Shown piece by piece: positions 1 through 64,000 of a DNA stretch of 64,000 nt (within the stretch, counting starts at the first letter, position 1; every line of letters starts with the position of its first letter). The position numbers and the translations under genes were made by a program. The notes under the pieces are model-generated. The model was not told the DNA's origin, ran no database searches, and saw only the letters and a program-made list of their open reading frames with translations. Source of the DNA: Chloroflexus aggregans DSM 9485 (GTDB taxonomy: Bacteria > Chloroflexota > Chloroflexia > Chloroflexales > Chloroflexaceae); contig NC_011831.1 in NCBI RefSeq assembly GCF_000021945.1, forward strand, positions 1,625,353 through 1,689,352, given 5' to 3'.

Positions 1-2594
1 CTGTTAAGACGAAGCTCAACTGTCTTAATGAATGTATTCTTGCTGATTCGTGTTTCATCTATCCACTGTGTAACAAACGTATCTGGCGAGTAACGCTCAG
101 TATCTTTCTTAACCAATTCCACCCTAGGTGGTTGATAAGTGACCGGTATCTTATCATCGAAGCTCACAGTTGCAGTAAGCGGAATGGTTAACGTAGGTTG
201 CCAAAATGGCAGCCAAAATCCCCAAATCGCCGAAAACGTATCGCTTGGTGGAGCAATCAACTCAACCACTGTACTCTTTTTTTCGCCCCTCACCACTATT
301 CTCGGTGAAGGGTTGATCATTACTGGCGGGTCAGTTTTCAACTGCACACTAACTTCATATTCACCAGGAGGTAATGATGAATCAAATCTAACATCGACTT
401 GATAACGGCGAGTATCGCCGTCTGGTGATGGTGGTTCCGGTTGAAGAGATGCATAACTACTAGGATAGGTTTGGTTCGACCCTCGCACCGACTCAACGAT
501 AAATGTGATTGACGGCCAATTTTCAATCCGACATCCGGTTAGCACCACATGCGTTCGCGCTGCTGACCGAAGAGGTGTGATTGGTCCATCAAAATCGAGT
601 GCCGTATTTGATATGTTGATTCCAGTCTGCGGTACAGTGAAAGTAATAGGGATACTCTGGAACATTACCTTGTGCTTGTCTGAGTCCACTTTTATATTCA
701 CGCGATACTGACCTGCTTCCATCCCGTCTGGTAGATTGATTTGAAAGGGACAACGAACCTTCTTATCAGCTACCATAAAGCCTTGTGGACAGAGCGCAAT
801 ACTGCTCTCGGACAAGGTGTTAACAGACCGTCCGTCACGCGAAATTTCACTCACTTGGAAACGAACTTCGTCGGGTTGCAGCAAGAATGGGGCATTTAGC
901 ACAATGGTGCCTTCCAGCAACCGATCATCACATCGTATCGTTGGCGCTAATTGACTCTCACTCTCATTCAAACTGATGAACGATGGAACGGTTTCAGGTT
1001 GTTGATCAACTAGTGCAACATTAAACCCAAGATACTCTACTTCAGCAATCACTTTCACGATGTATTCACCGCTAGTAAGTAATGGCTTCGTTTGAACACG
1101 GTTCCCATCAAATGGCACTAAATCATTATAGTTACTCGGTCCGGTAACGTACATTGATGTATTTTTATGACCTTCTGGCAAATTAGCTTCAACTGTGAAC
1201 GAACCATCTGAATTATGTTCGACAGAAGTAATGGTTACATTCATTTTTGGATCATTCGGTAGTACTCGAACAGTAAAGCACTTCCAAAGGGAGAGCGCAT
1301 TAACCGGTGCGAACTCAACCGTGACGTACACGTATTCCGAGTCTTTTCCGATATCTTTCAGAATAGTCCACAGAGTAGTATCGGGACCCTTTTCAAGCGG
1401 TAGGACACGACTGTCAGCTTGATCGCGGCTGTCCAACGGACATTGCTGCAAATTTACACGCAATCGCACATCCTGAGTTTGCAGCACACCATCAACTGTG
1501 AAGCCAATCAAAGTGTTCTGACCACGAATTAGTGCTGGGTTCTTTAAACCGGGATAGCGAGGACGAATGCGAATATCAGATCGAAAGAAGGTGAATGCAC
1601 TAATCGATTCAGTTGGGACGTTGGCAGTAAACTGCCATGCACCTGCAATATTAGTGCCAACGTCAGCTTTGTAGCGAGCTGTAACGTAATTTTCATTTTC
1701 CTGAATGTCATACTCTTTTACCCCATTCGGCCTTTGTTGTTCAGTAATTTTAGGCGTTTGATTAAAAATGCCCTCGTTTGGGTAGAAAACAAATGTTACA
1801 TCAGCAAGACGCTGCGATGAAGCTACACTCGCTTGAAAGATCGTTTGATCGCGATCAGGATTACCACGCGGATTTTCAACATCAATATAGACACCCGGCT
1901 GTAAATCAGTTATCACCTTCGCAAAGGCACGAGCGATACTTGCCGGATCATCAATCTCGATTACAGTTTGTTTGTTATCACGAAATATTTGTAGTGTCTT
2001 ACTTATTCGTTGCAAGGTATCATTACGGACTGCATTGTTATCAAACTCTTTTGGCTTTAACATCAACAAGAAAACCGGCACATTACGATCAATGAACAGA
2101 TCGAGGGCTGTACTGTAGTCTTCCTCCTGTTTCATATCAGTTGGTGCACCATCAGTCAAGAAAATAACTGCTGCACGACGATTTGCAGGTGTCTCACCTA
2201 ACAACTCTCCGGCAAGCTCTAACGCATCCTTGTATCTGGTGAAATCTCCCGTAGACTGACTTTCCATCTTTGCAATATTCTCCTTGAGGCGACCCCGTCC
2301 AGTCTGTACTAGTTGGAGACCATCAGAGTAGTCTTCTGCATTGTCCGAGAACAATATCAAGCCTACTCGATCTTCGTCATTAAGCAAATCGATCAGCATA
2401 CGAGCGGCTAGAAAACGCATCGAATGAGGATCTGATCGACCGTATTTCGGGTTTTCCATACTGCCTGAATGATCAATAATCAATACAAGATCAAGCGGTT
2501 CCACTCCAGATTGAGCGATTGATGGCTCTACTGTACATATACTGATAATACATACTACAATACTCAAAACAAGCAAAGATCGAGATTGATGCAT
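1..2594 (-). CDS. Secreted von Willebrand factor A (VWA) domain protein, partial (C-terminus off the left edge)
   Basis: Reading the minus strand from the ATG at 2594 gives an open frame of at least 864 codons that is still open at position 1, so the 3' end is missing. The first ~30 residues are a hydrophobic signal peptide ending near AQS. A VWA domain follows with a complete MIDAS: DHSGSM (DxSxS) near residue 48, a Thr in GDFTRY and the Asp of LTDGAP. The remaining part is rich in beta-type, Asn/Thr-rich sequence and looks like repeated extracellular Ig-like modules. VWA domains with a full MIDAS bind a divalent metal and mediate protein-protein adhesion, so a surface adhesion or matrix role is inferred. 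The DNA is visibly more AT-rich than the genes further right, which suggests acquisition or relaxed codon use. I checked the frame over the first ~350 codons and the last ~10 in the window; no further domain was recognised. Confidence 0.85.
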   Translation of the reverse strand, partial: MHQSRSLLVLSIVVCIISICTVEPSIAQSGVEPLDLVLIIDHSGSMENPKYGRSDPHSMRFLAARMLIDLLNDEDRVGLILFSDNAEDYSDGLQLVQTGRGRLKENIAKMESQSTGDFTRYKDALELAGELLGETPANRRAAVIFLTDGAPTDMKQEEDYSTALDLFIDRNVPVFLLMLKPKEFDNNAVRNDTLQRISKTLQIFRDNKQTVIEIDDPASIARAFAKVITDLQPGVYIDVENPRGNPDRDQTIFQASVASSQRLADVTFVFYPNEGIFNQTPKITEQQRPNGVKEYDIQENENYVTARYKADVGTNIAGAWQFTANVPTESISAFTFFRSDIRIRPRYPGLKNPALIRGQNTLIGFTVDGVLQTQDVRLRVNLQQCPLDSRDQADSRVLPLEKGPDTTLWTILKDIGKDSEYVYVTVEFAPVNALSLWKCFTVRVLPNDPKMNVTITSVEHNSDGSFTVEANLPEGHKNTSMYVTGPSNYNDLVPFDGNRVQTKPLLTSGEYIVKVIAEVEYLGFNVALVDQQPETVPSFISLNESESQLAPTIRCDDRLLEGTIVLNAPFLLQPDEVRFQVSEISRDGRSVNTLSESSIALCPQGFMVADKKVRCPFQINLPDGMEAGQYRVNIKVDSDKHKVMFQSIPITFTVPQTGINISNTALDFDGPITPLRSAARTHVVLTGCRIENWPSITFIVESVRGSNQTYPSSYASLQPEPPSPDGDTRRYQVDVRFDSSLPPGEYEVSVQLKTDPPVMINPSPRIVVRGEKKSTVVELIAPPSDTFSAIWGFWLPFWQPTLTIPLTATVSFDDKIPVTYQPPRVELVKKDTERYSPDTFVTQWIDETRISKNTFIKTVELRLN

Positions 2595-3076
2595 ATCTTG
2601 CCCTCCATGCTTATCAAGGCAAGGTGTAAAGCTTTGTTAAGGAAACTAACAGAACTACCTAACTACCAACCATCAAGGTCAACTCAGCAGACAGTCCATG
2701 TTGCGCTGAATTGCCTTCCTTATCAGCATTATCACAGGAAGGAGAGATACAGCCCTCTCATAGCCTTTCTGAGTTTGCAAAGCGTAGCCTAAACAGCATG
2801 CTAATACACCACTAAGACGGAACATCATAGTAACTGTCATTGAAGCAATCTGATGTAACAAGTGGTATACTTCACCGGTAAATATGGCACGAATTTAACA
2901 CGGCACTGCAAGAATGGCTTTCGTATTCGATCAGAGCTAACCAACTATTGCGGCAGGCCAGTGAACAGGCAATCTTCAACCACACAAAAACAAACAGGTA
3001 TTGCAGAACAGATCACCTAGCTACTAACGATTATATGACAGTCAGAAGAACGCCGTCAAGTCTTCATTTTGAGATA
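2595..3076. other. AT-rich intergenic region
   Basis: About 480 bases separate the divergent VWA gene (minus strand) and the decayed gene on the plus strand. The stretch is AT-rich with only short open frames lacking ribosome binding sites. I see no RNA gene or repeat in it. It presumably holds the VWA promoter, but I could not pick convincing -35/-10 boxes for that gene. Confidence 0.5.
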
Positions 3077-3106
3077 TTGACAAAATAAAGTCTGAACCGG
3101 TATAAT
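3077..3106 (+). promoter_or_regulatory. Consensus sigma-70-type promoter
   Basis: TTGACA at 3077-3082 and TATAAT at 3101-3106 are separated by 18 bases: both hexamers match the consensus exactly. It points at the decayed DUF499 gene starting at 3172. Confidence 0.75.
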
Positions 3107-3171
3107 TTTAACTCTAAACCGCATGACCTATAACTATACTAACTCGCATCTAATTCAGTGTGAGAAGTTTC

Positions 3172-3950
3172 ATGATGCATACTATCCGTACCGTTTGTAC
3201 ACCTGCTGAGAACGCACTTGCCATTCGGGTTAGCGACCAAATTGAACAACTTGATGCGTTGATCCGTGCCGAAGATAACGGTATGGCGTTTTTTGAGCGT
3301 ACCTACCTCACCTAAGAGATGCGCGATTTGATTACCGAAGGCCTCGTTCGCCGTGCTGACCACTCGCCGCAAGCGATTTTTCATCTTAAACAGACGATGG
3401 GCGGTGGAAAGACTCATGCTCGTTGGTTTCGGCCTTCTTGCACAGCATCCAGCACTGCGTCAGCGCTATTGCGCTGATGTTCCCTACGGTACTGAATTTG
3501 ATACTGCCGCTATCGCTGTTTTTAATGGACGCAATAATCCGCTGCAGTTTTTGGGATGAGATTGTAGCACAACTTGGTCGGCCCGACCTGTTCCGCGCAT
3601 TTTGGGAGTGTCGGATTTGGCCGCAGCATACGATACCGGCGGACGTTTGATTCATCGCGCGCTTGATGACGCCCGTACCGAGTTGGGCCGCCAAGAATGT
3701 TCGATTACCCCGATCGATTTCGCTACCGATGAGATGTATGCCATTCCGCGAAAGCGGCTAGTTGCCAAACTGCCAAATGAGCACGAGGTGCGGTTTATCG
3801 CCGATGCGTTTGGTACGCATTTGGCTGAGTTGGCAAAGGCAAAAACGGTACGCCTTGAAGACCAAGCTATTGCCGATCCAATTCCGCTGACCTACCCGTT
3901 CCATCCACGCCAGAAGTGCTTAGTGACGTTGTTTAAGGAGAATGAGGGTT
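3172..3950 (+). pseudogene. Decayed DUF499-family ATPase gene
   Basis: From ATG 3172 the frame reads an N-terminus beginning MMHTIRTVCTPA and running to FFERTYLT, then hits an in-frame TAA at 3313, where a single C-to-T change of CAA would explain the stop. The same frame continues through the Walker A motif MGGGKTH (about 3398-3418). A frameshift follows at once, because one base stands where a codon is expected. Homology resumes in another frame with GFGLLAQHPALRQRYC. Two further frame changes occur near 3550 and 3605, after which IDFATDEMYAIPRKRL, TYPFHPRQK and LFKENEG are readable. These match my memory of DUF499 domain proteins (large AAA-type ATPases often next to DUF1156 methyltransferases in defence or restriction-like islands). 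Much of the normal ~1000-residue protein is absent. No partner gene is present, so this is a dead remnant. Confidence 0.7.
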
Positions 3951-4260
3951 ATACCCCCCCACCCCCGGCCTCGCCCCCACGCGGGGGGAAGGGGGGATGG
4001 ACGGAATGAATGCCGCCCCACATTAGGGAGTTGCGCTATCTGGAAGGCGGAATGTATTCCGCCCCCAGCCAGTTGTTGGGTGCGACGAGTACCCCACCCC
4101 TAGCCTCTCTCCCACGCAGGGGGAAGGGGGAATGGACACCTGATGAAGGGCAGCATTCATGCCGATCTCAGCAATGCGCTGGCGCGATAAGTTCCCCCTC
4201 GCCCATGTGGGGCAAGGAGGAGGAAAGCATGCTCCCAAATTCGTGCCGCAGACACGGCGG
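3945..4260. repeat. G/C-rich degenerate interspersed repeats (three copies)
   Basis: Three related segments near 3952-3990, 4091-4135 and 4193-4225 share the plan of a C-run, CCTCTCCCACG or similar, then a G-run GGGGGAAGGGGG. The C-run and G-run are self-complementary, so each copy can form a hairpin. The first copy abuts the end of the decayed DUF499 gene and may mark the truncation point. Short frames here are Pro/Gly-rich artefacts of the repeat. Confidence 0.6.
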
Positions 4261-4346
4261 CTGTACAGCCATTTGATCAATCCCCCTGCGTGGGCGTAGC
4301 CATTGGTATCGCCACTAGCGTAGCCTCCGGACGCGAGCGACTGGGC

Positions 4347-4381
4347 AATGCCGCCGCCGGCAACCCAAGCAGGGTCACGCC
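4347..4381. repeat. 35-bp direct duplicate of the MFS gene 3' region
   Basis: Bases 4347-4381 are identical to 4476-4510, which lie inside the 3' end of the MFS gene; the two copies start 129 bases apart. It is a short partial duplication just downstream of the gene's stop codon. Confidence 0.8.
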
Positions 4382-4405
4382 CAAACGACAGGCTCTCCCT
4401 CGCCT

Positions 4406-5599
4406 TTAATCACCCTGTGCCGGCACTGCCGCCGGTACCATCGCCGGATGCACACGACCGGGCAGGGTCAGCGCTAATGCCGCCGCCGGCAACCCAAGCA
4501 GGGTCACGCCGATCATCACCGTCTCAAGCCCAACAATGTCTGCCAATAGACCGCTCAGCCACGTCCCAAATGCGCCGGTGGCGAACGTGAAGCCGAGAAT
4601 GAGGCCGGAAGCGAGACCCTGCTTGACCGGTAAGATGCGCTGGGCATGGACGACCAGAATGCTGTGTTGCCCACCGACCAGCATCCCGGCCAGCCCACAG
4701 GCGATGAAGATGACCCATAGCGGTGTTACTAAAAAGCATGCTAACCCAGCGGGAACACTCAGAATGAGCGGCCACACGGTCGCAGCCCGCATGCCAAAGC
4801 GATCGGCCATCCATCCGTTCAGGACGTTGCCAACCGCAGCGCTGGCCATAAATGTGCCGGCCAATGCGCCATAGACGGTTGGTTCCCAGCCACGATCACT
4901 GAACAGTTTCGGTAAGAACGACTGGTACACCGCTTGGATTGACGAACGCACGACGACGAGTGCAAGAAAGGCGATCAAGACCGCAATGGCTAGTGCCGTC
5001 CAGACCTGTGGCGTCGCAGGGGCAGGAGCACGACTCGTCCGTCGACTACGTACTGTTTGTTGCGCGAGCAGTAAGATGGTCGCCGGAATAATCGCAGTCA
5101 CGGCAATCGGGATAATCCCCGGCGTCCCGGCAGCAGTCAGCACAAAACCGGCCAACACTGGGCCTACCGCTAAACCGGCTTGCCCACCAAAGAAGAAGAT
5201 CGCGGTGGCACTCGCCGGCTTGTCGGGCACAGCCGCCGCCGCGCCGGCCGTACCGATGGGATGGAACAGGCCACTACCAAGCGCAGCAAGGAGAAAACAG
5301 GGTAAGAGCACTGTCCAGTTGGGAGCAAGGGCAACACCGGTATAGCAGAGCGCCATCCACGCTACACCAAGTGCGGCGAGTTGGAGCGTGCGTCCGGGCA
5401 GGCGGTCGGCGATCCAGCCAAATAATGGTTGTGAGAGTGCGCCGAGCAGGGTGTAGACGGTTAACGCTAAGCCAATTTGCTGATTGCTCAGACCCAATGG
5501 CCCGGCTAGCACGGCTAATAGGACGGCACCAACACTATTGAGAACATCGACCATAAAGTGACCGCTGACCACTGCTGTAAAGACCCGATTCCGTAGCAT
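4406..5599 (-). CDS. MFS transporter, fosmidomycin-resistance (Fsr)-like
   Basis: This 397-residue protein has about 12 predicted membrane segments, the normal size for a major facilitator. The N-terminal half contains the loop motif FGWIADRLPGR (MFS motif A type, G-x-x-x-D-R) near residue 60 and the SGLFHPIGTA segment typical of Fsr-like exporters. A matching WMADRFG loop starts the second half. The ATG at 5599 is preceded by AAAGGA at a good distance. The likely role is proton-driven export of a small molecule; the substrate cannot be read from sequence. Upstream on the same strand lie the 15-bp repeat array and the amidohydrolase gene, so it could be distally co-transcribed, but the ~280-base gap makes its own promoter more likely. 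A 35-bp piece of its 3' end is duplicated downstream. Confidence 0.85.
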   Translation of the reverse strand: MLRNRVFTAVVSGHFMVDVLNSVGAVLLAVLAGPLGLSNQQIGLALTVYTLLGALSQPLFGWIADRLPGRTLQLAALGVAWMALCYTGVALAPNWTVLLPCFLLAALGSGLFHPIGTAGAAAAVPDKPASATAIFFFGGQAGLAVGPVLAGFVLTAAGTPGIIPIAVTAIIPATILLLAQQTVRSRRTSRAPAPATPQVWTALAIAVLIAFLALVVVRSSIQAVYQSFLPKLFSDRGWEPTVYGALAGTFMASAAVGNVLNGWMADRFGMRAATVWPLILSVPAGLACFLVTPLWVIFIACGLAGMLVGGQHSILVVHAQRILPVKQGLASGLILGFTFATGAFGTWLSGLLADIVGLETVMIGVTLLGLPAAALALTLPGRVHPAMVPAAVPAQGD

Positions 5600-5698
5600 G
5601 CCGGTGTTTCCTTTCTGGAGCTGTGCTATATCTCGACAACTGGATGGGACGCACCGCCAGCGGACGTACTGCTGTGCATCCCTACCTAACCCACCCTC

Positions 5699-5872
5699 TG
5701 CGCCTTTGCGTTATTCGCCTCTGCGTTCTCTGCGCCTTTGCGTTATTCGCCTTTGCGTTATTCGCCTTTGCGTTATTCGCCTTTGCGTTCTCTGCGCCTT
5801 TGCGTTATTCGCCTTTGCGTTCTCTGCGCCTTTGCGTTATTCGCCTTTGCGTTACCTGCCTTTGCACTCTCT
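5699..5872. repeat. Tandem repeat array, ~15-bp unit GCCTTTGCGTTATTC
   Basis: The unit GCCTTTGCGTTATTC is repeated about eleven times with variants ending in TCTCTGC. The array stops six bases before the stop codon of the amidohydrolase. Because 15 is a multiple of three, all plus-strand frames stay open, giving spurious Leu/Cys/Val/Arg-rich or Phe/Ala-rich frames. There is no clear ribosome binding site or homology, so it is not a gene. Confidence 0.85.
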
Positions 5873-5877
5873 GCATC

Positions 5878-7476
5878 TCAATTCCTCTCAAATACGATTG
5901 TTCCACCCACAATCGTCAACTCAGCATGCACCGTATACAGATGAGACACCGGTATCTGGAAGGGATCATTGTTCAACACCGCCAAATCGGCCAGCATACC
6001 GGGCATTAAGCGCCCCTTACGCTCAGCAGCGGCTTCAGTAATTGCCGGGCCAATACAATAGGCTGCTAATGCTTCAGCAACGGTGAGTCGTTGTTCAGGA
6101 TACCAACCGTTAACCGGTGTGCCATCGGTCGTTTGACGGGTTGTAGCAGCGTGAATGCCGGCCCAAGGGTCGAGTGTCTCAACCGGCGCATCGGAACCAA
6201 ACGCCAGCGTAGCACCGGCATTCAGCAGACTACGCCAGGCATAGCTCGTTGTACAGCGCGTTCCCCACAACCGCTCGGCCATCGCCATATCGGCGGTGCA
6301 ATGGATCGGCTGCATTGAGGCAATAACCCCAAGCTCGGCAAAGCGCGGAATGTCGGTCGGCGCAAGAATCTGGGCATGCTCGATCCGGTTGGGCAGGGCA
6401 AGATGGGCGGCAGTCGGACGTGCTGCGGCAATCGCATCGAGCACACTGCGATTCGCGGCGTCGCCGATGGCATGCACTACCACACTGATCCCGTGAGCAT
6501 TGGCGCGAGTCACAATCTCTTTCATCTCGGCAGGCGGAATGACCGCGATGCCGGTATGATCACGCCCTTCATACGGAGCTAGCATGTGGGCGCTCTCGGA
6601 GCCGAGTGAACCATCGGCAAACAGTTTCAGGCCGCCAATCCGTAGCCAATCGTCGCCTAACCCGCTGCGTAATCCCAATCCGATAGCATGATCAAGATGA
6701 GCACCGGCAATGTGAACGAGTACACGGATGGTAAGATCACCGGCAGCGCGTAACGCTTGCAAATCGATAAGCGTATCAGGGCCATCGGCCGGATTCGTTG
6801 CCGGTGGTACATGAAGACTGGTCAAACCGTAACTCAACGCCTCATTGATTGCCAACCGCAGTGCTGCCAACCGCTCGGCCCGAGTGGGAGGCGGCATAAT
6901 CGCGCGCACCAACTCCATGGCCGTCTCGAGCAAGATGCCGGTTGGTTCGCCGTGCTCGTCACGTTGAATCTGGCCGCCATCCGGATCGGGAGTAGCAGCG
7001 GTAATCCCGGCCAACTCGAGTACGCGGCTATTGACCCACAGCGAATGGCCGTCTTTGCGATCCAGCATTGCTGGCCGATCCGGGCACACCCGGTCGAGAT
7101 CGGCACGAGTGGGCCAGCACCCTCCCCACAACGTATGATCCCAACCATTCCCTCGTAGCCAGGCACCCGGCGGCAAACGCTGCGCCGCAACCGCGATCTG
7201 ATCGAGCGCCGCCGTGAAATCAGCGCAGCCAGTCAGGCGTACCTGCTGACGGGCAAGGCCGTGCAGCACAATATGGACGTGCGCATCGGTCAGTCCGGGA
7301 ACTACTGCCCGCCCGTGCAGGTCGATCACCTCACTTTGCGGGCCGGCAGCGGCCCGTACCGTCGCTTCATCACCCACCGCTATAATCCGCTCGCCACGGA
7401 TCGCCAGCGCTTGTGCCACTGGTTGGGATGGATTAAGGGTGTAAATAGTGCCATTACGCAGCACAATGATCTTCAT
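5878..7476 (-). CDS. YtcJ-type amidohydrolase (Amidohydro_3 family)
   Basis: From the ATG at 7476 (MKIIVLRNGTIYTLNP) the protein has 532 residues. I prefer this start over one 60 codons upstream because AAAGG lies about 7 bases before it and the N-terminal beta-sandwich of the family begins exactly here. The metal-binding motif DAHVHI is near residue 65. The middle contains LKLFADGSLGSESA, typical of YtcJ-like enzymes, VVHAIGD, and EHAQIL near residue 345. The metal Asp is in FGSDAP near residue 430. Members hydrolyse C-N bonds in cyclic amides or N-formyl/N-acyl compounds and are cytoplasmic metal enzymes; the substrate here is unknown. The 3' end abuts the 15-bp repeat array. Confidence 0.85.
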   Translation of the reverse strand: MKIIVLRNGTIYTLNPSQPVAQALAIRGERIIAVGDEATVRAAAGPQSEVIDLHGRAVVPGLTDAHVHIVLHGLARQQVRLTGCADFTAALDQIAVAAQRLPPGAWLRGNGWDHTLWGGCWPTRADLDRVCPDRPAMLDRKDGHSLWVNSRVLELAGITAATPDPDGGQIQRDEHGEPTGILLETAMELVRAIMPPPTRAERLAALRLAINEALSYGLTSLHVPPATNPADGPDTLIDLQALRAAGDLTIRVLVHIAGAHLDHAIGLGLRSGLGDDWLRIGGLKLFADGSLGSESAHMLAPYEGRDHTGIAVIPPAEMKEIVTRANAHGISVVVHAIGDAANRSVLDAIAAARPTAAHLALPNRIEHAQILAPTDIPRFAELGVIASMQPIHCTADMAMAERLWGTRCTTSYAWRSLLNAGATLAFGSDAPVETLDPWAGIHAATTRQTTDGTPVNGWYPEQRLTVAEALAAYCIGPAITEAAAERKGRLMPGMLADLAVLNNDPFQIPVSHLYTVHAELTIVGGTIVFERN

Positions 7477-8014
7477 AGCCAACCTTTCGTTAGATAACGA
7501 TGAGAGAGCGTAAGCCCTACCAACACAGGAAATGACTTGGGATACATTTGCCATCGTGAAACTTTCACCGAACGCGGTCACTCTCGACAAATGCCTATCC
7601 ACGAATTGACTACTGTACCGAAAACTCCCAGTGGTCGCCTCACCGACGTTCACCACCAGGATCGACGAAACTCTTCCGATGTCCTTACTGTGATTGTTTC
7701 GCCTATGCCCACCTGGCTTGCTGAGGACGTAACCGTGTGTTTGGATCGCTGCGCGCTTCCATTATCCTTCTGCACGGACTAGTAGTGCTCTATCCTACTC
7801 GCTCACCGCTATTCAGTCAAACTTGAGTAATCAAATATTTGCACAGTGTAGAACATCCTTAACCATTGAAGATTCAACATTCGCATATAACAATGGGTAT
7901 GGTATGATATGTCATGATTTTGCACAGAGCGTTACCCTCTCATGCCCAGACCATCAACGTAACAGGTTGGGCAGGATCGCCTAACCCTAAGCTCCAACAC
8001 TCAGGAGGCCGGCT
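7477..8014. other. Intergenic region between divergent genes
   Basis: About 540 bases lie between the divergent amidohydrolase and the membrane protein at 8015. An 81-codon frame at 7537-7782 has no ribosome binding site and no recognisable content. The last ~150 bases are AT-richer and probably carry the promoter of the 8015 gene, but no box pair is convincing. Confidence 0.4.
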
Positions 8015-9295
8015 ATGACCCATCCGCGCACAAATTATGCGCTCGCAGGGGCAGCTCTCTTTAACCCGATGGCGGCAATGTACTGGCTCGATGTGGTGCG
8101 CGGACAGCGTCCCGGCATCGGCCTGGCACTGGTCGGTGCGGCCGGCGCAGTATGTGCAGGATTGGCCGCCGATCCGCGCCGCCACCCGTGGCGAGCGGTG
8201 ACGAGCGGGTTAGCGGCCGCGGCTGGCGCCGCGTTAGCCGGTTGGGCGCTGCAACGGTATGTGGCGTGGGTGGAAGGCGAGAGCGAAGATGCGCCGGCGC
8301 CGCCAAACGCGCACGATCTGCTGGTGCCGACGGCGGCAGCTTGCGCCGGTGCGGTTGGTGTGGCCGCATTGGTGGGCCGCGCGCCGGAACAGTATATCGA
8401 ATACAGCGGTAAGCATGGCGATTATCGTTGGATTGCCGCCCGGCCTCATCCGGCACAACGCTGGTTGGCGTGGAGTGGTTATCTGACTCATCAGTTGGCA
8501 ATTTGGGGCTGCATCTACACCGGGCAACGTCAACGACTGCGCTATACCGCCGATATGCGCCGGCTCAATTGGTTGGCGCTGGCGGTGAATGCCGGCGGAG
8601 TGGCGCTGCATTACCTGCAATCGCACTTTACGTATGACGGGTTGGCCCGTGATGTGCCCGAAGGCAGTGCGCTCGGTTCGGTATCATTCATCCTGATGCT
8701 GGCCTTGGCCCTCGAAGCGCCGCGCCGCGGTCTCTTCTTCGGCAGCCGCAAGGTGATGCCTCCCGCTGAACTCGTGCGCTTTGCCCGCCGCTTCCACGGC
8801 TACATCTTTTCATGGGCGGCAACGTACAATTTCTGGTATCACCCGATTGATCCCAAACCACTTCACTATACCGGTCTTTTCCACACGCTCCTCCTCTTTG
8901 TCCAGTCGGCATTGCTCTACACCAACGCACACCGTGATCCGCGTTGGACATTGGCGCTGGAGATGATGGTGTTGCCGCACGCAGTGGTTTCGACACTGTA
9001 CAAACGGAGTGGATTAGGGGCGATGTTTACCTTTAGTTTGCTGGCAATGTTCGTCATCAACCAAATGCACGGCCTCAACTTGCCAGCCCGCGCACGTTGG
9101 ACCATTGGCGTTACCTACGCTGCCACTGTGCTGAGCTACTACGGCGCGCGCCGCCAATGGCATAAGTTGCCTGATATTCTGCGGATTCCAATCCTCGAGT
9201 ATGGAGTGTTGGGCATCTTGGTGTTGTTGTCGCTGCTGATGCGGGCTATGCGGCGGTTAGAAGGAAACCCGCAAACCTTGCATACGAAACCATAA
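8015..9295 (+). CDS. Polytopic membrane protein of unknown function
   Basis: This 426-residue protein starts at an ATG with AGGAGG six bases upstream. I do not recognise the family. Roughly nine to eleven hydrophobic segments are visible, including LALVGAAGAVCAGLAA near residue 35, a group in the middle with conserved-looking His/Tyr/Trp residues (HYLQSHFTYDG, FSWAATYNFWYHP, HYTGLFHTLLLF), and a last segment near residue 400 followed by an Arg-rich tail. The cluster of His, Trp and Tyr in or next to membrane segments could bind a cofactor or lipid headgroup, but that is only a guess. It stands alone: divergent from the amidohydrolase and convergent with the flavoprotein gene, with the 133-bp array directly after its stop codon. 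Confidence 0.75.
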   Translation: MTHPRTNYALAGAALFNPMAAMYWLDVVRGQRPGIGLALVGAAGAVCAGLAADPRRHPWRAVTSGLAAAAGAALAGWALQRYVAWVEGESEDAPAPPNAHDLLVPTAAACAGAVGVAALVGRAPEQYIEYSGKHGDYRWIAARPHPAQRWLAWSGYLTHQLAIWGCIYTGQRQRLRYTADMRRLNWLALAVNAGGVALHYLQSHFTYDGLARDVPEGSALGSVSFILMLALALEAPRRGLFFGSRKVMPPAELVRFARRFHGYIFSWAATYNFWYHPIDPKPLHYTGLFHTLLLFVQSALLYTNAHRDPRWTLALEMMVLPHAVVSTLYKRSGLGAMFTFSLLAMFVINQMHGLNLPARARWTIGVTYAATVLSYYGARRQWHKLPDILRIPILEYGVLGILVLLSLLMRAMRRLEGNPQTLHTKP

Positions 9296-9298
9296 GAA

Positions 9299-10512
9299 CA
9301 TAGGACACAGATGCGCACGGGTTGGAACGGATGCGCCCAGATCGCACCGCCCAATATTCTATAGGACACAGATGCGCACGGGTTGGAACGGATGCGCCCA
9401 GATCGCGCCACCCGTGCGATCCGTTGCACCCGTGTCTATCGGTGTCCTATGCCCTCCATACATAGGACGCGGATGCGCACCGCCCAATATTCTATAGGAC
9501 ACAGATGCGCACGGGTTGGGACGGATGCGCCCGGATCGCGCCACCCGTGCGATCCGTTGCACCCGTGTCTATCGGTGTCCTATGCCCTCCATACATAGGA
9601 CGCGGATGCGCACCACCCAATATTCTATAGGACACAGATGCGCACGGGTTGGAACGGATGCGCCCAGATCGCGCCACCCGTGCGATCCGTTGCACCCGTG
9701 TCTATCGGTGTCCTATGCCCTCCATACATAGGACGCGGATGCGCACCGCCCAATATTCTATAGGACACAGATGCGCACGGGTTGGGACGGATGCGCCCGG
9801 ATCGCGCCACCCGTACAATCCGTTGCACCCGTGTCTATCGGTGTCCTATGCCCTCCATACATAGGACGCGGATGCGCACCGCCCAATATTCTATAGGACA
9901 CAGATGCGCACGGGTTGGGACGGATGCGCCCGGATCGCGCCACCCGTGCGATCCGTTGCACCCGTGTCTATCGGTGTCCTATGCCCTCCATACATAGGAC
10001 GCGGATGCGCACCGCTCAATATTCTATAGGACACAGATGCGCACGGGTTGGAACGGATGCGCCCAGATCGCGCCACCCGTGCGATCCGTTGCACCCGTGT
10101 CCATCGGTGTCCTATGCCCTCCATACATAGGACGCGGATGCGCACCGCCCAATATTCTATAGGACACAGATGCGCACGGGTTGGGACGGATGCGCCCGGA
10201 TCGCGCCACCCGTGCGATCCGTTGCACCCGTGTCTATCGGTGTCCTATGCCCTCCATACATAGGACGCGGATGCGCACCGCCCAATATTCTATAGGACAC
10301 AGATGCGCACGGGTTGGGACGGATGTACCCAGATCGCGCCACCCGTGCGATCCGTTGCACCCGTGTCTATCGGTGTCCTATGCCCTCCATACATAGGACG
10401 CGGATGCGCACCGCCCAATATTCTATAGGACACAGATGCGCACGGGTTGAAACGGATGCGCCCGGATCGCGCCACCCGTGCGATCCGTTTCACCCGTGTC
10501 TATCGGTGTCCT
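9299..10512. repeat. 133-bp tandem repeat array (nine copies plus a truncated first copy)
   Basis: The motif ATAGGACACAGATGCGCACG recurs at 9361, 9494, 9627, 9760, 9893, 10026, 10159, 10292 and 10425, an exact 133-base period. A shortened copy lies at 9299-9360. Copies differ by a few substitutions. Within each unit the first ~90 bases form a large imperfect inverted repeat: ATAGGACAC...GCACGGGT at one end pairs with ACCCGTGT...GTGTCCTAT at the other, with an inner GGATGCGCCCGGATCGCG / GTGCGATCC arm. Units therefore read similarly on both strands. The array fills the gap between two convergent genes. A related remnant at ~10526-10563 (TTAGGACACGG ... CCGTGTCCTA) ends it. The 67-71-codon frames on both strands are by-products. 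Confidence 0.9.
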
Positions 10513-10576
10513 ATTCCCTAAATAAATTAGGACACGGATGCTCATTGCCCAATCCGTGTCCTATTCACCACACTTG

Positions 10577-11917
10577 CTACTTCACTGCGCGGGCCGCCGC
10601 AAACACCACCTCACTTAACGTGGGATAGGCAGCGAATACTGCGGCCAGATCAGCGATCGTCGCGCCGGTTTGGATCGCTAACGCAACTGGCGCCAACATA
10701 TCCGCTGCGTGTGTGCCAACTGCAATCCCGCCACGGATCTGGCGGTTCACCGCATCATAGATCAACTCAACCCACCCTTCGGTCTCGTCACTGAGGTAGG
10801 CCTTGAGCGAAGCCGTATACGAAGCCCGCACTCGCTGCAACTCACCCTCACCGCCAGAAACAATCCCCACTTGCGCAATTTCGGGCACGGTATAGACGGC
10901 GCTGACCACGGTATGCGGGCAATAGCCAGGTGCCGATAGTTCCGCTGCTGTGCGGCCGGCAATCCACGCCTGGGCCAGCGCGCGGTTCGCCAGCATCGGT
11001 CCACCGGCAGCATCACCCACGACAAAAATGTGACCGGCAACTGTACGGCCATAGTTATCAACCGCGAGTTGTCCATTAGCACCAACTTCCAAACCGGCCG
11101 CAGCAAGATTGAGCCGACTCAGATCGGGGACGCGCCCAATCGCAAGGAAAGCCATAGCAGCGGTATGGGTCGCACCATCGGCGGTAGTGACAACTACACC
11201 GCCTTCAGTCCGCTCGGCCCGTTCCACATCAACCTGATGGATCGTGGCGCCATGCGCCGTCATCGCGGCGGCTAGAGCCGCTCCGGCTGCCGGATCGAAC
11301 ATCGGCAATACGCCGGGAGCGCCAACGATCCACGTCACTTTGACCCCCAACCGGCTAAAGAGTGAAGCAAACTCGCTACCTGTTGGCCCCCCACCGATCA
11401 CGATCATGTCCGGCGGCAATGTATTCAGATGACTGGCAAACCGCGGGGCAATAATCCGCTGGCCATCGGGCTTCATTGTCGGTGGGAAACGTGGTACCGA
11501 ACCGGTAGCGATAATCACTGCATCGGCGGTCAATGTCTGTTGCGAGTCGTCGTTGCGCACGATTAGCTCGTGAGGGCTATGAAATGCAGCTACCCCGTGG
11601 ACTACCTTGACCCCGGCGGCTTGGAGCCGCTGTGCCTCACGCTCACTCCACCGTTGAGCCACCTGCTTGATCCGGTTGAGCACCTCTGTTGGTGTCACGT
11701 GGACGGCGCCAATTGCTACTCCTTCGGCAGTATGCTCGGCAACACCGGCCAATTCAGCCGCGTGCAACCATACTTTACTTGGTAACAGGCTGTCCCAACC
11801 GGTACGTCCACCGATCGGTCCTTCACTGATCAAGGTCACCTGCGAATGACCCTTTGCAGCGGCAACGGCAGCCTCAACTCCAGCCGGTCCGCCGCCGATC
11901 ACGACAATCTGTTTCAT
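10577..11917 (-). CDS. Class I pyridine nucleotide-disulfide oxidoreductase homologue lacking the redox cysteines
   Basis: This 446-residue protein has the full fold of lipoamide dehydrogenase, mercuric reductase and soluble transhydrogenase. It has an N-terminal FAD site GGGPAG (residues 8-13), a second dinucleotide site IGGGPTGSEF for NAD(P) in the middle, the FAD motif IFVVGDAAGG and a C-terminal dimerisation domain. Where family members have GGTCxNxGCxPSK, this protein reads GGRTGWDSLLPSK (residues 36-48): both cysteines are absent. The C-terminal catalytic His is also replaced, giving AAYPTLSE with Tyr about residue 431, although the Glu is kept. A dithiol reaction is therefore not possible. 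NAD(P)H:quinone reduction or transhydrogenation, as known for some cysteine-poor homologues, is the likely alternative. It is on its own, ~140 bases downstream of the penicillin-binding protein gene. Confidence 0.85.
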   Translation of the reverse strand: MKQIVVIGGGPAGVEAAVAAAKGHSQVTLISEGPIGGRTGWDSLLPSKVWLHAAELAGVAEHTAEGVAIGAVHVTPTEVLNRIKQVAQRWSEREAQRLQAAGVKVVHGVAAFHSPHELIVRNDDSQQTLTADAVIIATGSVPRFPPTMKPDGQRIIAPRFASHLNTLPPDMIVIGGGPTGSEFASLFSRLGVKVTWIVGAPGVLPMFDPAAGAALAAAMTAHGATIHQVDVERAERTEGGVVVTTADGATHTAAMAFLAIGRVPDLSRLNLAAAGLEVGANGQLAVDNYGRTVAGHIFVVGDAAGGPMLANRALAQAWIAGRTAAELSAPGYCPHTVVSAVYTVPEIAQVGIVSGGEGELQRVRASYTASLKAYLSDETEGWVELIYDAVNRQIRGGIAVGTHAADMLAPVALAIQTGATIADLAAVFAAYPTLSEVVFAAARAVK

Positions 11918-12032
11918 ACTTCTTCCTCATCATCACCTGCGATCCAGTAGCGTATGTCCGTGAAAGAAGATGCAAATAATTGATGGTGGGTTACAACCGG
12001 CAAACGAGATAGTGCAATGAATGCCAGATGTT

Positions 12033-12054
12033 GAGACGCACGGCTGTGCGTCTC
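12033..12054 (-). terminator. Hairpin terminator directly after the PBP gene
   Basis: GAGACGCAC (12033-12041) pairs with GTGCGTCTC (12046-12054) around a 4-base loop. It begins one base after the PBP stop codon. There is no long T-run, so it may work as an attenuator or stabilising 3' hairpin. Similar GAGACG hairpins occur at 33.8 kb. Confidence 0.6.
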
Positions 12055-14997
12055 CTACTGTGAATCCGGTGTCGGTGGCGGCGGTTCGGGGTCAGGTGCG
12101 CGAATACCGAGCACAATAGTTGTATCAGGTAAGATCCATTCACCTGCTGCCGGCAATGAACTGAGCACCACATACGGCCCGTACCGGTAATAATCTTCGC
12201 CGGCCCGATCGGGACCCTGATAATCGACGTAAATGCGACCCGGATCGATACCCAACAAGGCCAACACCTCTTTGGCCTGATTTTCACCCAAGCGGCGTAG
12301 ATCGGGCATCAAGATCGCACCTTCAACCGGCGGCACCGGCACCGGCGGTTTGAACATCTCCTCGGTACATACGGGGAGATCTTCGTACTTAAGCGGCACC
12401 GTGGCATCACCACCACGCCATTTGTACTCAACCTTCTCATCGGGATCAGGTGGTGGCAGTTTCCACAGGTAAATCTCACGCACCAGCTCAGGTGGATAGC
12501 TCGCTTCTGGGGCAGGCCGGCAGTACGCGCCATCGGTCAATGCACTGAGATCCTGCGGAGGCGGTGGTGCCTTGGGATCGGTAGGTGGAGCCGGCGGCGG
12601 GTTAGGCCGCAACTCGCCGGTGCTCGTCCACTCTTCCGGGGTAGGAATTCGGACAACGGTCACTTTGTCGTATGCCGAACAGAGAACATTGCCCGCGATC
12701 AAGTTGGTGAGATTAGCAGTTGGCGTCGGACTTAACAAGGCCGCTTCTTCCAATTGCTTCAGCATCTGTTGGGTAAACAACTCCTCGCGGTAGCCACCAA
12801 AGGGGCCGGGCAATTCACAGATAGGGCGGCGCACGACCTCTTCTGGCAAGATAAACTCCGTCTGAACTTCCCCATCAGGAAACGGCGCGGCAAAAAGGGT
12901 ACGATAACGTTCATCTTCGGCAATGAGGCGGAAGATGTTCTCCATCACGTTGCGCCAGATGATCCCACCGCCGGTCAGGCTCTCCACCCGCGCCGTCGGC
13001 TCATTGTTGTTGTTGCCCGTCCACACGCCAACCGTCACAAACGGCGTATAACCGACTGCCCATGCATCTCGCCAATCGTTGGTCGTGCCGGTCTTGACTG
13101 CGGCAGGCTGGCTGAGGCGCAGCGGACTATTGAGGCCCCAGATCGCTTGGCGGGCACGGTCATCGCTCAGCATATCGGAAATGATCGCCACCAGCGCCGG
13201 ATCGACCACCTCTTCGCCGGGGGGTTGGGTGAAACGTTCGAGGGTGCGGCCTTGCGAGTCGGTAATTTCGAGAATGGCGACCGGAGGGAAGTAGCGCCCA
13301 CCGCTGGCCAACGTGTTGTACGCGGTGGTTAGTTCCAATGGCGACACCTCGCCACCGCCCAACGTGAGGGACAACCCATAAAAACCGGCGCCACGCTTGA
13401 GACCGGTACGGATACCGACCCGTTCTAGTAGCCGGATGGTGTAATCGATCCCGGCAAACTTTAGCGCCTTCACCGCCGGCATATTGAGCGAGTTTGCCAG
13501 CGCGGTACGGATACGCACCGGTCCGTTCCATTGACCGTTGTAATTCTGAGGGGCATACCAATCGCCGGTACCGGTTGGAAACTCGGTCGGAACGTCCCAC
13601 AATACCGTCTCCGGTGTCATGCCTTGTTCCATCGCGGCCAGATAGGTAAACGGCTTCAGCGCCGAACCGGGTTGCCGTTCGCGGGTCGCGACATTCACCT
13701 GCCCATCGAGGACATTCCCCGACTCGCCGGGGGTCTTGGTCGGTTTCACCGCGTTGTAGTCGATACTCCCGACCATCGCCAGAATCTGGCCGGTGTTGGG
13801 TTGCATGATCACTACCGCTGCGTTATGGATGTTCCGCGACTCCAGCTCGGCGATGCGCTCGAAGGCGGTGGCTTGGGCCATACGCTGCAACTGCAGATCG
13901 AGGGTCGTCGTAATGCGCAAGCCGCCGCCATAGACAATCTGCGCGCCATAGCGCTGCAAGAGGAGATCTCGCACATAGAAGACGAAATGCGGTGCATTGA
14001 GCGGTGCCTCTTGCGGAGCAAAGCGTAGCGGTGTCGCCAGCGCCCGTCGCGCCTGCGCCTCAGTGATGTAGCCGTCTTCAACCATTCGGCGTAAGACGGC
14101 AGCTTGGCGGATGCGAGGAAGTGGTGTACCGGCCGGTAAACGTGCATTCGGGTCGAGCCAGGCGTCACCGACGAAGACCGGTGGCAAATAACCACCTTGC
14201 TCGTCGCGTTCGAGATAGTTGATCGGATTGTAGACAGAGGGTAACTGCGGTAGACCGGCCAGCAACGACGCCTGGTTCAGATCGAGTTCGGCAGCACTGA
14301 CACCAAAATAAACTTCGCTGGCTGCCTGAATCCCATAGGCAAGATTGCCGTAGAAGTTCTCGTTGAGATACAGCTCGAGAATCTGATCTTTGGTATAGAT
14401 GCGATCAAGCTCTTGGGCCAGAATAATCTCTTTGAGTTTTCGTTCGTAGCGGCGCTCCGGTAATCGCTCTTCCGGTGTCAACACACTATTTTTAATCACC
14501 TGCTGGGTGATGGTTGACGCTCCACCCACCTCTTCGCCCACTCGTAAGCTATCGACCAGCGTGCGGATGATACCGGCCAGATCGATACCGGGATTGGTGT
14601 AAAAGGTTTTATCTTCGATAGCGATGGTTGCCTGTATTAAGAGAGGGCTAATCTCGTCAATCGAGACTTTCGTGCGTTTACCGGTATCAAAGAATTCGTA
14701 GAGCAATTCGCCGTTGCGGTCGAAAATGCGGGAGTTTTCAAACAAGGCCCGATTATCGAGTAAGGCCAGGCGTGGACGAAGGCTCTCGGCGACCTGGATG
14801 TAGGCATTGTAGAAAAAGCCGGTGAGTGCGATGAGCACAACGGCAATCAGCCCGAATACGGCTAAGAGCGCGTTTATGAGCCAGCGACCCAACGGTGACC
14901 GCGGTGTAGGACGACCACGCACCAGACGCGGTGGGATATGGCGACGACCGTTGCGGCCATTACGCTGGTATGACGATAGACGACGCGAACGTATCAT
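12055..14997 (-). CDS. Class A penicillin-binding protein (PBP1A-type) with C-terminal PASTA domain
   Basis: This 980-residue bifunctional peptidoglycan synthase polymerises glycan strands and cross-links peptides at the outer face of the membrane. A basic N-terminus is followed by one membrane anchor at residues 39-61. The GT51 glycosyltransferase domain has the catalytic Glu in IEDKTFYTNPGID (E128; the usual His after F-Y is replaced by Asn). The transpeptidase domain shows SxxK as SALK near residue 446, SxN as SLN near residue 500 and KTGT near residue 633. A Pro-rich linker rich in PPPAPPTDP follows, then a PASTA-like domain (MPDLRRLGENQAKEVLALLG, about residue 890-960) and a Pro-rich end. 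PASTA domains bind muropeptides or glycan. The gene is divergent from the DUF4129 protein. Confidence 0.92.
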   Translation of the reverse strand: MIRSRRLSSYQRNGRNGRRHIPPRLVRGRPTPRSPLGRWLINALLAVFGLIAVVLIALTGFFYNAYIQVAESLRPRLALLDNRALFENSRIFDRNGELLYEFFDTGKRTKVSIDEISPLLIQATIAIEDKTFYTNPGIDLAGIIRTLVDSLRVGEEVGGASTITQQVIKNSVLTPEERLPERRYERKLKEIILAQELDRIYTKDQILELYLNENFYGNLAYGIQAASEVYFGVSAAELDLNQASLLAGLPQLPSVYNPINYLERDEQGGYLPPVFVGDAWLDPNARLPAGTPLPRIRQAAVLRRMVEDGYITEAQARRALATPLRFAPQEAPLNAPHFVFYVRDLLLQRYGAQIVYGGGLRITTTLDLQLQRMAQATAFERIAELESRNIHNAAVVIMQPNTGQILAMVGSIDYNAVKPTKTPGESGNVLDGQVNVATRERQPGSALKPFTYLAAMEQGMTPETVLWDVPTEFPTGTGDWYAPQNYNGQWNGPVRIRTALANSLNMPAVKALKFAGIDYTIRLLERVGIRTGLKRGAGFYGLSLTLGGGEVSPLELTTAYNTLASGGRYFPPVAILEITDSQGRTLERFTQPPGEEVVDPALVAIISDMLSDDRARQAIWGLNSPLRLSQPAAVKTGTTNDWRDAWAVGYTPFVTVGVWTGNNNNEPTARVESLTGGGIIWRNVMENIFRLIAEDERYRTLFAAPFPDGEVQTEFILPEEVVRRPICELPGPFGGYREELFTQQMLKQLEEAALLSPTPTANLTNLIAGNVLCSAYDKVTVVRIPTPEEWTSTGELRPNPPPAPPTDPKAPPPPQDLSALTDGAYCRPAPEASYPPELVREIYLWKLPPPDPDEKVEYKWRGGDATVPLKYEDLPVCTEEMFKPPVPVPPVEGAILMPDLRRLGENQAKEVLALLGIDPGRIYVDYQGPDRAGEDYYRYGPYVVLSSLPAAGEWILPDTTIVLGIRAPDPEPPPPTPDSQ

Positions 14998-15161
14998 AGT
15001 TGACGAGAAACACCTGTCGGTGTTGGCAACGATTATTCATATGCGCTTTGATGAGCGCCGACGGTAGTATAGCATATAGTGGTCTGTTGTAACTGATACG
15101 CAGATGAGAATGGGATCGGGTAGAATGAACGTGATACGTGAGAGTGTATCCCAACGATACC

Positions 15162-16676
15162 ATGAATCAATCATCGCTTGTTACGCCGACCATTTTGATT
15201 ACAGGCCTTATTACCCTCCTCGTCACGTTGATCGGTGATACGGTGACTGCCGCCACCGATTGGCATATGGTGTGGCTGAGCGGCGCAAGTTTGTTGGTTG
15301 GGCTAGAAGCAATCGCGTTGCGTTCGCGAATGGTTGCCGGACTACATGAAACCCAGGGTGGTGCGGTGCGGTATCTGGCCGTTGAGGTGTTTGGACTGAT
15401 AGCGCTAGCCCGGATCGTTGCGACCCTAGGACAGGGTCGCAACGGTTGGGCTGCGATGACGACGTGGATTACCGATCCGCTCGCCGCGTTCGACGCTCCA
15501 TTTCTGTTTTGCTTGCTCACGCTACTAACCGTGGCAGTCCTGAGCCGCAGTGGTATCGCTGCAATTGCCGCACTTACGCCAAACTCTCCGCTCAAGACAC
15601 CATTGCAGAGTCTTGACATGCTTTTTTACCGCAGTGACGCCATCGCCCGCCGCCAAGCAGCCGTCTCTGCCCTGAGTCGGGCAGTCGGTTGGGGTGGGCT
15701 ACTGATGATCGTTACCCTGGGTGTGCAATATCGCCAGCACACGCTCCCACTCAGTACAACCGGTTGGATGGCGATCTACCTTGCCGGTGGCCTAAGCCTG
15801 ATTACGCTGGCCCAGCGTCGAGCTTTGTTGGCCGATTGGCAGAGCGATGAAGCCGATATTGCGCCTGAGGTTAATCGACGTTGGCAATGGCTGAGTATGA
15901 GTACTATTGGATTGGTACTTGTCTTAGCACTCGCCCTTCCGGTGCAGGTGGCGCCTCTCGTTCCAGATGACTGGCAAGAGACACTTTTGTTAATCGGTGG
16001 GATTGTTCTCTTGTGCGCGATGATCCTTTCATTACTGTTTATCGGGATGCTGAGTCTTGTGGCACTGCTGCCGTTGATGTTACTGATGATCTTGAGTTCG
16101 CTCATGAACACATCGGCAAATGCGGTGACGTCAATCGTACCACCAATCCTGCCACCATCTGTCGAGAGTACACCACCAGTATGGCCGGGGTTAATCTTCT
16201 GGGTGTGTATCGCGCTGCTGACCGGTTTAGCGTTTTGGACGATCGTGCGCCGTCAACAATGGGTGAAGCAGGGATGGCCGCAATTGTACGAGTGGATAAC
16301 CGCTGCTCGGCAACAGATAAAACAACGGCGCCGAGATCGGCGCTGGCGACTATCGTTTGGGCGACGGCCCACTGCCTCACCAGACCCGATCCGCCCACCG
16401 GTTGATATTGCGATCACCTGCTACCACGCGGCTTTGCGCTACGCTGCCGATCAAGGTTACCCACGCCAACCAGCACAAACACCGGCAGAGTTTGCCGAGC
16501 ATACGGTCCCGCAGTTAGCCGAAGCCGGTGAAGAATTACGCGCACTAACGCTTGCGTATCACCGCGCCGCATATGCCGGACACGCATCTGATCCGGTTGA
16601 ACGGCAGCAGGTGCGTACCCTGTTACGTCGCTTCCGACAAAAGATTATGCAAAGGCGCAGAGTGCGCAAAATATAG
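15162..16676 (+). CDS. Membrane protein with C-terminal DUF4129 domain
   Basis: From ATG 15162 (MNQSSLVTPTIL) the protein has 504 residues; a GTG eight codons upstream at 15138 is a possible alternative, and no strong ribosome binding site decides between them. About eight to ten hydrophobic segments fill the first ~370 residues. A basic stretch (QQIKQRRRDRRWR) follows, then a cytoplasmic C-terminal domain with the DUF4129 signature: CYHAALRYA, RQPAQTPAEFAEHTVPQ and LTLAYHRAAYAG. DUF4129 proteins are often next to transglutaminase-like or cell-envelope genes, but their function is not settled. Here the gene is divergent from a penicillin-binding protein and convergent with mch. No enzymatic residues were recognised. 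Confidence 0.75.
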   Translation: MNQSSLVTPTILITGLITLLVTLIGDTVTAATDWHMVWLSGASLLVGLEAIALRSRMVAGLHETQGGAVRYLAVEVFGLIALARIVATLGQGRNGWAAMTTWITDPLAAFDAPFLFCLLTLLTVAVLSRSGIAAIAALTPNSPLKTPLQSLDMLFYRSDAIARRQAAVSALSRAVGWGGLLMIVTLGVQYRQHTLPLSTTGWMAIYLAGGLSLITLAQRRALLADWQSDEADIAPEVNRRWQWLSMSTIGLVLVLALALPVQVAPLVPDDWQETLLLIGGIVLLCAMILSLLFIGMLSLVALLPLMLLMILSSLMNTSANAVTSIVPPILPPSVESTPPVWPGLIFWVCIALLTGLAFWTIVRRQQWVKQGWPQLYEWITAARQQIKQRRRDRRWRLSFGRRPTASPDPIRPPVDIAITCYHAALRYAADQGYPRQPAQTPAEFAEHTVPQLAEAGEELRALTLAYHRAAYAGHASDPVERQQVRTLLRRFRQKIMQRRRVRKI

Positions 16677-16723
16677 ATGAGGATTGAAGGCGTGCCTGTG
16701 CGCGCTCAGCGCCTGCATTCTTC

Positions 16724-17803
16724 CTACCCAGATGTTGTGGTCGCCGCCATCCGGCGCGGCATCAGCACCGTATAATCAAAATCGAGCACTACCGCCGGAT
16801 CGTAATTGCCATCGGCGTCACGGTAGGGAAAATCGTGGCACGGTCGATCCTTGGTGGCAACGGTGCGTACCCGCAAGGCACCGACATCATCACGCCCCGG
16901 AATTTCCATTTTGTCGAGAATCTCCGACCAGGCGTAGATAGTATCACCGGCAAAGCTGGGGTTTGTGTGACGACCGCCATTGATAGCAGCGATGCTGAAC
17001 GCATTGGCGAGGCCGTTGAACGAGAGCGAACGGGCGAGGCTGATGATATGACCGCCGTAGACAATCCGCCGACCAAACCGACCCTCACGCTCAACGTGGA
17101 GGTTAAAGTGAACGCGGGCCGTATTCTGATACAGCCTCGTGGCCTGCATATGCTCGGCTTCCTCGATAGTGACCCCATCGATATGATCGATCTTCTCCCC
17201 AACCTCATAATCTTCCCACACATATGAGCTACCGGCACGCACAAGATCGTACTGGCCGGGGGCAATCTGGTAAGGCACTTGCAACTCGCCCACCGGAACG
17301 GCATCGGGCAACGACGGTATTACCGGTTCTGGCGCCGGTGCATTTAGATCACGTTTGCGCACCATCACCCAGCGAATATATTCTAAGACCATCTCGCCGC
17401 GCTGATTGACTCCTACCGAGTGGACATAGACAACACCGGTTTTACCATCTTTGTTCTGACGTAACCCGATCACTTTTGAGGTGGTTGAAAGGGTGTCGCC
17501 GGGATACACCACCGCGCCAAACCGGCCACCGGCATAGCCGAGATTGGCGATAGCATTGAGGGAAATATCGGGCACCGTCTTACCGAAAACAATGTGAAAG
17601 ACGAGCATGCTATCGAGGGGGGCACGGTCCAGGCCGAGATTCTGGGCAAACGGAGTCGATGATGTTACGGCAAAACGTGAGCCGTAGAGCGAGGTATAGA
17701 GGGCAACATCTCCTTCAGTGACGGTGCGCGGCGTAGCGTGAACGATCTCTTGGCCAAGCCGAAAATCCTCGAAGAAATTGCCGGGATTGGTTTTGTTGAT
17801 CAT
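16724..17803 (-). CDS. mch: Mesaconyl-C1-CoA hydratase (beta-methylmalyl-CoA dehydratase)
   Basis: This 359-residue protein is a double-hotdog MaoC-type hydratase and matches the Chloroflexus Mch of the 3-HP bicycle. It interconverts beta-methylmalyl-CoA and mesaconyl-C1-CoA in the glyoxylate-assimilating second cycle. The first hotdog has FFEDFRLGQEIVHATPRTV near residue 10-28 and TLSTTSKVIG; the second has the hydratase segment HFNLHVEREGRFGRRIVYGG near residue 230 and NPSFAGDTIYAWSEI near the C-terminus. The ATG at 17803 has AAGGAG at a 5-base spacing. It is last in a minus-strand series smtA-smtB-mct-mcl-mch, but the 19-bp repeat array lies directly before its ribosome binding site, separating it from mcl by 808 bases. 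Confidence 0.93.
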   Translation of the reverse strand: MINKTNPGNFFEDFRLGQEIVHATPRTVTEGDVALYTSLYGSRFAVTSSTPFAQNLGLDRAPLDSMLVFHIVFGKTVPDISLNAIANLGYAGGRFGAVVYPGDTLSTTSKVIGLRQNKDGKTGVVYVHSVGVNQRGEMVLEYIRWVMVRKRDLNAPAPEPVIPSLPDAVPVGELQVPYQIAPGQYDLVRAGSSYVWEDYEVGEKIDHIDGVTIEEAEHMQATRLYQNTARVHFNLHVEREGRFGRRIVYGGHIISLARSLSFNGLANAFSIAAINGGRHTNPSFAGDTIYAWSEILDKMEIPGRDDVGALRVRTVATKDRPCHDFPYRDADGNYDPAVVLDFDYTVLMPRRMAATTTSG

Positions 17804-17824
17804 TCGGTTCTCCTTTTATGGATG

Positions 17825-18605
17825 GCAATGCGATTTGGGCAACGCACCACCGCGGTGGCGACGCACGGCCGCGGTGGCGACGCACCGCCGTGTGGGCGAC
17901 GCACCACCGCGGTGGCGACGCACCACCACGATTGGGCGACGCACGCCGTGTGGGCGACGCACCACCGCGGTGGCGACGCACCACCACGATTGGGCAACGC
18001 ACGACCGTGTGGGCGACGCACCACCGCGGTGGCGACGCACCACCACGATTGGGCGACGCACGCCGTGTGGGCGACGCACCACCGCAGTAGCGACGCACGA
18101 CCGTGTGGGCGACGCACCACCGCGGTGGCGACGCACCGCCGCAGTGGCGACGCACCACCGCGGTGGCGACGCACCGCCGCAGTGGCGACGCACCACCGCA
18201 GTGGCGACGCACCACCGCAGTGGCGACGCACCGCCGCAGTGGCGACGCACCACCGCGGTGGCGACGCACCGCCGCAGTGGCGACGCACCACCGCAGTGGC
18301 GACGCACCACCACGATTGGGCGACGCACGCCGTGTGGGCGACGCACCACCGCAGTGGCGACGCACCACCGCAGTGGCGACGCACCACCACGATTGGGCGA
18401 CGCACGCCGTGTGGGCGACGCACCACCGCAGTGGCGACGCACCACCGCAGTGGCGACGCACCGCCGCAGTGGCGACGCACCACCGCGGTGGCGACGCACC
18501 GCCGCAGTGGCGACGCACCACCGCAGTGGCGACGCACCACCGCAGTAGCGACGCACCACCGCAGTGGCGACGCACCACCGCAGTGGCGACGCACGGCGTG
18601 CGTCG
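17825..18605. repeat. 19-bp tandem repeat array between mcl and mch
   Basis: About 40 copies of a unit close to ACCACCGCAGTGGCGACGC fill the whole gap between two 3-HP cycle genes. Many copies contain the 12-base perfect palindrome CCACCGCGGTGG or its one-mismatch form CCACCGCAGTGG. Interspersed longer pieces (ACCACCACGATTGGGCGACGC, then ACGCCGTGTGGGCGACGC) recur as a higher-order unit. No stop codon occurs in most frames, so long Arg/His/Ala/Thr-rich frames appear on both strands; they have no independent support. If transcribed within the operon, the RNA would form a row of short GC hairpins. Confidence 0.93.
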
Positions 18606-18611
18606 CCCCAA

Positions 18612-19664
18612 TTATTCCGTAAACCCGTAGGCCTTGGCCAATTCGGGGTCTTTTTTGGCGATCATGCGGGCAAGGTCAACGATCACCTTGGCCTGCTTCC
18701 ACGTCGCGTCGTCTTGCATCTTACCGTCGATCATTGCCACGCCAGAACCATCGGGCATTGCCTCAAGGATGCGTTTGGCGAAAAGCACCTCATTCACATC
18801 AGGACTAAAGACACGCTTGGCAATGGGGATTTGATTTGGCGCCAACGACCACGCACCGGTACAGCCGAGCAAGAAGGCGTTGCGGAATTGGGCTTCACAT
18901 GCGGCTTCATCCTTTATATCGCCGAAGGGTCCGTAGAAGGCACGTAGCCCGTTCGAGACGGCCACATCCACCATGCGGGCAATCGTGTAGTGCCAGAGGT
19001 CTTGCTGGAAGAAGGCGCGTTCGGTTTGGCCCTCTTGCGGGTCGGCCAGGACGCCGTAGAACGGATGGCCGCCGCCGACGCGGGTGGTCTTCATCCCACG
19101 CGAGGCGGCCAGATCGGCGGGGCCGAGGCTGAAGCCGTGCATACGCGGGCTGGCTCCGGCAATCGCTTCGAGGTTGACCATCCCTTGCGCCGTCTCAAGA
19201 AGGGCGTGAATGAGAATGGGCTTGCGAATCTGATGTTTGGCCTCTAGCAGAGCAAGATATTGATCGACAAAGTGGATATCCCACGGCCCTTCAACTTTCG
19301 GGATCATGATGACATCGAGTTTATTACCGACATTCGCCACAATCTCGGCAATATCATCGAGCACCCATGGGCTGTTGAGGGCATTGACCCGCACCCAGAC
19401 TGCCGTATCGCCGAAATCGGTGTTGCGCACAACCTCGATAAAGCCGGCCCGGGCAGCCTCTTTCGCATCAACCGGAATTGCATCTTCGAGGTTGCCGCAC
19501 AAGACATCAACTTGCCTGGCAACTTCGGGAATGCGGGCACGAATCTTTTCTACGTGGGGTGGGAAGAAGTGAACAACTCGCTCTGGGCGCACCGGCAATT
19601 CACGGATTGGTTCAGGAGCACCGATGGCTAATGGCTTGTAGAAATTGTGCGGTAGTTTACGCAT
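18612..19664 (-). CDS. mcl: L-malyl-CoA / beta-methylmalyl-CoA / citramalyl-CoA lyase
   Basis: This 350-residue member of the CitE/malyl-CoA lyase family is a TIM barrel with the length of the characterised Chloroflexus enzyme. It cleaves L-malyl-CoA to acetyl-CoA and glyoxylate, condenses glyoxylate with propionyl-CoA to beta-methylmalyl-CoA, and in the final step cleaves citramalyl-CoA to acetyl-CoA and pyruvate. Visible family features are NLEDAIPV near residue 58 (metal and substrate contacts), WVRVNAL, MIPKVEG near residue 120, [14 protein letters not shown] near residue 155 (metal Glu) and [11 protein letters not shown] near residue 175 (metal Asp). The ATG at 19664 follows GGAGGGG. It lies ~100 bases downstream of mct, consistent with one operon. 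Confidence 0.95.
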
Positions 19665-19762
19665 TATATCCCCTCCTCAAAGATTACGCTCAACGCGAAG
19701 CCACAACGCGATGATGGCGGTGTTGTACCAACATTGTAGACTGTAATGCCTCTGCGTGACCC

Positions 19763-20986
19763 TCATTCCTCCGGCCCGGCGACAATGCCCTCATCGTGTA
19801 AGCGCCCTACTTCACCTTCACTCAACCCCAACACTTCCAGTAAAATCTCGTCGGTATGTTCACCAAGCCGGGGTGCAGGTCGCACGGGTAAGCGAGGCAC
19901 CTGGCTGAAATCAAGCGGCGATCCGGCCATCAGGTATGAACCGATCCCCGGTTGTTCGACCATAGCAAACATTGGGTTATCGGTAGAGCAATCTGGGTCT
20001 TGAGCAATCGCTTCGCGTACCGTCCGGTACGGCGCCCACGTCACACGGTGTTGCTCGAATACCTTGCGTACCTCGGCGAGCGTGCGCGCGTGAAACCATG
20101 GTTCAAGCAGTGCAGCAATCTCACGGCGAGCGCGGAATCGGTCGCCCTCTTCATCCATGTTGAGACCCAATCGCTCGCCGAGAGCGTTGAACGCATCGCT
20201 CAGGCCGGTCGCCTTCCCCAACGCCTTCCATTGCAAATCGGTCAACCCAACCACCATCACCCGCTTCCCGTCGAGTGTCTCGAAATCGCGCCCAAAAGCA
20301 CCATAGAGATAATTCCCCTGTTTGGGACGATCGGTGTCATTCACCATCACCTCGGCGATCATACCGAGATGGCCGATCATCGCCAGCCCGACATCTTTGA
20401 GGGCCAGTTTGACCAGTTGCCCTTCACCGGTCAGCCGGCGATGACGTTCGGCAGCCAACAAGCCGAGCGCAATCATGTGGCCGGTGATGAGATCCCACGC
20501 CGGTAACACATGATTGACAACATCGGGCGAGGTAACGGGGCCGGTCATAAATGGCAGGCCAAGTTGCGGATTGACGGTATAATCGACCTCCGACCCACCA
20601 TCCCGTCGGCCAACCAGATTCACCATAACCAAATCGGCGCGATGACGCTTAAGCGCATCGTAGCTCAACCAACCACGGGCGGGAAAGTTGGTAATGAAGA
20701 GACCGGCGTTATCACCGGGAGCGCAGATCAATTGGGTCAGCAGCTCTTGACCACGCGGATGGCGAATATCGACCGCGATAGAGCGTTTGCCTTTGTTGAG
20801 ACCGGCCCAAAACAAGCTATGCTTTCCATCAAGGGTAACCGGCCAGCGCTTGTAATCGAGACCACCACCGATGGGATCGAAGCGAATCACATCGGCCCCC
20901 AACTGAGCCAACGTCATCCCACCGAGCGGTGCAGCAACAAAGGCTGAGCCTTCGACGACACGCATACCACTGAGAATGCCGTTCAT
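19763..20986 (-). CDS. mct: Mesaconyl-CoA C1-C4 CoA transferase (family III)
   Basis: From ATG 20986 (MNGILSGMRVVEG, preceded by GAGGAG) the protein has 407 residues, as in the characterised Chloroflexus Mct. A start 16 codons upstream would place an unusual leader before the conserved N-terminus and is disfavoured. Mct moves CoA within mesaconyl-CoA from the C1 to the C4 carboxyl group in the second 3-HP cycle. The family III (CaiB/BaiF) fold is visible: GSAFVAAPLGGMTLAQLGAD at the start, the catalytic Asp in VLPAWDLITG (about residue 165), and a C-terminal RLGEHTDEILLEVLGLSEGE segment. It is downstream of smtB by ~65 bases. Confidence 0.93.
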   Translation of the reverse strand: MNGILSGMRVVEGSAFVAAPLGGMTLAQLGADVIRFDPIGGGLDYKRWPVTLDGKHSLFWAGLNKGKRSIAVDIRHPRGQELLTQLICAPGDNAGLFITNFPARGWLSYDALKRHRADLVMVNLVGRRDGGSEVDYTVNPQLGLPFMTGPVTSPDVVNHVLPAWDLITGHMIALGLLAAERHRRLTGEGQLVKLALKDVGLAMIGHLGMIAEVMVNDTDRPKQGNYLYGAFGRDFETLDGKRVMVVGLTDLQWKALGKATGLSDAFNALGERLGLNMDEEGDRFRARREIAALLEPWFHARTLAEVRKVFEQHRVTWAPYRTVREAIAQDPDCSTDNPMFAMVEQPGIGSYLMAGSPLDFSQVPRLPVRPAPRLGEHTDEILLEVLGLSEGEVGRLHDEGIVAGPEE

Positions 20987-21051
20987 GGACTCCTCTTGCC
21001 GTATCAGACTGTGACGATCACGCGGAACCGTCACAGTGCTAAACCCTCTGC

Positions 21052-22269
21052 CTAAATCACTCGCTTGGCGCGTAACTCACCGATCTGCTCATCAGTCATA
21101 TTCAGCCACTCTTTCAACACCTCCTCCGTATGTTCGCCGAGCTTGGGACCAAGCGAGCGAATCTTGCCGGGAGTTTCCGAGAGTTTCGGCACGATATTGG
21201 GCAGAATCAGCGTTTCACCAAGATTCTCGGCGTCGATGGCGACCAAATTGCGCCGAGCATGCACATGGCGATCACCGAAGAAGTCGGCAATATCGTTGAG
21301 CGGTGCTGCCGGCGTGGCAGTTGCGTAGCACCGTTCGAGGACTTCGGCGCGGGTTAACGAGCTACACCAGTCACGCACGATCTCGTTAACATCACTGGCG
21401 TGGGCAAGACGGACTTTCTGATCGCCATACACACTCGACGAGGCCAACTCAGGGCGGCCCATCGCGTTGGCAAGGCGGGCAAAGAGCTTGTCGGTCGCGC
21501 ACGAGATCGCCACCCATTTACCATCTTTGGTCTGGAAGTGACCGTGGGGACAGGCAAACTCGTTGTAGTGCGAGCCGTGCCGCTCACGCACCTTACCGTA
21601 CATCCCATACGCGGGCACCAATTCATCGCTACAGCGGAAGACCGACTCGTAGAGCGCAGCATCAACATACTGACCGCAACCGGTCTGTTCGCGGTAGCGC
21701 AAAGCGAGCAGAACCCCGATACAGCCGTATAGACCGGTCATGTAATCGGCGAGGGTGGTTGAACCGGGCGTGACCGGCGTCCCCTTCGGCATACCGGCCA
21801 GGTACGCGATCCCACCGACGGCGTGGGCGATGCGGGCAAAGCCGGGACGGTCACGGTAGGGACCGGTTTGGCCGTACCCGGTCACACGGAGCATAATCAA
21901 GCGTGGGTTAATCTTGCTGAGCACATCCCAGCCTAATCCCCACTTTTCGAGTGTTCCGGTGCGAAAATTCTCGCAGAGCACATCCGCTTGTGCAACCAGT
22001 TCTTTAAAAACCCGCGCCCCTTCAGGATGTTGCAGATTCAGCGTTACCGAACGCTTATTACGCGACTCGCTCAGCCACGTTAACGTATCACCGCGTGCAG
22101 TCGGGGTGCCAAACCGACGTAGCGCATCACCGCCAATCGGATGTTCAACCTTCAACACATCGGCACCAAACTCGCCGAGCAACGTTGCACAGAAGGGCGC
22201 CGCAATCACGGTTGCGGCATCAATGACGCGAAGGCCTGCTAAAGGCAAGGTCGTATCGGTTTCAGCCAT
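21052..22269 (-). CDS. smtB: Succinyl-CoA:L-malate CoA-transferase, beta subunit
   Basis: This 405-residue family III CoA transferase (ATG 22269; a GTG one codon earlier is possible) forms a complex with the product of the gene upstream. It transfers CoA from succinyl-CoA to L-malate, giving malyl-CoA for the lyase. N-terminal [20 protein letters not shown], the substrate loop [18 protein letters not shown] near residue 130, and the catalytic Asp in TLADYMTG near residue 170 are seen. The C-terminus has the [16 protein letters not shown] segment. It shares about half its residues by eye with the neighbouring subunit. The alpha/beta assignment rests on relative size (this one is near 44 kDa), so the two symbols could be swapped. 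Confidence 0.88.
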
Positions 22270-22359
22270 CACCTATACCTCGTTCTATATGTGGGTTGCA
22301 ACGGAGAATAGTACACCTCGTATCTTCACCTTTGCCGGTTTACGTCCTAGCGGCACGTC

Positions 22360-23718
22360 CTAGATAATTTTGCGGCTACGCAAATGCTTGATCTCTTCAG
22401 CAGAAATACCAAGCAACTCGCGGAGCACCTCATACGTCGCATTACCCAGCGACGGCCCAAGATTGGTAATCCGGCCCGGTGTTTCAGATAGAGTCGGGAT
22501 CACATTGGGAACAACCACTTCACCGACACCCTCGGCTTCGATCCGAGCCAGATTGCCCCGTGCCCGAAAATGCTCATCGTTGAACATATCGGCAATACTG
22601 TTGAGTGGGCCAACCGGTACCTCTTTTTCAAGGCAGCGGCGCATCACCTCATCGCGAGTTAGGGAACCGACCCACTCAATGGTAATCTGATTCACGACAT
22701 CGCGGGCTGCCAGGCGCTTCCGTTGGTCGCCGTACAACTCGGGCGAAGCCAATTCGGGCCGTTCCATTGCTTCGGCCAAACGCTCAAACATCTTATCGGT
22801 GGTACAGGCAATCGCCACCCACTTCCCGTCTTTGGTGCGAAAATGGCCATGGGGCACAGCGATAAAGCTTCCTGCACCTTCACGCTCCCGAATCTTGCCG
22901 AACAGACCGTAAGCCGGGGCAATTTCATCAAGAATACGAAATACGGCTTCATAAATCCCGACATCGATCAACTGGCCACGCCCGGTCTTCTCACGATGGC
23001 GGAGTGCGATCAAGATCCCAATCGCACCGAAAAGACTGGCGATATAATCACCGAGCGGTGCTGTCCCGGGCAAGACCGGCGTTTCACCGGGAAAGCCGGC
23101 AAGGTACGATAGACCGCTGAAGGCATGGGCAATGTGGGCAAAACCGGATCGGCGGCGGTACGGACCGGTTTGGCCGTACCCCGATACACGCAGCATAATC
23201 AAGCCGGGGTTGACAGACTGCAACGTCGGCCACGATAACCCCCACTCCTCCATCGTACCAGGGCGAAAATTCTCGACTAAAATATCAGATTTCGCTACCA
23301 GCTTCAGAAAGAGTTCCACGCCTTCCTGCTGCCGCAAATCGATGGTTACCGACTTGCGGTTCCGTGCTTCACTCAGCCACGCTAGCGTAGCGTCATGGCG
23401 TGTAGTAGCCGTGCCGAATCGGCGCATCGGGTCGCCCCCAAGAGGATGTTCAACCTTCAACACCTCGGCGCCAAATTCCCCTAAAATTGAAGCTGCGTAA
23501 GGACCGGCCAAGAAATTACCGACATCGATCACACGAATGCCGCTGAGCGGTAGTCGATCACGTACTACAGCCGGGTCTGGTTGCGGTTCAGCAGCAGGAG
23601 GGGCCGGATCGGCGACTGATGCAGCTTCGACGTCTGTCGTCGCTACAGCAGGCGTTTCAGTCTCCGTCATCTCAGTGGTTGACTGGGTCGTTTTTGTCGG
23701 ACGTGAGCCTTTTGCCAT
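22360..23718 (-). CDS. smtA: Succinyl-CoA:L-malate CoA-transferase, alpha subunit
   Basis: This 452-residue family III CoA transferase is the first gene of the minus-strand 3-HP operon. A ~55-residue low-complexity N-terminal extension rich in Thr, Ala, Pro and Glu ([16 protein letters not shown] and following) precedes the conserved core, which starts at [20 protein letters not shown]. The core has the [18 protein letters not shown] loop and the catalytic Asp in [12 protein letters not shown]. The ATG at 23718 follows GAGGAGCGG. A promoter lies ~125 bases upstream, divergent from meh. The extension is absent from the partner subunit and may be a flexible tail; its role is unknown. Assigned alpha because it is the larger subunit. 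Confidence 0.88.
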
Positions 23719-23842
23719 CGTTTACCGCTCCTCAAAATACACAAAATGAACTACCGCATAGAGCAAATCAAGGCCCTACACGGTCCACCATGGCCATGAG
23801 TTTTGCGAAAGAAGACAAGGGGTAAAAAACTCGTGTAACATT

Positions 23843-23871
23843 AATATAGCATAGAGTAATCGATTGTGCAA
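23843..23871 (-). promoter_or_regulatory. Promoter of the smtA-smtB-mct-mcl(-mch) operon
   Basis: On the minus strand TTGCAC (23866-23871) and TATATT (23843-23848) are 17 bases apart. Transcription would start near 23836, leaving a leader of about 115 bases before smtA. No clear operator was recognised in the divergent region 23719-24039. The meh promoter on the other strand was not resolved. Confidence 0.6.
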
Positions 23872-24039
23872 TTGCTGGTTCCTAACTTTTAACTGTGAGT
23901 TGATACAAGTAAATCCTTATGGCTGACTTGTTAGACTATAGAGGGGAGCATAAGAAATCAGAGATAGACCACACAGCCGATCTCTGGGTCTTCGCATAAC
24001 AGGATGAGGCAACCGTAGTATAGCAAGGAGCGAACGACT

Positions 24040-24891
24040 ATGAGCGAAGCGGACTGGACGGCGTGGATCGGACGAACGGAGCTGGTTGAGGATAACATTT
24101 GCCTCACACAGGCACTAGCGGCAGCAGCCACCCTTGAACCACCCTCGGCTCCACTCACCACAGGAGCACCCTTACCCCCCCTGTGGCATTGGTTTTACTT
24201 TCTCCCCCGCGCACCACAATCACAACTCGGTAGCGACGGTCATCCCCAGCGCGGTGGTTTTATCCCACCGATCCCGTATCCGCGCCGTATGTTTGCAGGA
24301 GCACGGATCCGTTTTCACCGGCCGCTACTGATCGGGCAGCCGGCCCGTCGTGAGGGCGTAATTCGCAATATCACCCAAAAGACCGGACGCACCGGCCCAC
24401 TCGCTTTCGTTACCGTTGGCTATCAGATTTTTCAAGGTGATACGCTATGCATCGAAGAGGAACAGGATATCGTCTATCGCGAACCGGGTACACCGGTACC
24501 GGCACCGGTGCCGGTTGAGCTGCCACCGGTCACCGATGCTATTACCCGCACTGTTATCCCTGACCCACGCCTGCTCTTCCGCTTCTCGGCGTTAACGTTT
24601 AATGCACACCGCATCCACTACGACCGTCCGTATGCCCAGCAGGAAGAAGGCTACCCCGGTTTGGTCGTGCATGGCCCGCTTGTCGCTGTGCTGCTGATGG
24701 AGCTTACCCGCCACAATACCACCCGCCCGATCAGTGGCTTCCGGTTCCGTAGTCAAGCGCCACTATTCGATCTTGCCCCGTTCCGCCTTGTCGCCCGCTT
24801 TGGCACCGATCAGGTTGAATTGGAAGCGCAAGGGCCGGATGGGACCTCTGCCCTCACGGCCACCGCCGAACTTGGGGGAGGTAACGAATAA
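24040..24891 (+). CDS. meh: Mesaconyl-C4-CoA hydratase
   Basis: This 283-residue hotdog-fold hydratase is divergent from the rest of the 3-HP cluster. It adds water to mesaconyl-C4-CoA to form (S)-citramalyl-CoA, which Mcl then cleaves to acetyl-CoA and pyruvate. The N-terminal half contains LWHWFYFLPRAPQSQLGSDG and IPYPRRMFAGARIRFHRPL, typical of the FAS1-type dehydratase-like branch of MaoC proteins. The second half has NAHRIHYDRPYAQQEEGYPG and LVVHGPL, holding the catalytic Asp/His-type residues. ATG 24040 is preceded by AAGGAGC. A strong hairpin follows the gene. Divergent placement implies co-regulation from the 320-base region shared with smtA. Confidence 0.92.
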   Translation: MSEADWTAWIGRTELVEDNICLTQALAAAATLEPPSAPLTTGAPLPPLWHWFYFLPRAPQSQLGSDGHPQRGGFIPPIPYPRRMFAGARIRFHRPLLIGQPARREGVIRNITQKTGRTGPLAFVTVGYQIFQGDTLCIEEEQDIVYREPGTPVPAPVPVELPPVTDAITRTVIPDPRLLFRFSALTFNAHRIHYDRPYAQQEEGYPGLVVHGPLVAVLLMELTRHNTTRPISGFRFRSQAPLFDLAPFRLVARFGTDQVELEAQGPDGTSALTATAELGGGNE

Positions 24892-24912
24892 CACCACGCA
24901 TCGTGTGAAGAC

Positions 24913-24951
24913 AGGAGGGGCAGAGCCGTTATTTGTGGCTCTGCCCCTCTT
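24913..24951 (+). terminator. Rho-independent-like terminator after meh
   Basis: AGGGGCAGAGCC (24916-24927) pairs perfectly with GGCTCTGCCCCT (24937-24948) around a 9-base loop; the stem extends by two or three weaker pairs. Only a short T-run follows. Confidence 0.8.
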
Positions 24952-25039
24952 GTAAGATCGGGTTCGTGCATAACCGTATGTCTTTGGCACGGAACGAACC
25001 GATCTAGATAACCGTCTTCTTATCTTTCGAGGCAGGAAA

Positions 25040-25105
25040 TGTGAATTTTGTCACTCTTTTTTGTAACTACTGTCACAATTTATGTTTTATCGTGATTTTT
25101 ATCAC
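25040..25105. promoter_or_regulatory. Cluster of CRP/FNR-like palindromes upstream of the Hdr-like operon
   Basis: Two inverted repeats of the CRP/FNR-family type are present: TGTGA-N6-TCACT at 25040-25055 and GTGAT-TTTT-ATCAC at 25092-25105. Additional half-sites of the form ATCACA or GTCACA occur near 25071 and 25124, each followed by ATTTAT. The region is strongly AT-rich. It lies ~300 bases before the Fe-S protein gene and after the meh terminator, so control of that operon by a CRP/FNR-family regulator is inferred. Confidence 0.5.
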
Positions 25106-25403
25106 ACATTTTCTGCAACAAATATCACAATTTATACAAAATAGATCATATTACAATTCTTAGTGGTAATATTTTCACCCAATTCCCACCGATGTCCTGC
25201 TAGCATTGAGCTTGCATTGCTCTCCCCGTATCGAGGCAGAGATCACGCACGAGCACACGGCGGTTGCCTCTCGATGAGGCCACAACCGTGTCTACCCGTA
25301 TCTCACCATCTAACAGTGCAGATTGGTAGGCCTGCCTTTGCGATACCGAGAGTAATGAATTGAGTAGTGAGATAGTCAACAATAGTAAGAGAGGAGTGCA
25401 GGA

Positions 25404-26933
25404 GTGGAAGCAGAAATGCAACTGTTTGTCGACTCGCTGCGGCGCAACATGACCGCCGAAGACGTGGTGAACCTCGAAGCATGCATGAACTGCAAGATGT
25501 GCGGGGAGGCGTGCGCGTGGTATCTCGTGACCGGCGATGAAAAGCTCCATCCAACCCACAAGACCGGTTTTCTCCGCCAGATTTACCAGCGCTATCTGAC
25601 GGTCGAAGGGCGGATCGGTGGTGCGCTTGGTCTCGTGCCGACACCCACCGTTGCCGATCTGAAAGAGAATATGCAGTATTTCTGGGCATGTACAGCTTGT
25701 GGGCGCTGTACGTTGGCTTGTCCGTCCGGTATCAGCATTCGCCGCATGGTGCGTCTAGCCCGTGCCGCCTACACCGATTCCGGTTTGAGCCAGACAAATC
25801 CGACTATTCGTTCGATTATCGAGAATACCGATCGCCATCGACACAGTTTTGGTTTAACCGCTGCACAGGTCCTCGGACGAGTCGGCCTCTTCTTGCGCAG
25901 TGAAGGACTGGAAGTGCCGGTCAATGTGTCCGGCGCCGAACTGCTCTTTGTTTGTCCGGCTGCCGGAAATACCAAAATCCCCGATTACGGCATCAAACTC
26001 ATTAAAATTCTTAACGCCGCCGGTGTCAGTTATACCATTTCACCTTATGTTATCGATACCGGTACTGAAATTGATCATATTGCTGTTCATCACAACCTGT
26101 CGAAGCAAATGTTGTTGGACTGGGAGGAGGAAGCCGATCGGTTAGGTGTGAAAGCGATCCTGCTGGTGGAATGTGGCTGCGATACGCGCACTCTATACGC
26201 CGAGGCAACCGAAACGCTTGGTCGCCCCTTCCGCTACCCGATTATCAGTGTTGATTCACTGATGCTTGATCTAATCCGAGAAGGACGGTTACCGGTTGAA
26301 AAGACCCAGTTGAAGGTAACCCTGCACGATCCATGCTACGCAACGCGCCTCTCTGGGTTGGGTGATCTGTTCCGCGAGCTGCTGAATCTGGTTACCGATA
26401 ATTTCATCGAGATGACGCCAAACCGCGAGCACAACTACTGCTGCAACGGTGGGGCCGGTGGCATGCGGTTGCCGGAAAACACGAATCTACGGCGCAAGAT
26501 CTCGGTGCTGAAGGCAAACCAAATTCGCGCTACCGGTGCAGATTATGTCACCTCACCGTGTGTGGTTTGTACGTTATCGCTGGAAGACACCTGCCAGACG
26601 TACAATCTCTCGCCCACCGGCGAGCGGATGGCGCTGGTGCTGTTCGAGGTCGTGTATGCCGCAATGGAGCCGGCGCTGGCGAAGCGCGGCGAACTCGACC
26701 GGATGCGCGTCCCTGCGGAGCTGCGACACCGCGATCATGAGTTCTTTGTCGCACATAGTATCGAGGGCCAGATTGCGACACTGATGCAGCAACCCGATTT
26801 TCCGGCTTTGCTCGAGTGGCTGGAGAAAGACGATATTGTGAAGCGATTTAGCAAAGATCATCCGCAGGTCTACGATCTCCTCCGATCGTGGCGGGAGTTT
26901 GCGATGTCGCTCGATCCGGAGTGCTGTCGGTAG
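25404..26933 (+). CDS. HdrD/DsrK-like (Fe-S)-binding CCG-domain oxidoreductase subunit
   Basis: This 509-residue cytoplasmic electron-transfer protein has two ferredoxin-type [4Fe-4S] motifs: CMNCKMCGEAC near residue 28-38 and CTACGRCTLACP near residue 96-107. Two cysteine-rich CCG-type domains follow. The first is degenerate, with CPAAGNTK and VECGCDTRTLY. The second is well formed, with LHDPCYATR, NYCCNGGAGGMR and SPCVVC, as in heterodisulfide reductase HdrB/HdrD and DsrK/HmcF, where it binds a special Fe-S cluster for disulfide or thiol chemistry. A ~130-residue C-terminal helical tail is extra. The GTG start at 25404 follows GAGGAG at 7 bases; an ATG four codons later is possible. It is followed by its membrane partner after 33 bases. 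Confidence 0.85.
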   Translation: MEAEMQLFVDSLRRNMTAEDVVNLEACMNCKMCGEACAWYLVTGDEKLHPTHKTGFLRQIYQRYLTVEGRIGGALGLVPTPTVADLKENMQYFWACTACGRCTLACPSGISIRRMVRLARAAYTDSGLSQTNPTIRSIIENTDRHRHSFGLTAAQVLGRVGLFLRSEGLEVPVNVSGAELLFVCPAAGNTKIPDYGIKLIKILNAAGVSYTISPYVIDTGTEIDHIAVHHNLSKQMLLDWEEEADRLGVKAILLVECGCDTRTLYAEATETLGRPFRYPIISVDSLMLDLIREGRLPVEKTQLKVTLHDPCYATRLSGLGDLFRELLNLVTDNFIEMTPNREHNYCCNGGAGGMRLPENTNLRRKISVLKANQIRATGADYVTSPCVVCTLSLEDTCQTYNLSPTGERMALVLFEVVYAAMEPALAKRGELDRMRVPAELRHRDHEFFVAHSIEGQIATLMQQPDFPALLEWLEKDDIVKRFSKDHPQVYDLLRSWREFAMSLDPECCR

Positions 26934-26966
26934 GTTGGTCGGACGGTAGTACACAGGAGGTGCGAG

Positions 26967-27785
26967 ATGATCGACTTGTTGAATATCATCGCGCCGGTGG
27001 CGCTGACGATCTTTGTGGTCGGGGTGGGCTTGCGGTTAGGGCGGTTCGGTGTCGCGCTGCTGACGAAACGCCATCCGCGAGGCGTGTCGCCAACATTCGT
27101 GCCGATGCCGCGACGCATGGGCGTCTTGGCGGCCTTGAATGCGGTGCTGTTTGGACCATTTAAGCATTTTTATCGCCGGTCGAACCCGACGTGGGGCCGT
27201 GGTTATCTGTTGTACCACGTGGCGATTATCACCGAGGTGATCGGGTATAGCATTTCGGCGCTCATCGTCTTTGCGGCGATCGTGCTCGGGCGACCGGTAC
27301 CGGATGTGTCATTGCACCTCGAAGAGAGCTTTAATTACTCACCGGCTAATCTGCTTGCCATCATCTTCGGCAACGGCGAAATGTTACAGGCACGGTTCCT
27401 GTTTGGGGATGCGGCTCCTATCTTCATCGGTATCACGTGGGTAGCCGTCGGCTTTGCAGTCCTCGGTAATTTGCATCTCATGACGGTGTTGCTACGCCGA
27501 TGGAGCGGCGCCGTTGTTGGTGACATCGACCACGCGGCCAAGGGTATTCGCACCCCCGGTCGGCGGCCATGGGATCGGATGTTGGTTCGCACCATCATCT
27601 TCTTCATTATCTGGACGGAACTTCTCGCCCGTTTGCATATCGTTCCCGGCATTGTCTACTTTCACGCGCTGCTGGGGTTAGCGTTGTTTGTCCTCTTGCC
27701 GTTTACGTATCTCTTCCACATGGTCTATAACTTCCTCGCCGTCTTCTACGCGGTGCGGCGGCGGATGGCGCGCACGATTGCGTAA
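26967..27785 (+). CDS. NarI/DsrM-like membrane subunit (nitrate reductase gamma-like, probable b-type cytochrome)
   Basis: This 272-residue integral membrane protein has about six hydrophobic segments. It starts at an ATG with AGGAGG six bases upstream. His residues within or near helices (YHVAIITEVIGY, LGNLHLMTVLL, VYFHALLGLALF, YLFHMVYNFL) are plausible axial heme b ligands, as in NarI and DsrM/HmeC. With the upstream HdrD/DsrK-like protein it forms a two-gene unit that could exchange electrons between the menaquinone pool and a cytoplasmic thiol/disulfide couple or another redox enzyme. The physiological substrate is unknown. The gene is convergent with fdhD and the molybdopterin oxidoreductase. 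Confidence 0.8.
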   Translation: MIDLLNIIAPVALTIFVVGVGLRLGRFGVALLTKRHPRGVSPTFVPMPRRMGVLAALNAVLFGPFKHFYRRSNPTWGRGYLLYHVAIITEVIGYSISALIVFAAIVLGRPVPDVSLHLEESFNYSPANLLAIIFGNGEMLQARFLFGDAAPIFIGITWVAVGFAVLGNLHLMTVLLRRWSGAVVGDIDHAAKGIRTPGRRPWDRMLVRTIIFFIIWTELLARLHIVPGIVYFHALLGLALFVLLPFTYLFHMVYNFLAVFYAVRRRMARTIA

Positions 27786-27947
27786 CGATTGCACGTCGGA
27801 TACGACCGCCTGAGCGACACCACTCGTTGGGTCGCTACGGGCGGTCGCCCAAGTGATGGGCACGTACCTCAGTGTGGTCGTTTCCCATAGCCTGCTCGGG
27901 TGCGAACAACGTTCACGCAGAGCCAGGCACGGCTCAGGTTCATCACC

Positions 27948-28817
27948 CTACCGATGATCGTCTGCGCGTACCACCCGTTCGACACCGGTATAGATATTCC
28001 ACCCAGCACCCCGGAGAAAACCGATGAGGGTCATATTAAAGTGCTGAGCCAACGTCACCGCTAATGTTGACGGTGCGCCGACAGCGACCACAAGCGGAAT
28101 GCGCGCCATTAATGCTTTTTGCATGATTTCAAAGCTCGCCCGCCCACTGACTACCAGCATTGATTGGCGTAAGTGAGCCAGCGTGCCGTTGAGTACGTGA
28201 GTACCGATCAGCTTATCGACGGCATTGTGTCGACCGATGTCTTCATACAGGGTAAGCAATTGCCCACTTGTGGTGAAGAGGGCGGCAGCATGCAGACCAC
28301 CGGTACGCGCGAAGAGTCGTTGCGCTTGCCGCAACGTGTCATCGATCCTGGTCAAAACGGTACACGTGACCCGCACCGTCGGATCGTCGATCAGCGGTGT
28401 ACAGCCCCGGAGATGGAGCGACTCGAGCGAGGCTTTACCACAAACACCGCATGAAGAAGAGACGAAGAAGAAGCGACGATGCGCCTCAAGATCGAGATCA
28501 CGGTCGGCGCGCAGATTGACAATGAGCGTGTTGAAGCGCGCCTCGTCATCGAGTTCCGCATCAACACAGTAGCGAATGGTCGTAATGTCGTAGCGATCAC
28601 GAATAATCCCCTCACCGAACAGAAACCCGGTAGCCAACTCCACATCGGCATCAGGGGTGCGCATCAGGGTGGCGAGCTGCACTGTCTGCTGAGTACTCGG
28701 TATGGAGAGCCGTATCTCAAGCGGCTCTTCAACGACGACCGCATCTTTTTCGCGCCGGCAATACCCTTCGCGCACCTTGACTACGGTATGCCGACGAACG
28801 GTTGCTCGGGAGATCAT
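27948..28817 (-). CDS. fdhD: Formate dehydrogenase accessory sulfurtransferase FdhD
   Basis: From ATG 28817 (preceded by GAGGA at 5 bases) the protein has 289 residues; a TTG ten codons upstream is less likely. FdhD passes sulfur from a cysteine desulfurase to the molybdenum cofactor of formate dehydrogenase, which needs the sulfido ligand. Visible features: VVEEPLEIRLSI, MRTPDADVELATGFLFGEGI near residue 55, the Cys pair SSSCGVCGKAS near residue 120 that carries the persulfide, LYEDIGRHNAVDKLIG near residue 195 and VSGRASFEIMQKAL near residue 225. It lies ~50 bases after the oxidoreductase gene on the same strand and surely serves it. Confidence 0.93.
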   Translation of the reverse strand: MISRATVRRHTVVKVREGYCRREKDAVVVEEPLEIRLSIPSTQQTVQLATLMRTPDADVELATGFLFGEGIIRDRYDITTIRYCVDAELDDEARFNTLIVNLRADRDLDLEAHRRFFFVSSSCGVCGKASLESLHLRGCTPLIDDPTVRVTCTVLTRIDDTLRQAQRLFARTGGLHAAALFTTSGQLLTLYEDIGRHNAVDKLIGTHVLNGTLAHLRQSMLVVSGRASFEIMQKALMARIPLVVAVGAPSTLAVTLAQHFNMTLIGFLRGAGWNIYTGVERVVRADDHR

Positions 28818-28869
28818 CGGTTCCTCACTTGGTGGTACGAGGCCCAACCACGCGCCTCAACCCGTTGCG

Positions 28870-31104
28870 TCATTCAACCGTCACCGGCACCTCGACCGGA
28901 TGAATACTCACGATGGCTTTGTACGCCGGAACACCTGACCCCGGATCGCGCCGACGCGCATCGATCAAAACATTTCCTTCCGGCCAATGTACCTGCACGT
29001 TCCCCGGCTTCAATGGAGCAAACTTGATCCGTGCCCGGAGTTCACCCACTGCCGAACGCAGCACAACCCACTCACCTTCCCGTACTCCCAACCGAGCCGC
29101 ATCGTCTGGATTGATCAGCACATCATCGCGGTGTGCCCCGTTGAGTGGATCGCGTTCATCGTGAATCAGCGAATTGAATTGCTTCCCACGTCGCGTCTTG
29201 AGCACGAACATACCCGGCGGGAGATTTGTATCCGGTGGCGTGAGTGGGGTAAACTGCGCTCTTCCATCGCGGGTCGCAAAAACACCACCGCGACAGAGAA
29301 TACGACCTCCCCATTGCACATGATCGCCGGCTTTGCGCAGATGCTGAATACCGTCGTACTCAGGAACAATCCGCGCAATCTCATCACGAATCTGCTGTCC
29401 ATCGACAAAACGGATCAGCCGTGACCGTCCAGGATAGGTGCGTTCGGCGACGTGCATCAGAATCTCCCACTCACTGCGCGCCTCAGCCGGTGGCGGGGTG
29501 ATATATGGGGAGAAGATAATCTCACGCTCGGTGCTTGTCTCGGAACCGCCATCGCGTTGCTCGTAGCGCGTCGCCGCCGGGAGCAAGATGACTGTATCGG
29601 CGGGATCGACCAGCATCTGGCTCGAAAGCACAATATCCTGATGAACACGCAGGGCCGGACGGCTCAACGCAGTACGGATATAGGCCGGATCTGGCATTGT
29701 ATCGAGAAAATTGCCACCGACGGCATAAAATATCTCAAGCTGCCCATCGTAAGCGGCATCGATCATCTCGCCACAGCTTAGCCCTTTCCAATCGGGTACA
29801 GCAAAACCCCACTGCTCGCTCAGCCAACGGGCATGCTCGGCATTCACCGGCTTACCGCCGGGAAATGTGGTCGCGGTACAGCCCATCTCGCCACCACCCT
29901 GCACGCCACTATGGCCACGAATCGGCATAACACCACAATACTCACGACCGATAAAGCCGCGCGCCAGCGCTACATTAATGATCGCTTTGACATTCTCAAC
30001 GCCGTACTCGTGCTGGGTAATCCCCATACTCCATACAAAAACGGCACTCTTCGCGTGGGCCAGTAGTTCGGCAAACGCCAGCATCTCGGCACGGGTTGCA
30101 CCGCTCGCCTGTTCTAGTTCTGTCCACGCTTGAGTTTCCAATGCCGCCTGTACCTCGTCGAAATCACGGGTATGCGCGTCGATAAATGCACGGTCGAGCC
30201 AACCGCGTTCGATCAGGTGTTTCAGCGTACCGTTAAGAAACGCTATGTCCCCACCGGTCTGGATCTGAAAAAAGCGGTCGGCAAGCCGCGTACCGAACAA
30301 AGCGCTTTCAAACACACTCGGTACCCAATAGCGCTCAAGACCCGGCTCGCGATAGGGGTTAATCACCACAATGCGGGTCCCGTGCTGCTTCGCGTAATAG
30401 AGATATTTCGTCGTCACCGGTTGGTTGTTAGGAGCATCGCTCCCGATAAACACCAACACGTCGGTCCCGATCCAATCGCGATAACTACAGGTCGAAGCGG
30501 CGACGCCGAGTGTCTGTTTCATCGCGGTGGTACTCGGCGCGTGACACAGACGAGCCGCGTTATCAACATTGTTCGTACCAAGAAAACGCGCTACTTTCTG
30601 CGCCACATAGTACGTCTCGTTGGTAATCCCACGCGAGGTCAGGTAGAATGCGATCTGATGCGGATCGACCGTGCGGATCCGGGCGGCAATCTCGTTCAAG
30701 GCTGCATCCCACGTTATGCGACGGAAGCCGGCTTCACCGCGGCGCCGGATCAGAGGGTAAGGGAGACGACCCAACGCCCGCAACTCACGCCCGTTGAGTA
30801 ATTGCAGGGAGGCTACATCGGCGAGACGGCGAATATCGAGTGGTGGCATCGTATTGAGCCGCAACAGATTCAGCCGTACTGTGCAGAGGTGAACACCCTT
30901 CATCGTAAAATCGCGCAAGCCGGTTGTACCGAGAGCACAACCATCACATACGCCCTTGTGCAAAATGCGCCATGCTGTGCCTAAGTTATCGCGATTTTCC
31001 CAAATAGTACGCACGATTTCCCAATAATGGTTGGGCTTTACCTGACCCAAACCGTTGGGTACCAAACTAACCCACGTTGCCGGATTCCAGCCCCGTCGCT
31101 TCAT
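28870..31104 (-). CDS. YdeP/FdhF-type molybdopterin oxidoreductase alpha subunit (formate dehydrogenase-like)
   Basis: This 744-residue protein belongs to the Mo-bisPGD (DMSO reductase) superfamily and matches the TIGR01701 branch that includes E. coli YdeP. The N-terminus has CDGC (C53, C56) and a further Cys near residue 75, fitting the family's short Fe-S motif rather than the normal CxxCxxxC of FDH. The probable Mo ligand is the Cys of ARLCHAPST near residue 185, not selenocysteine. [16 protein letters not shown] near residue 395 and [11 protein letters not shown] near residue 465 contact the cofactor. The C-terminal beta-barrel domain includes [23 protein letters not shown] 31104 follows GAGGAG. 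Pairing with fdhD supports formate-type chemistry, but YdeP-like proteins have no proven substrate. Confidence 0.85.
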
Positions 31105-31306
31105 ATTGACTCCTCGTGTGTTGAGCGAATTGGGAAAGCTCTACCTTTAATTGTACTGCAACTACCGGTGAGCGTACAACTTTTGCTTTAGCAGTGATCT
31201 GTTTGTAGGAATAAGCATCAACGACCATCTGATGGTACGTCATCCTTCGTCATAACCCTCTAGACAAAACCCCTTCGATTCGTGTAGACTAGGATAAGGA
31301 GGTTGT

Positions 31307-32011
31307 ATGCACGTCCAACCCGAACCCATCGTAGTGATAGCCGCTCACGCCGACGATATAGAGTTCGCCGCTGCCGGCACGATTGCCGGTTGGGCAGCAG
31401 CCGGGCATCCGATCACCTATTGCATCGTTACCGACGGATCGGCAGGGTCAAACGAACCGGGAGCCGATCTCACGGCATTAGTCCAACGTCGGCAGGAAGA
31501 ACAGCGGGCCGCCGCTGCTGTTTTGGGTGTGCATGATGTGCGCTTTCTTGGCTATCGTGATGGCGTGTTACAACCCACCCTCGAATTACGACGCGAACTG
31601 ACGCGCCTTATCCGTGAGGTACGTCCATTCCGTGTCCTCTGCCAGGACCCAACGCTGGTCTTTGCCGGCAAGAGCTACATCAATCATCCTGACCATCGTG
31701 CTGCTGGCGAAGCAGCGATCTATGCCGTCTTTCCCAGCGCCGAAACGCGCCCCATCTTTCCAGAACTGCTCGCCGAAGGCTACGAGCCGCACAAAGTGCG
31801 CGAACTCTACCTGATGTTCCCACCAACACCCGATCTTTACCTCGACATTAGCGACCGGATCGAGCAAAAGATCGAGAGTCTGCTCTGTCATCGATCGCAA
31901 CTCGGCCCCGAAGTCGTCGATTGGGTGCGCAAGTGGGATGCCGAAAACGGCGCGCAGATTGGCGTTGCCTACGCCGAAGCCTTCCGGGTGCTGCGTCTCG
32001 TCGATAATTAA
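31307..32011 (+). CDS. PIG-L (LmbE-like) family deacetylase
   Basis: This 234-residue protein starts at ATG 31307 with AAGGAGG upstream. The zinc motif AHADDIEF near residue 12 replaces the usual AHPDDxE (Ala for Pro), with both Asp residues and the Glu intact. NHPDHRAAGEAA near residue 127 provides the second zinc His. The family removes acetyl groups from N-acetylglucosaminyl conjugates (mycothiol and bacillithiol synthesis, GPI anchors) or other sugars. The exact substrate is unknown. It is divergent from the molybdopterin oxidoreductase with a 200-base shared upstream region, and no thiol-biosynthesis partner is adjacent. Confidence 0.87.
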   Translation: MHVQPEPIVVIAAHADDIEFAAAGTIAGWAAAGHPITYCIVTDGSAGSNEPGADLTALVQRRQEEQRAAAAVLGVHDVRFLGYRDGVLQPTLELRRELTRLIREVRPFRVLCQDPTLVFAGKSYINHPDHRAAGEAAIYAVFPSAETRPIFPELLAEGYEPHKVRELYLMFPPTPDLYLDISDRIEQKIESLLCHRSQLGPEVVDWVRKWDAENGAQIGVAYAEAFRVLRLVDN

Positions 32012-32343
32012 CCGCGCGACACGAACCATTCCGATCACGGATAGCGTCTGCTGCACCCGGATGGTTTGGTGTACGCGCTGTGTTGTTGTTGCTAGCGCCG
32101 GTGCATACCGGCTAGAAAGGAAAACCATTGGCAGATTGATACCGATGCGGTGTGCGTGAGTCAGGGCCGCGCACATCTCAGTTGCACCGAGGTTGATGTT
32201 CGGTGTGTTGCCCTGGTGTCCGTGTCCGCGCCAGCGTCGGGGCGAGTGCCTACGATGTGGTTTCCCCTAATTGCCTACTGCGGCGTAGCAGTCGCGCATT
32301 GCGCGTCGGAGACCACGGTAGCGGACGTAGTTAGTGAGGCTAT
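32012..32343 (+). other. Intergenic region, nothing recognised
   Basis: This 332-base gap between PIG-L and the aminotransferase contains only short frames without ribosome binding sites or homology. It probably holds the aminotransferase promoter, which I could not define. Confidence 0.4.
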
Positions 32344-33783
32344 ATGAGTACCTTGACGAACAATCGGTTACAAGCCCTCAGCGACAATGTGTGGTTACAC
32401 TTCTTCCAAATGGGCCATTTCTCCAGTACCGGCGCGCGACCCACTGTGCTCGTGCGTGGTGAAGGGTCGCGCGTGTGGGATCAAGACGGTCACGAGTATA
32501 TTGATGGTTTGTCCGGTCTTTTCACAGTCAATGTCGGTTATGGTCGCCGCGAAATCATTGAGGCGATCGGTGCGCAACTGAGCGAGATTGCATACGTTAG
32601 CCCCTTTAGTTTCCCCAGCATCCCCCAAATCGATCTATCGGCACGGCTAGCCGCTATTAGTCCGACCGGCCCTCGCTCACGGGTCTTCTTGACCACCGGT
32701 GGCTCAGATGCGGTTGAAACTGCCCTGAAGCTGGCAAAAGCCTATCAACGCCGCCGTGGATTTGCCGACCGTACCAAGATCATTGCCCGCCGGATTAGTT
32801 ATCACGGTACCTCGATGGGTGCCCTGTCGGTTAATGGTGTAACCTCGATCCGCAACGGGTTCGGCCCACTGGTTCCGGGAGCGCGCCACGTACCGCTCCC
32901 CTATCGCTACCGCTGCGATTACTGTGCTTTACACAGTGGCTGCCGTGGCGTCTGCGCTGATGAGGTGGAACGCCTGATTGAGTTTGAAGGGCCGGAGACA
33001 ATTGCCGCCATCATCATGGAACCGGTCCAGAATAGCGGCGGTGCGATCGTCTCGCCGCCCGGCTACCTCCAACGTATCCGCCAAATCTGCGATCACTACG
33101 GCATTGTTATGATTGTCGATGAAGTCATCTGCGGTTTTGGGCGGGTAGGTGACTGGTTCGGTTCCACGGCGATGGAGGTTCACCCCGACATCATTACCTG
33201 CGCCAAAGGGATTACCAGTGGCTATGCACCGCTCGGTGCGACAATTGTGCGTGACACCATTGCCGATATGTTTGTTTCCGAGAATGACGCCGACAAGTTC
33301 ATGCACGGTATTACCTTCGGTGGACACGTAGCGAGTTGCGCTGCCGCGCTCGCAAATCTCGACATTATCGAACGTGAACACCTGCTTGAGCGCAGCCGTG
33401 AGATGGGGGCGTACCTCATGCGTGAACTAGAGGCGGCGATTGGCCAGCACCCCAACGTCGGCGAGGTGCGCGGGATGGGCATGTTTATGGCGGTTGAGCT
33501 GGTGCGTGACCGTACCACCCGCGAGTCTATCGCCGAAGAGCGGTTGATGAGCTGGTTGAGCGATCAGTTGAAGCAACGCGGGTTGATCTGTCGGGCTGAT
33601 GATCGACTCGAACCGGTGATCCAACTGGCGCCACCGTTGATCCTCACCCGCGAAGAGGCCGATCGCTGCGTGCGCATCGTCACGGAAGCGGTGCATGCAC
33701 TGGGACGCAAGTTGGGCAGCACGCCAGCGGTATTTGCGATCAATCCGCCAACGGAAACGAAAACCGCCGTGGCCGCGGATTAA
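32344..33783 (+). CDS. Class III PLP-dependent aminotransferase
   Basis: This 479-residue protein has the full class III (omega-aminotransferase) fold. DQDGHEYIDGLSGLFTVNVG near residue 46-65 is the N-terminal substrate region. FLTTGGSDAVETALKLA near residue 120 binds the PLP phosphate. ISYHGTSMGALSVNG near residue 155 stacks on the cofactor. IVDEVICGFGRVG near residue 260 has the PLP-contacting Asp. CAKGITSGYAPLG near residue 285 holds the Schiff-base Lys. An insertion with four cysteines (YRCDYCALHSGCRGVCADE) near residue 190-207 might bind a metal. The family uses beta-alanine, taurine, putrescine or similar amines with pyruvate; the exact substrate cannot be assigned. The gene is transcribed alone and followed by two hairpins. 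Confidence 0.88.
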   Translation: MSTLTNNRLQALSDNVWLHFFQMGHFSSTGARPTVLVRGEGSRVWDQDGHEYIDGLSGLFTVNVGYGRREIIEAIGAQLSEIAYVSPFSFPSIPQIDLSARLAAISPTGPRSRVFLTTGGSDAVETALKLAKAYQRRRGFADRTKIIARRISYHGTSMGALSVNGVTSIRNGFGPLVPGARHVPLPYRYRCDYCALHSGCRGVCADEVERLIEFEGPETIAAIIMEPVQNSGGAIVSPPGYLQRIRQICDHYGIVMIVDEVICGFGRVGDWFGSTAMEVHPDIITCAKGITSGYAPLGATIVRDTIADMFVSENDADKFMHGITFGGHVASCAAALANLDIIEREHLLERSREMGAYLMRELEAAIGQHPNVGEVRGMGMFMAVELVRDRTTRESIAEERLMSWLSDQLKQRGLICRADDRLEPVIQLAPPLILTREEADRCVRIVTEAVHALGRKLGSTPAVFAINPPTETKTAVAAD

Positions 33784-33807
33784 ACCCGCTGTATCGGGAT
33801 ATATTTC

Positions 33808-33836
33808 ATCGAGACGGATGGCTGTCCATCTCGATG
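33808..33836 (+). terminator. Hairpin after the aminotransferase gene
   Basis: CATCGAGACGGA (33808-33819) pairs with TCCATCTCGATG (33825-33836) with a single mismatch and a 5-base loop. It lies 25 bases after the stop codon. There is no T-run. Confidence 0.5.
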
Positions 33837-33856
33837 ACTCTTCGCCATCGCATCAA

Positions 33857-33880
33857 GGGAGAGACGGATGTCCGTCTCTT
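33857..33880 (+). terminator. Second GAGACG-type hairpin
   Basis: GAGAGACGGA and TCCGTCTCTT form a stem with a two-base apparent loop, centred at 33870. It shares the GAGACGG core with the hairpin just upstream and with the one after the PBP gene. Confidence 0.45.
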
Positions 33881-34046
33881 CCATGATTCACCGTAACCAA
33901 CCCCATCACGTTGCGCCCGTCATCCACTGCAATAGTTCACCGCAGGCGCAGCAGCGGGTGCAAAGGATTGTGCCAACCGGTGCGTGTGACGCAAGGCAAC
34001 AGCCTGATAGGCTAGGGCCTTGTGGGCAAAATCACTCCCACAACTA

Positions 34047-34075
34047 TTGTCACCCCACTATGTGCGTGGTAAACT
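34047..34075 (+). promoter_or_regulatory. Promoter of a short transcript / leader
   Basis: TTGTCA (34047-34052) and TAAACT (34070-34075) are exactly 17 bases apart. The next intrinsic terminator is only ~55 bases beyond the expected start, so a short RNA is predicted. Confidence 0.55.
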
Positions 34076-34081
34076 AGGTGT

Positions 34082-34162
34082 AGCTCATAGGTGATAAGGC
34101 TCACCGTTGAACTGCCCGCGGGCTGATGGCCTCTACAGAAGTCACCTTCTGTAGAGGCTTTT
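34082..34162 (+). ncRNA. Candidate ~80-nt small RNA or attenuating leader with intrinsic terminator
   Basis: Between the promoter at 34047-34075 and the terminator lies a non-coding stretch with a small CCCGCGGG palindrome. The terminator is a perfect 13-bp stem (34129-34141 with 34146-34158), a TCAC tetraloop and TTTT at 34159-34162. I do not recognise an RNA family. Because a truncated MutS-like gene starts 19 bases after the terminator, the element could be its former attenuator rather than a free-standing RNA. Confidence 0.45.
34129..34162 (+). terminator. Strong rho-independent terminator
   Basis: GCCTCTACAGAAG, loop TCAC, CTTCTGTAGAGGC, then TTTT: a 13-bp perfect stem with a tail of U residues, the best intrinsic terminator in the window. 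Confidence 0.88.
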
Positions 34163-34180
34163 GTGTTAGAGGCGAGGGAG

Positions 34181-34288
34181 ATGACGATGGCATTTCACAG
34201 CATTCTGTTCATCGATACCCCCGATGACACGCCGGCGCCGCAATGCTTCGCCGATTTGAACCTCGATCAGGTGGGTTTTCAAGTTTGA
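34181..34288 (+). pseudogene. Truncated N-terminal fragment of a MutS-like ATPase gene
   Basis: A 35-codon frame starts at ATG 34181 behind GAGGGAG and ends at TGA 34286. It begins MTMAFHSILFID and contains QCFADLNLDQV. FHSILF near the start and FADLNLDQ a little later are what I recall of the N-terminus of a MutS-like family of ~600 residues, in which the text continues with a V-x-A-I-T-x-G segment. Here the match stops just after DLNLDQV and the frame closes, so the rest of the gene has been deleted. The following 160 bases up to the tRNA show no continuation. Confidence 0.5.
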
Positions 34289-34451
34289 GTTAATCTTAAA
34301 TAAGATGGTCTGTTTTGTCAATATTAAAAAGCCACTAATGCCCACAGTGGCCCAATCCGTGGGCATCCGTCTCAATCCGCCTTCATCCGTGTCCCAGTCA
34401 AAATTTCGAGTAAAATAAGCGGGACACAGCGTTGCTGTGTCCCGTCCAGTT

Positions 34452-34526
34452 TGGTAGCGGCGGCAGGATTCGAACCTGCGACCTTCGGGTTATGAGCCCG
34501 ACGAGCTGCCACTGCTCCACGCCGCG
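34452..34526 (-). tRNA. Initiator tRNA-fMet (anticodon CAU), CCA encoded
   Basis: The minus strand folds into a complete cloverleaf with anticodon CAT in CGGGCTCATAACCCG. Three consecutive G-C pairs in the anticodon stem and a C1-U72 mismatch at the end of the acceptor stem (CGCGGCG against CGCCGCT) are the marks of the bacterial initiator. TTCGAAT is the T loop, and A73 plus CCA are encoded at the 3' end (34452-34455). The GGAGCAG and GCTCGTCGGGCTCATAACC parts match the E. coli initiator closely. Confidence 0.95.
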
Positions 34527-34559
34527 TCGCACGGAATAATATATCACACTGAGGCGAGT

Positions 34560-35051
34560 ATGTCAAGAGGTTTTTTGCTACATTGGATTGACGGGCAGGC
34601 ACATGCTACCGACCATCTTGATCTCATCCGGGCACTCTTCCGTGAATACGCAGCCGGCCTCCCGATTGATCTCGGGTATCAGGGGTTCGAGGCCGAATTA
34701 GCCACGCTTCCGGGCGCATATGCACCACCACAAGGTCGCCTACTCCTCGCACTGGCTGAAGGTAGCGCCGCCGGTTGTGTTGCCTTACGTCCACTTTCGG
34801 CAACGATCTGCGAAATGAAGCGGCTCTACGTGCGACCACCGTTTCGTCGGTTTGGACTGGGCCGCCTGCTGGTCAGCAAGCTCGTTGCCGAAGCGATAGC
34901 CATCGGCTACGAGCTGATGCGCCTCGATACCCTGCCTTCTATGCACAGTGCGATTCGGTTGTACGAAGCGCTCGGGTTTACCCGCTGTCCTCCCTACTAT
35001 CCAACACCGATTGCCGAAACCGTCTTCATGGAACGACGATTGCAGGTATAA
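34560..35051 (+). CDS. GNAT-family N-acetyltransferase
   Basis: This 163-residue protein has the GNAT acyl-CoA fold. The core beta-strand EMKRLYVRPPFRRFGLGRLL near residue 81-100 contains the R/Q-x-x-G-x-G/A pyrophosphate loop (RRFGLG), followed by AIGYELMRLDTL and ALGFTRCPPYYPTP, a typical GNAT ending. The N-terminal part fits the small-molecule acetyltransferase group. The substrate is unknown. It is a single gene, divergent from the initiator tRNA and convergent with the cyclopropane synthase. A short GC hairpin (CGGCGC/GCGCCG) between the two convergent genes may terminate both. Confidence 0.85.
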   Translation: MSRGFLLHWIDGQAHATDHLDLIRALFREYAAGLPIDLGYQGFEAELATLPGAYAPPQGRLLLALAEGSAAGCVALRPLSATICEMKRLYVRPPFRRFGLGRLLVSKLVAEAIAIGYELMRLDTLPSMHSAIRLYEALGFTRCPPYYPTPIAETVFMERRLQV

Positions 35052-35096
35052 CCACCCGGCGCAGCGGCGCCGATCAACAGCACCGCTGCGTCATCA

Positions 35097-36281
35097 CTAT
35101 CGAACCGAGCGATAGCCGCCGCGTACACCACGCGGTGACAGCACCAATTGCCACAGTTGGCTGGCTCGGGCCATGAAGCTCCCTGCACTCATGAGTAAAT
35201 ACAAACGCCACATACGGTAGAAGCGCTCGCCATACCGCTGCGCTAGGCGTGGCCATGCCTGCTCGAAATTGGTATGCCACGCTTTGAGAGTTGCAACGTA
35301 GTTGACACCAAAGTTATGCCAATCTTCGAGTACAAACAACCCCTCAAATGCCGCAGTTAGCAAACGGGGCGACGGCAACATTGAATTGGGGAAGATGTAC
35401 CGTTCGATCCACGCATCGCGACCTTGGTAAGCGACATTTGAACCAATCGTATGGAGGAGCAAGAGACCATCATCGGCGAGCAAGCGGCGAGCCGTTCTCA
35501 TAAAGGTACGATAGTTGCGATAACCTACATGCTCGAACATACCGACCGAGATGATGCGGTCAAAGACACCGGTCGTCTGGCGGTAATCTTCAAGCCGGAT
35601 GTCGACCGGTAAACCACGGCAACGGTCACGCGCCAGTTCGGCCTGCTCCTTCGATACGGTAATACCCACAACGTGGACACCGTAGCGTTCGGCCAGATAC
35701 TGAGCTGTGCCACCCCAACCGCACCCAATGTCGAGCACACGCATCCCGGGTTGGAGATCGAGTTTCCGGGCGATCAGATCGAGCTTTGCCTCCTGCGCCT
35801 CATCGAGGGTACGCGCACCGCCGTCCCAATAGGCGCAACTGTAGATCATACGGCGGTCGAGCATCGCGGCATAGAGATCGTTGCCGATGTCGTAGTGGCA
35901 TTGACCGATGACGAACGCACCCTTACCGCGTTGCCGGTTACGCCACCGGATATCGATCCAGAGCGGGAGGTTGACGAGCCAACCTACCTGCACCGGTGCC
36001 TGAATCTGGAGCAAGCGACAAATGAACTCGTCGATGGCATCGCAATCCCACCACCCATCCATGTACGCTTCACCCAAACCGAGCGAGCCGTGCAAAAGGC
36101 AACGGAGATAGAGCCGCTCGTCGTGAACGCGAATGTCCCATGGCTGTGAACCGTTGATCGTAATGCCGGCGGTATTCAGTAATTGTACGGCGTAATCGTG
36201 GGCAAAGCGGTGGAGTATCCGTGATGTGGTTGAGGGCGTGGACGATACCGTCGTATGAGAAGCCAGCTCACGTTCTGTCAT
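35097..36281 (-). CDS. Cyclopropane-fatty-acyl-phospholipid synthase family methyltransferase
   Basis: From ATG 36281 (MTERELASH, behind GAGGAGGGG) the protein has 394 residues, the normal length. The family transfers a methylene or methyl group from S-adenosylmethionine to unsaturated acyl chains of membrane phospholipids. The N-terminal domain has LLHGSLGLGEAYMDGWWDCD near residue 65-85, typical of CFA synthases. The SAM site VLDIGCGWGGTAQYL is near residue 175. SVGMFEHVGYRNYRTF near residue 240 and LHTIGSN near residue 275 carry the bicarbonate-ligand region. A frame 25 codons longer exists but lacks a ribosome binding site. It is divergent from the MarR gene, which overlaps its upstream region, so MarR control is plausible. 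Confidence 0.9.
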   Translation of the reverse strand: MTERELASHTTVSSTPSTTSRILHRFAHDYAVQLLNTAGITINGSQPWDIRVHDERLYLRCLLHGSLGLGEAYMDGWWDCDAIDEFICRLLQIQAPVQVGWLVNLPLWIDIRWRNRQRGKGAFVIGQCHYDIGNDLYAAMLDRRMIYSCAYWDGGARTLDEAQEAKLDLIARKLDLQPGMRVLDIGCGWGGTAQYLAERYGVHVVGITVSKEQAELARDRCRGLPVDIRLEDYRQTTGVFDRIISVGMFEHVGYRNYRTFMRTARRLLADDGLLLLHTIGSNVAYQGRDAWIERYIFPNSMLPSPRLLTAAFEGLFVLEDWHNFGVNYVATLKAWHTNFEQAWPRLAQRYGERFYRMWRLYLLMSAGSFMARASQLWQLVLSPRGVRGGYRSVR

Positions 36282-36441
36282 GCACCCCTCCTCATGCATT
36301 CTGCATAACATCGGAACCCGCTTCACAACCTTACTTGCTATATATTTACTTTTCACCGTTCATTTCATCACTTGTCACCCCCTGCTAAGAGCGGTATACT
36401 GCTTGCAAAGAAAACGATTGCACATGTGCAGGTTTACTATT

Positions 36442-36912
36442 ATGAAACAGCACGATATTCGTTCTCATCTGCCGCACCAGCTCATTCACGATGTGTACGT
36501 CCTGCTTGATGATGGTGATCGGCGCGCATTAGCGCATACCAACCTGACTCCGCTCGAGTTTAATCTGCTCTTGCAACTCGATCTTGAGCAGGGTCAGCGG
36601 CTTACCGATGTCGGCGCAAAGTTGCTCTGCGTGAAGAGCACGATTACCCGGTTAGTCGACCGACTCGAGCGTGACGGGTTAGTACGTCGCAACCCCGATC
36701 CCGACGACCGCCGGGCACAACGTCTCATTTTAACACCACGCGGTGCAGCCGTGCGTGCTGAGGCGCTAGCGATGCATAATGCCGCGGTCGAACGTCGGAT
36801 GAATCTGCTCGATCCTGAAGAACAAGAGCAACTAACCCGGCTGTTGCTCAAATTGCGCGACGGGTTGGCGGCCGATTTAGCTGCCCAGCAAGCTGTTGAT
36901 ACCGAACGGTAA
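36442..36912 (+). CDS. MarR-family transcriptional regulator
   Basis: From ATG 36442 (MKQHDIRSHLPHQ) the protein has 156 residues, the usual MarR size; an ATG six codons upstream is possible. The winged helix-turn-helix is visible in LTPLEFNLLLQLDLEQGQRLTD, then VKSTITRLVDRLERDGLVRR as recognition helix, and the wing with DPDDRRAQRLILTPRG, whose D-x-R motif (DDRR) is diagnostic. The C-terminal helices form the dimer interface. MarR proteins are dimeric repressors relieved by small ligands. It is divergent from the cyclopropane synthase and 79 bases before comEC; regulating either or itself is likely. A TATACT box near 36394 overlaps the divergent region. Confidence 0.88.
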   Translation: MKQHDIRSHLPHQLIHDVYVLLDDGDRRALAHTNLTPLEFNLLLQLDLEQGQRLTDVGAKLLCVKSTITRLVDRLERDGLVRRNPDPDDRRAQRLILTPRGAAVRAEALAMHNAAVERRMNLLDPEEQEQLTRLLLKLRDGLAADLAAQQAVDTER

Positions 36913-36991
36913 TTTGTATCAACCATGAGTCCTTTCCTCGTCTCAAACGGTATTCTTCATGATACCGCGTTGTTGACGACAGGCAAAGGAC

Positions 36992-38503
36992 ATGAATCTA
37001 ATTCATCTGGCACTAGGCTGGTTGGCCGGCATTGCAGTAGCAGGAAGTACCGACATTTCTCCGCAGTGGCTCGTGCTGGCTGCGGTTGTGGCGTTGTCTG
37101 CTGTTCCCATTGATCGCAGCCGGCATCGCCGGTTGTCACTTGCGGTGTTGTGTTTCGCCTTGGGTGGCCTCCGCTATCACATCGCGCAGCCGTGGCTGGG
37201 ACCACAGCACGTTGAACGTTGGGCCGACACCGAAATTACCGTAGTCGGGCAGGTAGCTGAGGAACCACGCCGCGACGATCTCGGCCAACAGGTAGTCCTT
37301 GTCGCCAGCTCTGCCGGCCCGCCCGGCCAGATGGGTCCGGCAGAGGGGCGCATTCTCGTGCGTCTCCCCCCATATCCTCCTTACTATCCCGGCGATCGGT
37401 TAATGGTGAGTGGACGCCTCACCCAGCCCAAACCACCCCAACACCCAACTGATTTTGATTACCGTACATACCTCGCCCGCCGTGGCATCATGGTGCTGAT
37501 CAAACGTCCGACATCGGTCAAAAAACTCGCTGACCCCGCACCTGCATGGGGATTGGCCCATATCAGCCAATTTCGCGAACATTGCCGGCGTGTGGTATTA
37601 CGCCTCTTTCCCGAGCCGCAAGCGGCGCTGGCGATCGGTATTTTACTCGGTATTCAGGCCGGTTTGCCCGAAACGGCCCGTCTGGCATTCGCCACGACCG
37701 GCACCTCACACATTCTCGTGGTTTCAGGTTGGAATTTTAGTATTGTTGCTGCAATGCTGACCGGGCTTGCATCGTTGATCCGCTTGCGTTCGTGGCCCGC
37801 ATTTTGGCTCAGTTTAGCGGTGATGTGGATCTACGCCGGTTTCACCGGTGCCTCGGCTGCGGTCGTTCGAGCCGCGATGATGGCGAGTCTTGCTTTACTG
37901 GCCCGCACGGTCGAACGACAGAGTGAACCGTGGCGTCTGCTGCTCGCAGCCTGTTGGTTACTGACCTTAATCAATCCACAGACGTTGTGGGATCTCGGTT
38001 TTCAACTCTCAGCCCTGGCAACTGCTAGCCTCTTCGCGTTCGGCAAACCGATGGAGCGCTGGCTCGCTTGTGAACGGTGGCCGAACCACCCGGTGACGGC
38101 AGCAGTGCGCGAGGCCCTGACGGCAACCCTCGCTGCACAAGTGTTGACCCTGCCACTGATGCTGTACCATTTCGGCAACCTCTCACTGGTAGCGCCCCTT
38201 GCCAACATTTTAATTGTACCACTCGTGCCGGTGGCGATGCTCCTGAGCGCAGGCGCGTTGATCGGTGGGCTGGTCTGGCTGCCCCTCGGCCAATGGTTAT
38301 CACCAATCGCATGGTTACCGCTGAGTTGGATCACCAACGTCGCAATGATCTTATCCCAACCGGCCTGGGCTGCGCTCACCGTACCGGTATTCCCCATCTG
38401 GCTGTTGTGGATGGTCTATGCAACCATCGCACTGTATTGGCTCCGACAACGCCCAGACTTGCCGCGTCCACACGATAGTGTGGTACCGCAGAGTATGCTA
38501 TGA
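36992..38503 (+). CDS. comEC: ComEC/Rec2-type DNA uptake channel, short form
   Basis: This 503-residue polytopic membrane protein carries single-stranded DNA across the inner membrane during natural transformation. The N-terminal region has a DUF4131-type segment. An OB-like part follows with GRILVRLPPYPPYYPGDRLMVSGRL near residue 110-135. The Competence domain is marked by LLGIQAGLPETARLAFATTGTSHILVVSGWN near residue 215-250, where GTSHILVVSG is the family signature. About ten hydrophobic segments follow, ending with a short basic tail. The C-terminal metallo-beta-lactamase-like domain of full-length ComEC (~750 residues) is absent. No other competence gene is close. Gene name assigned from the signature. 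Confidence 0.88.
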   Translation: MNLIHLALGWLAGIAVAGSTDISPQWLVLAAVVALSAVPIDRSRHRRLSLAVLCFALGGLRYHIAQPWLGPQHVERWADTEITVVGQVAEEPRRDDLGQQVVLVASSAGPPGQMGPAEGRILVRLPPYPPYYPGDRLMVSGRLTQPKPPQHPTDFDYRTYLARRGIMVLIKRPTSVKKLADPAPAWGLAHISQFREHCRRVVLRLFPEPQAALAIGILLGIQAGLPETARLAFATTGTSHILVVSGWNFSIVAAMLTGLASLIRLRSWPAFWLSLAVMWIYAGFTGASAAVVRAAMMASLALLARTVERQSEPWRLLLAACWLLTLINPQTLWDLGFQLSALATASLFAFGKPMERWLACERWPNHPVTAAVREALTATLAAQVLTLPLMLYHFGNLSLVAPLANILIVPLVPVAMLLSAGALIGGLVWLPLGQWLSPIAWLPLSWITNVAMILSQPAWAALTVPVFPIWLLWMVYATIALYWLRQRPDLPRPHDSVVPQSML

Positions 38504-38572
38504 TGGGCAACAAGACACGTTTGCAAACCGCCTATATGTAGCGTGAATTGTGTTGAAGATAAGGAATCACCT

Positions 38573-40462
38573 ATGCCTCAGATCGCACCCTACGGCAGTT
38601 GGCGCTCGCCGATCACCGCCGCGATGCTCGTCACCAAACAGGTAAGCCTCAGTTGGCCGCAAATTGATGGTTCTGACCTCTACTGGATCGAAGGCCGACC
38701 ACAAGAGGGTGGTCGTAATGTGCTCGTTCGACGCACTGCTGCCGGCACGATTGACGATGTGACGCCGACCGGGATGAATGTACGCACGTTAGTACACGAA
38801 TACGGTGGTCGGAGTTATGTCGTTGATCAAGGTGAGATCTTCTTCGTGGAGTTCAGCGATCAGACGCTTTACCGCCAACACCCCGGCGCCGCACCGGTTC
38901 CGCTTGGCACACCGCCCGGGCTGCGGTTCGCCGAGCCGATAGTTGATCGCCGACGTAACCGGTTGATCGCCGTTGGCGAAGACCACCGGAGCAGTGGTGA
39001 ACCGCTCAACACGCTCGTCGCTATCAGTCTGGCCGATGGGACAGTCACGCCATTACTGAATGGACGCGATTTTGTGGCTGCACCACGCCTCAGCCCTAAC
39101 GGTGCGTGGCTGGCCTGGTTAGCGTGGGATCATCCCAATATGCCGTGGGACGCTGCTGAGTTATGGGTAGCGCCGGTGCTGACCGATGGCAGTCTAGGTG
39201 CCGCCCGTCGTTTAGCCGGTGGTCCCGGCGACTCGTGCTTCCAGCCGGAATGGACGCCCGATGGCGCATTACTGGTCGTCGCCGAACGTACCGGCTGGTG
39301 GAACCTCTACCGCCTCGACCTCGATGGCAACACCACCCCACTCTACCCGCTTGATGCCGAGTTTGGTCAACCACTCTGGCAACTGGGTATGCGCACGTAT
39401 GTTCCACTTCCCGACGGACGCATCGTAGCGACCTTCAGCCGCGAGAGTCGCCGGCACATGTGCGTGATCGGGCAGCCGGGTCACGCCGAACCCATCGAGT
39501 TACCGGTTTCGGTAATCAATATCGTCAACGGTGACGGCGAACGGATCGTCTTTGTCGGCAGTTCGCCGACGATGCCGGCAACGCTCTTCTTGCTTAACCT
39601 CGCCGATCGATCGCTGACACCGATCCGCAGCAGTGGCGATGTGCCGGTCGATCTATCGTACATCTCACAGCCAGAGGTGATCAGCTTTCCGAGTGCCGGT
39701 GGGCGGATTGCGCACGGCATTTTCTATCCACCTCACAACCCCGATTTCAGCGCACCTGACGGTGAACTACCCCCATTGCTGGTAATGATCCACGGTGGGC
39801 CAACCGCTGCCACTTATCCCACCTTACGCCTCTCGATCCAATACTGGACGAGTCGGGGGATCGGTGTACTCGATGTGAACTACGGCGGCAGTACCGGTTT
39901 TGGTCGTACTTATCGTGAACTGCTCGACGGACAGTGGGGTGTGGTTGATGTAGAAGATTGTGTTGCCGGTGCCCGGTTTCTTGCCGCTGAGGGCAAAGCC
40001 GATCCCAACCGGCTCTTGATTACCGGCGGCAGTGCCGGCGGATTCACAACATTAGCTGCATTAGCTTTCCACAATACCTTCCGCGCCGGCGCCAGTCATT
40101 TTGGTGTTGCCGATCTCGCAGCCCTAGCGCGTGACACCCACAAATTCGAATCACGGTATCTCGACCGTCTGATCGGCCCATACCCCGCACGAGCTGACCT
40201 CTATCAGGCACGTTCACCGCTCTACCATGCCGATCGGATCAACAGCCCGGTTATCTTCTTCCAAGGGCTAGAAGACAAAGTGGTGCCGCCAGATCAATCG
40301 GAGCGTATGTACGAAGCGCTTCGCTCACGCGGTATTCGGACCGAATACGTACCCTTTGCCGGCGAACAGCACGGTTTTCGCAAGGCCGAGAACATTATCA
40401 CAGCTCTCGAACGTGAGCTAGCGTTTTACCAAGAAGTGCTAGGGATCCACGCTGAGCGGTGA
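38573..40462 (+). CDS. S9-family prolyl oligopeptidase (acylaminoacyl/dipeptidyl peptidase type)
   Basis: From ATG 38573 (MPQIAPYGSWRSP, with AAGGA 7 bases upstream) the protein has 629 residues; a GTG ten codons earlier has no ribosome binding site. The N-terminal ~360 residues form a beta-propeller that filters peptides, with repeats such as PRLSPNGAWLAWLAWDHPNM and QPEWTPDGALLVVAERTGWW. The C-terminal alpha/beta-hydrolase domain has LLVMIHGGPT near residue 403, the nucleophile GGSAGGF near residue 485, the Asp in GLEDKVVPP near residue 565 and the His in EQHGF near residue 602. No signal peptide is visible, so it is cytoplasmic. It cleaves short peptides; specificity is unknown. Confidence 0.9.
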   Translation: MPQIAPYGSWRSPITAAMLVTKQVSLSWPQIDGSDLYWIEGRPQEGGRNVLVRRTAAGTIDDVTPTGMNVRTLVHEYGGRSYVVDQGEIFFVEFSDQTLYRQHPGAAPVPLGTPPGLRFAEPIVDRRRNRLIAVGEDHRSSGEPLNTLVAISLADGTVTPLLNGRDFVAAPRLSPNGAWLAWLAWDHPNMPWDAAELWVAPVLTDGSLGAARRLAGGPGDSCFQPEWTPDGALLVVAERTGWWNLYRLDLDGNTTPLYPLDAEFGQPLWQLGMRTYVPLPDGRIVATFSRESRRHMCVIGQPGHAEPIELPVSVINIVNGDGERIVFVGSSPTMPATLFLLNLADRSLTPIRSSGDVPVDLSYISQPEVISFPSAGGRIAHGIFYPPHNPDFSAPDGELPPLLVMIHGGPTAATYPTLRLSIQYWTSRGIGVLDVNYGGSTGFGRTYRELLDGQWGVVDVEDCVAGARFLAAEGKADPNRLLITGGSAGGFTTLAALAFHNTFRAGASHFGVADLAALARDTHKFESRYLDRLIGPYPARADLYQARSPLYHADRINSPVIFFQGLEDKVVPPDQSERMYEALRSRGIRTEYVPFAGEQHGFRKAENIITALERELAFYQEVLGIHAER

Positions 40463-40591
40463 ACCGCCCGGAGAGCGGCATGAGCTTCTTAAAACGCACG
40501 CTCTCCTCGATCTCCACTCTTCATTACCGACTGGCCGCGTGCTATACTTACACCATCAACAAGATTTGAATACCGAGGTGCATTCTAAGGT

Positions 40592-41608
40592 ATGGAGCCA
40601 GCCGCCCTACTCGAGCGTGCTACCGCCATTGTTACCACCCAACTTGCCGGATTACGCGAACTCTATCAAGCCGCTCTGCGCCAACAAGAGGGCATCACTC
40701 AGCGTGTGCGTCAATTATCACACCAACTTGACGAAGCTGTTATTCAAGAACAATTTGCCCGCGAACACGGTCTCTCAACCGTCACGGCGGCTGCCCGCGT
40801 GAAGCAATTACGTGCCGAACACGCCGCTGCCGTCGAGGCCGAAGCCGAACTGCGTCGCTCGTTACGTCAGCTCGATCAGCTCATTCGCCAGATCGAGATG
40901 AGCAGCACCACACTTACGCACAACGCTGAAGGCATCGCCGCCGATCCTTGGGTCCAAGCCCTCCGCGCGCAGGTGATCAAAGGCCGCGAGGAAGAGCGCA
41001 TCCGGTTGGCGCGTGAAGTGCATGATGGACCGGCACAAGTGCTGGCCAATGCGCTGATGGGTGTTGAAGTCTGTCAAAACTTGCTCAAAGAGCAGAACTT
41101 CGAGCGCCTCGGCTCGATCCTGAGCCAGTTGGGTGATAGCGTGCGTGAAGGCTTGCGCGACGTGCGCAGCTTCATCGCCGACCTCCGTCCGGGCAAGCTC
41201 GAAGAACAGGGCCTTGTACCCGCCCTCCATGACTACATTCGTCGTTACCGCGACACGGTGAGCAGTCCAGTGGTGTTTGAAGCCGATCCGTTGCCGCGCT
41301 TGCCGGCTGAAGCTGAGATCGTGCTCTACCGCATTGTGCAAGAGGCATTGCAGAACGCACGCAAACATGCCCGCGGCGCACCGGTTCATATTACCCTGGC
41401 AAAACGTGGAGGGCGGTTGTATCTCGCGATCCGCGATGAAGGGCCGGGATTTGATCTGCGCGAAGTCGTGCGGCGCGCCGGGCGCGAAAGCTGGGGACTA
41501 ACCAGTATGCGCGAACGAGCTGAGTTGATCGGGGCCGAGCTGACAGTCACCACCCGACGCGGCGCCGGCACCGAGGTCCTCGTGACAATGCCATTGCCGG
41601 CGGGATAA
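40592..41608 (+). CDS. Cytoplasmic sensor histidine kinase, DegS/NarL type (HisKA_3)
   Basis: This 338-residue protein has no membrane segment. The first ~110 residues are coiled coil, resembling DegS-type sensors, then REEERIRLAREVHDGPAQVL with the phospho-accepting His near residue 143 in the HisKA_3 domain. A HATPase_c domain follows with QEALQNARKHA (N box) near residue 253, IRDEGPGFDLR (G1) and GRESWGLTSMRERAELIGA (G2/F) near the C-terminus. It senses an intracellular signal and phosphorylates the LuxR-type regulator encoded 140 bases downstream. A -10-like TATACT precedes the gene near 40541. The pair resembles DegS-DegU but the regulon is unknown. Confidence 0.88.
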   Translation: MEPAALLERATAIVTTQLAGLRELYQAALRQQEGITQRVRQLSHQLDEAVIQEQFAREHGLSTVTAAARVKQLRAEHAAAVEAEAELRRSLRQLDQLIRQIEMSSTTLTHNAEGIAADPWVQALRAQVIKGREEERIRLAREVHDGPAQVLANALMGVEVCQNLLKEQNFERLGSILSQLGDSVREGLRDVRSFIADLRPGKLEEQGLVPALHDYIRRYRDTVSSPVVFEADPLPRLPAEAEIVLYRIVQEALQNARKHARGAPVHITLAKRGGRLYLAIRDEGPGFDLREVVRRAGRESWGLTSMRERAELIGAELTVTTRRGAGTEVLVTMPLPAG

Positions 41609-41748
41609 TCCATCGTTCACAGGTGATGCAGTGTTTGTCGCAATTGGGGTGAAACAAACTGCAAACTGCTGCAAAAAAGACCGTTTAAAGAAATAAGCGG
41701 TTTATATGCAGTAACAACATAGGGAAGACGAAGGTAAGGGAGATTAGC

Positions 41749-42459
41749 GTGACAGCACCGCTAACGATAAAAGTCTTGGTGATCGATGACCACCCGCTCT
41801 TCCGGCAGGGGATCCGCTGGAGTCTGGAGAGTGCCCCTGATATAGAAGTGGTGGGAGAAGCCGAAAACGGTCAAGAAGCGATAAAGCTCACCGAACGCCT
41901 CATGCCCGACATAGTGCTCGTCGACATCAATCTACCCGGCTTAAATGGGTTGGAAGTGGCACGGGTAATCAAGCGTCGTGAACCACGGACGGGGATTATC
42001 GTGCTTAGTGTCTATGAAGACGACGATCAGTTGTTCCAAGCCATTAAGGTGGGGGCAGCCGCTTTTACATCAAAAGACATTAGTCCTGATGAATTAGTGC
42101 AGATGATCCGTGAGGTTGCGCGCGGGCGCTACTTAATCAACGATGCAGTGCTGGCCCGTCCTAACGTGGCAGCCCGGGTCTTACACCAATTCCGCGAACT
42201 CGCTGCAACCGAAGAGGAAGATAGCGCGAGTCTCTTCGCGCCCCTCACGTCACGTGAGATTGAGATTCTTGACTGTATCGCCCGCGGTCTCTCGAATAAA
42301 GAAATTGCGAACGAATTGAGTATTAGCGGGCAGACCGTTAAGAATCACATTACCTCTATTTTGTCGAAACTCCAAGTCAACGACCGCACGATGGCGGTGA
42401 TCGTCGCGATTAAGAAGGGATGGATCAAGATGGGGTATTCGCAACCGCCTGAAGGATAA
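41749..42459 (+). CDS. NarL/DegU-family response regulator
   Basis: This 236-residue regulator is the cognate partner of the kinase upstream. The receiver domain has the acidic pair VIDDHP (D13, D14), the phospho-acceptor D59 in VLVDINLPG, a Ser/Thr switch region in IIVLSVYEDDD and Lys in AAFTSKDIS. A ~35-residue linker leads to the LuxR-type helix-turn-helix near residue 163-215: LTSREIEILDCIARGLSNKE, then ELSISGQTVKNHITSILSKL. It starts at a GTG at 41749 after AAGGGAG. A perfect hairpin follows and separates it from convergent topA. The 140-base gap after the kinase gene could hold a second promoter. Confidence 0.92.
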   Translation: MTAPLTIKVLVIDDHPLFRQGIRWSLESAPDIEVVGEAENGQEAIKLTERLMPDIVLVDINLPGLNGLEVARVIKRREPRTGIIVLSVYEDDDQLFQAIKVGAAAFTSKDISPDELVQMIREVARGRYLINDAVLARPNVAARVLHQFRELAATEEEDSASLFAPLTSREIEILDCIARGLSNKEIANELSISGQTVKNHITSILSKLQVNDRTMAVIVAIKKGWIKMGYSQPPEG

Positions 42460-42491
42460 GGGTTTGCTTTTTACCCTCACCATTATGCAAT

Positions 42492-42517
42492 CAGAGGCGC
42501 ACGATGGTGCGCCTCTG
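42492..42517. terminator. Bidirectional hairpin terminator between the response regulator and topA
   Basis: CAGAGGCGCAC (42492-42502) pairs perfectly with GTGCGCCTCTG (42507-42517) around GATG. It sits between two convergent genes and can serve both. Confidence 0.8.
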
Positions 42518-42537
42518 TGCTTGAGCATCACGTAGAC

Positions 42538-44880
42538 TTACGCCGATTTGCGGGTCTTGCCACTAGATTTGCGGGCTGGTGCCGCCGGTTTCTCAACGGT
42601 AGGAGGCAGCGCTGGCGCAGCTTCGACCGCCACTCCTGCCTGCGCTTCGTCAAGCGAGTTGGTGATGTAGTCGCACTTGGGGTAGCGCGAGCAGCCGTAG
42701 AACGGACGGCCAAACTTGCCGCGTCGACGTAGTAACTCCCCTTCACCGCACTTCGGGCAGGTAACGCCGGTTGGTTCGGGGAGTGGAACCGGCTTGCCGT
42801 CGCGGCCAATCCGGCGGGTGTTGGTGCATTCAGGGTATCCCGAACAGCCGAGGAAGGGGCCGAAACGGCTCTTCTTGATCACCATTGGCCGCCCACAGAC
42901 ATTACACAAGACATCGCTCGTCTCTGGCGCGCTGGCCTGATCGAGCACAATATTGCCATTTTCATCGCGGTGAAAATCGCCGGTGAAATCGCACGAATCA
43001 CCCTCGCCTTCCCGGTTGTAGCGCGAACAGGCCAGAAACTCGCCGTTGCGGCCAAACTTGATCACCAGCTTCCCTTTGCCGCACTTCGGGCAATCGAGAT
43101 CGGTGATAATCTCTTCGCGCTTGACATTGCGCATCTGGCGTTGAGCTGTTTCCAGCGTCGAGCGGAAGGGGCCATAGAATTCGCGCAGCACCGGCACCCA
43201 CTGCTTCGAGCCTTCGGCAATATCGTCAAGCTGCTGTTCAAGCGACGACGTAAAGTCGTAATCGACGATGTTGCCGAAATGCTCAACCAACAAGTCGGTC
43301 ACAATCCGGCCAAGCATCGTCGGAATCAGTTTCTTATCGACCATCTCGACGTACTCGCGTTCCTGGATGGTCGAAAGAATCGTTGCGTAGGTACTCGGAC
43401 GCCCAATCCCAAGACGTTCGAGTTCTTTCACCAGACTGGCCTCGGTGTAGCGCGGCGGCGGTTCGGTGAAGTGCTGCACCGGCAACAGCTCAACTAACTG
43501 GAGGTTTTCGCCCTCGACCAGTGGCGGCAAGCGACGCTCACTGTCTTCATCTTCCTCGCCCTCATCAAGGCTCACGTTGTAAACGGCAAGGAAGCCGGGG
43601 AACTTGAGCACCGAGCCGGTAGCACGGAACAAGTAGGGTGGCGCACCGGCCACACTCGGTTGGGCAGCAATATCAACGGTGGTGCTGTCGAAAATGGCCG
43701 GAGCCATCTGCGAAGCGATAAATCGCTTCCAAATCAGATCGTAGAGCCGCCACAGATCGCGCTCCAGCCGTTCGCTCAACTGCTCAGGAGTACGGGCACT
43801 GCTGGTAGGCCGGATTGCCTCGTGAGCCTCTTGCGCGCCTTTCGCCTTGATCTTGTAGACCGGCGGCTGGTCGGGCAGATACTCACGCCCAAACCGCCGA
43901 TCGATCACCTCACGCGCCTCAGCTTGGGCTTCTGCCGCCACCTGCACACTATCGGTACGCATATAGGTGATGAGACCGACCATCCCCTCCTCACCACCAA
44001 TATCAACACCTTCGTAGAGACGCTGAGCCAGCATCATCGTCTTCTTCGCGCTGAAACCCAACTTACGGGCAGCCTCTTGTTGTAAGGTGCTGGTGGTAAA
44101 CGGTGGTGGTGGTGATCGCCGCTTATCGCGACGGGTCACTTTAAGGACGGTATACGCCGCACCTTGTAGATCGGCGACAATCGCCTCAGCTTGCTCACGG
44201 CGTTCAATCGAGAATTTCTCAAGCTTCTTACCGTCGCGCTCGATGAGCGTCGCCCGAAACAGATCACGCGGCGCGATACCGGCCTCTTTCAGCAGATCAG
44301 CCTCGATTGTCCAATACTCTTGCGGCTTAAAGTTCTCAATTTCACGCTCACGCTCGACGATCAGCCGCACCGCCACCGATTGCACCCGTCCGGCGCTCAG
44401 CCCGCGCTTGACCTTATCCCACAACAATGGACTAAGCTGGTAACCGACCAAACGGTCGAGCACGCGCCGTGCTTGTTGCGCGTCAACCAGATTTTGGTTG
44501 ATCTGACGTGGCTGCTGCAACGCCTGCTGAACGGCATTGCGCGTAATCTCTTGAAAAACGACGCGATAGATCGGCGTCTTTTTCGGCGTCTTCACCGCTT
44601 GGGTAATATGCCACGCAATCGCCTCGCCCTCACGGTCGGGGTCAGTTGCCAAATAGATCGCGTCAGCATTGCGCACAGCCTGGTTCAGCTCACTCACTAC
44701 CTTGGGCTTCACAATTTCATAAGAAGGAGCAAAATCGTGCTCGATATCGATCGCCAGCCCATTTTTCGGCAAATCGCGCACGTGACCCATACTTGAGGTC
44801 ACTTTATAGCCTTTACCCAGATATTTCTGAATCGTCCGCGCTTTGGCCGGCGACTCAACAATCACAACTTTTTCACCCAT
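42538..44880 (-). CDS. topA: DNA topoisomerase I (type IA)
   Basis: From ATG 44880 (MGEKVVIVESPAKARTIQKY, GGAAG upstream) the protein has 780 residues; a frame 23 codons longer precedes the conserved N-terminus and is rejected. The enzyme relaxes negative supercoils by a 5'-phosphotyrosyl intermediate. The TOPRIM domain has VIVESPAKA with the catalytic Glu at residue 9 and ATDPDREGEAIAWH with the metal-binding DxD. The active Tyr lies in LITYMRTDSV near residue 315. RPSTYATILSTIQ near residue 500 is also typical. The C-terminus has three Cys4 zinc ribbons: CPKCGKGKL, CNVCGRPM with CSGYPEC, and CPKCGEGEL with CSRYPKC. A Lys/Arg/Ala-rich tail ends the protein. Confidence 0.96.
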   Translation of the reverse strand: MGEKVVIVESPAKARTIQKYLGKGYKVTSSMGHVRDLPKNGLAIDIEHDFAPSYEIVKPKVVSELNQAVRNADAIYLATDPDREGEAIAWHITQAVKTPKKTPIYRVVFQEITRNAVQQALQQPRQINQNLVDAQQARRVLDRLVGYQLSPLLWDKVKRGLSAGRVQSVAVRLIVEREREIENFKPQEYWTIEADLLKEAGIAPRDLFRATLIERDGKKLEKFSIERREQAEAIVADLQGAAYTVLKVTRRDKRRSPPPPFTTSTLQQEAARKLGFSAKKTMMLAQRLYEGVDIGGEEGMVGLITYMRTDSVQVAAEAQAEAREVIDRRFGREYLPDQPPVYKIKAKGAQEAHEAIRPTSSARTPEQLSERLERDLWRLYDLIWKRFIASQMAPAIFDSTTVDIAAQPSVAGAPPYLFRATGSVLKFPGFLAVYNVSLDEGEEDEDSERRLPPLVEGENLQLVELLPVQHFTEPPPRYTEASLVKELERLGIGRPSTYATILSTIQEREYVEMVDKKLIPTMLGRIVTDLLVEHFGNIVDYDFTSSLEQQLDDIAEGSKQWVPVLREFYGPFRSTLETAQRQMRNVKREEIITDLDCPKCGKGKLVIKFGRNGEFLACSRYNREGEGDSCDFTGDFHRDENGNIVLDQASAPETSDVLCNVCGRPMVIKKSRFGPFLGCSGYPECTNTRRIGRDGKPVPLPEPTGVTCPKCGEGELLRRRGKFGRPFYGCSRYPKCDYITNSLDEAQAGVAVEAAPALPPTVEKPAAPARKSSGKTRKSA

Positions 44881-44952
44881 GTATGTCTTCCCATTATGAA
44901 TAAAAAAACCGATCGTTGCTATCTTGCCGATCGTGGTTGCTATCGTCATCGA

Positions 44953-44981
44953 ACTATACGCGGCGTCGGCTTGCTTGTCAA
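44953..44981 (-). promoter_or_regulatory. topA promoter
   Basis: On the minus strand TTGACA (44976-44981) and TATAGT (44953-44958) have the ideal 17-base spacing, ending 72 bases before the topA start codon. Confidence 0.75.
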
Positions 44982-45215
44982 GAGATGATTGTAGCCATGT
45001 TCACCACATCTGACGATCAACGTGGGGCATTGTAAGGCCGCCAACCACAGGAGCATTGGCATATACAGCCATACACAACCGGTTATCGTTCTGTAACTCA
45101 TTCAGTTATGATGCAGTATTGACACGCCGCAACGTTCAGATACCCTTGTGGTACAGGTAACCAAATCTTTACCCTTTTGGTTTCAGCGACCACACCCATT
45201 TTTGCTCTGATTTGC

Positions 45216-45224
45216 TGGTATACT
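45216..45224 (+). promoter_or_regulatory. Extended -10 promoter of the methylmalonyl-CoA mutase operon
   Basis: TGGTATACT (TGn-TATACT) at 45216-45224 lies ~45 bases before the first mutase gene. No good -35 is visible, consistent with an extended -10 promoter. Confidence 0.45.
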
Positions 45225-45268
45225 ACCGGTATCGAGGGACAGGTATGGGTGGCGGCAAGGAGTATGCT

Positions 45269-47410
45269 ATGGCTCCAGAGACGCAGGAGACGGTACAGCG
45301 CACTCCACTGTTCGACATGTTCGCTCCCGCGACGTATGAGGAGTGGCGAGCAGCAGCGGAGAAGACGCTGAAAGGTGCGCCTTTCGAGAAGCGTTTGATT
45401 ACGAAGACCTACGAGCAGATTCTGCTGCAACCGATTTATAATGCCGGTGATATTGCCGATCTACCGCATATCAACTCATTGCCCGGTTTTGCCCCTTTTG
45501 TACGAGATACTCGCATTCTCGGGCCGTTGGTCGAACGCTGGCAGGTAGCGCAAGAACTGCCTTACCCAACGACAACTGAAGTTCGTCAAGCGCTCCAAGC
45601 CGATCTGCCGCGTGGGCTGACGGCGCTGAATCTGCCGCTTGATCAAGCGACCCGCCTTGGGATCGACCCCGATTCAGCCGCACCAACACAAGTCGGGATG
45701 GGGGGCGTATCGTTGGCAACGCTTGACGATGCCCGCCGCTTGCTCACCGATCTCGATCTCAGCCGGTTGTCGCTTGCGATCAACACCGGCGCACAAGCCA
45801 TGCCGGTGGCAACCCTCTTGCTGATTGCCGCCGAGGAGCAGGGTCTCAATCCTTCCCAACTACACGGCTGGCTCGGTGCCGATCCTTTAGGGGCGTTGGC
45901 TGCCGATGGCTCGCTGCCGGGTTCATTGGATCGCTGCTACGATTTACTGGCCGAATGGACGAGATGGGCTATAGCATACGCCCCACACGTGCGAACTATC
46001 GTTGTTTCTTCTCATGTCTACCACAACAGTGGTGCGCACGCCGTCCAAGAACTGGGCTGCGCACTGGCAACCGGTGTAGCCTACCTCCGCGCAATGCAAG
46101 AGCGCGGCCTGAGTGTGAATGAAGTTGCTCCCCGTATCCAGTTTACCTGTTCGGTCGGGTCGCAATTCTTCCTCGAAGTGGCCCGGCTCCGCGCTGCCCG
46201 TATGTTGTGGGCACGCATTGTGTCGGCGTTCGACGGTGATGATACCGCCCAACGCATGCATCTCCACGTCCGCACCTCAGCGTGGACGAAGACGCGCTAC
46301 GATGTCTATAACAATATGCTGCGCGCAACCGGTGAGGCGATGGCAGCAGTCATGGGTGGCGCGCAGAGTATTCATATCAGCCATTTTGATGAGGCGTGGG
46401 GCTTACCCGACGAGTTCTCGCGCCGGATCGCGCGTAATCTGCATATCATTCTGCAAGAGGAATGCAACTTTTTCCGTCTAATCGATCCGCCCGGCGGTTC
46501 GTGGGCCGTCGAGAAACTGACCGATGAGATAGCTGCGAAGGCATGGGAGTTCTTCCAGGCGATTGAGCGGCAAGGTGGTATGGCGGCGGCCTTGCAAGCT
46601 GGGATGCCGCAAGCAGCAATTGCCGCCACTCGCGCTGAGCGCTTCGATGCCATTGCTCATCGCCGCGAGGTCATCGTGGGCGTCAATATGTATCCCAATC
46701 TGAACGAGAAGCTCCCCGAGGTACGCCAGATCGATCACGTACAACTGCACACCGCCCGTGCCGTTGATCTGCGCCATGCTCGCGAAACACGCGCCGACGA
46801 CGTCTGCCAGTCGGCCTTGATCGAACTCGCCCAGCAACGCACGATGACTGCGGCCCTGGCGGCTGGCCGTGCCGGTGCCACACTTGGCGAAATGAGCTGC
46901 GCGTTGGTTGCTGCCGATAGCGCTGCACCACAAGTAACACCGTTGCCTGCCCACCGCGCCGCTGAGCAGTTCGAGGCGCTGCGGGCTACAGCCGATGCGT
47001 ACACCGCCCGCACCGGTCGCCGACCGAGTGTTTTCCTTGCCAATATGGGGCCGATTAGCCAACACAAAGCCCGTGCCGATTTCGCCACCAACTTTTTTGC
47101 TGCCGGTGGATTCGCCGTGATCGGTAACGACGGCTTCGCGACTGTCGAGGAAGCGGCCGCAGCAGCTCTTGCTGCCAATGCCGAGATCGTGACGATCTGT
47201 TCGACCGATGAAACGTACCCTGATATTGTTCCGGCCTTGACCCACGCCATCAAATCGCAACGACCTGAGACAACGGTCGTGCTGGCCGGATATCCGACCG
47301 ATTTTATCGATATGTACCGCGCTGCCGGGATCGATGAGTTTATTCATCTGCGCGCCAACTGCTATGAAACATTGGCCCGGCTGCAACGCTTGAAAGGAGT
47401 AGCCGATTGA
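45269..47410 (+). CDS. mutA: Methylmalonyl-CoA mutase, small (non-catalytic) subunit
   Basis: This 713-residue protein begins at ATG 45269 ([13 protein letters not shown]) behind GGAG with a 6-base spacing; the longer frame from 45212 is not needed. It is the beta-type subunit of the heterodimeric mutase that converts methylmalonyl-CoA to succinyl-CoA in the 3-HP bicycle and propionate metabolism. The N-terminal (beta/alpha)8-like half has [12 protein letters not shown] and the mutase landmarks [20 protein letters not shown] and [20 protein letters not shown]. In the C-terminal flavodoxin-like domain the B12 motif DxHxxG is lost: the segment reads [15 protein letters not shown]. The subunit is therefore structural. 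It overlaps the large subunit gene by four bases. Confidence 0.92.
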
Positions 47411-49608
47411 AAAACCCTGATTTCACGACGCTGCCATACCGCGATGAATGGCCTACCCCCGCACCGACCGAGTGGCAAACTCGTGCCGAGCAGGCTGCCG
47501 GTAAGCCATTGCACGAACTCGTATGGCGCACGATGGAACAGATTGATGTGCGCCCTCTCTACACAGCCGCCGATTTGGCCGGACTCGAACACCTCGGCTT
47601 TACTGCCGGTATCCCGCCTTACCTGCGCGGCCCCTATCCAACAATGTATGTGACCCAACCGTGGACGATCCGCCAGTATGCCGGTTTTTCCACGGCGGAA
47701 GCCAGTAATGCCTTCTACCGACGTAATCTCGCTGCCGGACAGAAGGGACTATCGGTGGCTTTCGATCTGGCCACCCACCGCGGCTACGACTCTGACCATC
47801 CACGTGTCGTGGGCGATGTTGGCAAGGCCGGTGTTGCCATCGACTCGGTACTCGACATGAAAATTCTGTTCGACGGGATACCGCTCGATCAGATGTCGGT
47901 CTCGATGACGATGAACGGGGCGGTCATTCCGATCATGGCCTTCTACATCGTCGCTGCCGAAGAGCAGGGGGTACGCCCTGAACAGCTTACCGGCACCATC
48001 CAGAACGACATCTTGAAAGAGTACATGGTGCGCAACACCTATATCTACCCGCCTGAGCCGTCAATGCGCATCATCGCCGATATTTTCGCGTACACGGCCA
48101 GGCACATGCCTAAGTTCAACAGTATTAGTATTTCGGGCTACCATATGCAAGAAGCCGGTGCAAGCGCCGATCTTGAGCTAGGCTATACACTGGCCGATGG
48201 ATTGGAGTACGTGCGGGCCGGGCTGAAGGCCGGGCTGAATATCGATTCGTTCGCCCCGCGCCTTTCATTCTTCTGGGCGATCGGGATGAACTACTTTATG
48301 GAGATCGCCAAAATGCGCGCCGCCCGCATCCTTTGGGCCAAGATTATCAAGCAATTCAACCCACAAGACCCACGCTCGCTGGCCTTGCGTACCCACTGCC
48401 AGACCTCGGGCTGGAGCTTAACCGAACAAGACCCGTTCAACAATGTCGCCCGCACATGCATCGAGGCAATGGCTGCCGCGCTTGGCCATACCCAGTCGTT
48501 GCATACCAATTCGCTCGATGAAGCCATTGCCCTGCCAACCGACTTCTCGGCCCGGATTGCCCGCAATACCCAGTTGTACCTCCAAGAAGAGACCGGCATC
48601 TGCAAGATCGTCGATCCGTGGGGCGGGTCGTACTATCTTGAGTGGTTGACCGACGCACTTGCCCGTCGAGCATGGGCACATATCCAAGAAGTGGAAGAAC
48701 TGGGTGGTATGGCTAAAGCGATAGAGGCCGGCCTACCCAAACTGCGTATCGAAGAGGCAGCCGCACGCCGGCAAGCACATATCGATTCGGGCCGCGAGAC
48801 GATTGTCGGCGTCAATAAGTATCGTCTCGAATACGAAGAGCCGATAGAGATTCTCGAAGTCGATAACACAGCAGTTCGCCAAAAGCAGATCGAGCGGTTA
48901 CAGAAGTTGCGGGCTGAGCGCGATGAGACGCGCGTACAAGCAGCACTTAACGAACTGACCCGTGTCGCCGCTACCGGCGAAGGTAACCTGCTGGAAGCAG
49001 CCATCGAAGCGGCACGCGCGCGGGCCACCCTCGGCGAGATTTCAATGGCAATGGAAAAGGTGTTCGGACGCTTCAAAGCCGAAATCCGCTCGATCTCCGG
49101 TGTATATAGTAGTGAATACAGCGACAGTGAGCAGATCCAGCACGTGCGCGCGTTAGCCGATGCGTTCGCCGCAATCGAAGGCCGGCGACCACGTATCCTC
49201 GTCGCGAAGGTTGGTCAGGACGGACATGACCGGGGTGCGAAAGTCGTAGCGACGGCATTCGCCGACCTTGGCTTCGATGTTGACATTGGTTCACTCTTCC
49301 AGACGCCCGAAGAGGTGGCCCGGCAAGCCGTGGAAAACGATGTCCATGTGGTGGGGATCAGTTCACTGGCCGGCGGTCACAAGACCCTCTTGCCGCAAGT
49401 TGTGGAAGAGTTGCGTAAACTAGGCCGCGAGGATATTATTGTGGTCATCGGTGGGATTATTCCACCACAAGACTACGAGTTTCTGCGTGCGCATGGCGCA
49501 GCCCTGATTTTCGGCCCCGGTACCATTTTGCCGGTGGCTGCCGAAAAGTTGCTTCGCGAGTTGCAACAGCGTTTGCACGGCGATAGTATAGCTGCACCGG
49601 CGTCGTAG
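47407..49608 (+). CDS. mutB: Methylmalonyl-CoA mutase, large catalytic subunit
   Basis: This 733-residue adenosylcobalamin-dependent subunit carries the active site. The TTG start overlaps the stop of the small subunit gene in TTGA. The (beta/alpha)8 barrel shows [17 protein letters not shown] near residue 60 and [20 protein letters not shown], which is the conserved substrate region, then [20 protein letters not shown] and [18 protein letters not shown]. The C-terminal cobalamin domain has the base-off motif DGHDRG near residue 605 with the Co-ligand His, then [16 protein letters not shown] and [12 protein letters not shown]. In the 3-HP bicycle it makes succinyl-CoA, the CoA donor for the SmtAB transferase. 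The meaB gene follows 87 bases downstream. Confidence 0.95.
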
Positions 49609-49695
49609 CGCAACGACATCAATCACGAGGTCAACTCCCTCAGTCCACTCCCCTTTCTACCGGGGAGTGGTCCGGGGGTGAAAACTGAGATACGT

Positions 49696-50814
49696 ATGAC
49701 CAACAACCAGCCAACTGCCGAAGAGATGCCATTTGCCTTATCGGTGCTGGCGGGGATCGCCAGCCGCCACGACGGTCTGCCCGGGAACGCACCGGCATCT
49801 GCCACCACGCCAACCGGCCCACGTCGCCGCCAGTTGTCCGTGGAAGATTATGTCAATGGTGTGCGTAATGGCGACCGTGCGATCCTGGCTCGCGCCATCA
49901 CGCTCATCGAGAGCAATGCTCCCGCTCACATTACCCAAGCGCAAGAGGTGTTACGCCATCTCCTGCCCTATACCGGTGGCTCCCTACGGGTGGGCATCAC
50001 CGGCGTGCCCGGTGTTGGCAAGAGCACGTTCATCGAGGCACTCGGCACAATGCTCTGCGATCAAGGACACCGGGTCGCGGTATTAGCTATTGATCCATCG
50101 AGCAGTATCTCGCGGGGAAGTATTCTCGGCGACAAAACGCGCATGGAGCGGCTCGCGCGCCATCCCAACGCCTACATCCGACCCTCGCCATCGGGAGGGA
50201 GTTTGGGAGGGGTGGCCCGTAAAACCCGTGAAACGCTGCTCCTCTGTGAAGCCGCCGGCTTCGACATTGTGCTGGTCGAGACGGTCGGTGTCGGTCAGAG
50301 CGAGACGGCGGTGCGTGGCATGGTTGATTTCTTCCTGCTGTTAATGCTGGCCGGCGCCGGCGATGAGTTACAGGGGATCAAGAAGGGTGTGATCGAGTTA
50401 GCCGACGCGCTTGTCGTCACCAAAGCCGACGGCGACAACAAACCGCGCGCAATAGCAGCACAAGCCGAATACCGTCACGCTCTGCGTTACCTCACTCCGG
50501 CCACACCGGGTTGGAAACCGCCGGTACGTACCTGTTCGGCGGTAACCGGTGAAGGTATTGCCGCGATTTGGCAAGAGATCGAGCGTTTTCGCGCCGAAAT
50601 GACGGCAAACGGTACATTCGCCGCTCGTCGCCGTGAACAGGCGCGTGACTGGCTCTATCATCTGATCGATGAGCAATTACGGAGTCTCTTCTTTGCCCAT
50701 CCGGTGGTACGCGAACGGTTGCCCACCATTGAACAGGCAGTCGTGGAGGGAAGTTTGCCGGTGGTAAGTGCGGTCCAAGAGTTGATTGCAGCCATCGGAC
50801 GAGCAAACCAGTAG
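49696..50814 (+). CDS. meaB: MeaB/ArgK-type GTPase, methylmalonyl-CoA mutase chaperone
   Basis: From ATG 49696 (MTNNQPTAEEMPF) the protein has 372 residues; a GTG six codons earlier is less likely because no ribosome binding site fits it. MeaB is a G3E P-loop GTPase that gates cofactor loading and protects the adenosylcobalamin mutase. The Walker A motif GVPGVGKST is near residue 107, followed by VAVLAIDPSSSISRGSILGD (switch region, DPSS) near residue 137 and LVETVGVGQSE near residue 200. VVTKADG near residue 237 is the base-recognition N/TKxD motif. Position directly after the mutase genes supports the role. A hairpin and a convergent response regulator follow. Confidence 0.94.
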   Translation: MTNNQPTAEEMPFALSVLAGIASRHDGLPGNAPASATTPTGPRRRQLSVEDYVNGVRNGDRAILARAITLIESNAPAHITQAQEVLRHLLPYTGGSLRVGITGVPGVGKSTFIEALGTMLCDQGHRVAVLAIDPSSSISRGSILGDKTRMERLARHPNAYIRPSPSGGSLGGVARKTRETLLLCEAAGFDIVLVETVGVGQSETAVRGMVDFFLLLMLAGAGDELQGIKKGVIELADALVVTKADGDNKPRAIAAQAEYRHALRYLTPATPGWKPPVRTCSAVTGEGIAAIWQEIERFRAEMTANGTFAARRREQARDWLYHLIDEQLRSLFFAHPVVRERLPTIEQAVVEGSLPVVSAVQELIAAIGRANQ

Positions 50815-50838
50815 GGGTAGTGCGGTGCGCTACCCCTA
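50812..50838. terminator. Bidirectional hairpin terminator after meaB
   Basis: TAGGGGTAG (50812-50820) pairs with CTACCCCTA (50830-50838); the stem may extend inward by two or three bases. It overlaps the meaB stop codon and lies before the convergent response regulator's end. Confidence 0.65.
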
Positions 50839-50856
50839 TGATGCCCATACGGTTTC

Positions 50857-51534
50857 CTACGCATCCTCCCGCAAAATATAGCCTACACTACGCACCGTGT
50901 GGATAAGCCGAGGTTCGCCATTCGCTTCTAGCTTTTGGCGCAGATAGCGCACATACACTTCGATGATATTGCTCTCTCCCCCAAAATCGTAATTCCATAC
51001 CCGATCGTAAATAACGTCACGGGTCAACACCTGATTGGGGTGACGCATAAAGAGTTCAAGCAGGTCGTATTCTTTGGCCGTTAGCTCAACACGACGGTCT
51101 CCCACGCGCAACTCACGTGAACGGGTATCAAGCGTCAAATTCGCAAACCGAAGCACCTCTTGGTGCTGATACGTCTGTTGACGGCGCAGTTGGGCACGGA
51201 TGCGGGCCAATAACTCTTCAAACGCAAACGGTTTTACCAGATAATCATCAGCACCTGCTTCAAGGCCGGCCACCCGATCACGCACAGCATCACGGGCCGT
51301 CAGCATAATGATCGGGACATTTGACGCGGCGCGGATACGGCGCGCTACCTCGAAGCCATCGATCACCGGCAGCATTAAGTCAAGTACGACGAGATCGTAA
51401 TTGCCGGTTGAGGCCATCTCCAACCCTTGCAACCCATCGAACGCCACATCAACGTGATAGCCTTCAAGGCTTAGACCACGCCGTAGGTAAGAAGCAATTT
51501 CAGTTTCATCTTCAATAATGAGTATGCGCGTCAT
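50857..51534 (-). CDS. OmpR/PhoB-family response regulator
   Basis: This 225-residue regulator has a receiver domain with IIEDE (E8, D9), phospho-acceptor D52 in [17 protein letters not shown] with the switch Thr, and VKPF with the conserved Lys near residue 101. A winged-helix DNA-binding domain follows ([20 protein letters not shown] near residue 145, then [15 protein letters not shown] and [12 protein letters not shown]). No histidine kinase gene is adjacent, so it is an orphan by position. It lies downstream of the thioesterase on the same strand, separated by 72 bases, and convergent with meaB. Confidence 0.92.
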
Positions 51535-51606
51535 GCTTCATAGTATACGAAGCGATAGCGCGCTCGTCAATGTTAATGACAAGCGAGCAAATGAAATAGC
51601 ACCGTG

Positions 51607-52149
51607 CTAATGCGGCTCACTATCCAGCTCGTTCAAAAAATCTTCGGGATGCTGACGAATCTCAAGACTCCGCTGCTCGATCTCACGGCGTAATTCGCGG
51701 CGCAAACGCGCTGCCATCCACCGCCGACGCTGCTCGGCCGTCTCGATCCGCACCGGTGGTACAGGGCACGGACGAAACTCTTCATCCACAGCAACCATCG
51801 TAAAATAGCAGGTCATGACATGCCGCTGCGTGCGCGCCGTAATATTTTCGGCCACTACTCGAATGCCAACCTCCATCGAGGTCGTACCGGTATAGTTGAT
51901 CGATGCCAGAAACGTCACCAACTCGCCCACGTGAATACGAGCCCGGAAGATGACCTGGTCGACCGAGACGGTAACAACATAACGCCCCGAATAGCGCGAT
52001 GCACAAGCATAGGCAACTTGATCGAGCAGTTTCAAAATATGACCACCGTGAACATTACCGGCGAAGTTCGCCATATCAGGGGTCATCAAGACCGTCATTT
52101 GCAGAGTACGAAACTGCTCGGTTTGTTGAGTTCCGCCGTTAGCTTCCAT
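51607..52149 (-). CDS. Acyl-CoA thioesterase (YciA/ACOT hotdog family)
   Basis: This 180-residue hotdog-fold protein hydrolyses acyl-CoA to free acid and CoA. The core begins at FRTLQMTVLMTPDMANFAGN near residue 13. NVHGGHILKLLDQVAYACAS near residue 32-51 carries the family's catalytic region (Asn, His-Gly-Gly and the helix Asp). GRYVVTVSVDQVIFRARIHV and YTGTTSMEVGIRVVAEN complete the fold. The ~45-residue C-terminal tail is charged and helical (RRRWMAARLRRELRREIEQR). A role in clearing CoA-bound intermediates or in lipid metabolism is inferred; the substrate chain length is not readable. It is 47 bases downstream of the methyltransferase gene, on the same strand. Confidence 0.88.
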   Translation of the reverse strand: MEANGGTQQTEQFRTLQMTVLMTPDMANFAGNVHGGHILKLLDQVAYACASRYSGRYVVTVSVDQVIFRARIHVGELVTFLASINYTGTTSMEVGIRVVAENITARTQRHVMTCYFTMVAVDEEFRPCPVPPVRIETAEQRRRWMAARLRRELRREIEQRSLEIRQHPEDFLNELDSEPH

Positions 52150-52196
52150 AAGCCACTCCGCGAGTATCGTTCGCTACTGCTTGATAAAGTATACTC

Positions 52197-53039
52197 TTAG
52201 GAGATACGGCTTTCGGATCGCGTGAATAGGAGCAGATAGTAACGCCAGAGTCCGGCATTGAGGGTTTGCGTTTGGGCGATACAGCCGCGCATCGCCGCAA
52301 TCTGGAGATCGGATTGCAACCGAAGCATATGGAGTACCAGCGCTGCCGGTAGCGTTAACCGGGCAAAATGGCCGAGGAAGCGAAGAGAGGGACCGGCGCT
52401 GATGGTCAAATCATCACAGCGCTGCACACGCAACCCGACAACGTTGGCCAGAGTCATCAGCTCATCGACCGTAACGAGATCGGGCATTGCCCATGGCCGT
52501 AACCAACCCCGTAGCGCCGCGCGTTCGACCGGATTCAGATCGGACCGGGAGGCAAACCGATCCGCGATCACCAAACGACCTCCGGGGCGCAGCACCCGAG
52601 CAATTTCGGCCAACAAGGCCGGTTTATCGGGGGCATGACAAATACTTTCCAGCATCCAGACCACATCACACGAGGCAGAAGGGAGTGGTATAGCAGCGTA
52701 ATCGGCACAGATAAACCTGGCACGCCCACCACGTCGCGCGCGTTTTGCCTGTTCTGGAACTATCGTAAGGCCGATCACCGGCCCATCGTGGTGTTCGGCG
52801 ATCCGATTAGCACTTGCTCCGGCGCCACATCCGGCATCAAGAAGGCATTCACCCGGTCGTAATTGAGCCGCAGCGAGCAACGTCTCGTCGATGGCCTGCA
52901 ACGCTGCGCGGTGGCTACGTGCCTGTTGCCATAGCCCGGCGTGCATTGCCTGCGAACCGCGCAGCATCCCCAACACGCGAAACATCCAATCGGTCTGACG
53001 ATAAAATGCGCGTACCGCATTATGGTAATCGCTCACCAT
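52197..53039 (-). CDS. SAM-dependent methyltransferase (gamma-tocopherol/sterol-methyltransferase type)
   Basis: This 280-residue class I methyltransferase has LRPGECLLDAGCGAGASANRIA near residue 55 (motif I), ARFICADYAAIPLPSASCDVVWMLESICHAPDK near residue 110-140 (motifs II and III) and RVLRPGGRLVIADRF near residue 155. The order and wording resemble the tocopherol, sterol and tuberculostearic methyltransferases. The start ATG overlaps the stop of the upstream WD40 gene by one base, indicating translational coupling. What it methylates is unknown; the partner WD40 protein does not tell. It is followed by the thioesterase. Confidence 0.85.
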   Translation of the reverse strand: MVSDYHNAVRAFYRQTDWMFRVLGMLRGSQAMHAGLWQQARSHRAALQAIDETLLAAAQLRPGECLLDAGCGAGASANRIAEHHDGPVIGLTIVPEQAKRARRGGRARFICADYAAIPLPSASCDVVWMLESICHAPDKPALLAEIARVLRPGGRLVIADRFASRSDLNPVERAALRGWLRPWAMPDLVTVDELMTLANVVGLRVQRCDDLTISAGPSLRFLGHFARLTLPAALVLHMLRLQSDLQIAAMRGCIAQTQTLNAGLWRYYLLLFTRSESRIS

Positions 53040-54352
53040 TACTTATACGCCCAAATTCGCACTACCGCATCAAAACTCCCGCTCGCCAGGACATTCCCGC
53101 GCGGTGCAAATGCCACACACGTCACACGTTCGCCATGACCTCGCAGTTCCCAACGCAGTTCTCCATTACTTACCTGCCACATGAGCACAGTCCGACCATC
53201 ATGAGCGCTCGCCAAATACCGATTATCAGGACTAAACGCAAGACTCGAACACGCTCCAGCATAGGAAGGCAACATCTGCACCGGTTGCCAATGAGCGACC
53301 TGCCAGACAATAATCACCCCATCAGCACTTGCACTGGCGGCTAATTCGCCATCAGCGCTAAATGCAACACTGAGAATCTCGTCATCGTGACCATGCATCT
53401 CACGAACCAACGATCGATCGGGGATACGCCAGAGTCGGACAATCCGGTCTTGGCCACCCGATAAGAGCAAGTCGCCACCTGGGTGGAATGCCAAACTATT
53501 GATGAAGCCTTCGTGACCGGATAAGCCCCCACTTACGCTGCCATCAGTCGCATTCCACAGCCAGATAACCGGTGCCCAGCCGGTAGCCGCGATCAGATCA
53601 CCATTGGGCTGAAAAGCTACACTAAAAAGTGCTCCATGGCGTTGGTCGTTACGGAGATACAGGAGCGGTTCTCCATCGGCTACTCGCCAGACCTGTACCC
53701 CATCCTGACGACCTGCAGCCGCAATCCGTTGGCCATCAGGACTAAAAGCCACTGCATTGATTTCATCAATCCTACTGCTCAGCACGCGCTGCAATTGACC
53801 ATCAGACCACCGCCAAAGCCGTAGTTTCCCATCCAGAGAACCGGTCGCCAAGGTCTGCTGATCGGGACTAAATGCCAGCGTTTTCACCCAACTCTGCACG
53901 GCCAATAATCGCTGTAGAGAAGGCGGTCGCGCCGTACAAGAGTCAAGAGACGGTCGCTCAAGTTGAAAAAGGCGATGATGAGCAGCCAACATATGTCGGC
54001 TTGGTCGAAGGGGCAACCGTTTCGGCTGACGGAGCCGTTTACCTGCCAGTGCTCTGTATTCACTATTCTGCAACGCCGGCGCCACAAGCACTTTGAGGGT
54101 CATGGCATCGATGGTCAGCAGACCGGATTGAAAAAGCTGCTGGAGATCGGCCCGCAACAACAACGCATTATACGGCTCAGCCGGCCCATTAGGATCGATC
54201 AAAACTGGACGCAAGACAGCATCAACTTGACAACCACTAATTGCACATGCGCCATCATATGCTATCAGCAATTGTTGTCGCAGATGTTCCAACCCTGACG
54301 ACGCAGGAGCTGACGACTCAATGGGTTCGTTGAAGGAAGAACGGTGCTGCAT
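53039..54352 (-). CDS. Degenerate HNH-nuclease-like domain fused to a seven-bladed WD40 propeller
   Basis: This 437-residue protein has two parts. Residues ~22-125 resemble an HNH_2-type restriction-nuclease domain: LRQQLLIAYDGACAISGCQV, then YNALLLRADLQQLFQSGLLT, then a short tail. The catalytic residues are lost: the usual AAHI before the central strand reads VLRPVLID, the HNH Asn is kept in NALLL, and the following D-x-H reads DLQQ. From ~140 on, seven WD-type repeats are visible (VKTLAFSPD, INAVAFSPD, LFSVAFQPN, INSLAFHPG, ILSVAFSAD, CSSLAFSPD and VTCVAFAPR), each with a GxL/RxW-type ending, forming one closed propeller. The propeller probably binds a protein partner. It is coupled to the methyltransferase by a one-base overlap. 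Confidence 0.82.
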   Translation of the reverse strand: MQHRSSFNEPIESSAPASSGLEHLRQQLLIAYDGACAISGCQVDAVLRPVLIDPNGPAEPYNALLLRADLQQLFQSGLLTIDAMTLKVLVAPALQNSEYRALAGKRLRQPKRLPLRPSRHMLAAHHRLFQLERPSLDSCTARPPSLQRLLAVQSWVKTLAFSPDQQTLATGSLDGKLRLWRWSDGQLQRVLSSRIDEINAVAFSPDGQRIAAAGRQDGVQVWRVADGEPLLYLRNDQRHGALFSVAFQPNGDLIAATGWAPVIWLWNATDGSVSGGLSGHEGFINSLAFHPGGDLLLSGGQDRIVRLWRIPDRSLVREMHGHDDEILSVAFSADGELAASASADGVIIVWQVAHWQPVQMLPSYAGACSSLAFSPDNRYLASAHDGRTVLMWQVSNGELRWELRGHGERVTCVAFAPRGNVLASGSFDAVVRIWAYK

Positions 54353-54459
54353 TGGTACACTCGGTCGTCATCGGTAAATCTACTCGCTTGGCACGAGTAG
54401 TATAGAGCCGATACATAAATACGACCTGTGTACACAACGACTAGTAGTTAACAAATCGT

Positions 54460-55086
54460 TTAAATGTTGGTCGTGCCAAGATATGCCTGCACGAGTTTCA
54501 AATCGTCCGGCGTATTAAGGTTGAGTAATGAACGGGCCGTAGGATCATACATTTGCCACAACTCAGGGCCGGGATCAACCCAATGCAATGCCGTCACGGC
54601 GACTTGTAAACGTCGCTCACCGGCGGCAAATACTCGACGCAATGGGGCGAGCGCACTATGCCGATACACAGCCAGTAGCGGTTGTAATTGACCGGGATGC
54701 GGATAAGAAGAGGGGATCAGGGCATCACCAACGAACGGCCACTGCGCCAACGCAGCCAGCAACGCCGGTACAATGACAGGCATATCGGCGGCAATGACCA
54801 ACGCCGTCGGTGTCTGCATCGCTTGGAGACCGCTGATCACCCCCCCCAAAGCACCGCTACCCGGTTGTTCATCGGCTACTAACCGCGCCGGCAGATCGGG
54901 CCATGCGTGCGCATCATTCAGCACAACAAGTACCTCGCTACAAAGAGGTTGCAAAAGTGCCACAGCTCGTTCAAGCAAACATGGACCCTGTTCACCCCAC
55001 AACCGCAACCGCCGCTTATCGGTACCAAAGCGACGACTACGGCCACCGGCGATAATAATGCCGCTCATCATCATATGGACAGGCAT
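54460..55086 (-). CDS. mobA: Molybdenum cofactor guanylyltransferase
   Basis: This 208-residue nucleotidyltransferase attaches GMP to molybdopterin, giving the bis-MGD cofactor of enzymes such as the YdeP-type oxidoreductase at 29-31 kb. The N-terminal motif IIIAGGRSRRFGTDKRRLRL is the GTP-binding signature (G-G-x-S-x-R-x-G-x-D-K). DEQPGSGALGGVISGL near residue 75 and VIAADMPVIVPALL near residue 98 (metal-binding Asp) complete the active site. The start is uncertain among the M-rich N-terminus; ATG 55086 is given. It is 19 bases after rho on the same strand, so it is probably the last gene of an rpoA-rho-mobA unit. Confidence 0.9.
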   Translation of the reverse strand: MPVHMMMSGIIIAGGRSRRFGTDKRRLRLWGEQGPCLLERAVALLQPLCSEVLVVLNDAHAWPDLPARLVADEQPGSGALGGVISGLQAMQTPTALVIAADMPVIVPALLAALAQWPFVGDALIPSSYPHPGQLQPLLAVYRHSALAPLRRVFAAGERRLQVAVTALHWVDPGPELWQMYDPTARSLLNLNTPDDLKLVQAYLGTTNI

Positions 55087-55105
55087 TGCATTGAGGGCAA
55101 ACGGT

Positions 55106-56386
55106 TCACGAACCCACCTTACCGAGCGACGCCAAAAACTCAGCGTTGCTCTTCGTCTTCGCCATCCGGGTCAGCATCAGCTCAGCGCCTTCATTCTCAC
55201 CAACCATGCTGACCATCCGTCGCAACATCCAGCTCTGGCGCAGCGTTACCGGATCGAGCAACAGATCCTCACGGCGCGTACCCGAGCGCTGAATATCAAC
55301 GGCGGGGAAGATGCGCTTCTCGGCCAGTTTACGATCGAGATGCAGTTCCATGTTACCGGTGCCTTTGAACTCTTCGTAGATCACATCATCCATCCGTGAA
55401 CCGGTATCGACCAGACAGGTCGCAATAATAGTGAGGGAACCACCATCTTCAATATTGCGAGCCGAGCCGAAGAAACGTTTTGGCGGATAGAGGGCAGCGG
55501 GATCGACACCACCGGAAAGTGTTCGTCCACTAGGCGGCATCGCGATATTGTAGGCACGGGTCAAGCGGGTCAGCGAGTCCATCAAGATCACCACGTGGCG
55601 ACCGTGCTCAACTTGTCGTTTTGCCTTCTCCAGTACCAATTCAGCAACCTTAATATGCTGCTCAACCGGTTCATCAAAGGTAGCGGCCACCACTTCGCCC
55701 TGCACCGACCGCCGCATATCGGTCACTTCTTCGGGTCGCTCACCGATCAGCAGCACGATCAACTGAATATCGGGTGCATTGGTCGTAATACCGTTGGCAA
55801 TAGCCTTCAGGAGCATCGTCTTCCCGGCCTTGGGTGGCGCAACGATCAACCCGCGCTGCCCACGCCCAATCGGCGCAATGACATCAACAATCCGGGTAGG
55901 CAGAATATTCGCCTCGGTCGAGAGCACAATTTGGACATTGGGATGGATCGGTGTCAAATGCTCGAAGAGTGGCCGTTTTTGTGCAGCTTCCGCCGGCAAG
56001 CCATTCACCCGCTCGACATAGAGCAGCGACGGATAACGCTCGACCTCTTTCGGCGGACGCACCCGTCCTTCGATCATATCGCCGGTACGCAGGTTAAAAC
56101 GACGAATTTGCGACTGTGCCACGTAGACATCATCGGTGCCAGGTGTCAGGCGAGGATTGCGGAGAAAACCGTGACCATCAGGAACGATTTCGAGGATACC
56201 AGAACCTTGCATCGTCACCGGTTCTTCAATTACCGTTGTGGTTGTGGGTGGAGTGGTCACCGCCACGGTTTCATTGGTCGTAGATTCGCTCGCCTCACCA
56301 TTCACCCGGCGACGCCGACGACGAACCTTCTCGGCGGTTTCGGCAATTCCTGAAGTCATAAGTTTGTCATCCATTGCGTATTTCAC
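55106..56386 (-). CDS. rho: Transcription termination factor Rho
   Basis: This 426-residue RNA-dependent hexameric ATPase ends transcription at unstructured RNA. A ~55-residue low-complexity N-terminus rich in Arg, Thr and Val precedes the RNA-binding domain, with [18 protein letters not shown] near residue 60 (the RNP1-like GxGFLR loop) and [19 protein letters not shown]. The ATPase domain has the Walker [17 protein letters not shown] near residue 180, [31 protein letters not shown] (Walker B) near residue 270 and [20 protein letters not shown] near residue 290. The end LSSLGKVGS-type tail reads [10 protein letters not shown]. It overlaps the rpoA stop codon by four bases; start is GTG 56386 or ATG 56374. 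Confidence 0.96.
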
Positions 56387-57396
56387 TTCTCCTCTGGGTA
56401 GGAATCATGAGTTGACGGCACATTCTGATTGGTCGTATCAGGTAAATGGCCAGACGTAGTTTCACCAGAACGATACCCAAGCGCTGCCAGACGCTGGTGA
56501 ATCTCTTCAATTCCCTTGGCCCCCAAATTACGAATACTCATCAAGCCACGATCATCAAGACGCAGCAACTGACCAATCGTTTGAATATCTGCTCGGCGCA
56601 AACTATTGTAGGTGCGCGTACTCAAGCCAAGCTCGTCAATTGTGCGGTTGGCGATTTCGTCGGGGATCGGTGGCGGTAGCGTAGGTTGCTGTTCTGATTC
56701 CTCTGGCTGGTTCAGACTGACGATCCGGCTAAAGTATTGAGTCAGGATCTGGGCAGCATGGCTCAGCGCATCACCGGGCTTAATCGTTCCATCCGTCCAA
56801 ATTTCAATGATCAAACGATCATACCCGGTGAGTGGATCACCGCCTATCTCCTCGACCAAAAAGTTCACCCGCGGAATAGGGCTAAAGAGCGCATCAACAG
56901 CAATCTCGCCAATTGGCATTCCGCTCACCGTATCGGCCAACTGAACCCCACGTCCACGTTCGACGGTCAGTTGCATTTCGAGTGTCGTGTGTTCGTCATC
57001 GATAGTGCAGAGGTAATGTTGCGGATTAACAATCTCAACCGTACTGGGAGCATCAATATCGCCGGCAAAAACCGGACCGGGACCTTGCTTGACCAATTGC
57101 AATGCAACTGCCCGATCACTGTACGAACGTAAGCGAATGCCTTTAACGTTCAGCACCAACTGCGTACCATCTTCGACAACGCCGGGGATTGCCGTAAATT
57201 CATGAATAACTCCGGTAATTTTGATCCGGGTCACGGCTGCACCGGGAATCGATGAGAGCAACACACGACGCAGTGCATTCCCCAACGAAGTGCCATGACC
57301 ACGCTGGAGCGGTGCAATGGCAAAACGGCCATAATTTTCAGCCGCAGCAAGGAGGGTAACTCGTGGTGTTATCAACGATAATTCGAGCGTTTCCAT
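56383..57396 (-). CDS. rpoA: RNA polymerase alpha subunit
   Basis: From ATG 57396 (METLELSLITPRV, GGA upstream) the protein has 337 residues. The N-terminal domain that dimerises and seeds assembly is seen in AENYGRFAIAPLQRGHGTSL near residue 18 and LLSSIPGAAVTRIKITGVIH. The C-terminal domain has IDELGLSTRTYNSLRRADI near residue 250, with the Arg (E. coli R265) and Asn (N268) that bind the UP element, and RNLGAKGIEEI (K298 kept). A ~25-residue polar tail follows. It is not in the usual ribosomal-protein context (rpsD/rplQ) but in front of rho with a 4-base overlap. Whether the genome has a second copy cannot be told from this window. Confidence 0.93.
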   Translation of the reverse strand: METLELSLITPRVTLLAAAENYGRFAIAPLQRGHGTSLGNALRRVLLSSIPGAAVTRIKITGVIHEFTAIPGVVEDGTQLVLNVKGIRLRSYSDRAVALQLVKQGPGPVFAGDIDAPSTVEIVNPQHYLCTIDDEHTTLEMQLTVERGRGVQLADTVSGMPIGEIAVDALFSPIPRVNFLVEEIGGDPLTGYDRLIIEIWTDGTIKPGDALSHAAQILTQYFSRIVSLNQPEESEQQPTLPPPIPDEIANRTIDELGLSTRTYNSLRRADIQTIGQLLRLDDRGLMSIRNLGAKGIEEIHQRLAALGYRSGETTSGHLPDTTNQNVPSTHDSYPEEK

Positions 57397-57746
57397 ATTT
57401 TTTCCAGAATCCTTCGCAACCCTGATCGCACCCCTCACTGCCATCGCGGCCTGCGGCCCTAGAAAACGGTACGCCTTGCCGGACGATGACAGATCCGACC
57501 TACAAACTCAACCACAATGACGAGAGCGGGAAGCTGTGCTCACAGTGCGCCTGCCAGGCGGCGCTGCAACGCAGTTGGTGGCAGCAGTACGCCTACACGT
57601 GTGCGTGACTTTATTATACCGACAAGAGTTACATCTGTGCCGGTCACAGACTCGTTATATGATACCATATGTTATGACATTTGCAGCAAGATCTTGGGTC
57701 AAGTTGCGGGATATACTATGCTCAGTACCAATCAATAGAGAATGTT
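57397..57746. other. Divergent intergenic region between rpoA and the TlpA gene
   Basis: This 350-base region is between two divergent genes. It contains several small GC palindromes (for example CGCCTGCCAGGCGGCG) near 57546-57561. TATA-rich segments at 57655-57720 (TATACT near 57713) could be -10 boxes for the plus-strand gene. No gene or RNA was recognised. Confidence 0.4.
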
Positions 57747-58286
57747 ATGCGCTCTCCACTAAAGCGTGATTGGTTTCTCGTTACATTAATCATAGCCGGT
57801 ATCAGTTGGATTATCATCAGTCGCCCGCCGGATATCCAACCACCAACCATCAGCCCTCGCCCCGGTTTTATTGCCCCGACTATTGCTTTACCACAGGCTA
57901 ACGATCAAACCATTGTCTTGGCCGAGCTGCAAGGTCGTGTTGTGGTTGTTAATTTCTGGGCCAGTTGGTGCGGGCCATGCCGTGCGGAAATGCCAACGCT
58001 TGAACGTCTCTATCAGGCAGAACAGGATCGTGGCTTGATCGTGCTCGCCGTCAATCAGACCATGCAAGATAGCGAAACGGCGGTTATGGCGATGCAACGC
58101 GAGCTAGGGCTGAGTTTTCCGATCGTCTTCGACCGTGACGGTACAACCGCCGAACGATACGGCATTCGGATGTTGCCAACAACGTTTATTATTGACCGAG
58201 CCGGCGTTATTCGTCACGTGTTCTTCGGTGGACCGTTAAGCGAAGCACACTTACGCAGCGTGATCGAACCACTCCTCACCGAATAG
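57747..58286 (+). CDS. TlpA/ResA-like membrane-anchored thioredoxin
   Basis: From ATG 57747 (MRSPLKRDWFLVT) the protein has 179 residues. One hydrophobic anchor at about residue 9-26 places the thioredoxin domain outside the cytoplasm. PGFIAPTIALPQANDQTIVL near residue 38 and VVVNFWASWCGPCRAEMPTL near residue 64 contain the redox motif WCGPC. SFPIVFDRDGTTAERYGIRM and LPTTFIIDRAG with the cis-Pro (near residue 148) complete the fold. TlpA-type proteins reduce disulfides in cytochrome c maturation or copper centres; which one is unknown. The lgt-like gene starts 10 bases later, suggesting co-transcription. Confidence 0.9.
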   Translation: MRSPLKRDWFLVTLIIAGISWIIISRPPDIQPPTISPRPGFIAPTIALPQANDQTIVLAELQGRVVVVNFWASWCGPCRAEMPTLERLYQAEQDRGLIVLAVNQTMQDSETAVMAMQRELGLSFPIVFDRDGTTAERYGIRMLPTTFIIDRAGVIRHVFFGGPLSEAHLRSVIEPLLTE

Positions 58287-58296
58287 GGAAACCGCT

Positions 58297-59031
58297 ATGT
58301 TGCCTGTGTTGCAAATTGGACCTGTTGCCCTTTACACGCCTGGTTTGATCATGGTACTCGGTGGATGGTTTATGATTCAGGCGGTTGGGCGAGCCGCGTA
58401 TGGGCACGGGCTGGATGGCAATCGGCTTGAACAGATAATGTTGATTTCGTTGCTCGCCGGTGTGGTTGGCGCACGTCTTGGGTACGCCGCCGGATCGTGG
58501 ACGATCTATCTCGCCGATCCGTGGGCCTTCTTGTCACGTGATCTCCAAGCATTCTCGCTCCCCACCGGAGTCGTCACGGCGCTGGTCGTCGGTGGCTGGC
58601 TCCTCTGGCGGCAACATTGGCCGTTCTGGTCAACCCTTGATGCACTTGCCCCAAGTCTTGCGATCGCGATGTTTACGTATGCCCTCGCCCAATGGGCCAG
58701 TGGTGATGGTTACGGTCTCCCAACAACGCTGCCATGGGCGATCAATTTGTGGGGTGAATACCGCCATCCGACCCAACTCTACGCAGCGATAACGTCCCTC
58801 GGCGCGTTGATTATCTGGCGACTACACTATCATCGGCGCCAACCGTCCGGTACTCGCTTTCTGACCGTCTCTGCTGCCCTCGCCGCCGGTACGCTGATCG
58901 GTGAGGGATTTGCCGCTACCGGTTGGTTGCTACCGGGAAATGTTCGCCTCTCACAAGTTGTCTCATTAACTATTCTGGTAATTATCACCTACATTTGGCA
59001 ACATATCTTTCGTTATCAACGTCATCAGTAA
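58297..59031 (+). CDS. Divergent prolipoprotein diacylglyceryl transferase (Lgt)-like membrane protein
   Basis: This 244-residue protein has seven likely membrane segments, the topology of Lgt. The start MLPVLQIGPVALYTPGLIMV resembles the usual Lgt N-terminus, GVVGARLGYAAGSW resembles the GARLGY region, and EYRHPTQLYAAI matches the conserved H-P-T-Q-L-Y motif near residue 158. The core Lgt signature (GRxGNFxNxE type) is replaced by QWASGDGYGLPTTLPWAINL near residue 131-150, and the catalytic His-rich loop around residue 100 is not evident. The enzyme would transfer diacylglyceryl from phosphatidylglycerol to lipoprotein cysteines, but loss of these residues makes activity uncertain. It lies 10 bases after the TlpA gene. 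Confidence 0.72.
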   Translation: MLPVLQIGPVALYTPGLIMVLGGWFMIQAVGRAAYGHGLDGNRLEQIMLISLLAGVVGARLGYAAGSWTIYLADPWAFLSRDLQAFSLPTGVVTALVVGGWLLWRQHWPFWSTLDALAPSLAIAMFTYALAQWASGDGYGLPTTLPWAINLWGEYRHPTQLYAAITSLGALIIWRLHYHRRQPSGTRFLTVSAALAAGTLIGEGFAATGWLLPGNVRLSQVVSLTILVIITYIWQHIFRYQRHQ

Positions 59032-59042
59032 CGCGGTATACT
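59013..59042 (+). promoter_or_regulatory. Promoter of the KaiC/KaiB cluster
   Basis: TTATCA (59013-59018) and TATACT (59037-59042) are 18 bases apart, inside and just after the end of the Lgt-like gene, ~45 bases before the response regulator's start. Confidence 0.5.
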
Positions 59043-59089
59043 AGCATGGGAAAGAAAGATGCATTTCTTACCTCATCGCGAGAAAACAT

Positions 59090-60379
59090 ATGCGGGTATT
59101 GATCGTCGAAGATGAATTGATCATTGCGCAGGATCTCAGTCACACTTTACGGCGTATCGGGCATTCGGTTACCGATGTTGTGACAAGTGGTGAGGCCGCT
59201 TTAGCTGCTGTAAGCCGGCAACCACCTGATCTTGTGTTGATGGATATCCGGCTCAGTGGGTCAATGGATGGGATCGAGGCGGCCCGCCAAATCTATAGCC
59301 GCTGGGGAGTACCGGTTGTCTTTCTCACAGCCCACGCCGATGACCAAACGGTACGCGAAGCACTGCTCGCCGAGCCGTGGGCGTATCTGCTGAAACCGTT
59401 CGATGAGCGTGAGCTGGAAGTTGCCATCGCAGTCGCAGCCTACAAACACCGGCTCGAACGGCGCTTGCAAGCGAGCGAACGTCATCTGCGGACTACATTG
59501 ACCAGTATCGGCGATGGCGTCATCGTGACCGATCCGCAAAGTCGGATTACATTTATCAACCCGGTGGCCGCTCGTTTGCTTGGTGTCACCCCCGAAGAAG
59601 CAATTGGCTGGCCATTGGTGCGCGTCTATACGTTAGTCGCCACTAACACCGGTCTTCCTGCCGATAGTACCACGATCCACACCGATACGGTCAATGGGCT
59701 ACCGGCGCCGGCAACCCTCTTGACGCGCAATGGCGAGCGCTTACTGGTCGAACACACCGTGGCGCCAATTACCGGTGATGACGGGACAAATGAGGGGGTC
59801 GTTATTATTTTTCGTGATGTTAGCGAACGACAACGCGCCATTCATCAGCTCCAAGAGGCAAAACGGCGGTTGCAACACGTCCAGTCCCTCCTCGAGCAGC
59901 GTGAACAAAACATTATTACCTTCGGTACACTGGCCCATACCCTACGTGAGGTTCGCTCACGCCAGGCACTCTACGCTGCAATTATCACCGCCGGTACGCA
60001 GTTGTTACCCAATTATCGCGGTACGCTCTTGATCTACAACCCTGGTACCGATCTCGTGGAGGCGGTTGGGCATTGGGGGGAACCTCTCGTCCATCACCCC
60101 GTACCGCGCTGTACCTGCTGGGGTGAACGGTTTTGGTCGTTGAGCTTGGCCGGCGATACCCATGCTTGTCATTTTTTGCCGAAGGGCCTGCTTGGTGAAC
60201 GCATGTGTTTGCCCATCCGCCAACACGATGAGGTCATCGGTCTTCTCAGTTTGTACCATCCCGACCCGAGTAATGGTAGTGGTTATCAGTTGGCAGTAGC
60301 GCTGGCCGAAGTGGCGAGCTTGGGCTTTGATGCCCTGGCCGATAGACTCGAATCGGCCTCTCAATCGATGTCATCGTAA
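59090..60379 (+). CDS. Response regulator with PAS and GAF output domains
   Basis: This 429-residue cytoplasmic signalling protein has no DNA-binding domain. Residues 1-120 are a receiver with VEDE (E7, D8), phospho-acceptor D52 in LVLMDIRLSG, VVFLTAHAD with the switch Thr, and LLKPF with the conserved Lys near residue 104. A coiled segment leads to a PAS domain (LTSIGDGVIVTDPQSRITFI near residue 140, ending GVVIIFRDVSERQ). A second coil precedes a GAF domain near residue 280-420 (GTLAHTLREVRSRQAL, GTLLIYNPGTDL, and LCLPI-like MCLPIRQHDEVIGLLSLYHP). Cysteines in the GAF (RCTCWGERF, THACHFLP) might hold a ligand. It precedes kaiC by 71 bases and is probably co-transcribed. Confidence 0.88.
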   Translation: MRVLIVEDELIIAQDLSHTLRRIGHSVTDVVTSGEAALAAVSRQPPDLVLMDIRLSGSMDGIEAARQIYSRWGVPVVFLTAHADDQTVREALLAEPWAYLLKPFDERELEVAIAVAAYKHRLERRLQASERHLRTTLTSIGDGVIVTDPQSRITFINPVAARLLGVTPEEAIGWPLVRVYTLVATNTGLPADSTTIHTDTVNGLPAPATLLTRNGERLLVEHTVAPITGDDGTNEGVVIIFRDVSERQRAIHQLQEAKRRLQHVQSLLEQREQNIITFGTLAHTLREVRSRQALYAAIITAGTQLLPNYRGTLLIYNPGTDLVEAVGHWGEPLVHHPVPRCTCWGERFWSLSLAGDTHACHFLPKGLLGERMCLPIRQHDEVIGLLSLYHPDPSNGSGYQLAVALAEVASLGFDALADRLESASQSMSS

Positions 60380-60450
60380 CGATAATACCCGGCGATCGTC
60401 AGTCGTGTATCGTTGGCGCAGGATAACAATACGAACTGGTGGAACTGCTT

Positions 60451-62148
60451 ATGATCGTAGCACATATACCAAAAGCGCCAACCGGAATTCGTGGTTTCGA
60501 TGAGATCACCGGTGGGGGAGTGCCGCGTGGCCGACCAACCCTGATTTGTGGTGGTCCCGGCTGTGGCAAAACACTCTTTGCATTTGAGACGCTCGTTCAC
60601 GGTGCAGCTCAGCACGACGAACCCGGCTTGTTTGTTTCGTTTGAAGAAAGCCCGAACGATCTCCGCACCAATTTTGCCAGTTTTGGCTTCAATATCACCG
60701 ATTTAGAACAACGTGGTGCGCTCCTGATCGAGCAAATTCCTCTCGATCAGAGTGATTGGGCTGAAGTCGGTGAATATGATCTCGAGGGGTTATTTATTCG
60801 GCTTGGGCTATTGATCGACCGTATTGGCGCCAAGCGTATCGCCCTCGATACGATCGAAGCGCTGTTTAGCGCCTTCAGAAATGAATCGTTGCTACGGAGT
60901 GAATTGCAACGTCTTTTTCGTTGGTTACGTCAACGTGGTTTAACTGCGCTAATCACTGCCGAAAGTAACAATACTAACCTGAGTCGGTTCGGCATCGAGG
61001 AGTTTGTCGCCGATTGTGTCATTCTCCTCGACTACCGCATCAGCGAACACGTCCTTACCCGCTACGCACGTATCGTGAAGTATCGCGGTTCGGCGCACGG
61101 CGTGAATGAATACCCTTTCACGATCGGGCCGCATGGGATCACCATTCTGCCGATTACCTCATGCACCCTCGATTATCCTGCTTCGACCGAGCACATTTCG
61201 AGCGGCTTTCCCGATCTCGACAGTCTGTTGGATGGTGGCAGCTATTATCGTGGATCAACGATTTTGATCAGTGGTCCGACCGGTTCGGGAAAAACCAGCC
61301 TTGGCGCTTTGTTTCTCAACGCTGCTTGTGCGCGAGGTGAGCCGGCTATCCTTTTTGGGTTTGAAGAATCGGCCGATCAGATTATGCGAAACATGCGCTC
61401 CATCGGGGTTGATCTGCACCAATGGTATGAACGCGGCTTGCTTCAGATCGTGAGTAGTCGCCCGACCCTGACCGGTCTTGAAACACACTTGATCACAATC
61501 CTTTCCACCGTTGAGCAATCTGGTGCTCGTGTGGTTGTCATCGACCCGATCACGGGGTTTCACACAATTAGCCGACCGGCCGACATTACTGCAATGCTTT
61601 TCCGCCTGTTCGACGGGCTAAAATCACTGGGAGCTACGACACTTGCCACAAGCCTTACCACCGCCGGGGCCGATCCGACCCAAAGCGAAGTCAATATCTC
61701 GTCACTCGTTGATACGTGGATCGTTTTACGCCATCATGAAGCCAACGGTGAACGTAACCGTAGTCTGCTCGTGCTCAAATCGCGTGGTATGCGTCACTCC
61801 AATCAGGTGCGTGAGTTGGTGATGGATCGGCAGGGTCTCAAACTCGTTGAGATTCTTACCGCGGGGGATACCGTACTGGTCGGTGCCGCGCGCATCGCCG
61901 AACAAGCGCGTCTCCGCTACGAACAAGAACTCTACCAACAGGAATCACTTCGGCGTCAACAACGTTACGAGCAGCAACGCCGCCTCCTTGCCCTCCAGAT
62001 CGAAGCGCTGCAAGTCGAACTAGCAGCCCTTGACGAGGAAATGAAGAGCGAGACGGCTATCGCGACTGCTCGCATGCAAGCCCAAGCACAGAGCCAATTA
62101 GCGACTACTCGATACCGCAACGCGCGCAACGAGAGCAGCAATGAATGA
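60451..62148 (+). CDS. kaiC: KaiC-like double-domain RecA-type ATPase with C-terminal coiled coil
   Basis: From ATG 60451 ([26 protein letters not shown] upstream) the protein has 565 residues. Two KaiC domains are complete. CI has Walker [11 protein letters not shown] near residue 34 and the catalytic pair in [12 protein letters not shown] has Walker [13 protein letters not shown] near residue 275 and FGFEESADQ. The CII autophosphorylation site of cyanobacterial KaiC (S431, T432 in HISTITDT) corresponds to NISSLVDT near residue 415, so two adjacent Ser residues are present and phosphorylation is possible. The C-terminal ~90 residues are a long coiled coil ([20 protein letters not shown]), unlike the cyanobacterial tail. 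No kaiA is seen. It overlaps kaiB by 8 bases. Confidence 0.88.
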
Positions 62149-62443
62149 GGAATTACCGGAGTACGATCTCTGGCTATATATTGCCGGACAAACGCCAAAA
62201 AGTTTGCTTGCCATCGCCAATTTACGGCGCATCTGCGATCAGTATCTGGCGGGTCGCTATCGTATGCACATCATCGATCTCCATCACGAACCGGAACGGG
62301 CGATCGGTGATAATATTCTCGCAATCCCTACGTTAGTCCGCAAATTGCCGCCGCCGATGCGCAAAATTATCGGCGATCTATCGAACACTGAACGGGTGCT
62401 GGTTGGTCTCGATCTGACGCCCCGGCAACATATAGGGAGTTGA
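62141..62443 (+). CDS. kaiB: KaiB, canonical type
   Basis: This 100-residue thioredoxin-like protein is close to cyanobacterial Kai[21 protein letters not shown] near residue 10 matches the first strand and helix (family LxLYVAGxTPxS). [20 protein letters not shown] near residue 40 and [20 protein letters not shown] near residue 60 match the fold-switching region, and [15 protein letters not shown] is the conserved end. KaiB binds phosphorylated KaiC and promotes its dephosphorylation or output. It starts 8 bases inside the kaiC end (ATGAATGAG), so translation is coupled. Confidence 0.93.
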
Positions 62444-62447
62444 GCCG

Positions 62448-62753
62448 ATGGACATCACCAATCAGCCGGTTGTGCCACTCTTACGTCTGTACGTTGCGGG
62501 TGCGACGAGCCGTTCCACGCGCGCAATCGCGACCGTGCGGCGGTTGTGCGAACGATACTTGCCCGGTCGTTATCGGCTGGAAGTGATCGATGTCTATCAA
62601 CAGCCAGATCGGGCACGCGACGATCATATCATCGCGACGCCGACGCTCCTGATTGTTGAACCCGGCCCACCAACTGCGTTTATCGGTGAATTACGTTCGT
62701 CAGATTGGCCACGGGTGGCGGCGGCACTGAATATTCTGACCGATGATGATTAA
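62448..62753 (+). CDS. Second, divergent KaiB-like protein
   Basis: This 101-residue KaiB paralogue starts 4 bases after the first kaiB, behind GGGAG. LLRLYVAGATSRSTRAIATV near residue 10 and YRLEVIDVYQQPDRARDDHI near residue 42 match KaiB. The C-terminal half departs: IIATPTLLIVEPGPPTAFIG keeps the ATPTL motif but changes the KxLPPPxRRIIGD segment, which is where KaiB contacts KaiC after fold switching. It may be fixed in the thioredoxin-like fold, as in SasA-type domains, or bind another partner. A tandem pair of KaiB proteins after KaiC is a distinctive layout. Confidence 0.88.
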   Translation: MDITNQPVVPLLRLYVAGATSRSTRAIATVRRLCERYLPGRYRLEVIDVYQQPDRARDDHIIATPTLLIVEPGPPTAFIGELRSSDWPRVAAALNILTDDD

Positions 62754-62822
62754 TGACGTGCCGGCTCGCACCGAGACCGCGATGGTTTACCGCTTGTTCA
62801 CAGCGCAGATAGGGAATGCAGT

Positions 62823-63971
62823 ATGGGAAATGAGGCAACGTTAAGCCCAGCCGAAACAGCGCGCATACAGGCCCGTTTGGCCGAGCTTGAAGAATTGGTA
62901 CGCGCCTTGCAGACGGGAGCAGCCGACGCAATTGTCATCGATGGGCCGCGCGGCCCTCTCATCTACACCCTCCGCGGGGCTGAACATCCCTACCGAGTCT
63001 TGGTCGAAACGATGAACGAAGGCGCATTGACATTGCTCGCCGACGGCGCCATTCTCTACTGTAACAGTAAATTTGCCGAGATGGTCGGTCTGCCCCAAGA
63101 TCAACTGACCGGCCGCTCACTGCTCGACCTTGTCGCCCCGGCCGACCGATTGCTCTGCGCCGAGTTGTTGTCGGCGGGGGCTGCCGGTTCGAGTAAAGGG
63201 CCGATTACCCTCCAAGCGGCTGACGGTTCACAACGACCGGCCCAGATTTCGTTGCGTGCCCTCAAAGATGAGACGGAAGCGCATATGTGCGCCGTAGTAA
63301 CCGATCTCTCCGGCCCGCAAGCAGTCGCAGCCCAACTCCGCGCTGCGCTGGCCGAAAAAGAACTGCTGCTGCGCGAAGTCCATCATCGGGTCAAAAACAA
63401 TTTACAGATCGTTTCTAGTCTCTTGCGTCTGCAAGCCGAACATATTAGTGATGAACGGGTAAGCGCTGCAGTTCACGATAGTCAAAATCGTATCCGCGCA
63501 CTTGCGCTCGTCCACGAACAGTTGTATCGCTCCGAAAGCCTGGCGCACATCGATATCGGCGAATACTTGCAAAACATTGCCACCAGTGTTTGGCGCTCGC
63601 TGAGTATACGCGGTAGCCCGATCCGGTTAGTCAGCGAGGTGATCAACGGGATCAGTATCAATATCGATCAGGCAATCGCGCTTGGGTTGATCGTGACTGA
63701 ACTAGTCTCGAATAGTGTCAAACACGCCTTCCCAACCGGCACCGCTCAAGGGACGATCAGCCTCCGTGTGCGCCAAGACAATACCGTCTTACATGTGGAA
63801 GTCGCCGATAACGGCATTGGGATGCCGCCACAGATCAATGCCGGTGGTGGGAGCCTCGGTATGCAGTTGGTTCATGGACTCTGCCGCCAAATTGGAGCAA
63901 CGCTGAGTTTTGGCGAAGGACCGGGGACAACCGTTATAATCAGGGTACCGACGAGCAAACTAGAAGCGTAG
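62823..63971 (+). CDS. PAS-domain sensor histidine kinase (HisKA_2 family)
   Basis: This 382-residue soluble kinase completes the Kai-like cluster. Residues ~10-40 are a coil (RIQARLAELEELVRALQTGA). A PAS domain follows near residue 60-165 (LVETMNEGALTLLADGAILY, LPQDQLTGRSLLDLVAPADR). The HisKA_2 segment LREVHHRVKNNLQIVSSLLR near residue 183-202 has the phospho-accepting His. HATPase_c motifs are LGLIVTELVSNSVKHAF (N box) near residue 285, VADNGIGMPP (G1) and GSLGMQLVHGLCRQIGATL. It has no membrane segment, so it senses an internal signal. By position it may link the KaiC/KaiB state to the receiver protein at 59.1 kb, as SasA does in cyanobacteria, although it lacks a KaiB-like domain. Confidence 0.9.
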   Translation: MGNEATLSPAETARIQARLAELEELVRALQTGAADAIVIDGPRGPLIYTLRGAEHPYRVLVETMNEGALTLLADGAILYCNSKFAEMVGLPQDQLTGRSLLDLVAPADRLLCAELLSAGAAGSSKGPITLQAADGSQRPAQISLRALKDETEAHMCAVVTDLSGPQAVAAQLRAALAEKELLLREVHHRVKNNLQIVSSLLRLQAEHISDERVSAAVHDSQNRIRALALVHEQLYRSESLAHIDIGEYLQNIATSVWRSLSIRGSPIRLVSEVINGISINIDQAIALGLIVTELVSNSVKHAFPTGTAQGTISLRVRQDNTVLHVEVADNGIGMPPQINAGGGSLGMQLVHGLCRQIGATLSFGEGPGTTVIIRVPTSKLEA

Positions 63972-64000
63972 GGGAGAAGGCAACGCGCCGACCCTACGCT

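Follow-up and report, generated by a model that had tools for sequence, protein, structure and literature searches.

A tandem array of single palindrome arms between mcl and mch of Chloroflexus aggregans: a probable minisatellite of REP origin

The gap between the genes mcl and mch of Chloroflexus aggregans DSM 9485 is filled by a tandem array of 39 units, each consisting of one palindrome arm and a linker, and one intact palindrome is found at the mcl end (17837..18607, minus strand; positions are those of the window, which is the whole stretch of 64,000 nucleotides analyzed here). This array is probably a satellite of arms seeded by a repetitive extragenic palindrome (REP), in other words a REP-derived minisatellite, and not a regulator purpose-built for the operon.

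The genes mct (19763..21034), mcl (18612..19664) and mch (16724..17803) are co-directional on the minus strand, with mct as the first gene. Mct belongs to the 2-methylfumaryl-CoA isomerase family and reaches 879.1 bits against its NCBIfam model (cut-off 725). Mcl is of the malyl-CoA lyase type (350 aa; 90 bits against HpcH_HpaI, cut-off 25) and Mch of the mesaconyl-CoA hydratase type (359 aa; 53.5 bits against Pfam MC_hydratase, cut-off 26.5); both score under the cut-offs of the NCBIfam models that they matched. The order is the same as that described for mch and mcl, there Caur_0173 and Caur_0174 (PMC3150298). The passing profile scores and the agreeing gene order support the 3-hydroxypropionate bicycle context proposed in an earlier note on this DNA. 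A probable ribosome binding site of mch, AAGGAG on the minus strand, was read from the sequence at 17810..17815. Two weak sigma-70-like matches are present on the minus strand, at 18640-18611 and at 17828-17799, the latter spanning the mch start codon; on both strands of the region together, four such matches were observed and 1.1 expected, and they were not counted in favor of a separate mch promoter. No intrinsic terminator was found in the array, and the two terminator-like sites between 16600 and 19800 are both located on the plus strand outside of it.

The source genome is a single contig of 4,684,931 bases, and the copy number given here is that of this one assembly, in which the mcl-mch gap comprises 808 bp with 74% GC. 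The gap-filling array of about forty 19-bp units described in the earlier note is real. Splitting at [G/A]ACGCAC yields 39 units, only 30 of which are 19 bp long, while five have 21 and four 18 bp; Tandem Repeats Finder reports 17838-18594 with a period of 19, 39.5 copies and 82% matches. The array ends about 20 bp ahead of the AGGAG of mch, and at the other end the palindrome begins 4 nt after the mcl stop codon. The perfect palindrome said to occur in many units, CCACCGCGGTGG, is present in only eight of the 39, and these eight sites are the only ones in the genome. Higher-order expansion was borne out: the longest exact repeat within the array spans 128 bp, its two copies being offset by 230 bp, which indicates that groups of units were duplicated together. 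The array is not a product of chance. For a pair of tandem cores, the source genome has 41 matches, of which 36 fall in the mcl-mch array and five in other arrays; the reversed pattern, used as a control, has no match there. Across 41 genomes of the family, all 41 matches of the source genome stand beside at most two in any other, and the two-unit pattern had no match in a genome-contig collection which may exclude the source genome.

In the order of transcription, the mcl stop codon TAA is followed by TTGG and then by the intact palindrome GGCGACGCACGCCGTGCGTCGCC (transcript strand; 18585..18607, minus strand), which has 23 nt, a stem of 11 and a loop of 1. The units of the array carry one arm of this palindrome and a linker. 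With respect to known REPs, the terminal palindrome is intergenic and lies within the 20-40 bp of GTAG REPs, it belongs to a multi-copy family (14 core sites in the source genome and none for the reversed control) and, at 4 nt from a stop codon, it is closer than the 16 nt below which REPs of E. coli are described as acting on the preceding gene. The GTAG tag itself was looked for at 18585-18607 and is not there; ATTG takes its place. The array units, tested in the same way, are not whole palindromes but one arm and a linker each.

The family to which the core belongs can be followed through the genus, where the source genome is denoted G000 and seven congeners G001-G007. Counting each site once, the pattern GACGCAYGGCN{0,1}GTGCGTC occurs 14 times in G000, 29 times in G002, 22 times in G005, twice in G004 and once in G007. 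It has no site in G001, G003 and G006, and the reversed pattern has none in any of the eight genomes. Among 33 copies from 20 loci of G000, G002 and G005, the core is accompanied by GTAG in 18 copies, by GTAA or GTAC in nine and by neither in six, and many single copies are tagged on both sides. REPs in general usually carry GTAG as their tag (PMC8266576, PMC3733652).

Copies of the core are found close to matches of the RAYT model (REP-associated tyrosine transposases), namely at about 40 bp in G000 (1754259), at about 60 bp in G002 (C33), where they are also present within the match, and at about 55 bp in G004 (C8). These matches score 42.7, 38.2 and 42.1 bits, all below the curated cut-off of 80, and the genes are therefore termed RAYT-like; against Pfam Y1_Tnp, the G002 gene reaches 20.1 bits (cut-off 23) and another has no match. 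In G000, the RAYT model matches 12 times. Eight of these matches make up five loci that were treated as RAYT-like, whereas the other four were left out, being located within 136-aa IS200-type genes. Only the locus at 3983524 passes the cut-off, and a perfect palindrome lies within the matched span at four of the five (C1 1754259, 2213369, 3994016 and 4026103). The RAYT-like gene of G002, a 247-aa frame (C33 86231-86974, L117), contains a GTAG-REP together with two 21-bp arm units, all of them read in frame. As a separate observation, Y1-transposase matches (PF01797) number 16 in G000, nine of them in 136-aa open frames, as compared to zero to four in the seven congeners.

G000 also contains 114 copies of another group of palindromes, GGGCGAC..GTCGCCC (control 0), as compared to one to seven copies in the seven congeners (control 0-7); 64 of the 108 copies read have GTAG at one or both ends. 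One RAYT-like gene (68.6 bits, cut-off 80) abuts an array of this group of about 1.6 kb.

The layout found between mcl and mch is not confined to this gap. Five loci of G000, the mcl-mch gap among them, display an intact palindrome when read from the tagged end, and its second arm is then repeated in tandem, either bare or joined to a linker. The four further palindrome-headed arrays are located at 4670.4 kb (19 bp x 25.8, GTAG), at 3400.5 kb (18 bp x 21.9, GTAC; its unit still includes a shortened palindrome instead of one bare arm), at 1152.6 kb (10 bp x 25.2, GTAG, the TAG being the stop codon of the preceding open frame) and in the gap after rnc, a gene assigned by Pfam (36 bp x 14.4, GTAG). 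The genes adjoining these similar arrays are unrelated. Arrays of whole REPs are also present in G000, examples being those at 4022.8 kb (36 bp x 15) and 3491.5 kb (59 bp x 3.5). Other repeats of different kinds were seen as well. Within the window, a 133-bp tandem array at 9343-10553 (9.1 copies, 96% matches) has palindromic parts of other sequence, and a nested array at 5696-5874 has periods of 15, 32 and 47 bp with the unit CGCCTTTGCGTTATT. Elsewhere in the genome (L105, G000:C1 4199.2-4201.7 kb), CRISPR-type repeats (CTTCAAAACACCAAAATCCCCGTGAGGGGATTGAAAC) are followed, after a few hundred bases, by a large palindrome array, and in L051 (2577-4634; G000:C1 2813.1-2815.1 kb) three similar consecutive open frames of 223, 223 and 209 aa apparently represent a recent gene triplication.

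Short forms of the layout are found in congeners. The window contains a single GTAG-tagged copy of the family after a penicillin-binding protein gene (12035..12052, minus strand), which was read from the sequence, as the palindrome finder allowed loops of up to 3 and passed over it. At the orthologous place, G002 has a single REP, and G005 has a GTAG-REP with three 22-bp arm units, 5 kb past its mch. Short forms with two arm units are present in G005 (C328) and, as described above, inside the RAYT-like gene of G002 (C33). When the three-unit stretch of G005 is aligned with the mcl-mch units, arm and linker both match and every unit shows the same 3-nt gap; the score of 55 compares with a maximum of 30 in 1000 shuffles and with 18 on the other strand. 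A genome search with the G005 stretch as query finds the mcl-mch array at E 1.3e-7. A GTAG or GTAC head could be read at seven loci, four of them in G000, two in G005 and one in G002, and in all seven cases the arms are located on the side away from this head. This polarity was not taken as evidence, because many single copies are tagged on two sides and several of the loci came from a query of that layout.

The array is absent from the mcl-mch gap of all six congeners in which both genes were read, that is all but G004, which has only an mch fragment at a contig end. The gaps measure 21 bp in G001, 29 in G003, 62 in G007, 105 in G006, 315 in G002 and 324 in G005. A palindrome with the same core is present in the gap of G002 (GACGCATAGCCGTGCGTC) and G005 (GACGCATGGCTGTGCGTC), the hairpins of G006 and G007 differ from it in sequence, and no notable hairpin was seen in the gaps of G001 and G003. 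Four of six congeners have gap hairpins, with fold z values of -1.9 to -5.8. In an unrooted tree of the mcl and mch codons, G000, G002, G005 and G007 are set apart from G001, G003 and G006 with a support of 70.

These data are best explained by the following course of events. A REP palindrome, of the family found beside RAYT-like transposase genes, would have arrived just past the mcl stop codon. One arm together with adjoining DNA would then have been duplicated, and the copies may have multiplied, and been partly homogenized, by slippage or unequal recombination up to the present 39 units, leaving over one intact palindrome at the mcl end. The gap, if transcribed, would be an untranslated hairpin-rich spacer.

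Alternatively, such a chain of hairpins might be a selected intercistronic regulator, expanded and kept to set the ratio of mcl to mch by protecting the mcl mRNA and lowering mch, and E. coli operons do use structures of this kind (PMC5927463). In the earlier note, the hairpins were suggested to block Rho, to protect the upstream mRNA or to lower mch relative to mcl. Folding of the gap appears to speak for it. The minimum free energy of the transcript strand is -590.1 kcal/mol at 37 °C and -432.3 kcal/mol at 55 °C, as compared to -457.1 and -311.9 kcal/mol for the other strand, and dinucleotide shuffles of the gap reach about -485 kcal/mol instead of -590. Against 30 such shuffles each, the transcript strand has z values of -13.2 (37 °C) and -12.8 (55 °C) and the other strand of -7.0 and -2.8. 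Dinucleotide shuffling, however, destroys the tandem order, whereas permuting the columns of the 30 19-bp units keeps a tandem array of the same make-up. Under this control, the folding of the real array is matched by 14 of 200 permuted arrays and its strand difference by 21 of 200, and the support for a selected RNA structure drawn from the shuffles is weakened. Strong folding is mostly a property of the GC-rich tandem array, and since 14 of 200 permuted arrays do equally well, hairpins alone do not demonstrate selection. The hairpins in the gaps of four congeners would be in line with a regulatory role. The two gaps of 21 and 29 bp, in which no notable hairpin is seen, are not. A purpose-built regulator is considered unlikely, given that the array is confined to one lineage, that arrays of a similar kind adjoin unrelated genes and that column permutation can yield arrays which fold equally well.

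An ordinary minisatellite, grown by slippage of local sequence, would owe its likeness to REPs to the coincidence of GC-rich palindromic DNA. This would agree with the tandem arrays of many periods in the source genome and with the lack of GTAG at the terminal palindrome. Yet the core is common to a palindrome family whose reversed controls are empty, arm and linker are homologous to the REP-headed units of G005, and the layout recurs at four further loci, three of them headed by GTAG and one by GTAC, which makes such a coincidence very unlikely.

A far-reaching version of REP origin, in which RAYT-driven satellites of REP arms actively place adjustable hairpin spacers in operons, seems highly improbable. 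Here, the transposase would cut at the tail side of the REP, the arm would be re-copied, and the length of the array between mcl and mch would set the dosage of mch and thereby how fast C. aggregans strains grow autotrophically. Growth rates reported with sulfide, at different sulfide levels, are 0.035 doublings per hour in the type strain, 0.043 in NBF and 0.080 in ACA-12, and a genome is listed there for the type strain only (PMC6759344).

That the array is part of a coding region or a translated linker can practically be dismissed: two of three transcript-strand frames are stop-free over 808 nt, the third having one stop, and one frame overlaps mch by ATGA at its end, but the frame rotates because 30 of 39 units are 19 bp long, mcl carries its own TAA, DinB_2 on one ORF reaches 25.9 bits (cut-off 24.8) with no single stretch passing, and a second ORF tested had no match. 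Besides a coding identity, tests on the array also rejected a CRISPR, a BIME and an intrinsic terminator. It shares short repeats in a row with CRISPR arrays but consists of continuous 19-bp units without unique spacers, and BIMEs require alternating REP orientation, whereas all arms of this array have the same direction. Rfam contains no family matching the array; in the window it finds only one tRNA and one fluoride riboswitch (36.3 bits, gathering 34), which occupy 34081-34142 and 34455-34526, about 300 bp apart and on opposite strands.

Effects of the array on mcl or mch would be plausible. In E. coli, a REP reduces translation of the preceding gene when it lies less than 16 nt from a stop codon (PMC12306157). 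Since the intact hairpin starts 4 nt past the mcl stop codon, this rule would predict that mcl is affected no less than mch. The likeliest consequences would be slower termination or turnover at mcl, owing to the stable hairpin so close to its stop codon, as well as weaker coupling and some polarity on mch. A measurable effect of the array on expression is possible, though somewhat doubtful. The main text of a metatranscriptome paper on C. aggregans (PMC8004040) mentions neither mch nor mesaconyl or malyl-CoA.

Among known systems, the array resembles the GTAG REPs associated with RAYT genes (PMC2817692, PMC3733652, PMC8266576) in that short GC-rich palindromes occur in many copies, are mostly tagged with GTAG in this genus and lie near RAYT-like genes. 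In contrast to these, a single arm with a linker is repeated here in place of an entire element, and the terminal palindrome is without GTAG. The REP and REPIN clusters of Pseudomonas fluorescens SBW25 (PMC3116915) are similarly amplified in tandem with flanking DNA near RAYT genes, but in the description cited they repeat whole REPs or pairs up to a dozen or so times, compared to 39 single-arm units here. With the intercistronic REPs of E. coli (PMC12306157, PMC5927463) the array shares a hairpin in an operon gap, in this case 4 nt past the stop; it belongs, however, to another phylum and has a spacer of 808 nt. Term searches of one paper collection found no literature on Chloroflexus together with REP-associated tyrosine transposases or repetitive extragenic palindromes, and none on intergenic tandem repeats of C. 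aggregans.

REPs are known as single elements, as pairs and as clusters of whole elements. Here, one arm has probably given rise to minisatellites with units of 10-36 bp at five loci of the same genome, and the presumed founder palindrome is still present at one end. Due to the short forms with two or three units in congeners, the step from palindrome to array becomes readable and testable. One of these arrays separates two genes of the 3-hydroxypropionate bicycle, a place at which any influence on gene dosage could be measured.
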